Shown here: one piece after another, positions 1 to 31,645 of the stretch
How the letters are laid out: the number at the start of each line of letters is the position of its first letter
How positions within the stretch are numbered: position 1 is the first letter of the stretch
Virus record (IMG/VR): IMGVR_UViG_3300047443_000066
Location: 1-31,645 of that record
Length of the DNA stretch: 31,645 nt
Strand: one strand, 5' to 3'
From: a virus
Translations under genes and position numbers: made by a program
The notes under the pieces: generated by a model
What the model saw: the letters and a program-made list of their open reading frames with translations, nothing else
What the model was told of the DNA's origin: nothing
Database searches by the model: none

Positions 1-1
1 C

Positions 2-421
2 GGGTTCATCGCCGACGACCCGTTCGAGCTGATCCTCCCCAACAGCCGTGACCGCTACTGGGGCACCATCGACGACGCCGGCCTCCACTTCGAATCGACC
101 CGGCTCGCGGCCAGCGCGGCCGCCGACGCCCTGCCGTACATCACCGACTGGATCGGGGACCGGCCGGTCGAATGGGTCGTCGCCCACCCTGGCGGGCCCC
201 GCATCATCAACGACGTCGTCTCCGGGGCCGGTCTCGACCCGGAGAAACACGGCCGGCACGCCCACACCTCCCTCGCCGACAACGGCAACCTCGGCGGCGC
301 CGCCATCTTGGACGTCCTGCGCCGCACCCACGACGACCCGCCCGCACCCGGAGAGCCCGGCGTGCTGGTTGCCTTCGGCCCCGGTTTCACTGTCGCCGGC
401 GTCTACGGCGCCTGGGCATAA
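2..421 (+). CDS. Type III polyketide synthase (chalcone/stilbene synthase-like), C-terminal fragment
   Basis: This is the 3' end of an open frame that enters from the left edge and codes 139 residues before TAA. It matches the C-terminal half of type III polyketide synthases, which extend acyl-CoA starters with malonyl-CoA. The catalytic His lies in an AHPGGPRI motif (His codon 185-187) and the catalytic Asn in DNGNLGGA (codon 287-289). The closing AFGPGF motif near the end is also typical. The catalytic Cys would lie upstream, outside the window. No frameshift or internal stop is seen, so the gene may be functional. It is on the same strand as the phage genes, with only 50 nt to the next start. 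It may be a phage-carried metabolic gene or a host gene beside a prophage; the window cannot decide. Family assignment is strong; the product is unknown. Confidence 0.85.
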   Translation, partial: GFIADDPFELILPNSRDRYWGTIDDAGLHFESTRLAASAAADALPYITDWIGDRPVEWVVAHPGGPRIINDVVSGAGLDPEKHGRHAHTSLADNGNLGGAAILDVLRRTHDDPPAPGEPGVLVAFGPGFTVAGVYGAWA

Positions 422-471
422 CACCCACCGCGCGCCCCCACCGCGCCTGGCCTTCGAGGACCCCTCTACCG

Positions 472-1101
472 ATGTCTACGCCTTCGAACGCAGCTCCCCG
501 CCGCTCCGCACGCGACGGCAGAGCCCACCTGACTCTCGTCACCGACCGGGACGAGCCGGACGGCCAGGCAGACGACGAGCCGCAGGGCGCCAAGCACGCC
601 GCGCCCCGCCCGCTCCTGATGGCTGGCAGCGCGACCGTCCGCGCCCTCATGGCCCTTGGCGCTCTCCTGTCGGCCATCGGCCTGTCGATCGGTAAGGCGG
701 ACGCCCTGCGCGCCCATGATCAGCCGCTGGAGGAGGCCGACCCCGCCGAACAGCCCGCCCCCAAGGCCGGCCTGACCGGGACCGGCGGCACTACCAAGGG
801 CAGCGCCGGGTACTGGGCTCCCACCACCCGGCCGGCCCTGACGGCCTCCTACGCGGTGAAGGCCCCGCCGCCCACCGGCAAGCACCGAAAATCCGCCTCG
901 ACCGAAGGCTGGGGGGAGTGGAACCCCGACCAGTGGGAGCGACCCACCGGCCGTCACCGCAAGTCCCCTGCCCACGGTGCGGGCACGGGCAAGCACCACC
1001 ACCCCAAGACGCCCGCGGCCCCGCACAAGACCCACAAGGTCAGTGCGGTCCTGGCTCTCGGTACCCCCGCGAAGCTGGATTTGACTCCGGGCAGGGTGTG
1101 A
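472..1101 (+). CDS. Predicted single-pass membrane protein with basic His/Lys-rich tail
   Basis: The protein has 209 residues. The ATG at 472 is chosen because GAGGA lies about 11 nt upstream and the frame further up has no recognisable start context. An Ala/Leu-rich hydrophobic stretch at about residues 50-70 (containing ALMALGALLSAIGL) looks like one transmembrane helix. The N-terminal 45 residues are polar and charged, and the rest is Pro/Gly/Ala-rich and probably disordered. The tail repeats a short basic motif: TGKHRKS, TGRHRKS and TGKHHHPK. No enzyme domain is recognised. It could be a cell-envelope or lysis-related phage protein, but nothing in the sequence proves that. A strong hairpin follows the stop and probably ends the transcript. 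Confidence 0.6.
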   Translation: MSTPSNAAPRRSARDGRAHLTLVTDRDEPDGQADDEPQGAKHAAPRPLLMAGSATVRALMALGALLSAIGLSIGKADALRAHDQPLEEADPAEQPAPKAGLTGTGGTTKGSAGYWAPTTRPALTASYAVKAPPPTGKHRKSASTEGWGEWNPDQWERPTGRHRKSPAHGAGTGKHHHPKTPAAPHKTHKVSAVLALGTPAKLDLTPGRV

Positions 1102-1134
1102 ACCCACTATTTGCTCTGTTGGAACACATGCCAC

Positions 1135-1163
1135 AAAGGGCCGCCCGCGCAGGGCGGCCCTTT
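1135..1163 (+). terminator. Strong intergenic hairpin, probable terminator
   Basis: A perfect 12-bp inverted repeat (AAAGGGCCGCCC and its complement) flanks a 5-nt loop. It begins 33 nt after the stop of the membrane protein gene. The 3' arm ends in TTT and the following bases (GGCATTT) make only a weak T tract, so termination efficiency is uncertain. Confidence 0.7.
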
Positions 1164-1189
1164 GGCATTTCTCGGGGAGGCCCCACCCG

Positions 1190-1390
1190 ATGGCGTATCG
1201 CCCTGTCCTGCTGTCCCCCTCCGACATCGCCCACCTGATCGGTAAGCCGGTCGGCACCGTCAAGCGGTGGGCCAGCGAGGGGCGCATCACTTCCCACGAC
1301 GGCCGGTACGACTACCTCGAAGTCCGCGACGTCGCCACCGGCACCGTCAAGGTGCCGCCGAAGCGGACCGCCCTCCAGGCCGCGGCCTAA
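1190..1390 (+). CDS. Small helix-turn-helix (MerR/excisionase-type) DNA-binding protein
   Basis: The protein has 66 residues. GGGGAGG about 12 nt before ATG supports the start. Residues 8-30 (around LSPSDIAHLIGKPVGTVKRW) fit the winged-helix pattern in which an S/T-x-x-x-A-x-x-x-G segment precedes the recognition helix. The next segment, EGRI followed by DGRYDYLEVRDV, fits the MerR/Xis wing. Such proteins act as excisionases, small regulators or DNA-bending factors. It is isolated between two hairpins, so it is probably expressed as a short separate unit. No integrase is in view, so an Xis role is only one option; a transcriptional regulator is equally likely. Confidence 0.65.
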   Translation: MAYRPVLLSPSDIAHLIGKPVGTVKRWASEGRITSHDGRYDYLEVRDVATGTVKVPPKRTALQAAA

Positions 1391-1408
1391 CCCCAACCCC
1401 CACAGACC

Positions 1409-1447
1409 GGCCCCGCGCGGATCAACTGATTCCGGCGGGGCCTTTTT
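1409..1447 (+). terminator. Rho-independent terminator after the helix-turn-helix gene
   Basis: GGCCCCGC at 1409-1416 pairs with GCGGGGCC at 1435-1442. An inner CGG/CCG pair extends the stem past a one-base bulge, and TTTTT follows directly at 1443-1447. This is the clearest canonical terminator in the left region. Confidence 0.8.
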
Positions 1448-1450
1448 CTG

Positions 1451-1486
1451 TCGGCCGCCACGCATTGAGGGGTGCGCGGCGGCCGA
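1451..1486 (+). repeat. Second inverted repeat just after the terminator
   Basis: TCGGCCGCC at 1451-1459 is complementary to GGCGGCCGA at 1478-1486, with an 18-nt spacer. It follows the terminator by 3 nt and precedes the next start by 28 nt. It has no T tract. It could be an operator, an RNA 5' stem on the next transcript, or a backup terminator. Confidence 0.55.
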
Positions 1487-1514
1487 CTCCCTCACCCCAG
1501 CACGGGAGTCGCCC

Positions 1515-1706
1515 ATGCCGTCCCTGCCCGCCGGATACCAGCCGCGCACCTCGCGCTCCCAGCGTCGCGCGGTGTCCCGTAACGCCGCACGCCAGCAGAC
1601 CCGCGCCATGCACGGCTTCATGGGCACCGCCCCCCGGTACGAGCCCGCGCGCAACGACAGCTGCGAGCGGCACTACCGCAAGCTCCCCTGCACGCGGTGC
1701 GCGTAA
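1515..1706 (+). CDS. Small basic protein with C-terminal Cys/His cluster, function unknown
   Basis: The protein has 63 residues and is rich in Arg. A modest ribosome site (CGGGAG) lies 8 nt before ATG. The C-terminus carries a CERHYRKLPCTRC-type cluster (Cys, His, Cys, Cys), which could hold a metal ion. The basic charge suggests nucleic-acid binding, but no family is recognised. It is followed after 14 nt by another small gene, so the two are probably co-transcribed. Confidence 0.5.
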   Translation: MPSLPAGYQPRTSRSQRRAVSRNAARQQTRAMHGFMGTAPRYEPARNDSCERHYRKLPCTRCA

Positions 1707-1720
1707 GAAAGGGCCGGCGC

Positions 1721-1906
1721 ATGGACACCCCCGCCCCGGAGCCGGAGCAGGACCCGGACGTCGAAGTCGTCGACTCCAACAAGGCGCTCGCCAACGCCGT
1801 GCGGCTGCTCTACGCCGCCGAGATGGTCACCGACCTCGCGCTGATGGAGCGCCTGGAGGGTCTGGCGGACTCCTGGATCAACCTCTCCCAGGCCCTGGCC
1901 CTGTGA
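1721..1906 (+). CDS. Small acidic helical protein, function unknown
   Basis: The protein has 61 residues. ATG at 1721 is preferred over an in-frame ATG at 1697 because GAAAGGG lies 9 nt upstream and the earlier start would run into the preceding gene. The first 20 residues are Pro/Glu/Asp-rich and the rest is predicted amphipathic helix (around NKALANAVRLLYAAEMV). No domain is recognised. The helical segment could mediate oligomerisation. Confidence 0.5.
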   Translation: MDTPAPEPEQDPDVEVVDSNKALANAVRLLYAAEMVTDLALMERLEGLADSWINLSQALAL

Positions 1907-1945
1907 GCCCCCACCACCCCTGAACCGCCTCCGGAGGCACACACC

Positions 1946-2332
1946 ATGTCTGCACCCATCGACGAACTCCACGGCCTCGTAGACGACCTGGAGGACGAGG
2001 GCCACTCCCTCGCCGGCCGGTTCCGTGACCTGGTCGACCGCGTCAAGGACGACATCAAGCACCTGCTCGGCGGCGGCAAGAACGAGCTGGAGGCGTTCGT
2101 CCAGTCCCTGGTCGAAACCCTCGTCCCCGAGCTGGACAAGGTGAAGGCGCAGATCGTGGCAGAGGTCATCGCCGAGCTCCACAAGGTCACCGCAGAGGTC
2201 AAGGCCGTCGTCACCGCCGTCGACGCGCCTGCCCAGCCTGCCGCACCGGCCGACGCACCGGCCGACGATGCGGCTACCCCGGCCCCGGCGTCGGTCGAGC
2301 CGGACCAGTTCCCGGCTCCCGCCCAGGGCTGA
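1946..2332 (+). CDS. Helical protein with Pro/Ala-rich tail, function unknown
   Basis: The protein has 128 residues. CCGGAGG about 10 nt before ATG gives a good ribosome site. Residues 1-90 are almost wholly charged amphipathic helix with hydrophobic heptad spacing (for example LVETLVPELDKVKAQIV), suggesting a coiled coil or helical bundle. The last 35 residues are a low-complexity Ala/Pro/Asp tail. No family is recognised. It is the last gene before a double hairpin that separates the small-gene cluster from the DNA-modification operon. Confidence 0.6.
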   Translation: MSAPIDELHGLVDDLEDEGHSLAGRFRDLVDRVKDDIKHLLGGGKNELEAFVQSLVETLVPELDKVKAQIVAEVIAELHKVTAEVKAVVTAVDAPAQPAAPADAPADDAATPAPASVEPDQFPAPAQG

Positions 2333-2337
2333 CCCGC

Positions 2338-2377
2338 CGCGGGGCCCTGGCCGACGACTCCCGGCCGGGGCCCCGCG
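2338..2377 (+). terminator. Long GC hairpin, first of a tandem pair
   Basis: CGCGGGGCC at 2338-2346 pairs with GGCCCCGCG at 2369-2377. The apparent loop contains a further GGCCG/CGGCC pairing, so the folded stem is longer. There is no T tract. It begins 5 nt after the preceding stop codon. Confidence 0.6.
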
Positions 2378-2391
2378 CTCCCAGACACCCG

Positions 2392-2417
2392 CCCCGGTCC
2401 TTGTGGCCGGGGTTTTT
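2392..2417 (+). terminator. Rho-independent terminator just before the modification operon
   Basis: CCCCGG at 2392-2397 pairs with CCGGGG at 2407-2412, an inner CC/GG pair extends the stem, and TTTTT lies at 2413-2417. Only 29 nt separate the T tract from the ParB-like start at 2447. A normal promoter does not fit there, so this element may attenuate rather than end transcription. Confidence 0.75.
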
Positions 2418-2446
2418 CATGCCCGCCCCCTCACGGGAGACGCACG

Positions 2447-3040
2447 ATGCCAGCGCAGTACGTAGAGACCCGCGACATACCGATCGACGAGCTGACCCCG
2501 TTCCCCGGCAACGCCAAGAGGGGTGACGTCGAGTCGATCCGGGCCAGCCTGCGCCGTAACGGCCAGTACCGGTCCCTGATCGTCCGCCAGGTCGAGAACG
2601 GCCCGCTGATCGTCCTAGCCGGCAACCACACCATGCAGGCCCTCGCCGCGGAGGGCAACGAGACCGCCCGGTGCGAGGTGGTCACCTGCGACGAGGCAGA
2701 GGCCCGGCGCATCAACCTTGCCGACAACCGGCTGGCGGAGATGGGCACGTACGACAACGACGCCCTCGCCGAGCTGCTGTCGTACCTCGACGGCGACTAC
2801 GAGGGCACGGGCTACAACGAGCACGACATCGAAATGCTCATCACCCCGCCGCCGGACCTCGATGCGCTCGCCGACGAGCTGGGCGACCCGGAGGAAGACG
2901 ACCTCTGGCCGATCCTGCGGTTCAAGGTCCCGCCGAACATCCGCGACGACTTCTACGACCTGTCGACCGGTTGTGAGGTCCCCGACGACGACGCGGCCCG
3001 GTTCATCTTCATCATGAACAAGCTCCGGGCCCTGACGTGA
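2447..3040 (+). CDS. ParB-like nuclease/sulfiredoxin-fold protein, possible DpdB-type partner of DpdA
   Basis: The protein has 197 residues; CGGGAGA supports the ATG. Residues 10-90 fit the ParB N-terminal fold: IPIDELTPFPGNAK, then GQYRSLIVRQ, then a box reading AGNHTMQALAAEG. That box replaces the GERRxxA of chromosomal ParB, so CTP-type partition function is unlikely. The C-terminal 60 residues are acidic and unassigned. It opens a seven-gene operon and overlaps the first DpdA gene by GTGA at 3037-3040. In bacterial dpd islands a ParB-superfamily protein, DpdB, acts with DpdA to put preQ0 into DNA. A similar helper role is an inference from position and fold. A stand-alone ParB-like nuclease is the alternative. 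Confidence 0.75.
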   Translation: MPAQYVETRDIPIDELTPFPGNAKRGDVESIRASLRRNGQYRSLIVRQVENGPLIVLAGNHTMQALAAEGNETARCEVVTCDEAEARRINLADNRLAEMGTYDNDALAELLSYLDGDYEGTGYNEHDIEMLITPPPDLDALADELGDPEEDDLWPILRFKVPPNIRDDFYDLSTGCEVPDDDAARFIFIMNKLRALT

Positions 3041-3939
3041 CGCTGCGGGTCCTGGTGTCGTACCACTACCACCGGGACACCGACCTCGCGCACCTGGTCG
3101 ACGAAATCGGCGGCGACGTCGACCTGTTCGCCGACTCCGGCGCCTACTCGGCGGCCACCACCGGCGCCACCATCAAGCTCGCCGACTACGCGGCATGGCT
3201 CAAGCAGTGGGCGCCGCTGTGGACCGTGCGCTCCAACCTGGACGTCATCGGCGACCACGCCGGCACCGCCGCGAACCTCGCCCGGCTCCAGGACGCAGGG
3301 GTCGACCCGCTGCCGGTCTTCCACACCGGGGAACCCTGGCGGGTGCTGGAGCGGCTGTGTGAGCAGCACCGGTATGTCGCGCTCGGCGGCCTGGCGCTCC
3401 ACGCGGTCGGCGGCGCCAAGCAGAACGTGCTGATGAAGTGGCTGGTGAAGGCGTTCCTCATCGCCCGCGAGCACGGCACCGTCTTCCACGGGTTCGGGCT
3501 CACGTCGCCCTCCCTGATCAACAGCCTGCCGTTCTACTCGGTGGACTCCAGCTCCTACACCATGGGGCAGCGGTTCGGCCTGGTCTACCTGTGGGACTCC
3601 CGGAACCTGAAGATGCACTCCGTCTTCTTCCGCAACCCCACCGAGGTCCGGCCGCGGGCGGACCTGTTCCGCCGGCACGGCCTTCCCGCCGCCCGCGTCA
3701 TGGACCCCGGGTTCATGCGGTCGGGCACCGACACTCACCACGCCGACCGGGCCGCGCTCACCGGCGCCTCCGCCCGCGCGTACGGGTTCCTGGAGGAGTC
3801 CCTGACCGCCCGTCACCGCGTGGACGCCCCATCGCTGCCCCGGCACGCCGACACCGGCACGAAGGTCTACCTGGCGCTGGCCGGCACCAACCGATCCGAC
3901 ATGGACCCGCTGCGGCTCCTGGTGAAGGAGGCAGCGTGA
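3037..3939 (+). CDS. dpdA: DpdA-like DNA 7-deazaguanine transglycosylase, copy 1
   Basis: The protein has 300 residues and a GTG start inside the preceding stop. It belongs to the tRNA-guanine transglycosylase superfamily in its phage DpdA form, which exchanges guanine in DNA for preQ0. Conserved segments in order are LFADSGAYSA (about residues 30-39, active-site Asp), LDVIGD, VFHTGEPW, VALGGL, TVFHGFG and FYSVDSSSY (about 166-174, probable nucleophile Asp). No Cys-rich zinc site of classical Tgt enzymes is visible. The C-terminus holds one GTKVYLA-type unit (from nt 3856), which is repeated three times in the next gene. It overlaps the second copy by GTGA. The substrate base is inferred from the neighbouring queC, queD, queE and folE. 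Confidence 0.82.
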   Translation: MTLRVLVSYHYHRDTDLAHLVDEIGGDVDLFADSGAYSAATTGATIKLADYAAWLKQWAPLWTVRSNLDVIGDHAGTAANLARLQDAGVDPLPVFHTGEPWRVLERLCEQHRYVALGGLALHAVGGAKQNVLMKWLVKAFLIAREHGTVFHGFGLTSPSLINSLPFYSVDSSSYTMGQRFGLVYLWDSRNLKMHSVFFRNPTEVRPRADLFRRHGLPAARVMDPGFMRSGTDTHHADRAALTGASARAYGFLEESLTARHRVDAPSLPRHADTGTKVYLALAGTNRSDMDPLRLLVKEAA

Positions 3940-5015
3940 CGTTCCGGTTCCTGGTGTCGTTCCATTACCACAAGGAGACCGACCTCCAGGCCATCGTCGA
4001 CACCTACGGCGGCCCGTGCGAGGTGTTCGCCGACTCCGGGGCGTTCTCCGCGGCAACCCTCGGCGCGACCATCAAGCGCGCCGACTACGCGGCCTGGCTG
4101 CACCAGTGGCGCGGCGTCATCACCACCGCGGCGACGCTGGACGTCATCGGCGACCCGGCCGCCACCCACCGCAACACCCAGACCCTCGAAAACGAGGGCC
4201 TGACGGTGCTCCCCGTCTTCCACGTCGGCTCACCGTGGGAGCGGCTGCACGAACTGTGCAAGGAGTACCAGTACATCGCCCTCGGCGGCATGGTCCCGCA
4301 CGCCAAGAAGCCCGACGCGGTCCTGCGGTGGCTGGTGAAGTGCTTCCAGATCGCCCGCGAGTACGGGACGGTCTTCCACGGCTTCGGACAGACCCGGTTC
4401 GCCACCATCGCCGCCCTGCCGTTCTACTCGGTGGACTCCTCCGCCTGGGGCTCCGGCTCCCGGTACGGGCAGATCGCCTTGTGGGACGAGCGTAGGGCGA
4501 AGCTGGTCACCGTCCAGGTGTCCCGGCCGGACCAGGCCCGCAAGCACGCCGACCTGCTGCGCTCCCACGGCGCTGACCCCAACCTCGTCGGCCGGCCCGG
4601 GTTCGCCGTGGCCAAGCAGCGCACCCGCGAGCAGTACGAGCGGGAAGACCTGATGATGCGCGGCGCCCCCGCCATCGCCTACCACCGGCTCGGTCAGTGG
4701 CTGATCCGCCGCCACCGCGTCCCGGCCCCACCCGGCTGGGAACGCCCCGGCACCGCCCTGTACCTGGCTGACGGTGCCGTTGCGCAGCTCACGAAGGCTG
4801 CGTCGGTGCTCCGCGACGAGGAGAACCGCGGCACGCACATGTACCTCGCCGAGACCGCCACGGTGAACCTCCACAAAGCCGCCCGGGTCATCGCCCGCGA
4901 GGACGAAGGCACCCAGCTGTACCTCGCCGAGGCCAACCCCAAGCACCTCCACAAGATCGCGAAGGCCATCGCCGGCGACACCGGCGTGGCCGCACGGAAA
5001 GGCAGCCCCTCATGA
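3936..5015 (+). CDS. dpdA: DpdA-like DNA 7-deazaguanine transglycosylase, copy 2, with C-terminal repeats
   Basis: The protein has 359 residues. The GTG at 3936 is chosen because it gives a 4-nt overlap with copy 1 and its first residues (MTFRFLVSFHYHKETD) align with the start of copy 1. The same landmarks appear in the same order: VFADSGAFSA, LDVIGD, PVFHVGSPW, IALGGM, TVFHGFG and FYSVDSSAW. Both predicted catalytic Asp residues are kept, so neither copy looks dead. The copies are clearly paralogous over about 200 residues but diverge after it. Residues 272-349 are three tandem units, each starting with a GT..YLA motif. ATGA links it to queC. Two DpdA proteins could recognise different DNA contexts or work as a heteromer, as eukaryotic Tgt enzymes do; that is inference. 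Confidence 0.82.
   Translation: MTFRFLVSFHYHKETDLQAIVDTYGGPCEVFADSGAFSAATLGATIKRADYAAWLHQWRGVITTAATLDVIGDPAATHRNTQTLENEGLTVLPVFHVGSPWERLHELCKEYQYIALGGMVPHAKKPDAVLRWLVKCFQIAREYGTVFHGFGQTRFATIAALPFYSVDSSAWGSGSRYGQIALWDERRAKLVTVQVSRPDQARKHADLLRSHGADPNLVGRPGFAVAKQRTREQYEREDLMMRGAPAIAYHRLGQWLIRRHRVPAPPGWERPGTALYLADGAVAQLTKAASVLRDEENRGTHMYLAETATVNLHKAARVIAREDEGTQLYLAEANPKHLHKIAKAIAGDTGVAARKGSPS
4749..4983 (+). repeat. Three tandem 25-27-codon repeats at the 3' end of DpdA copy 2
   Basis: Units begin at 4749, 4830 and 4908, giving lengths of 27, 26 and about 25 codons. Each encodes GT, two residues, YLA, then a helix with an L-x-K-A-A/I-x-V/A-I/L pattern (GTALYLAD, GTHMYLAE, GTQLYLAE). A single related unit closes DpdA copy 1 at 3856. 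The units look like short strand-helix modules of unknown role. Confidence 0.75.
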
Positions 5016-5683
5016 CGCGCCCCCTCGCCGTACTCGCCTTCTCCGGTGGCATGGACTCCTCCACCCTCGCCGCGCACTACGACGCCAAGGGCTACGACCT
5101 GCTGCTGCTGTCGTTCAACTACGGCCAGCGGCACACCCGCGAACTGACCTCCGCGCGCCTGGTCGCCGGGCACTTCGACGCCGAACACCACGTCGTCGAC
5201 CTGGCCGGCGTCGGCGCACTCATGCCCGGCTCCGCCCTCACCGACGCCGCGGTGCAGGTGCCTGACGGGCACTACGCCGAGGAGTCCATGCGGGTCACGG
5301 TCGTCCCGAACCGCAACGCGATCATGGCGAACATCGCCGTCGGTATCGCGTCCGCGCGCGGCGCCGAGCTCGTCGCCCTCGGTATCCACGCCGGGGACCA
5401 CGCCGTCTACCCGGACTGTCGCCCCGAGTTCCTGGACGCCATGGGGGAGAGCGTTGCTCGCGCCCTGGAGGGCTTCCCCACGCCCCGTATCGAGGCCCCC
5501 TTCATCCGGCAGTCCAAGACGTGGATCGCCGGGTACGCGGCCGAGCTGGACGCCCCGCTTCACCTGTCCTGGTCCTGCTACAAGGGCGGCGAACGGCACT
5601 GCGGCACCTGCGGCACGTGCACCGAGCGCATCGAAGCGTTCGAGGACGCCGGCGTCTACGACCCCACGGAGTACGCCGCATGA
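5012..5683 (+). CDS. queC: 7-cyano-7-deazaguanine (preQ0) synthase QueC
   Basis: The protein has 223 residues, the usual QueC length. It performs the ATP-dependent conversion of 7-carboxy-7-deazaguanine and ammonia to preQ0. The PP-loop SGGMDS lies at residues 11-16, VPNRN and YPDCRPEF follow, and a four-Cys zinc site sits at 189, 197, 200 and 203 (WSCYKGGERHCGTCGTC). All hallmark residues are present, so the enzyme should be active. There is no amidotransferase fusion, so this is a plain QueC. It overlaps the upstream DpdA and downstream queD by ATGA each. It supplies the base used by the transglycosylases. Confidence 0.95.
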   Translation: MTRPLAVLAFSGGMDSSTLAAHYDAKGYDLLLLSFNYGQRHTRELTSARLVAGHFDAEHHVVDLAGVGALMPGSALTDAAVQVPDGHYAEESMRVTVVPNRNAIMANIAVGIASARGAELVALGIHAGDHAVYPDCRPEFLDAMGESVARALEGFPTPRIEAPFIRQSKTWIAGYAAELDAPLHLSWSCYKGGERHCGTCGTCTERIEAFEDAGVYDPTEYAA

Positions 5684-6111
5684 GCCACGCCGTCACCGTC
5701 CGGCACAACTTCGAGACCGGGCACCGGCTGCCGCACCTGCCTGGCAAGTGCGTGTCCCTGCACGGGCACTCGTGGTGGGCCGAGGTCACCGTCGAAACCG
5801 ACGAGATGACCGCCGGCGGCCTGGTCGTGGAGTTCGGCCCCTTCAAGAAGGCGCTGCGGGAGTGGATCGACACCCACCTCGACCATGGCGTCATGCTCGG
5901 CCCTATCGACCCGCTGCTGCCGGTCCTGCGCGCCAACAGCTGCAAGGTGTACGAGGTGGAGGGCTGGCCCACCGTGGAGAACGTCGCCGCCCTGCTCGCC
6001 GACGTCGCCACGAAGGCCCTGGAAGGCCTCGTACGCGCGCCGGGCGCCCGCGTCACCCGCGTCCACGTCCAGGAGACCCACGTCAACGCCGCCACCTGGA
6101 CGGCCCCGTGA
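5680..6111 (+). CDS. queD: 6-carboxy-5,6,7,8-tetrahydropterin synthase QueD
   Basis: The protein has 143 residues. The ATG at 5680 overlaps the queC stop. QueD converts 7,8-dihydroneopterin triphosphate to 6-carboxytetrahydropterin. Zinc ligands His15, His28 and His30 (TGHRL and LHGHSW) and catalytic Cys24 (GKCVSLHG) are present. The later EFGPFK, THLDHGVML, PTVENVA and VHVQET blocks also fit the family. In this family the second block normally reads DF; here it is EF. It takes the FolE product and passes its own to QueE, both encoded immediately downstream. Confidence 0.93.
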   Translation: MSHAVTVRHNFETGHRLPHLPGKCVSLHGHSWWAEVTVETDEMTAGGLVVEFGPFKKALREWIDTHLDHGVMLGPIDPLLPVLRANSCKVYEVEGWPTVENVAALLADVATKALEGLVRAPGARVTRVHVQETHVNAATWTAP

Positions 6112-6815
6112 CCGTGCTGTCCCTCGTCGTCGCCGAGGTGTTCGGGCCCACCGTCCAAGGTGAGGGCCCGTCCACCGGCCGGCGCGCGTCGTTCATCCGG
6201 CTCGGTGCCTGCAACCTCCACTGCACCTGGTGCGACACCCCGTACACGTGGGACGCGTCCCGGTTCGACCTGCGCAAGCAGCTCAAGCGCATGCCCGTGG
6301 ACGAGATCGTTGCCCGGGCGCTGGAGGGCAACCCGGCCATCGTGGTCATCACCGGTGGGGAGCCGCTGCTGCACCAGCGGCGCCCCGGCTGGCTCGCTTT
6401 GCTGGACCAGCTCACCGAGGCCGGCGTCGAGATCGAGGTGGAGACGAACGGCACCATCGCCCCCACGCCGGAAACGGTGTGGCGGGTCAGCCGCTTCAAC
6501 GTCTCCCCGAAGCTCGCGCACGCCGGTGACCCGGAAGAGGCCCGTATCCGCCCCGACGCCCTCCAGGCCCTGGTGAAGACCGGGCGGGCCGCCTTCAAGT
6601 TCGTGTGCGCCACCGACACGGACGTTGACGAGGTCGCGGAGGTGGCCGCCCGCCTGGGCCTGCCGGCCCGCATGGTGTGGGTCATGCCGGAGGGCACCAA
6701 CACGGCCGACCTGTGCGAGCACCTGGCCGCCATCGCCGACCCCGCCATCGCGGCCGGCTTCAACCTGACCACCCGCCTCCACGTGCACGCGTGGGGGAAC
6801 GAGAGGGCACGATGA
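6108..6815 (+). CDS. queE: 7-carboxy-7-deazaguanine synthase QueE (radical SAM)
   Basis: The protein has 235 residues. The GTG at 6108 overlaps the queD stop by GTGA; another GTG at 6114 is possible. It is a radical SAM enzyme that converts 6-carboxytetrahydropterin to 7-carboxy-7-deazaguanine. The cluster motif is CNLHCTWC, with Cys35, Cys39 and Cys42, the plain CxxxCxxC form. EVFGPTVQGEGPSTG near the N-terminus and ITGGEPLL (about residues 81-88) are QueE and SAM-binding signatures. WVMPEG near residue 188 also fits. The C-terminus overlaps folE by ATGA. All catalytic residues appear intact. Confidence 0.94.
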   Translation: MTVLSLVVAEVFGPTVQGEGPSTGRRASFIRLGACNLHCTWCDTPYTWDASRFDLRKQLKRMPVDEIVARALEGNPAIVVITGGEPLLHQRRPGWLALLDQLTEAGVEIEVETNGTIAPTPETVWRVSRFNVSPKLAHAGDPEEARIRPDALQALVKTGRAAFKFVCATDTDVDEVAEVAARLGLPARMVWVMPEGTNTADLCEHLAAIADPAIAAGFNLTTRLHVHAWGNERAR

Positions 6816-7408
6816 CTCTTAACCCCTCACCCCGTGCCGCGGCCGCCCGCAAGTTCACCGCTGGCCTGAACGCCTGGTTCGAGGCTCGCGGCCTGGACCC
6901 CGACGGCCCGGCCCTGTCCGGCACCCCGGGCCGAGTGTTGCGCGCCCTGGACGAGTTCACCGCCGGGTACGAGGACGACCCCGCCCGGCACCTCGCGCGC
7001 GTGTTCCCTGTGGAACATTCCGGGGAGCCCATCGCCGTCACCGGCGTGCCGTTCACGGCGCTCTGTGAGCACCACATGCTGCCGTTCAGCGGCACCGCCG
7101 ACATCGCGTACCTGCCCAAGCCCGGCGCCCCCGTCGCTGGCCTGTCCAAGCTCCCGAGGGTGCTGGACGTGTACGCGAAGCGTCTGCAGACCCAGGAGCA
7201 GATCACCCAGCAGGTGACCGCGGCCCTGGACGAGCACCTGGAATCCCTCGGCGCGGCCTGCGTCATCCGCTCCGAACACGGCTGCCTCGCCCTGCGCGGC
7301 GCCCGTAAGCCCGGCTCGCAGATGGTTACCGCCTCGTACACGGGCCGGTTCCTCAACGACCCGCAGGCCCGCGCCGAGCTGCACACCCTGTTCAACGCCC
7401 GCGCGTAG
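6812..7408 (+). CDS. folE: GTP cyclohydrolase I FolE
   Basis: The protein has 198 residues. It opens the pathway by converting GTP to dihydroneopterin triphosphate. Motifs in order are GTPGRV, CEHHMLPFSG with zinc ligands Cys85 and His88, IAYLPK, GLSKLPR, RLQTQEQIT and HGCLALRG with the third zinc ligand Cys158. The family's SEHGC..RG block is kept. It closes the operon of overlapping genes. A 13-nt gap with GGGAGG then leads into the packaging genes, so the two modules may share a transcript. A phage-borne FolE lets deazaguanine synthesis run without drawing on the host folate enzyme. Confidence 0.95.
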   Translation: MTLNPSPRAAAARKFTAGLNAWFEARGLDPDGPALSGTPGRVLRALDEFTAGYEDDPARHLARVFPVEHSGEPIAVTGVPFTALCEHHMLPFSGTADIAYLPKPGAPVAGLSKLPRVLDVYAKRLQTQEQITQQVTAALDEHLESLGAACVIRSEHGCLALRGARKPGSQMVTASYTGRFLNDPQARAELHTLFNARA

Positions 7409-7421
7409 GGAGGTTGCCGCC

Positions 7422-7763
7422 ATGGCGGAGGAACCCGACGGCGTTCTGCCGACCGACGACCCCCGCGCCGTGCAGGCCCTCCAGCTGCGCCTCGCGGGCG
7501 TCGACTGGCACACCATCGCCGACCGGCTCGACTTCCCGGACGTGGTGGACGCCATCGACGCCGCTACGGCGGTCGCCGACACCCAGTTCGACGGCATCTC
7601 GATGGACCCCCTGCGGGTCCTGCAACTCCTGCGCCTTGACCGGCTCCAGGCCGCGGTGTGGCCCGCAGCGATGAAGGGCGACCTCAAGGCCGTCGACGCC
7701 GTCCTGTCCATCGACGACCGCCGTACCCGGGCCCTGCGCCTCAACCAGCGGAGCCGGGATTGA
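7422..7763 (+). CDS. Helix-turn-helix protein, small-terminase-like
   Basis: The protein has 113 residues; GGGAGG 8 nt before ATG is a strong ribosome site. Residues 18-38 (LQLRLAGVDWHTIADRLDF) form a helix-turn-helix as in small terminase subunits. The second half, with LLRLDRLQAAVWPAAMKGD and AVDAVLSIDDRRTRAL, matches a block common in actinophage genes just before terL. It probably recognises DNA for packaging. The next gene overlaps it by TTGA. Which of the two is the true small terminase cannot be told from sequence alone. Confidence 0.65.
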   Translation: MAEEPDGVLPTDDPRAVQALQLRLAGVDWHTIADRLDFPDVVDAIDAATAVADTQFDGISMDPLRVLQLLRLDRLQAAVWPAAMKGDLKAVDAVLSIDDRRTRALRLNQRSRD

Positions 7764-8350
7764 GCGGCCTGCGCCCCAAGCACGCCGGCGCCGGCAAACC
7801 GCGCTGTGGGGCCCAGAAACGGCAGGGCGCCCCTGGTGACACCTGCACCCTGGTGGCCGGGTTCGGTACCGACCACGTCGGTATCGGCCGGTGCAAGTTC
7901 CACGGCGGCAACACCCGCAACCAGCGGGTCGCGGCCCGCACGGAACTCGCCGACCTTGAGGCCCGCCAGGTGCTCGCCACGCTGGAAGTCACCCCGGTCG
8001 GTGACCCGTTCGCCGCCCTGTCCCGCCTCGCCGGCCAGGTCGTCGCCTGGCAGGAGGCCATCAGCAGCATTGTCAACCAGCTCGGTGACCGCATCCGCTA
8101 CGAAGGCGCCTCCGGCTCCGAGCAGCTGCGCGCCGAAATCGCCCTCTACGAGAGGGCCATGGACCGTACCGGCCAGATCCTCGGCTTGATCGCCAAGCTC
8201 AACATCGAGGACCGCATGGCCCGGGTCACCGAACGCCAGGCGGACGCGCTCGTGTCCGCCCTGGAGGCAGCGCTGGCCGCGGCCGGCGTGACCGGCACGG
8301 CCGCGGACGACGCCCGTAAGGCCGCCGCCCGCCACCTGCGCGCCGTCTAA
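7760..8350 (+). CDS. Putative terminase small subunit with N-terminal Cys/His motif
   Basis: The protein has 196 residues. The TTG at 7760 is chosen because it overlaps the upstream stop by 4 nt and no ATG or GTG lies before the conserved region. The N-terminus has a Cys/His arrangement, KPRCGAQ, then CTLVAGFGTDH, then GRCKFHGG, a signature often seen in actinophage proteins just before terL. It may bind zinc. The rest is predicted helical with a long amphipathic segment. Together with the preceding gene it probably forms the DNA-recognition part of the packaging motor. A homing-endonuclease-like role is less likely because no HNH triad is seen. Confidence 0.6.
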   Translation: MSGLRPKHAGAGKPRCGAQKRQGAPGDTCTLVAGFGTDHVGIGRCKFHGGNTRNQRVAARTELADLEARQVLATLEVTPVGDPFAALSRLAGQVVAWQEAISSIVNQLGDRIRYEGASGSEQLRAEIALYERAMDRTGQILGLIAKLNIEDRMARVTERQADALVSALEAALAAAGVTGTAADDARKAAARHLRAV

Positions 8351-8381
8351 CCCCCCTCACCCTCACCCCTCGGAGCAACAC

Positions 8382-8849
8382 GTGCAGCTCGACGCAGAAC
8401 TCGCCCTCGACGAATGGGAAAGCGCCTTCAAGGCGCAGCAGGAGCTGGCGGTCACCGCCGCCATCGCAGCGTTCCCCTTCTTGGGGCGGATGGGCTACCC
8501 CACCGGCTGCTGCGACCTGCGGATGGAGTGGGAGCAGGACGGGCTCGGCGAGGGCACCGTGTGCGTCGACGACCAGGCCCGCGGCTCCGTCGAGTTCAAG
8601 GGCATGCCGCATGAGCCCGTCGGTAAGGCCATCGACGAGCTGATGGGCAAAGGCTGGTTCCAGGACGCACCCGACGGAATCGCCGCCGCTGGCCCCGGCA
8701 CCTACTGGTGGGACGACGAGGACCACGGGGGCGAGTGGGAGATCAAGGTCACCGACGAGGGCCGCCTGGAGGTGCACATGGACTTCATGCGCATCCCCGA
8801 CATCCTCGGCGTGCTGGACACCCTGCACACCGCCCTCACTGCCAGGTAG
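8382..8849 (+). CDS. Unknown protein inserted between small and large terminase genes
   Basis: The protein has 155 residues with a GTG start and only a weak upstream CGGAG. It is acidic and Trp/Gly/Asp-rich, with segments such as MEWEQDGLGEGTVCVDD and YWWDDEDHGGEWEIKV that suggest beta structure. No known fold is recognised. Its codon usage resembles its neighbours, so it does not look like a recent insertion. It stops 23 nt before the terL start, and its position suggests co-expression with packaging genes. Confidence 0.6.
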   Translation: MQLDAELALDEWESAFKAQQELAVTAAIAAFPFLGRMGYPTGCCDLRMEWEQDGLGEGTVCVDDQARGSVEFKGMPHEPVGKAIDELMGKGWFQDAPDGIAAAGPGTYWWDDEDHGGEWEIKVTDEGRLEVHMDFMRIPDILGVLDTLHTALTAR

Positions 8850-8872
8850 ACACCCGGGAGGAGGCGCCCGAG

Positions 8873-10495
8873 GTGTCCAGCGACATGGACGCGCTCGCGC
8901 TGGCCGCCGACCGTCTGGAGGGCCGCAGCGCCGCTGCCGACCGCTACCCCACCCCGCACGACCTTGCCGAGGATCTGGACCCGCACGTCGTTCTCACGCC
9001 CGCGCTGGACCTCCTCGACCAGAACCTGATGGACGTGGCCGACGGACGATGCCGCCGGCTGATTTGGACGATGCCGCCGCAGGAAGGGAAGAGCCAGAGA
9101 GTCAGCCGGACGTTCCCGGCGTGGCTGCTGGCCCGGAACCCGGACCTGCGCGTCGCCATCGCCTCGTACGAACTGGGAACCGCCCGCCGGTGGGGCCGTG
9201 CGATCCGCAACGACATCACCGGCAACCCCGACAAGTTCGGGATGCAGGTCCGCCGCGACACCTCCTCCGCGCAGGAGTGGCAGATCCAGGACCACGACGG
9301 CGGCGTCTACTCGGTCGGTGTCGCCGGTGCACTGACCGGCCGTCCGGTCGATGTGCTGATCATTGACGACCCCATCAAGGACCGCGCGCAGGCCGAATCG
9401 CAGGTCTACCGGGACCGTGTATGGGACTTCTGGACCGACACCGCCCGCACTCGATTCGGCCCGGAGACCCGCGTCATTGTGGTGCTCACCCGGTGGCACG
9501 AGGACGACCTTGCCGGGCGGCTGCTGGCCGGTGATGTGCGCGGCGAGTGGCGGCACGTCAACGTCCCCGCGCAGGCCGACCACGACCCGAACAAGGGCGA
9601 GATTGACCCGCTCGGCCGGGCCCCCGGCGAGTACCTGCTGTCGGCCCGTGGCCGCACCCCCAAGGACTGGGAAGACACCAGGACCGACGTCGGCTCCCGC
9701 ACGTGGAACGCCCTCTACCAGGGCCGCCCGTCCCCGACGTCCGGTGACGTGTGGAAGCGGCAGTGGTGGCGCCGCTACGGCACCCCGCCGTGGTCCCAGC
9801 ACCCCACCCAGGCGGACGCCTACTGGGTCGAGGAGTTCGACCAGCTGGTCATGTCGTGGGACATGGCGTTCAAGGACACGAAGAGCAGCGACTACGTAGT
9901 CGGGCAGGTGTGGGCCCGCAAGGGCGCGAACGTCTACCTGCTGGACCAGATACGCAAGCGGCTGTCCTTCACGGACACCGTGAAGGCGTTCCAGGCCCTC
10001 GTCGGCCGCTGGCCGCAGGCCACCGCGAAGCTCGTCGAGGACAAAGCCAACGGCACCGCCGTCATCAGCACACTCAAGAGCAAGATCCCCGGCATCATCG
10101 CGGTCACTCCGACCGAGTCCAAGTACGCCCGCGCCAACGCCGTTTCACCGGTCATCGAGGCCGGTAACGCGTTCCTGCCGGAGTCGGAGATCGCCTTGTT
10201 CGACCCGGACGAACTCGTCGACGAGGCCGCGGGCTTCCCGAACTCCGCCCACGACGACCAGGTCGACGCCACCAGTCAGGCCCTGGCGTACCTGCTCCTG
10301 GACCAAACCGGCGCGCACGCGTGGATCAACCACTTCCGGGCCAAGGTCGAGGCCGCCCAGGGCGAACCCGACCCACAGCCGGAGTCCGAACCCGCCGAGG
10401 AGGCCTCCGCGCCCCCGGAGCCGGCCGACCCCGAAGAGGACGCGGCCGCCGCCCGTAAACGCGCCCGTGACGCCCGCTTCCGGGACCAGAGATGA
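8873..10495 (+). CDS. terL: Terminase large subunit (packaging ATPase and nuclease)
   Basis: The protein has 540 residues. The GTG at 8873 is set by GGGAGGAG ending 9 nt upstream; an ATG at 8885 is the alternative. The ATPase domain carries a Walker A-like PPQEGKSQR (about residues 66-74) and Walker B VDVLIIDDP (about 158-166). An LTRWHEDDLAGR block fits the coupling region. The RNase H-like nuclease domain shows MSWDMAFKD (about 326), EDKANGTAV (about 389) and HDDQVDATSQAL (about 461), supplying the acidic metal ligands. The last 60 residues are an acidic, Pro/Glu-rich tail ending in basic residues. It docks on the portal encoded downstream and cuts and pumps phage DNA. Confidence 0.95.
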   Translation: MSSDMDALALAADRLEGRSAAADRYPTPHDLAEDLDPHVVLTPALDLLDQNLMDVADGRCRRLIWTMPPQEGKSQRVSRTFPAWLLARNPDLRVAIASYELGTARRWGRAIRNDITGNPDKFGMQVRRDTSSAQEWQIQDHDGGVYSVGVAGALTGRPVDVLIIDDPIKDRAQAESQVYRDRVWDFWTDTARTRFGPETRVIVVLTRWHEDDLAGRLLAGDVRGEWRHVNVPAQADHDPNKGEIDPLGRAPGEYLLSARGRTPKDWEDTRTDVGSRTWNALYQGRPSPTSGDVWKRQWWRRYGTPPWSQHPTQADAYWVEEFDQLVMSWDMAFKDTKSSDYVVGQVWARKGANVYLLDQIRKRLSFTDTVKAFQALVGRWPQATAKLVEDKANGTAVISTLKSKIPGIIAVTPTESKYARANAVSPVIEAGNAFLPESEIALFDPDELVDEAAGFPNSAHDDQVDATSQALAYLLLDQTGAHAWINHFRAKVEAAQGEPDPQPESEPAEEASAPPEPADPEEDAAAARKRARDARFRDQR

Positions 10496-10515
10496 CCCCT
10501 CAAGGAGGCCACGCG

Positions 10516-10560
10516 ATGGCGTCGCTACACGTCCCTATCGAATGCCCGGCGGCGTCATGA
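10516..10560 (+). CDS. Possible 14-codon leader peptide coupled to the next gene
   Basis: An ATG at 10516 with AAGGAGG about 7 nt upstream opens a frame of 14 codons ending in TGA. The stop overlaps the next gene's ATG as ATGA (10557-10560). The strong ribosome site has no other gene to serve at that spacing, and the next gene lacks its own. Translation coupling is therefore plausible. The peptide itself has no recognisable feature. Confidence 0.35.
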   Translation: MASLHVPIECPAAS

Positions 10561-10772
10561 GCGAGCCGGCCGCGAAGGCATCACACCGGGCGGTGCGGCA
10601 GGAGTTCGTCATCACCCGCGCCGACGGCACGACCGTTGACCTCGGCGTCGGCGTCTACTGGCACCGCAACCCCCTCCGCCGCCTCTGGTGGCGCCTGTGG
10701 GGCCAGCCCCGCTTCAACCGCCGTGCAGCAGCGGCTAACCGAGACGCGGCACGGGCCGCTAAGGAGAGGTAG
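10557..10772 (+). CDS. Small basic protein, function unknown
   Basis: The protein has 71 residues. The ATG at 10557 is preferred because of its 4-nt overlap with the leader frame; an in-frame ATG at 10542 would add five residues. The first half looks beta-rich (EFVITRADGTTVDLGVGVYW). The second half is strongly basic and Trp-rich (LRRLWWRLWGQP, then an RRAAAANRDAAR helix), suggesting membrane or nucleic-acid contact. No family is recognised. It ends 2 nt before the next gene. Confidence 0.5.
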   Translation: MSEPAAKASHRAVRQEFVITRADGTTVDLGVGVYWHRNPLRRLWWRLWGQPRFNRRAAAANRDAARAAKER

Positions 10773-10774
10773 GA

Positions 10775-11413
10775 ATGGCCACCACGGTCGCATTCACCAG
10801 CAAGGGCCGCGAGGTTGTGGCCGGCCGGCTTATCGGCGCCACCCCGTCTCAGGCCGAACCGAAGAACATCGGGTGGGGGATCGGCGCCGGCACCGCCGCG
10901 GCAACCGACATCGCCCCGTTCCAGGAGGCCACCGAGGCCCGCGTCGTCGGTACCAGCTCCCAGGTGACCACGACGAGCACGAACGACACCTACCAGGTGG
11001 CCGGGACCATCACCTCGGCCAGCTCGCAGACGATCACCGAGACGTTCCTCAGCGACTCGGCGTCGAAGCCGGCGGCGACCACCCTGTCCGGCGCGATCGC
11101 CACCACCGGCGCCACGTCGATCAGCGTCACCTCCGCGGCGGGCTTCCCCGGCTCGGGCAACTACAACATCCAGGTCGACTCCGAGGTCATGACCGTGACC
11201 GCCGGGCAGGGCACCACCACGTGGACCGTGACCCGCGGCGTCAACGGCTCCACCGCGGCAACGCACTCCGGCGGCGCGACGGTCACCGGCGGCAACACGC
11301 CCGGCTCGTCCGCCGTGTCGAACGGATCGCTGTTCGTCCACGCCTCGTTCACCGGCCTCGCGCTCAACTCCGGCGACACCCTGACGGCCACCACGAAGCT
11401 GTCGTTCTCCTGA
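10775..11413 (+). CDS. Beta-rich virion-type protein with GATS-type domain
   Basis: The protein has 212 residues; AAGGAGAGGTAGG lies before ATG. It has no signal peptide and is rich in Thr, Ser and Gly, typical of phage structural proteins. Residues 102-171 form a module with GATSISV, an IQVDSEVMTV strand pair, TWTVTRGVNG and a closing HSGGATV. The same pattern occurs in the connector at 21857 and the tail protein at 23607. A head decoration or minor virion protein is the likeliest role, placed as it is between terL and portal. No direct homologue is named. Confidence 0.65.
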   Translation: MATTVAFTSKGREVVAGRLIGATPSQAEPKNIGWGIGAGTAAATDIAPFQEATEARVVGTSSQVTTTSTNDTYQVAGTITSASSQTITETFLSDSASKPAATTLSGAIATTGATSISVTSAAGFPGSGNYNIQVDSEVMTVTAGQGTTTWTVTRGVNGSTAATHSGGATVTGGNTPGSSAVSNGSLFVHASFTGLALNSGDTLTATTKLSFS

Positions 11414-11439
11414 CCGACCCCGCCGGCGGGAGGTGACCC

Positions 11440-13902
11440 GTGACGATCTCCGCCGTCGGTAGCCTCCAGCAGAACCGCGGTAGCGGCGTCAGCACCCTGA
11501 CCGTCTCCGGCGCCGTGGTGGGGAACGCCTGGCTGCTCATAGTGCGCGTCGCCGACCAGGCAATCGGCGTCTCCTCCATCACCGGTGGCGGACCCGGTAC
11601 CTGGACCCGGATCGCGTCGGTGGCGCAGGCGGTCGTTAACGGCACGATCGAGATATGGCTCGGCCAGATCACGTCGACGGCGTCGACGACGATCACCGCC
11701 TCCTTCAACTCCGACATCACCGGCGTGGCGACGGAGCTGTGCGCCGAACAGTTCTCCTCCAACCTCGCCAATACCGCCTGGACCGCGGACGGTACGGGTG
11801 GCAGCACCTCCGGCTCCGCCACCACGTCGGTCACCTGGTCCACGCTCACCCCGACCGCGGGCAAAGAGCTGTACATCGGGTACGCGTACGTCAGTAACAA
11901 CGTGGTGGCCGGGTCCACGAGCGGCTTCACCTACACCGTCACCGGCGCCGGTAACGGCGTGGTGTGGAACCCCGCCGTCACCGCGGCGGCCACACCGACC
12001 GCCACGCAGGACGTGTCGGGCAATGTCGCCACCCTCGCCGTCCTCGTCCGCGCCGCTGGCACGGTCGGCCTCGCCGGCACGGCCGCCTCGTCGACCGCGC
12101 TGGGCCGACGGCCCGGACCCATCTGGGTGGCGACCGGGACCAGCAGCGCGAGCATCACCCGGGCCGCGTCCATGGCTCGTAGTACGGCGGCAACGGCAAC
12201 GGCCGCAGTCAGCCGGGCCATCACCTGCCGCCTGGCCGTGACGGCGACGGCCGCGCGGAGCGTCGCAACCGCCACCGTGCGGGCGCTCCTCTTCGTGGCT
12301 GCCGTCGCTGGTATCGGCGCCGCGGCCCGCGCAGTTGGTCGTCCGCTCCCCGCGGCGGCCACCAGCACCGGCACGCTACGCCGCGGCGTCGGCCCGACCT
12401 TCCTCGCGGGGGCCGCCGGCAGCACCAGCGTGCGGCGGGCACTCGCGGCCGCCTTCCCCACCGCCCGCGCCGTCGGCGCAGCGCTCGTCCGCGGGCTGCA
12501 ACTCGGCCTCACCCGGGCCGCGCACGGCACCGGGCTTCTCGCTTACGTCCCCGGCCTCAACCTCACGGTCACCGGCACCGGGGCCGCGGTGACGGGTCGC
12601 GGTGTGGGCCGCGCCCTGACCGCGTCCGCGGCCGCCGCCGGCATCCTGCGGCGCGCGGCCAGCACGGTGGTCACCGCCCCCGTCGCGGCCGCCGGGACGA
12701 TCCGCCGGGCCGTGGCTCGCGCGTACGGCACCGCGGCCAACTCCGCGGCGGCCGCCAGCGCCCGGGCGACGCTCGCCCGCACCTACACGGCGACGGCGAC
12801 CGCGGCCGGCACGACGGCCCGAGCGGTCAGCCGGTACCTCGCTACGGCGGGCACCGCCACCGCGGGGCTGGCAACCGGTACGGCGCGACACGTCACCCTG
12901 GCCGTCGCGAGCGCAGTCGGCACCGCACTGACCGTCGGCCGGGCCTTGTACGCCATGCTCGCGGCCGGTGCCGCCGCGGCCGGCAACATCCGCCGGGCCC
13001 TCAACCGCACCCACACCACCGGGACGGCCACCAGTACCAGCGCCCTGGCCCGCACGGTAGGCACCAGCCTCCCAGCGACCTCGGAAGTCGACGGCTCGCT
13101 CCGTAGGGGCCTGGTACGCCCCCAGGTGGTCACAGCTACCGGAACCGCCGCGCTGGCCCGCCAGACGGCGCGACAGCTCGTTTTGGCGGCCACCGCGACC
13201 GCTGCCCGGGCGCTCACCTGGGCCCGAACCACCCTCCTCACTCTGACGGCCGCCGTGCACGGCGCTGGCGCCCTCGGGCGCAACGCCCAAACCACGCTGC
13301 CGGTATCGGGCACCGGCAGCGCCAGCATCACCCGCCGCGCCGGCGTCACCACCACGGCGGTCGCGGCCGCCAAGGGTGACATCACCCGATGGTTCGCACT
13401 GACCGTGTCGGGCATCGCGGCCGGTACCGGCGCCGTCCGCCGCGCGCTGGCACGCCCGTTCACCGCTGCGGTGTCCGCGCACCCGGCGATACGGTCCGCG
13501 GTTTACCTCGTTCTCGAGGCCGCGGCATCGCGCGCGGTGGTGGTGCTGCGGGCGGCCGCGCTGCGTCACACGGTGACGGCCACCACGACCGGGGCCCTTG
13601 TCCGCGGGGCGGCGCTGAACGCCCGTGCGAGCGCCCTTACCACCGCACTGGTCCGCCGGAACATCGGCCGGTCCACGACCACCACGGCGCACGGGGCGGC
13701 GTCCATGGGTACCGGCCGCGTCTTCGCGCTCCTCCTCGCGGCGGCCGCCGTCGCCGCGGTGGCGACGAGCGTGCACCTCATCCGCGCGCTGCGCGACCTC
13801 ACCCTGGCGGCCGCCGGGGTCGTCACCCGCTGGTCGGCCGGCGAGCCCGGCGCCACCTGGCGGGCCTGGCTCACCGGCGGCCGCTGGAACACCGACGAAT
13901 AG
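11440..13902 (+). CDS. 820-residue repeat protein with N-terminal beta domain, probable virion protein
   Basis: GTG at 11440 is fixed by GGGAGGTGA just upstream. Residues 1-210 are a Thr/Ser/Gly-rich beta domain resembling jelly-roll or Ig-like phage surface domains, with GPGTWTRI and SATTSVTWSTL segments. From about residue 215 to 800 the chain is a long run of degenerate units of about 18 residues with the loose pattern A-x-x-R-x-L-x-A-T-A-x-A-x-G-x-L-x-R. Composition is dominated by Ala, Thr, Arg and Val with almost no acidic residues. The end (WRAWLTGGRWNTDE) is not repeated. The charge could favour DNA or membrane contact, but function is unknown. Its position among head genes suggests a virion component. 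Confidence 0.7.
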   Translation: MTISAVGSLQQNRGSGVSTLTVSGAVVGNAWLLIVRVADQAIGVSSITGGGPGTWTRIASVAQAVVNGTIEIWLGQITSTASTTITASFNSDITGVATELCAEQFSSNLANTAWTADGTGGSTSGSATTSVTWSTLTPTAGKELYIGYAYVSNNVVAGSTSGFTYTVTGAGNGVVWNPAVTAAATPTATQDVSGNVATLAVLVRAAGTVGLAGTAASSTALGRRPGPIWVATGTSSASITRAASMARSTAATATAAVSRAITCRLAVTATAARSVATATVRALLFVAAVAGIGAAARAVGRPLPAAATSTGTLRRGVGPTFLAGAAGSTSVRRALAAAFPTARAVGAALVRGLQLGLTRAAHGTGLLAYVPGLNLTVTGTGAAVTGRGVGRALTASAAAAGILRRAASTVVTAPVAAAGTIRRAVARAYGTAANSAAAASARATLARTYTATATAAGTTARAVSRYLATAGTATAGLATGTARHVTLAVASAVGTALTVGRALYAMLAAGAAAAGNIRRALNRTHTTGTATSTSALARTVGTSLPATSEVDGSLRRGLVRPQVVTATGTAALARQTARQLVLAATATAARALTWARTTLLTLTAAVHGAGALGRNAQTTLPVSGTGSASITRRAGVTTTAVAAAKGDITRWFALTVSGIAAGTGAVRRALARPFTAAVSAHPAIRSAVYLVLEAAASRAVVVLRAAALRHTVTATTTGALVRGAALNARASALTTALVRRNIGRSTTTTAHGAASMGTGRVFALLLAAAAVAAVATSVHLIRALRDLTLAAAGVVTRWSAGEPGATWRAWLTGGRWNTDE
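12080..13850 (+). repeat. Degenerate 54-bp coding repeats within the 820-residue protein
   Basis: About 25-30 units of roughly 18 codons can be marked by a recurring Arg or Arg-Arg followed by Ala, an Ala/Thr run and Gly. Examples of unit ends are AGILRR, AGTIRR, AGNIRR, VDGSLRR and GTGAVRR. Unit length varies by a few codons and nucleotide identity is low, so the array is old rather than a fresh expansion. Boundaries are approximate. Confidence 0.65.
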
Positions 13903-13916
13903 CAGGGGAGACCCGG

Positions 13917-14237
13917 GTGCAGAGCGTCGACCGCGACTCCCGCCAGTACGTGCAGGCCCATGTGGACGTCACCGTCGCTGGCCAGCCGTTCAACCCCACC
14001 GCGGACCCCGTGGAGTTCGCCTTCGCGGCTGTCGGTGGCCGACCCGCCACCTGGTACACGGGCGGCTGGGACGGCATCGAGCCGATACCCGGCACCAACG
14101 CGTACAGGGCGCAAGTCCTCGTGGGGCCCGGCAGCAGCGGCCCGGCCCTCGCGCCCGGCCGGTACGCCGTGTGGCTGCGCATCACCGACAACCCCGAGCA
14201 GCCCGTCATGTCCGTCGGGCAACTCGTCGTCACCTGA
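13917..14237 (+). CDS. Small conserved phage structural-region protein
   Basis: The protein has 106 residues with a GTG start preceded by GGGGAG. Its layout (FNPTADPVEFAFA, then WYTGGWDG, VLVGPGSSG, YAVWLRITDNPEQPV and GQLVV) is that of a small beta-sandwich protein often encoded beside actinophage repeat or fibre genes. Segments such as RYAVWLRITD and NPEQPVMSVG resemble extracellular domain edges. It follows the repeat protein by 14 nt and may pair with it. Function is unknown; an attachment or decoration role is a guess. Confidence 0.55.
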   Translation: MQSVDRDSRQYVQAHVDVTVAGQPFNPTADPVEFAFAAVGGRPATWYTGGWDGIEPIPGTNAYRAQVLVGPGSSGPALAPGRYAVWLRITDNPEQPVMSVGQLVVT

Positions 14238-14252
14238 CCGGAGGAGACCGGA

Positions 14253-14657
14253 GTGGCCACCCCACCCCCCCTGCCCGCGGGGCCTTTCTGCGCGGCATGC
14301 GGCGGCGACGCGGTCGTGAACTGGCAGCGCCGCCCCACCGAGGCGGAGGTCGCCGACGTCATCAACACCGAAGAGGAACGGCGCGCGGTGCTCCAGCTCC
14401 TGGCCGACCCGCTCCTGGGACCGCCCGAGTTCGGGCCGCTGCCGATCGGCGACGGCATGACCCGCCCCGTCTACGCGTGCGCGCAGCACGCCATCACCCT
14501 CGACGGCGCCTCCCTCATCCACCAGAGCACATGCACGGCCCCGAACACGGACAACCTGCCCGGCTGCGACTGCACCCCGGAAACCACGGCGCCCGCGCCG
14601 CTGGAACAGACCCCGGCGGCCCTCCAGCTGCCCGACCACTGGACCACCGGCGCCTGA
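14253..14657 (+). CDS. Small Cys-rich, probably zinc-binding protein
   Basis: The protein has 134 residues and a GTG start after GGAGGAG. Cys13 and Cys16 (FCAACGG) together with a later CAQH and a CDC pair suggest one or two zinc sites. The middle is charged helix (TEEERRAVLQLL) and the end is Pro/Thr-rich. It lies 32 nt before the portal gene. Related small zinc proteins occur in this position in actinophages, but their role is not known. Confidence 0.55.
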   Translation: MATPPPLPAGPFCAACGGDAVVNWQRRPTEAEVADVINTEEERRAVLQLLADPLLGPPEFGPLPIGDGMTRPVYACAQHAITLDGASLIHQSTCTAPNTDNLPGCDCTPETTAPAPLEQTPAALQLPDHWTTGA

Positions 14658-14689
14658 TGCCCGAGCGTAGATAGGAGGCACAGCCCCCG

Positions 14690-17600
14690 ATGAGCCTCCG
14701 CGACCGTCTCGCCAAGGCGTTCGGTGCCCGGCCGCCGGCCGACATGCAGGCAGCCGAGGAAACCGCCGGGATGTCCCCGACGCGGCCGTTCTCCCCGGGC
14801 CAGCCCATCGGCCCGTACGACGGCTACAACCGCACGCCCCGCACCCATGACTTCGTCACCGGGTACAACATCTCCGCCCGGCCCAAGGCGAACGAGCGGG
14901 TCTCCTTCGAAACGTTGCGCGGCCTGGTCGACTCCTACGACGTGGCGCAGATGTGCATCTGGCACCGCATCGACTCCATCCGCGCCCTCGACTGGGCCCT
15001 CGTCCCCGCCCGTGGCTTCCGCGGCGACGCCGACCAGGCCATCGACATCGGCATGCAGGTGCTGTCCAAGCCGGACCGGCAGAACTCGTTCTCCACCTGG
15101 CTTGCGACCTGGCTGTACGACATCCTCGCCTACGACGCCGGCACCCTGTACCGGCTGCGGAACCGCGGCGGCCGCGCGATTGGCCTCCGGGTCGTCGACG
15201 GCACGTCGATCGCCCCGCTCCTGGACTACTGGGGCAACAGCCCCGAGCCGCCCGCCGAGGCGTATGTGCAGTACGCGAACGGCCTGCCCTGGAACTGGCT
15301 CACCCGCCACGACCTGGTGTACACCCCGTTCCGGCCGCGGGCGAGCAGCCCTTACGGGTACGCGCCGCTCGAAAGCATCCTGCTCAACGCCAACACCGAC
15401 CTCCGGTTCCAGGCGTACTTCCTCCAGCGGTTCACCGAGGGCAACATCCCCGAGGCGTTCGCGTCGGCGCCGGAGTCCTGGACCCCGCAGCAGATCGAGG
15501 AGTTCCAGGGCTACTGGGACGCCTTCATGCTCGGCGACCAGTCGATCAAGCACCAGATCAAGTGGATGCCCGGTGGCGGCAGCATCGTCTGGTCCAACGA
15601 AAAAGACTTCTCCGACGCCTTCTCCCTGTTCCTGATGCGGAAGACCTGCGCGTCCTTCCACATCGTCCCGTCCGACCTGGGCTTCACCGAGACCGTCAAC
15701 AAGTCGTCCGGTGAGACGCAGGCCGACGTGCAGCACCGCGTCGGTGACCTGCCCCTGGTGTCCCACATCCAGGGTGTCCTGACCTCGTTCCTCCAGCACG
15801 ACCTCGGCCTGCCGCTGGAGTTCGCGTTCGACACCGGGCAGGAAAAAGAGGACCGGCTCACCCTCGCTCAGGCGTGGCAGATTTACATCGAGTCCGGCAT
15901 GGCCAGCCCCGACGAGGGCCGCGAGGAGCTGCTGGGCCTGCCCGCCGACCCGCGCCGGCCGACGCCGCGGTTCTTCAACACCAGCCGCCTCGGCCCCGTC
16001 CCGCTGCTCAACATCGACGGCGTCGGCGGCAAGGTCGACCCGGAGACGTACGCGCCGGCCGAAGACCAGGCCCTGCCCGCGCAGCCGTTCGTACCGGCGC
16101 CCGGGGTCCTCCCGGCCCAAGGCACCACGGACGCGGCGACGGTCTCGGCCGCCGAGGACACCTACCAGTCCACCGTCCACGAGACCGCGCAGCAGGTCGC
16201 CAAGGACGCCGCGCCCACGGCCGCCGAGGGCATCACCACCGGCACCGGCCTGCACGGCTACGACCTCGACGACGACGAGGACGAGCCCGGTGAGCTGGTC
16301 AAGCGGGAGATGACCGCCTTCCGGTCCTTCCGTAAGGCCCGCCGACGCTCCGGCGCCTGGCGGGACTTCGAGTTCCGGCACGTCCCCGCGCACGCCGGCC
16401 GCCGCCTCAACCAGGCCGGCCGCGCCCAGGTACGCAAGGACGCCGGCGAGATCGCCTGTGCGGGCCTCGTCGTGCAGGCCACCGACACCGGCCGCGTCCT
16501 CATGCTCCAGCGCGCCCTCACCCCGGACGATCCGGCCGGCGGCACATGGGAGTTCCCCGGCGGCCACCTGGAAGGCGACGAGAAGCCGGTGGCCGGCGCC
16601 GTCCGCGAGTGGTGCGAGGAGACCCACTTCATCCTCCCCTTCGACCCCGACGCCATGGCCGCGCTCGCGTTCGCCACGCCCGCGTGGACGTCCGGCATCT
16701 ACGCCGGCTACGTCTACACGGTCCCCTCGGAGTCCCTACTGGACCTGACCCGACGCGACCAGGTCACCAACCCCGACGACCCCGACGGGGACAAGGTGGA
16801 GGCCGTCGCCTGGTGGGATCCCGAGCAGCTGCGCGGGAACCCCGCCGTACGCCCGGAACTCCTCGCCGACCTCGACTGCGTCTTGTCCGCGCTCGGCCAC
16901 CCGATAGCCGACGACGACGTCCTCAAGGCAGGCCGCGGCCCAAAAGGTGAGGGCGCTGAAGAAGGCGCGGCCGAACGGTGGCTCGGCTGGCGGATGGACC
17001 TCAAGGCCGTCCGCTACTGGGCACCCCTGATAGCCGCCGCACTCCGCGGCGCCCTCAACCCCCGCCAGATCGCCAAGGCGTGGCTGTCCGCGGCCTCCCA
17101 GCCCACCGCGGGCAGGAAGGCCGACCGGCTGCGTGAACTCAACGCACAGGCCCGCCAGTGGCTGGAGCAGCACGCCCCCGAACTGGCCGCCGCCCTGGAG
17201 GACACCATCGCCGGTGTCTACACCGACGGCTACGTCATCGGTGTCGTAGCCGCCGAGGCCGCCGTCGCTGAAGCCAGCGGCGCGGTCGCGGCCGGTGTCG
17301 ACTGGGCTGGGTGGGAGCCCGGCGACGCGAAGGCAGCCCAGCTTCTCCTCGGCCCCAAGGGCGACGGAGCGGGTCTGCGGAGCCTCCTGAACGACAGCGG
17401 GGTCACCATCCGCTCCATCGTCGACACCCGCCTGGGCGCCCTGGGCCGACTGCTGGCCGAAGGCGCAGAGCGCGGCGACAGCCCCACCACCATCGCCACG
17501 GCGATCGAGGGCCTGCTCAGCGACGCGACACGGGCCGAGATGATCGCCACGACCGAGCTGTGCCGGGCCGTATCCGCGGCCAGCCTCGGCACCTACCTGG

Positions 17601-17782
17601 CGAACGGCATCGAGCGCATCGAATGGGACAGCGCCGGCGACGGCCGCGTCTGCCCGATCTGCCAGACCAACCAAGACGCCGGCCCGCGCACCCCCGGAGA
17701 CACCTTCCCCTCCGGCCAGACCGCACCGCCCGGGCACCCCTGGTGCCGCTGCGCACTCGTACCCGTGACAGGAGGAGCCTGA
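14690..17782 (+). CDS. Portal protein fused to a Nudix hydrolase domain and a MuF-like head morphogenesis domain
   Basis: The protein has 1030 residues in one uninterrupted frame; AGGAGG precedes ATG. Residues 1 to about 450 are a phage portal (SFETLRGLVDSYDVAQMCIW, AYDAGTLYRLRN, KSSGETQADVQHR), forming the ring through which DNA passes. After a linker, residues about 588-721 form a Nudix domain with a box from GGHLEGDEKPVAG to REWCEETHF (about 623-646). The catalytic Glu residues are present, but the usual Gly after EEx is His. Residues about 764-1030 are MuF-like and end with VCPICQ (Cys988) and HPWCRC. Portal-MuF fusions are known; a Nudix domain between them is unusual. The Nudix substrate cannot be told. 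It overlaps the XkdF-like gene. Confidence 0.9.
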   Translation: MSLRDRLAKAFGARPPADMQAAEETAGMSPTRPFSPGQPIGPYDGYNRTPRTHDFVTGYNISARPKANERVSFETLRGLVDSYDVAQMCIWHRIDSIRALDWALVPARGFRGDADQAIDIGMQVLSKPDRQNSFSTWLATWLYDILAYDAGTLYRLRNRGGRAIGLRVVDGTSIAPLLDYWGNSPEPPAEAYVQYANGLPWNWLTRHDLVYTPFRPRASSPYGYAPLESILLNANTDLRFQAYFLQRFTEGNIPEAFASAPESWTPQQIEEFQGYWDAFMLGDQSIKHQIKWMPGGGSIVWSNEKDFSDAFSLFLMRKTCASFHIVPSDLGFTETVNKSSGETQADVQHRVGDLPLVSHIQGVLTSFLQHDLGLPLEFAFDTGQEKEDRLTLAQAWQIYIESGMASPDEGREELLGLPADPRRPTPRFFNTSRLGPVPLLNIDGVGGKVDPETYAPAEDQALPAQPFVPAPGVLPAQGTTDAATVSAAEDTYQSTVHETAQQVAKDAAPTAAEGITTGTGLHGYDLDDDEDEPGELVKREMTAFRSFRKARRRSGAWRDFEFRHVPAHAGRRLNQAGRAQVRKDAGEIACAGLVVQATDTGRVLMLQRALTPDDPAGGTWEFPGGHLEGDEKPVAGAVREWCEETHFILPFDPDAMAALAFATPAWTSGIYAGYVYTVPSESLLDLTRRDQVTNPDDPDGDKVEAVAWWDPEQLRGNPAVRPELLADLDCVLSALGHPIADDDVLKAGRGPKGEGAEEGAAERWLGWRMDLKAVRYWAPLIAAALRGALNPRQIAKAWLSAASQPTAGRKADRLRELNAQARQWLEQHAPELAAALEDTIAGVYTDGYVIGVVAAEAAVAEASGAVAAGVDWAGWEPGDAKAAQLLLGPKGDGAGLRSLLNDSGVTIRSIVDTRLGALGRLLAEGAERGDSPTTIATAIEGLLSDATRAEMIATTELCRAVSAASLGTYLANGIERIEWDSAGDGRVCPICQTNQDAGPRTPGDTFPSGQTAPPGHPWCRCALVPVTGGA

Positions 17783-18159
17783 TGCCCGACGAGCAGCGCT
17801 ACGTGCTCGGCGTCGCCTACCAGGCCGGACCCGACCCCATGATCAAGCGGGGCGCGGACGGCGGCCGTGACTTCTTCTCCGCGGAGGAGCTGGAAAAGGC
17901 CGCATGGCGGTACCTCCAGAACGGCCCCGAAGTCGGGCTGTTCCACGCCGACGGCACGGAGGGCGCCGCAACGGTCGTCGAGTCGTACATCTACCGCGGC
18001 CCCGACTGGGAACTCGGCAACGGCGTCGTCGTGAAGGCCGGTGACTGGCTCGTCGGCGCAGTGCTCGACGAGAACGCCTGGCAGCTCTACAAGTCCGGGC
18101 GCGTCACCGGCTGGTCACCGCAGGGTTCAGCGCGCCGCATCACCCCACGGAGTAGCTGA
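17782..18159 (+). CDS. XkdF-like head maturation protein (candidate prohead protease)
   Basis: The protein has 125 residues; its ATG overlaps the portal stop as TGATG, with GGAGGAG just upstream. It fits the XkdF family: RYVLGVAYQAG near the start, FFSAEELEKAAWRYL, EVGLFHADG, VVESYIYRG, VVVKAGDWLVGAVLDE and a final GRVTGWSPQGSARR. XkdF-type proteins sit beside scaffold genes and are thought to be head maturation proteases. The His in LFHADG and the late Ser in GWSPQGS fit that idea but do not prove it. The motif that usually follows in the same polypeptide appears instead at the start of the next gene. Confidence 0.7.
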   Translation: MPDEQRYVLGVAYQAGPDPMIKRGADGGRDFFSAEELEKAAWRYLQNGPEVGLFHADGTEGAATVVESYIYRGPDWELGNGVVVKAGDWLVGAVLDENAWQLYKSGRVTGWSPQGSARRITPRSS

Positions 18160-19754
18160 TGCCCCACACCCCCGACGAGGAGTTCACCGAACTCATCGAC
18201 GCCAACATCAACCGCGTCGACCTGGTCGACAAGGCCGCGAACGGCCTGCCGATCCTCATGGCCAAGCAGCAGGGCGACGCCCCGGCCGGCCTGATGGACC
18301 CCGCGCTCGTCCGCGACCTCATCGGCAAGACCGCCGACCCCGAGCCTGCCCCCCAGGCGGCGGACACGGTGACGATGTCCGGCAGCCCCGGCGCCATAGC
18401 CCGACTCATCCACGAGGCCGCCGCCCGGCCGGCCGACGCCAGCATCACGAAGGACGCGGACATGGCCACCGACACCGACCTGGACCCGACGGTGGTCCTC
18501 GCCGAGCCCGACGGCGACGCCCCCGGCGACGTCAACACCCCCGGCAGCCCCGCATGGGAGGCCGTGGACGCCGCGACCGCCCGTAAGTGGACGAGCATCC
18601 TGTCCCGGGCCAAGGGCGCGCTCGCGGTCATGGCGGACAGGGAAATGGTCGAGGCCGCGTCCGCCGACCCGGACGACTACGACTCCGCCCTCGACCTCAA
18701 CGACGCGGCCTGCGCCATCGACTACGCCATTTCGGTGCTCGCCCCGTTCGCCGTGGACGAGCAGGCTGAAGTCGACTGCGGCATCGCCGAGATGGAGGCC
18801 GTCGGCAAGGCCCTCGCCGACTTCGACACGGGCCAGCTGGACGTCATCGAGTCCCTGACCCAGGTGGCGAAGGCCGGCCGGTCCCTGTCGGCGGCGAACG
18901 AGCGCGCCATCCGTGACGCGGTCGAGTCTCTGCAGAAGGTTCTCACCTCCCTGCCGGCCGCCCCCGACACCCCGGAGAGCGGCCGCCCGGTCGCCAAGAA
19001 GGAGACCGACATGCAGCCGGAGACCGGCAACGCCCCCGAGACCGTCGAGACCCCGGCCGCCGAGCCTGTCGGCAAGGCTGACGGCGAGGGCAAGGCGCCG
19101 ATGGTCGCTGTCTACGACGCCAAGGGCAAGCTCGTGGGCATCGTCGACCCCACCGAGATCACCCCGATCTCCGGTGCCGACGCCACCGAGGACACCCCGG
19201 AGGAGGCCCCCGCGGTCCCCGAGGCGCCCGAGGCCCCCGCGGAGGACGCGGCCGACCTGGCCCCGGCCGACGCCGCCGGCACCCCCGCCGACGGCGAGGA
19301 CGTCACCAAGACCACCAACGAGGACGCCGCCGCCACCGGCGACGACGTCACCAAGCAGTCCACTGACACCGACTCGGACGACGTACTCAAGAGCAGCATC
19401 TGCGACATGGTCAAGGGCATGCTCGACGAACACGGCGCCACCCAGACGGCACATCTCACCAAGCAGGGTGAGGCCATTCTGGAGCTGGTGGAACTCGTCG
19501 AGACCCTCAAGGGCCAGGTCAAGGCGCTGGAGGAGCAGCCCGCCGAGCCGAAGGTGTTCGCCCAGGGAGCCATCCCGCCCGCGCACCTCATGCGTGGCCA
19601 GGACAACGGCGCCGCGCCCGTCGACATGGCCAAGGCCCGCGAGCTGAAGAAGTCGCTGTACGGCGGTACCGCGCCCGAGCAGAACGAGGCCGCCAAGACC
19701 ATGCAGTCGGCCGCCATCGAAGCGCTCCAGGCGATCCACCAGCGGCGTGCGTAA
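18159..19754 (+). CDS. Acidic scaffolding-type protein
   Basis: The protein has 531 residues. Its ATG overlaps the XkdF stop as TGATG. The first 30 residues contain NRVDLVDKAANG, which in related phages belongs to the end of the protease domain. The middle is helical and the region about 290-410 is an Ala/Pro/Glu/Asp-rich disordered stretch with repeated DDVTK-like words. The C-terminal part is coiled coil (AILELVELVETLKGQVKALEE) and ends in a basic QAIHQRRA, as scaffold capsid-binding tails often do. It likely guides capsid assembly and is then degraded. A terminator-like hairpin follows directly. Confidence 0.7.
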   Translation: MPHTPDEEFTELIDANINRVDLVDKAANGLPILMAKQQGDAPAGLMDPALVRDLIGKTADPEPAPQAADTVTMSGSPGAIARLIHEAAARPADASITKDADMATDTDLDPTVVLAEPDGDAPGDVNTPGSPAWEAVDAATARKWTSILSRAKGALAVMADREMVEAASADPDDYDSALDLNDAACAIDYAISVLAPFAVDEQAEVDCGIAEMEAVGKALADFDTGQLDVIESLTQVAKAGRSLSAANERAIRDAVESLQKVLTSLPAAPDTPESGRPVAKKETDMQPETGNAPETVETPAAEPVGKADGEGKAPMVAVYDAKGKLVGIVDPTEITPISGADATEDTPEEAPAVPEAPEAPAEDAADLAPADAAGTPADGEDVTKTTNEDAAATGDDVTKQSTDTDSDDVLKSSICDMVKGMLDEHGATQTAHLTKQGEAILELVELVETLKGQVKALEEQPAEPKVFAQGAIPPAHLMRGQDNGAAPVDMAKARELKKSLYGGTAPEQNEAAKTMQSAAIEALQAIHQRRA

Positions 19755-19789
19755 GTAGCCGCCCCCCTTCTCCTCTCCCTTCCCCCGAA

Positions 19790-19820
19790 CCCCCGGACGC
19801 GGACCGCGCCGGGGGTTTTT
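19790..19820 (+). terminator. Terminator-like hairpin between scaffold and capsid genes
   Basis: CCCCCGG at 19790-19796 pairs with CCGGGGG at 19809-19815, an inner CGC/GCG pair lengthens the stem, and TTTTT occupies 19816-19820. The capsid ribosome site begins about 9 nt later, leaving no room for a promoter. It may be a partial terminator or an RNA-processing stem that sets capsid dosage. Confidence 0.75.
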
Positions 19821-19840
19821 GCATGCCCAGGAGGCACCCC

Positions 19841-21337
19841 TTGAGCGCTCCGCTCGAAAACGTCACCGAGGAGACCCTCGCCGCCATCTCCAAGGCGCAG
19901 ACTACGGGCATCCTCACCGGGACCGGCGTCTACAGCTACGACCTGTCCGGCCTGGTCTCGCTGATCCCGGTCGTCACCCCGTTCCGCGACATCGTCTCCC
20001 GCGTCAAGAGCTCGGACGGTAACCCGTACGCGGTGTGGCGCGCGATCATGGACACGACCGCCGCGCAGCCCGACCCGTCCATGGGCTTCGACTACGCGGC
20101 CAATGAGGTCGTGTTCCAGGAGCAGGACTTCCAGGCTCGCTACAAGCCGACCGGCCTCGCCGGCCTGGTCACTCAGGACGCGTTCGACCTGGGCACCGGC
20201 TACGCCGACCCGTTCCAGGTCGCGACGTTCCAGACCCTGAACCAGGTCCTCATCGGTGACGACCGCAAGCTCCTCGGCGGCCAGTCCTTCGCGCTCGCCC
20301 GCCCGGCGGCCCCGACCATCGCCCAGTCCGCGTCCGGCGGCACCATCGGCGCGACCACCGTGTACGTCGGTGTCGCGGCCCGTACCGGCTCCGGCTACTA
20401 CTACGGGTCGGGCAACTCCCAGGGCAACAGCGCCTCCACCACGTTCGCGTCGGGCGCCACCAACAGCCTCACCGCGACCGTGGGCGCGGTCCGCGGTGCC
20501 GTCGCGTACGACTGGTTCCAGTCGGCGAACGGCTCGACCTGGTACTACTACACCACCACCACGGTCAACACCGTCGTCTTCAACAAGGTCATCGCCGTCG
20601 ACCAGGCGCTGCCGTCCGGCACGGCCGTCCCGGACCTGACCACCAGCTGGAAGGGCGCGGCCGCCACCAAGCCGACGTTCAACGCCGCGGCCGACAACGG
20701 CTCCGCGAACGCGAACGACTACGACGGCTTCATGGCGACGCTGGCGGGCGACTACAACGGCAACGGCCAGTGGGTCACCCCGGGTACCGGCACCGCCAAC
20801 CCGTCGACCTTCAAGAGCCTCGACGGCGCTGCCCTGACCTTCGCCGGCGGCCAGGTCCAGGAGATCGAGAACTACGTCTTCCTGCCCCTGTGGAACCAGA
20901 TCAAGGCGTCCCCGACGGCCCTGATGATGAACGCCGCGCAGGCCCAGGAGATCGCGAACCTCGTCCTGTCGTCCGCCGCGTCGACCACGTTCCTCAACAC
21001 CGACTCCAGCGGCCGCATCAGCGTCACCGCGGGTGGCCGGGTCGGCGAGATCGTCAACGCCCCGGCCGGCGGTGTGACCGTCCCGATCGAGGTTCACACC
21101 AGCCTGCCCCCGGGCATGATCATCGCCCGCACCGACCGCGTGCCGTTCCCGCAGGCGAACATCTCCAACGTCCTGGAGTACCGCAACCTGCGTGACACCG
21201 CTCAGTTCGACTACGGCATCAGCCGCATCGCCGGCACCGCCGGCGGCGGTCCGCGCCGCGAGTTCGAGATCCGTTCGGTCGGCGCGTTCGTCAACCGCGC
21301 CCCGGTCGCCATGGCGACCCTCGCCAACGTCGGCTAA
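19841..21337 (+). CDS. Major capsid protein (HK97-type)
   Basis: The protein has 498 residues. TTG at 19841 is chosen because AGGAGG ends 7 nt before it; the in-frame ATG at 19823 sits on the terminator T tract with no ribosome site. Features include SLIPVVTPFRDIVSRV near the N-arm, FQEQDFQARYKPTGLAGLV, DPFQVATFQTLNQVLIGDDR in the spine-helix region and a C-terminal RREFEIRSVGAFVNRAPVAM. Residues about 150-265 are a Gly/Ser/Thr/Tyr-rich beta insertion not part of the minimal fold, likely an outward-facing decoration. Position after protease and scaffold supports the call. It forms the icosahedral shell. Confidence 0.85.
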   Translation: MSAPLENVTEETLAAISKAQTTGILTGTGVYSYDLSGLVSLIPVVTPFRDIVSRVKSSDGNPYAVWRAIMDTTAAQPDPSMGFDYAANEVVFQEQDFQARYKPTGLAGLVTQDAFDLGTGYADPFQVATFQTLNQVLIGDDRKLLGGQSFALARPAAPTIAQSASGGTIGATTVYVGVAARTGSGYYYGSGNSQGNSASTTFASGATNSLTATVGAVRGAVAYDWFQSANGSTWYYYTTTTVNTVVFNKVIAVDQALPSGTAVPDLTTSWKGAAATKPTFNAAADNGSANANDYDGFMATLAGDYNGNGQWVTPGTGTANPSTFKSLDGAALTFAGGQVQEIENYVFLPLWNQIKASPTALMMNAAQAQEIANLVLSSAASTTFLNTDSSGRISVTAGGRVGEIVNAPAGGVTVPIEVHTSLPPGMIIARTDRVPFPQANISNVLEYRNLRDTAQFDYGISRIAGTAGGGPRREFEIRSVGAFVNRAPVAMATLANVG

Positions 21338-21346
21338 CCGCCCTGT

Positions 21347-21378
21347 CGGGGCCCCGTAGGTCTTCCTGCGGGGCCCCG
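21347..21378 (+). terminator. Perfect GC hairpin after the capsid gene
   Basis: CGGGGCCCCG at 21347-21356 repeats as its own complement at 21369-21378, and an AGG/CCT pair continues the stem into the loop. There is no T tract. It lies 10 nt after the capsid stop and may end the transcript or protect the 3' end of capsid mRNA. Confidence 0.65.
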
Positions 21379-21419
21379 GCCCGCGGCCCCCTCTTCCCTC
21401 ACCCCTGATTGGAGCAGGC

Positions 21420-21830
21420 ATGCGCCTGTACTCGCGCACGGGCGTAACTGCCCTCGACGACCCCGAGTTCGGCACCTTCCAGGCCGACGAGACCGGCGGG
21501 TTCGACTTCCCCGACGAGGTCTCCGACCGACTCCACTCCTTCCACATGCGCGGCAAGCCGATGTGGGAGACCGACATCGAGCGGCAGCAGCGGCTCATCT
21601 CGGAGGAGCTGGAGCGCCGCAAGGACCCCGCCACGCTGCTGTCCGCGGTCGAGCAGCTGGTCAAGGCCGCGCAGGCCACCAGTGTCCTTACCGCGCTCGT
21701 CTCGACCCCCGAACCGGCCACCCCCGCCCCTGCCGCGCCGGCCGCGCCCGAGCCCGAACCGGCCCCCGAGCCGGCCGCGGCGAAGAAGACGGCCAGCAAG
21801 CGCGCCAGCAGCAAGCCCGCAGCCCAGTAG
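21420..21830 (+). CDS. Small capsid-adjacent protein, function unknown
   Basis: The protein has 136 residues with ATTGGAGC before ATG. The folded part (residues 1-85) reads MRLYSRTGVTALDD, FGTFQADETGGFDFPDEVSDRLHS, MWETDIERQQRLISEELERR. It matches a short protein commonly encoded right after actinophage capsid genes. The last 50 residues are an Ala/Pro/Glu then Lys/Ser tail and are probably disordered. A head decoration or stabilising role is likely but unproven. Confidence 0.6.
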   Translation: MRLYSRTGVTALDDPEFGTFQADETGGFDFPDEVSDRLHSFHMRGKPMWETDIERQQRLISEELERRKDPATLLSAVEQLVKAAQATSVLTALVSTPEPATPAPAAPAAPEPEPAPEPAAAKKTASKRASSKPAAQ

Positions 21831-21856
21831 CCCGGCACCGGAGGAGGTGACTGCCC

Positions 21857-22705
21857 ATGGCCGCCACCCCGTACGTGACCGCCGCCGAGTTCACCGCGCA
21901 CCCGACCTACCTGGACCTCGAAACCCTGCGGTCCGGGGTCATGGACCCGGCCGCGCAGACCGCCGAGCTGACCAACGTCCTGCTCATGGCGTCCGGGTGG
22001 GCCGACAACGAGTGCAACCAGCCGCTCGGCGCGCACCGGGTAGACCTCAGTACGCAGGGCCGCATCGACCAGGACGGCAACCTGATCGTGTTCCCGTCGG
22101 ACCGGCCCGTGCTGTCCGTGGCCGCGGTCTCCTACGGTTCGACGTTCTCCCGTATGTCGTACCTCGCGGCGCCGGTGGCCCGGGTCGACAAGAACCAGAC
22201 GATCTACATCCCCGTCGGGGGCGTGGCGACCCGCGGCCGGGTGTGGGTGGACATCACGTACACCGCTGGCTGGGTGTCCACCCTCCTGGCCGCGGACGCC
22301 TCGTCTGGCGCGACGTCGCTGACCGTCGCGGACCCCACCGGCATCCTGCCCGGTGCCTCCCACCGGCTGTGGGAGCCCGGCAGCGAGGAGACCGTCACCG
22401 TCTCCCCGACCTGGATCCCGCCGGCCGCCACGACGCTGCCGGCACCGACCGCGGTACCGCTCGCCGCCCCAACCGTCTTCGCGCACACCAAGGGCAGTGG
22501 CTGGTCGGGCATGCCGGCCGACATGCGCCTGGCGATCGTCAACTACACGGTCGGCCAGCTCATGCGCCCGGACACCGCGGCGGAGGACTCCTACCCGGAC
22601 ACGTCCCTGTCCCCGGCCACCCGGCAGCAGGACAGCCGCAAGGACGGCTCCGGGCTCGTCGCGGAGGCCGAACGCATCCTCGGCTCGTATGCGAGGCGCA
22701 TGTGA
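21857..22705 (+). CDS. Head-tail connector (adaptor) protein with inserted beta module
   Basis: The protein has 282 residues; GGAGGAGG precedes ATG. The N-terminal helices (YVTAAEFTAHPTYLDLETLR, AELTNVLLMASGWADNECNQ) and FPSDRPVLSVAAVSYG followed by WVDITYTAGW fit the HK97 gp6-type adaptor that binds below the portal. Residues about 141-213 add a GATSLTV beta module before the final helices (LAIVNYTVGQLMRP, LVAEAERILGSYARR). The family usually lacks this module, so length is above normal. It overlaps the next gene by GTGA. Confidence 0.75.
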   Translation: MAATPYVTAAEFTAHPTYLDLETLRSGVMDPAAQTAELTNVLLMASGWADNECNQPLGAHRVDLSTQGRIDQDGNLIVFPSDRPVLSVAAVSYGSTFSRMSYLAAPVARVDKNQTIYIPVGGVATRGRVWVDITYTAGWVSTLLAADASSGATSLTVADPTGILPGASHRLWEPGSEETVTVSPTWIPPAATTLPAPTAVPLAAPTVFAHTKGSGWSGMPADMRLAIVNYTVGQLMRPDTAAEDSYPDTSLSPATRQQDSRKDGSGLVAEAERILGSYARRM

Positions 22706-23238
22706 GCGTCCAGAGCGTCCTTGACGGCATGTGCCGCTACTTCGGCGGCGCGTACGACGAGCAGACCCGCACCTACCGGTCTTCACCCCTGTCGAAGTAC
22801 GGCGTCGGCGTCGTGCGCCGGGCGTGGGCGAAGCGCGACGACCACGCCGACTACTTCTGGGGCATGCCACCCGGCACCCGTAGCGGCTGCCAGATCGTCA
22901 TCTACATCCCCCGGCACTCGGAGCGCCGCATCGCCCTGGGAGGCGAGCACGGCGGCATGAAACAGGTCACCTACGAGGTGGTCCTGAACTGCTACATCCG
23001 CTCCAACTGCCCTTACGCCGAAGACGCCCAGGACGACGTCTACGCCCTCCGCGACGCGCTCGTGGAGCGCATGCGCGAAGACCGCACCCTCGGCGGCGCG
23101 GTCTTCCAGGCCGGCGAGCACAACACCGATGGCGTGGACGGCATCGACTTCCGGTACGGCCAGCCGGAGACGAAGGCCGAACTCACCAAGTCGTTCCTCG
23201 AAATCACCTTCGCGGCAATCGAGTTCGTCAGCGCCTGA
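22702..23238 (+). CDS. Probable tail terminator / head closure protein
   Basis: The protein has 178 residues with a GTG start overlapping the connector stop by 4 nt. It is mixed alpha/beta (VQSVLDGMCRYFGGAY, QIVIYIPRHSERRIALGG, QVTYEVVLNCYIRS, DDVYALRDALVERMRED, FLEITFAAIEFV). That profile and its position between connector and tail tube fit the tail terminator family, which caps the tail at the head junction. No diagnostic motif confirms it. Confidence 0.6.
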   Translation: MSVQSVLDGMCRYFGGAYDEQTRTYRSSPLSKYGVGVVRRAWAKRDDHADYFWGMPPGTRSGCQIVIYIPRHSERRIALGGEHGGMKQVTYEVVLNCYIRSNCPYAEDAQDDVYALRDALVERMREDRTLGGAVFQAGEHNTDGVDGIDFRYGQPETKAELTKSFLEITFAAIEFVSA

Positions 23239-23285
23239 CCGGCCGCGCCTTCCCCCTGATCACCTTCTCTGCCTGCGGAGTCCGC

Positions 23286-23603
23286 ATGCCCACTGCCAAG
23301 CCCCCCAAGGACGAGCCGACACCGCAGCCGGAGGAAGCTGCGCCCCCGGCCGCCGACATCCCCGCGGTGCCCGCCGCGGCGCCCGAGCCCCCCGCGCCGG
23401 AGCCCGGCACGTACGAGTACACGCACTTCGCTGACTGCGTCTACCCGCACGTCCCGCTGAGCGCCCGCGCTGCGACTGCCGACACCCCGGCGACCCGCTT
23501 CGACTGGCCGTTCGGCCCGCCGGAGGACGGCCGCTGGACCAAGACCAGCAAGAGCCCGAACCAGGCCGCCGACAACATGCCGGCCCTGTCCAGCGAGGAG
23601 TGA
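23286..23603 (+). CDS. Small Pro-rich protein before the tail tube gene, function unknown
   Basis: The protein has 105 residues with GCGGAG before ATG. The first 40 residues are Pro/Ala/Glu-rich and disordered. The remainder (YEYTHFADCVYPHVPLSARAA, FDWPFGPPEDGRW) is a short Trp/Tyr-containing region. It stops 3 nt before the tail protein's GTG, with the GCGAGGAG serving that gene inside its own last codons. Similar small proteins occur in actinophage tail clusters; no function is known. Confidence 0.55.
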   Translation: MPTAKPPKDEPTPQPEEAAPPAADIPAVPAAAPEPPAPEPGTYEYTHFADCVYPHVPLSARAATADTPATRFDWPFGPPEDGRWTKTSKSPNQAADNMPALSSEE

Positions 23604-23606
23604 TCG

Positions 23607-24848
23607 GTGCCCACGACTTACGCACCCGCCAAACAGTTCGTAGGCATCGCCACCGAGACGAGCCAGGGCACCCCCGTGGCGATGACGGCGACCGTCCTGG
23701 TCGACGAGGTAAAGCCCAAGGACAACCCGACCTTCCTCGACGACAAGTCGTGGCGCGGGTCCATGGGCACCGACGCCTTCGCCAAGATCGCCGGTACGAA
23801 GACCGCGGAAGTCGAGCTCGGCGGCCCGGCCTACGGCGACGGCCTCGGGTTCTTCCTGCGGAACATCCTCGGCGACATGGCGTACACCGGTACCTCCACC
23901 GGGACCGGCAGCACCACCCTGTCCGCGTCCGCGGCGGCCGGCGCCACGTCCATCACCACCGCGGCGAGCATCCCCGCCAGCACCACTGTGCAGATCGGTA
24001 CCGGGTCGACCGCCGAGGTGTTCGTGACGGGCACCCCGACCGGGTCCGGCCCGTACACCATCCCGCTCGCCACCCCGTCCGGTGGCCTGGCGTACGGTCA
24101 CGCCTCCGCGCAGGTGGTGCAGCCGGTCACGGCCCCCTTCACGCAGGCCCACTCCCTGCTCAACTCCGGTGGCGGGCAGCCCGTCTCCCACACCCTGACG
24201 CACTTCCTGGGCCCCACCGCGACCTCCGGCGCGCGCCAGTACCCGGGTATGTGCCTGTCCGAGCTGGGCCTGAAGTGGAACTCGGAGTCGGAGCTGCTGA
24301 CCTGGTCCGGCAAGGGCACCTCCTGGCCGTCCGTCCCGCTCGGCTCCGCGCCGGTCGCGGCCCCGTCCACGGTGCTGCCCGTCGCCTCCTGGCGCATGCT
24401 CGTGGGCATCGGCGGCCCCGCCTCCGGCGGAACGCAGATCGCGACCGTCACCGACGGCGAACTGACCATCAAGCGGGACCTGTCCCCGTACTTCACCGTC
24501 ACGGGCACCCAGAATCCCTACGTCATCCAGCGCGGCGGCCTGTCCGTCGAGGGCAAGCTCAACTTCGTCGCCGCCGACGAGAGCCCGCTGCTCTACATGC
24601 TGAACAACACTCAGCCGCAGCTCCAGCTCCTCATCGACAACGGCCTGACCGGCGTCAACAAGGTCACCTTCCAGGTCGACATGCAGCTGGCCGCCATGAC
24701 CAACTCCGAGGCCGACGGCACGAAGTCGGCCGTGGAGTACGGCAACTCCTTCCAGGCCCTGTTCAACACGACCAACGCCGGCGGCTCGGGCGGCTACAGC
24801 CCGATCAAGGTCTCCATGACCAACAACGTCCCGGCCGGCACCTACTAA
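23607..24848 (+). CDS. Major tail (tube) protein
   Basis: The protein has 413 residues. GTG at 23607 is set by GAGGAG 6 nt upstream. It starts FVGIATETSQGTPVAMTAT, then SWRGSMGTDAFAKIAG, and has GELTIKRDLSPYFTV and FNALFNTT-like late strands, as in siphophage tail tube proteins. Residues about 99-172 are an inserted GATSITT beta module, making the protein longer than simple tube subunits. It lies directly before the tail chaperones and tape measure. Its rings stack on the tape measure to build the tube. Confidence 0.75.
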   Translation: MPTTYAPAKQFVGIATETSQGTPVAMTATVLVDEVKPKDNPTFLDDKSWRGSMGTDAFAKIAGTKTAEVELGGPAYGDGLGFFLRNILGDMAYTGTSTGTGSTTLSASAAAGATSITTAASIPASTTVQIGTGSTAEVFVTGTPTGSGPYTIPLATPSGGLAYGHASAQVVQPVTAPFTQAHSLLNSGGGQPVSHTLTHFLGPTATSGARQYPGMCLSELGLKWNSESELLTWSGKGTSWPSVPLGSAPVAAPSTVLPVASWRMLVGIGGPASGGTQIATVTDGELTIKRDLSPYFTVTGTQNPYVIQRGGLSVEGKLNFVAADESPLLYMLNNTQPQLQLLIDNGLTGVNKVTFQVDMQLAAMTNSEADGTKSAVEYGNSFQALFNTTNAGGSGGYSPIKVSMTNNVPAGTY

Positions 24849-24877
24849 CCCTCACCCCCCTCGAACATCGGAGAGTC

Positions 24878-25237
24878 ATGTCCACCACCGAACGCGTCCC
24901 CCTGCCGTCCGGCGCCTGGGTCCAGCTGCGCGACCCGCACACCCTTCGCCGCGGCGACAAGCAGCGGGCCCTCCGCGCCGTGAAGGACACCGAGGGCGGC
25001 GACGTCGGCGCCGCCCTCGACCTCATCAACGGCCTGCTCCAGGTGCTCATCATCGACTGGAGCTACCCGTTCCCCATCCCCGGCGAGACCCCGGCCTCCC
25101 TGGACCTTGTGCCGCTGGAGGACGACGACGCGCTCTCCGAGGCCGTCGAGCCGGCCCGGGCGATGCTGTTCCCGGGTAAGCCCGACCCGAAGGACGCCAA
25201 GGACCCGGCGTCCCCTACCGAGCCCTCCGCCGACTAA
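24878..25237 (+). CDS. Tail assembly chaperone, short (G-type) product
   Basis: The protein has 119 residues with CGGAGAG before ATG. It reads VPLPSGAWVQLRDPHTLRRGDKQRALRAV, typical of actinophage tail chaperone G, with a helical core (ALDLINGLLQVLIIDW) and an acidic, Lys/Pro-rich end. It lies between the tail tube and tape measure genes, as expected. The following -1 frame continues as a conserved extension, so a longer G-T product is likely made by frameshifting near its 3' end. It coats the tape measure during tail assembly. Confidence 0.8.
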   Translation: MSTTERVPLPSGAWVQLRDPHTLRRGDKQRALRAVKDTEGGDVGAALDLINGLLQVLIIDWSYPFPIPGETPASLDLVPLEDDDALSEAVEPARAMLFPGKPDPKDAKDPASPTEPSAD

Positions 25238-25461
25238 GGGCACGGCTGGAGGGACACACCGTCCCGGACGGCCACCCGATCACTCCCGTCGACGAGGCGT
25301 ACGACTACCTCTGGTACGCGGAGCGATACCGGTGGACGCCGGCCCAAGTCGACGAGATCCCGGCGTGGTTGGACGTGTGGCTGCCGCGGATGGCCATGGA
25401 AGTCGACTCCGCCAAGGAAGCCGCCCACGAGAAGGCCATGCGCGACGCGGAGCGGGGGTGA
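25180..25461 (+). CDS. Tail assembly chaperone T extension, made by -1 frameshift from the G gene
   Basis: This frame is open from just after TAA at 25177-25179 to TGA at 25459-25461. It lies in the -1 frame relative to the upstream G gene. Its conserved part, DEAYDYLWYAERYRWTPAQV then PAWLDVWLPRMAMEVD, matches the T part of actinophage tail chaperones. It has no ATG, GTG or TTG before that part, so independent initiation is unlikely. The slip must fall between 25180 and 25234. A CCCCT run at 25212-25216 lets a Pro tRNA on CCT re-pair with CCC, but no textbook heptamer is present. A slip there would give a product of about 194 residues. Confidence 0.75.
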   Translation, partial: ARPEGRQGPGVPYRALRRLRARLEGHTVPDGHPITPVDEAYDYLWYAERYRWTPAQVDEIPAWLDVWLPRMAMEVDSAKEAAHEKAMRDAERG

Positions 25462-25464
25462 CCC

Positions 25465-25926
25465 ATGTCCGGGAGCGCCGTTGAGGTCACCGGTGTCTCG
25501 CAGCTGAACGCAGCCCTCATGGGCATTGTGAAGTCGCTCGACACGGCCACCAGGATCGCGACCGCGCAGGCCGCGCACCTGCTGGAGCGGGAGATCAAGG
25601 CCCAGCTGGCGACGTCCAGTCACCCGCGGGGCACACCGACACCGTCCAGCCCGGGTGAGCCCCCGTCCCTCGTGACGGGCACCCTGCGCCGCTCCGTGAG
25701 CGTCATGGGTCCCACACCGCTCGGCACCGGCCGGTGGCAGGCCCAGGTCGGCCCTACGGCCGTGTACGGGCGCATCCAGGAACTCGGCGGCGTCACCGGC
25801 CGTGGCGGCGCCACCGAGCTACCTCCCCGCCCCTACGTACGCCCGGCCTACGAGAAGTTGGCCACCTCCGGCGCGCTGACCAGCCTCTACAGCTCCGCCT
25901 GGCGCGCCGCCATGAACCGCCACTGA
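25465..25926 (+). CDS. HK97 gp10-like tail component
   Basis: The protein has 153 residues with GGGGGTG before ATG. It fits the HK97 gp10 family: an N-terminal helix (LNAALMGIVKSLDTATRIATAQAAHLL), then a GEPPSLVTGTLRRSV motif, YGRIQELGG, and the PPRPYVRPAYEK segment near the end. These proteins bridge head closure and tail. In many siphophages the gene lies before the tail tube; here it lies between the chaperones and tape measure. Confidence 0.78.
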   Translation: MSGSAVEVTGVSQLNAALMGIVKSLDTATRIATAQAAHLLEREIKAQLATSSHPRGTPTPSSPGEPPSLVTGTLRRSVSVMGPTPLGTGRWQAQVGPTAVYGRIQELGGVTGRGGATELPPRPYVRPAYEKLATSGALTSLYSSAWRAAMNRH

Positions 25927-25978
25927 CCCACCGCACGACCGCGCTCGAGGGCGCCCAACCCTGAGAAAGGGGGGCGCC

Positions 25979-28900
25979 GTGTCCGAGGGATCGCTGCTGC
26001 CGCCCGTCGTCGTCCGGCTCCTGGGCGACATGACCCAGCTCAAGGGCACGCTGGCCGAGGCCCGTACGCAGGTCGACGGCACCGCGAGCGGCTTCAAGAA
26101 GGCTGGAGCAACCGCGTACGCCGGCCTCGCCCAGATGGGCCGGTCGGTGTCCCTGATCGGCGCCGGTGTCGGTGTCGCCTCCGTGAAGATGGCCGGCGAC
26201 TTCCAGGCCGAGACCATGGTCCTGCACACCGCGGCCGGCGAGACCGTCAAGAACCTGGCCACGGTCCGTAAGGGCATCCTCGGCATCTCCGAGGGCACCG
26301 GCACCGGCATCCAGAACCTGACCGACGGCATGTACCAGATCGAAAAGGCTGGTTACAGGGGCGCCGGCGGCCTGAAGGTGCTCAAGGCGGCCGCGCAGGG
26401 CGCCCGCGAGGAGAACGCCTCGCTTGAGTCCGTCACCAACGCCATGACCAGCGTCATGGCGTCGTACCACCTCAAGGCGTCCGACTCCGTCCGGGTCATG
26501 AACGGCATGAAAACCGCCGCGGGCGAAGGCAAGATGACCATGGAGGAATTCGCTGGCAGCCTGTCGACGGTCCTCCCGATCGCCTCGGCGAACCACATCA
26601 CGTTCGAGCAGGTCTCCGGCGCCCTCGCCACGCTCACCCAGCACGGCACCAGCGCCCGCGAGGGCACCCAGGAACTCGCCAACACCATCCGGAACCTGGC
26701 CGCGCCGAACAACGTCGCCACGGCGACGATGCAGCGGTTCGGCCTGTCCTCCACGGACGTGTCGACGAAGCTGGGCAAGCGGGGTCTGACCGGCACCCTG
26801 GACCTGCTCACCCAGACCGTGCTGTCGAAGATGGGCAAGTCCGGCACGGTCCTGCTCTCGGCGTTCAACAACAGCAAGCAGGCCGCGGCCGACCTCAAGC
26901 AGATGCTCACGTCGATGCCGTCCGGGGTGAAGAAGCTCGCTACCGGGCTCCAGAACGGCTCGATCAACGTCAAGGCGTACGGCAAGGCCATCAAGCAGCT
27001 CCCGGCCGACCAGTACGCCATGGGCCAGCAGTTCGCGACCCTCTACGAGAAGTCGCACGGGTTCAACGACGCGCTCAAGCGCGGTGGGCCGGCGGCGACC
27101 ACGTACACCGACGCGATCAAGAAGATGACCGGTGGCGCGACCGGCCTCAACACCACCCTGATGCTCACGGGTGAGAACACCACGGGCTTCAAGGACCGCG
27201 TCAAGAAGGTCGGAGAATCGTTCAACCACGCCAGCAAGAACGTTGAGGGCTGGGACGCCACCCAGAAACTCTTCAACGTCCAGATGGCCAAGGCCAAGCA
27301 GACCGTCCAGGTGCTGGCCATCGAGATCGGCACCAAGCTGATCCCGGTCGTCACCTCCGTGATCGGCTGGTTCGGGAAGCACAAGGATGCCGCCGTCGCC
27401 CTGGCGGCGATCATCGGCGGTGTCCTCGCCCTGTCCGTCGTCGCCTACGCGACAAAGATGGCCATGTCCGCGGTCAAGACCGTGACCTCCTTCGCGAAGA
27501 TGGGCGTCGGAGCCGTCAAGGGCGCCGCGAACATCGTCAAGGGGTTCCGCAGCGCCTCCGTCGCCGCTGACGACGCGTCCGGGATGGCCGGTACGTTCGG
27601 CGGGAAGCTCCGCAAGGGCTTCGACGCCGCGAAGTCCGGCGCGAAGACCGCCGGCGGTGCCGTCAAGAGCTTCGCGCTGAGCGTCGGCCGGGCAACGAAG
27701 GCGGGAGCCAAGTCCGCCTGGACCGGCATGGTCTCCGGCCTGCGGACCGTGGGCACCGCGATGAAGACGGCGTCGCTGGCCGCACTGGAGTTCACGAAGA
27801 ACCTCCTCAAGTCCGCGATAGCGGGCCTGCGCGCGGCCGCGGCCTGGGTCGCGGAGAAGGTCGCTCTGGTCGCGACGGCCGTAGCGGAGAAGGCGGCCGC
27901 CGCCGCCGAGTGGCTCCTGAACATCGCCCTCGACGCCAACCCCATCGTGCTCATCGTCCTCGGGATCATGGCCCTGATCGCGGCCCTGGTCCTCGCGTAC
28001 AACAAGATCGGCTGGTTCCGAAAATTCGTCAACGCGGCTTTCAAGATGATCGGAGCCGCTATCGGCTGGGTCGTCGACTTCGTCAAGTCGCACTGGCCGC
28101 TGCTGCTCGCGATCCTGACCGGGCCCATCGGTATCGCCGTCCTGCTGATCGTCAAGTACTGGAACAAGATCAAGTCCGGCTTCCTTGACGCCTACCACGG
28201 CACGGTCAACGTCGGAAAGTCCCTGGTCAACTGGATCGCCGGCCTGCCCGGGCGGGCGCGGGACGCCCTCGTCTCCCTCGGCTCCAAGATCGTTTCGGTC
28301 GCCACCAGCGCCTGGAACAGCTTCAAGACGGCCACGGTCAACAAGGCCCTCGACCTGGTCGCGTACGTCAAGGGACTGCCGGGTCGCATCACGTCCGCCC
28401 TCGGCAAGATGGGCAGCCTCCTGCTGTCCGCCGGTAAGGACCTGATCCTCGGCTTCATCCACGGTGTCTCGTCGATGGCGTCGGCCGCGGTCGACAAGGT
28501 CAAGAGCATCGGATCGAGCGCCGTCTCCGGCATCAAGAGCATCCTAGGCATCCACTCGCCGTCGCGGGTGTTCCGGCAGATCGGTATCTACCTCAACGAG
28601 GGCCTTGTCGAAGGCCTCACCAGCTCCACGGCCAAGGTGAAGACCGCGACGAAGCGCATCGAGACCCTGCTGATGCAGACCTACAACAAGGTCGCCGACC
28701 TCAAGGGCACCCGGGGTGTCAGCAACAAGTGGGTCAAGTCCCACGAGGCCACCATCAAGAAGCTGGAGGCGTACGCCAAGAAGGAGGACAAGGTTCTCCG
28801 CGCCCTGGCCACCAAGCGCGACGCAGTCGCCAAGAGGATCAAGGCCGCGCAGAAGAACCTCAAAGACCTCCAGAAGAAGTGGGCCGACGAGGTCAAGTCC

Positions 28901-29680
28901 GTCGCAGACGGCATCAAGCAGGGCTTCTCCGTAGTCACCGAGGCCCCGCAGGACGGCGTCGCGCTGACCGCGCAAGACGTGGTCAACAAGATGCAGGACC
29001 AGATGCAGAAGGCGACGGCGTTCGCCGCGCAGCTGGAGGCGCTGAAGAAGAAGGGCCTCTCTGCGGACCTCATCGCGCAGATAGCCGCCTCCGGTGTCGA
29101 CCAGGGCGGGGCGACCGCGGCCGCGCTCTCCACGGCGACGAAGGGCCAGATAGACCAGATCAACGCCGCGAACAAGCAGACGAACGACGCCGCCAACAAG
29201 GCCGGTAAGTCCGTCGCCGACGCCATGTACGGGTCGGGCATCAAGGCCGCCCAGGGGCTGGTCAAGGGTCTGCAATCCCAGGAGAAGCAGATCGAGAAGC
29301 AGATGATGAAGATCGCTAAGGCCATGCAGAAGGCGATCAAGTCTGCTCTCGGTATTCATTCCCCGTCCCGGGTGTTCGCCGCGATCGGCCAGTGGATTCC
29401 CCGGGGCCTGGCGGCCGGCGTGGAGGGCGGCACGCACCACGCCACCCGCGCCGTCACCCGCCTCGCCGGGTCGGTGGCATCGGCTGGCGCGGGCTCGTTC
29501 ACCGGCAGCGGCCTGGCCGTGGCCGGCGCGCACAGCCGCGGCATGGTCGTGCACAACACCGTGGTCGTGAACGTGGAGGGCCACGTGCTGACCGAGAAGA
29601 AGCTCCGCGACGTCGTCGAGAAGCAGATGCTCCGCCTCGGCATGCGCAACTCGATCACGTACGCCCCGTACAAGCGCTGA
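25979..29680 (+). CDS. Tail tape measure protein
   Basis: The protein has 1233 residues and a GTG start after GAAAGGGGGGC. It sets tail length and is released into the host envelope. The N-terminal region is helical and includes LAATLTQHGTSAREG-like phage minor-tail sequence (residues about 100-330). Hydrophobic segments lie near residues 477-500, 655-680 and 705-725 (for example IVLIVLGIMALIAALVLAY). The motif IKSxLGIHSPSRVF occurs twice, near 855 and 1120, a hallmark of tape measures. A Lys-rich coiled coil lies between them. At about 0.15 nm per residue the tail would be roughly 180 nm long. Confidence 0.93.
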   Translation: MSEGSLLPPVVVRLLGDMTQLKGTLAEARTQVDGTASGFKKAGATAYAGLAQMGRSVSLIGAGVGVASVKMAGDFQAETMVLHTAAGETVKNLATVRKGILGISEGTGTGIQNLTDGMYQIEKAGYRGAGGLKVLKAAAQGAREENASLESVTNAMTSVMASYHLKASDSVRVMNGMKTAAGEGKMTMEEFAGSLSTVLPIASANHITFEQVSGALATLTQHGTSAREGTQELANTIRNLAAPNNVATATMQRFGLSSTDVSTKLGKRGLTGTLDLLTQTVLSKMGKSGTVLLSAFNNSKQAAADLKQMLTSMPSGVKKLATGLQNGSINVKAYGKAIKQLPADQYAMGQQFATLYEKSHGFNDALKRGGPAATTYTDAIKKMTGGATGLNTTLMLTGENTTGFKDRVKKVGESFNHASKNVEGWDATQKLFNVQMAKAKQTVQVLAIEIGTKLIPVVTSVIGWFGKHKDAAVALAAIIGGVLALSVVAYATKMAMSAVKTVTSFAKMGVGAVKGAANIVKGFRSASVAADDASGMAGTFGGKLRKGFDAAKSGAKTAGGAVKSFALSVGRATKAGAKSAWTGMVSGLRTVGTAMKTASLAALEFTKNLLKSAIAGLRAAAAWVAEKVALVATAVAEKAAAAAEWLLNIALDANPIVLIVLGIMALIAALVLAYNKIGWFRKFVNAAFKMIGAAIGWVVDFVKSHWPLLLAILTGPIGIAVLLIVKYWNKIKSGFLDAYHGTVNVGKSLVNWIAGLPGRARDALVSLGSKIVSVATSAWNSFKTATVNKALDLVAYVKGLPGRITSALGKMGSLLLSAGKDLILGFIHGVSSMASAAVDKVKSIGSSAVSGIKSILGIHSPSRVFRQIGIYLNEGLVEGLTSSTAKVKTATKRIETLLMQTYNKVADLKGTRGVSNKWVKSHEATIKKLEAYAKKEDKVLRALATKRDAVAKRIKAAQKNLKDLQKKWADEVKSVADGIKQGFSVVTEAPQDGVALTAQDVVNKMQDQMQKATAFAAQLEALKKKGLSADLIAQIAASGVDQGGATAAALSTATKGQIDQINAANKQTNDAANKAGKSVADAMYGSGIKAAQGLVKGLQSQEKQIEKQMMKIAKAMQKAIKSALGIHSPSRVFAAIGQWIPRGLAAGVEGGTHHATRAVTRLAGSVASAGAGSFTGSGLAVAGAHSRGMVVHNTVVVNVEGHVLTEKKLRDVVEKQMLRLGMRNSITYAPYKR

Positions 29681-29729
29681 CAACCCGTAAGGACAAGGGC
29701 GCCGCCGGGCGCCAGATTGGTGGTGCCCG

Positions 29730-31645
29730 GTGGCCAACCCCAAGCTGTCCGCCCTGGTCGACACGTTCACCGGCGCGGCGATCAATTCGACGCTCTGGAA
29801 CAACGTCACGGCCGGCACGGCGACCCTGGACACCGTCAACGACGAGGTGGTCCAGGCTGTGCCGACCGCGTCGGGCGGCATCAACACCTTCGGCACGAAC
29901 AACCTCTACGACGCCACGGGCTCGTACGTGTACGCACAGATCACCGTCGCGGCGAACGGCGCCGGCAACACCAAGACGATCATGCGGGTGCGGTACGACT
30001 CCAACAACGCCGTCACCATGCGCGTCGAGTCCGGCGTCTTCAAGATGACCATGCAGATCGGCGGCGCGCTCACCTCGACCACGCTGCCGACGTACGACCC
30101 GCACGCCCACCGCTGGTGGCGGCTGCGGGAGGCCGGCGGCGCGTTCTACGCCGACACCTCCCCGGACGGCCTCACGTGGACGCAGCAGGCGTCCATGGCC
30201 TACACCTGGGACGCTACGAACCTCACGCTGCGGTTCGAGTCGCAGGCCAGCGCGACCGAGGTCGCTGGCAGCGTCTCCGTCATCTCCCACGTCAACACCC
30301 GCGCCGGCGGCCCCTACAACCCGAACTGGCCCCGCATCGAAGACGGCTGGGCGCCGTTCTGGAACGCCAACGCCGGCACCTTCCCCATCGACCGCTACGT
30401 GGAGATCACCGACCGCACCCGCGGCACGATGACCGTGCAGCGGGGCCGCCAGTACGAGACCGACCAGGTCCGTTCCGGTGAGGCATCGCTGCGCCTGGCC
30501 AACGACGACGCCGCCCTCGACCCCGTCAACACCGCCGGACCGTGGGCCGGCCACATCAACCCGTACCAGCCGTACCGCAAGCGCGCGCAGTGGCCGCCCA
30601 CGAGGAACCTCCTCGACCAGGCCATCGCGACGGCTGGTGACCTCGGCCCGTACGCGGCCGGCACCATCAACACGAGCGCGGCCGGCCCGGACGTCTTCTC
30701 GACGACGGACACGACCGGCGGGTCCTTCGTCACCTCCGCGTCGGCCTGGGCTGGTGCCACCGTCATGCAGTTCTCGGTGCCGTCCGGGTCCGCGGTCGGC
30801 GCGCGGCCCTGCCACACACCGCGCTGGTCCGTGGTCCCCGGGAAGACGTACACGGTGCAGCTGCGCGTCCGGAACGTCACCGCGTCCACGACGCTGAGCG
30901 TGCAGCCGTTCTTCGGCTGGTACACCCCCGGCACCCTCACCCCGAGCAGCTTCAACTACGGCACGAGCAGCACCCTGACCGGGTCGACGACCGCCGGGTG
31001 GACGACGCTCACCTTCACCGCCACCGCACCGGCGAACGCGGCCGGCCTCGACTGCGGCGTGGCTCTCGCCTCCGCCGCCGCGGCTACCGCGTCCCTCCAG
31101 GTCGACGGCTGGCAGCTGGAGAAGGGCGCGGTCGCCTCCGCGTGGACGTGCCCCGGCACCTGGTCGAGCGTCTACGCCGGGTGGACGGAGCGCTGGCCGT
31201 CGTCCTGGGACATGGAGGGCATGTACGGGATCGTCGAGCCCACCGCGGTCGACACGTTCTCCCTGCTGAGCCAGCAGCAGCTCAACGACGCGCTCACCAT
31301 GGAGCTGAACGCCAACTCGCCGCGGTTCGTCTACAAGCTCGACGAGCCGTCGGGCTCCACCACGGTGGCGGACTGGACGGGCAACAACCCGCAGGCACAG
31401 ATCGGCATCAGCAAGTACGGCGCCGGCAGCATCACCTTCGGTGCCACCATCGCGGCCAACGACGCCACCAGCGGCATCTACACCGGCAGCTCGGACACCG
31501 TCGCCACCATCAGCAACTCCAACCCGGGCACCAACCTGACGTCCGGCGGTGCGTCGTTCCTCAAGCTGTCCTCGGCCGGCATCGTCGGCCCGGCTGACCT
31601 CAGCCAGTGGACGCGCATGTTCGCCTTCCGCTACACCGGGCCGAC
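29730..31645 (+). CDS. Distal tail / minor tail protein with N-terminal beta-sandwich domain, 3' truncated by window
   Basis: The frame opens with GTG at 29730 (weak ribosome context) and stays open for 638 codons to the window end. Residues 1-185 resemble a concanavalin-like domain (LVDTFTGAAINSTLWNN, then MRVRYDSNNAVTMRV, RWWRLREAGG, SPDGLTWTQQ). Residues about 210-290 carry the distal-tail signature ITDRTRGTMTVQRGRQYETD, EASLRLANDDAALDPVN and NPYQPYRKRAQW. A second beta domain follows (about 330-475), and a LamG-like domain begins near residue 530 (FVYKLDEPSGST). It directly follows the tape measure, as Dit-type tail tip proteins do. Sugar binding for host adsorption is plausible. Confidence 0.75.
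   Translation, partial: MANPKLSALVDTFTGAAINSTLWNNVTAGTATLDTVNDEVVQAVPTASGGINTFGTNNLYDATGSYVYAQITVAANGAGNTKTIMRVRYDSNNAVTMRVESGVFKMTMQIGGALTSTTLPTYDPHAHRWWRLREAGGAFYADTSPDGLTWTQQASMAYTWDATNLTLRFESQASATEVAGSVSVISHVNTRAGGPYNPNWPRIEDGWAPFWNANAGTFPIDRYVEITDRTRGTMTVQRGRQYETDQVRSGEASLRLANDDAALDPVNTAGPWAGHINPYQPYRKRAQWPPTRNLLDQAIATAGDLGPYAAGTINTSAAGPDVFSTTDTTGGSFVTSASAWAGATVMQFSVPSGSAVGARPCHTPRWSVVPGKTYTVQLRVRNVTASTTLSVQPFFGWYTPGTLTPSSFNYGTSSTLTGSTTAGWTTLTFTATAPANAAGLDCGVALASAAAATASLQVDGWQLEKGAVASAWTCPGTWSSVYAGWTERWPSSWDMEGMYGIVEPTAVDTFSLLSQQQLNDALTMELNANSPRFVYKLDEPSGSTTVADWTGNNPQAQIGISKYGAGSITFGATIAANDATSGIYTGSSDTVATISNSNPGTNLTSGGASFLKLSSAGIVGPADLSQWTRMFAFRYTGP

Follow-up and report, generated by a model that had tools for sequence, protein, structure and literature searches.

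The window, a record of 31,645 bp from a Streptomyces-type actinophage, carries two diverged genes for DNA guanine transglycosylases (DpdA) in tandem, both predicted to be intact, in front of a pathway for preQ0. We put at roughly 55% the reading in which both enzymes are active, insert preQ0 and divide the DNA sites between them, where the division is the part that we infer. A firmer result is that DpdA pairs evolved repeatedly and independently, and that natural relatives carry only copy A or only copy B, which makes the question testable.

The modification operon fills the first third of the record. All its genes are on the plus strand, and successive genes share 4-nt overlaps. It begins with a ParB-like gene (ParB_N fold, 197 aa, 2447..3040; PHROG 723, E 3.8e-46), whose last 4 nt are shared with dpdA copy A. 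Copy A (3037..3939, 300 aa) encodes a TIM barrel, and copy B (3936..5015, 359 aa) a TIM barrel followed by three C-terminal strand-helix repeats (GTxLYLA..LxKAA, 4749..4979); both genes have a GTG start. Next in the order are QueC, the preQ0 synthase (5012..5683; Pfam PF06508, E 2.6e-57; TIGR00364 above cut-off), QueD, a 6-carboxytetrahydropterin synthase (5680..6111; PF01242, E 1.3e-24), QueE, a radical-SAM 7-carboxy-7-deazaguanine synthase (6108..6815; PHROG 2076, E 2.9e-67), and FolE, a GTP cyclohydrolase I (6812..7408; PF01227, E 4.2e-53). Then comes the terminase large subunit (8873..10495, plus strand, with the start taken from codon-usage gene calling; PHROG 38, E 4e-105 on ORF 8708-10495), a marker of the phage packaging module adjoining the operon, and portal, head and tail genes lie downstream of it. 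No near DNA match to the region 2400-10500 was found among GenBank phages.

Two proteins outside the operon deserve a mention. In the interval between terminase and portal, an 820-aa ORF (11440-13902) is Ala/Thr/Arg-rich, repetitive and of low complexity, and had no PHROG match. The portal is fused to a NUDIX domain in a 1030-aa protein (14690-17782), which matches portal proteins in its N-terminal part, MutT/NUDIX hydrolases at residues ~587-715, and minor head/head-morphogenesis proteins in its C-terminal part.

A preliminary description of this DNA had proposed that two paralogous DpdA genes lie head to tail with a 4-nt overlap, and that both keep the active-site Asp pair. Both statements hold. 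The two open reading frames have GTGA in common (3936..3939, plus strand), and this junction is kept as GTGA or ATGA in the related loci L005, L007, L009, L051, L023 and L024. The pair is far beyond chance, because its order and overlap recur in relatives. The cores of the two copies are ~50% identical (62% at the nucleotide level). Both match PHROG 887/7068 ‘queuine tRNA-ribosyltransferase’ (E 1e-31 to 1e-50), and the DpdA of phage 9g matches copy A by tblastn (E 7e-8). The Pfam model of tRNA TGT, PF01702, had no match at E <= 1 in either copy or within the record, and the bacterial DpdA equivalog NF041059 (cut-off 200 bits) scored 16.6 bits with copy B and gave no match with copy A.

D33 (DSGA) and D170 (VDSS; D167 in copy B) are present in both copies, as are Asp69, His96, Gly117-Gly118 and His151 (His148 in copy B). 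D33, D69, H151 and D170 (copy A numbering) are invariant in 57 of the 57 aligned DpdA rows. The observation named beforehand as speaking against the proposal was that one copy had lost a catalytic residue; neither copy lacks an expected residue, and loss of catalytic function in either was rejected on this ground. The second copy was also considered as a member of the DpdA2 subfamily (Vibrio phage nt-1 type), which is defined by the absence of a conserved histidine (PMC6884629). This was rejected, as both copies have that histidine, with His151/His148 taken as its equivalent. Among the closest three genomes dN/dS was 0.26-0.34 for copy A and 0.18-0.25 for copy B, and such low values indicate purifying selection on both, which are thus maintained for function. 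Judged from their sequences, both copies are predicted to be intact and apparently working transglycosylases.

Structure prediction (AlphaFold, AF2) gave models with a mean pLDDT of 93.7 for copy A and 90.9 for copy B. The copy A model aligned with the archaeosine TGT 1iq8 (Z 17.2, rmsd 2.8, 238 residues) and with 7ui4, the solved bacterial DNA preQ0 insertase DpdA of Salmonella Montevideo (Z 16.2, rmsd 3.0, 238 residues). Copy B reached Z 16.0 against TGTs, which makes it a TGT-type TIM barrel; 7ui4 was among the structural matches listed for copy A, and its absence from those listed for copy B carries no weight as a negative result. These TGTs were placed on top by VIA-align, whereas Foldseek alone put unrelated TIM barrels first. 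In profile searches of the PDB, a 41-row profile found 7ui4 first (E 0.17), and the only match obtained with a 7-row profile, a WD-repeat one, was spurious. The hhalign comparison to the E. coli TGT was not significant and aligned only the DSGA/DSGG motif region, and motif and fold are the grounds on which the nucleophile is equated with TGT Asp280. The bacterial DpdA belongs to a restriction-modification island, where DpdB and DpdC are its partners, whereas the window proteins are far below the cut-off of the bacterial DpdA model.

In the maximum-likelihood tree, copy A falls into a clade (98/97) with the first copies of L005, L007, L009, L017 and L051 and the single enzymes of L016, L018 and L020. 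Copy B belongs to a separate clade (99/94), and both have their own orthologues in the five paired loci. A recent duplication within the window lineage was rejected by the AU test (p-AU 1.4e-5), and a single shared ancient duplication behind every pair was rejected as well. The copies of L008, of L036 and of the phages Nicole72/Megan form sister pairs at 100/100, and further pairs are those of L031/L049 and of a Bipper-clade Streptomyces prophage. The window pair is old, and DpdA pairs arose independently several times, because sister pairs at full support and other pairs elsewhere in the tree mark separate duplication events.

This history bears on the idea that the second copy merely supplies more enzyme while a brief infection lasts. 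Such redundancy would agree with the fact that duplications recur and copies get lost, and with the strong ribosome-binding site that copy B has of its own in the window (AAGGAGG at 3925-3931, inside the end of copy A), in L005 and in L007. However, ~50% identity, separate old clades and the rejection of a recent duplication exceed the needs of dosage, the copies differ in fixed, copy-specific loop residues, and there is no sign of gene conversion between them at their level of nucleotide identity. We therefore regard a mere dosage effect as unlikely.

The expectation that phages with this modification usually have one DpdA was borne out for cultured phages, but not for the group of the window itself. 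Two DpdA places were found in three of the 212 matching GenBank phage records, two of which belong to a single phage, Megan, and the third to Nicole72, both of them Microbacterium phages. They were also found in 11 of the 30 IMG/VR records reached from the profile of the window, a sample biased to relatives of the query. Among 393 Streptomyces genomes, a clear match was present in four, and two of these four had a tandem pair. The rarity implied earlier was thus overstated: tandem pairs recur, and the one of Megan is already annotated in GenBank. The pair is conserved in Streptomyces prophages and is not unique to the window virus. Our literature search brought up no paper on two DpdA genes.

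Megan (NC_073368) and Nicole72 (OR159674) have, like the window, a ParB-like or first gene, two consecutive DpdAs, QueC, QueD and QueE. In Nicole72, FolE and terminase also follow the order of the window, and the two adjacent DpdA genes annotated in Megan share the 4-nt overlap. Their copies are nevertheless each other's closest relatives, stemming from an independent duplication, and are only ~30% identical to the window enzymes. The Mycobacterium phages of the Rosebush/CRB2 group share with the window the operon order before the terminase and the lack of an amidotransferase, but have one DpdA only instead of two. In Arthrobacter phage Sonali, gp81 (L053, 2990-3607) is annotated as a second DpdA-like gene, ~3 kb upstream of the operon DpdA gp87; gp81 was not matched by our DpdA profile.

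Single-copy relatives, all of them predicted viruses or prophages, occur for both types of enzyme. L016 and L017 are 94-98% identical around the locus, yet L016 lacks the entire copy B, while its copy A and que genes remain open. L018 and L020 have an A-clade enzyme only, and L019 a B-clade enzyme only. This argues that each copy may be able to work alone, and the loss of copy B in one close relative shows that the benefit of the pair is not universal. An obligate heteromer, like the eukaryotic QTRT1/QTRT2, in which one copy positions the DNA for the other, would have in its favour that the genes are neighbours whose 4-nt overlap is conserved, often a sign of stoichiometric partners, that TGTs act as dimers, and that contacts could be made through the C-terminal strand-helix tails specific to each copy. 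However, the clean natural deletion of copy B and the single-copy relatives of each type weaken this proposal, the catalytic residues are complete in both copies, and no CxCxxC zinc site of the TGT dimer-interface type is visible in either sequence. Taken together, we consider a heteromer quite improbable.

The C-terminal tails vary across the group. Its DpdAs end in one to four strand-helix units (GTxLYLA...), a unit that is essentially DpdA-only among the loci analysed, and that was seen in the window (4749-4979), L005, L007, L013, L019, L025, L030, L049, L058 and L061. The number of units varies between close relatives, with three in the window and two in L005.

When fixed positions were compared across the six paired genomes and L016, 79 were fixed and equal in both copies, and 14 were fixed but different. 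Eight of these 14 lie in the barrel mouth, among 50 barrel-mouth positions (p 0.0006, or p 0.006 if a 3-residue indel is scored once), although the barrel-mouth set was drawn from secondary structure after the differences were seen and the enrichment is based on 12-14 sites. Most of the barrel-mouth differences are found in the loop that follows the GG motif of the base pocket (copy A residues 118-130, 3388..3426, plus strand). In copy A this loop reads GG(L/M)AL.AVG.AKQ and is three residues longer than in copy B, which has GGMVP, a motif that recurs in 7ui4 and in the DpdA of a Rhizobium phage. The GGMVP pocket-rim loop of copy B is ancestral, and the longer loop of copy A is derived. By contrast, the base-pocket residues D33, D69, H96, G117-G118, H151 and D170 are identical in both copies, which favours one base in different surroundings, as far as can be predicted from residues. 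The differing loop borders the pocket, and could influence base choice or kinetics instead of site choice.

Base exchange by means of an Asp nucleophile is an established trait of the TGT family. Each DpdA of the window is probably such a base exchanger, in which Asp170 of copy A or Asp167 of copy B would attack C1' of the target deoxyguanosine, guanine would depart with Asp33 as acid/base, and preQ0 would replace it. The phage operon appears self-contained, in that FolE, QueD, QueE and QueC would make preQ0 from GTP and the two DpdA enzymes would put it into phage DNA. Most likely, the copies share the inserted base and differ in the sequence contexts that they target in DNA, and splitting the contexts would broaden the protection against host restriction enzymes.

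That preQ0 would be the inserted base, and DNA the substrate, is what we infer from close operon relatives. Rosebush and CAjan, with a single DpdA and the same gene set, have DNA that carries dPreQ0, in Rosebush at ~28% of G (PMC6884629). PF01702 was absent from two Streptomyces genomes and one Kutzneria genome with related prophages, and present in 14 of 14 control genomes. With the standard enzyme for queuosine insertion missing from these hosts, DNA modification is the best explanation of the pathway. The least probable alternative, in which the copies insert two different 7-deazaguanines (e.g. preQ0 and a later or earlier intermediate), could draw on the main fixed difference, which abuts the GG(L/M) motif lining the 7-substituent pocket in TGTs, and on the L008/L052 lineage, where a DUF6884 gene lies a short way upstream of the pair, so that the group can vary its base, but it is weakened by the identical pocket residues and by the lack of a match for QueF and DUF6884 (DpdC-type) in the window, itself a fragment, and in the 45-kb close relative G028. 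In the L008/L052 lineage (a virus and a Kutzneria prophage), the DUF6884 gene is located ~2 kb from the DpdA pair (G029:C1:21832-22107 and G033:C2:1281860-1282135) and suggests that preQ0 may there be converted to the amide (ADG).

The preliminary description had offered two sequence specificities, two inserted bases or a heteromeric enzyme as explanations. Its basis, two intact DpdA paralogues, stood with respect to family, structure and residues, while the proposals of two bases and of an obligate heteromer lost ground, and two sequence specificities fits best of the three. The Escherichia phage CAjan sets a limit on how this can be read. It also has a phage-type DpdA inserting preQ0 in DNA, but this single enzyme modifies both GA and GGC motifs (PMC8306585, PMC10002423). 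A second copy is thus not required for two motifs, and two motifs alone do not show a division of labour.

With a division of sites as the preferred reading, having a pair probably allows viruses of soil bacteria to reach different DNA sites with each copy, and the recurrence of pairs suggests that restriction by hosts favours a second inserter time and again. More tentatively, and at somewhat less than even odds, actinophages may repeatedly duplicate DpdA into a set of site-specific inserters, with the loop next to the base pocket deciding which sites are chosen. If true, such a set would be to base replacement what a stock of several DNA methyltransferases is to methylation. The diverged intact paralogues and the natural A-only and B-only genomes are material for finding the specificity determinants of DpdA, and are also useful toward site-directed preQ0 insertion.

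The first gene of the operon has a wider distribution. A DpdB role has been proposed from synteny for ORF1 of CRB2 (PMC6392294). DpdB models had no match for the ParB-like gene of the window, for which PADLOC returned the MTase_II model only and NCBIfam weak ParB models. A role as a DpdA-specific partner was rejected, since most relatives of its N-terminal domain sit away from DpdA, some of them fused to DNA methylases. It looks as if varied DNA-modification enzymes might use a common slot in the genome and have a ParB-type partner in common. The N-terminal domain (window 2447-3040; L066-L098) is widespread ahead of the terminase, mostly without DpdA, and at times it shares a reading frame with an N6/N4 DNA methylase.
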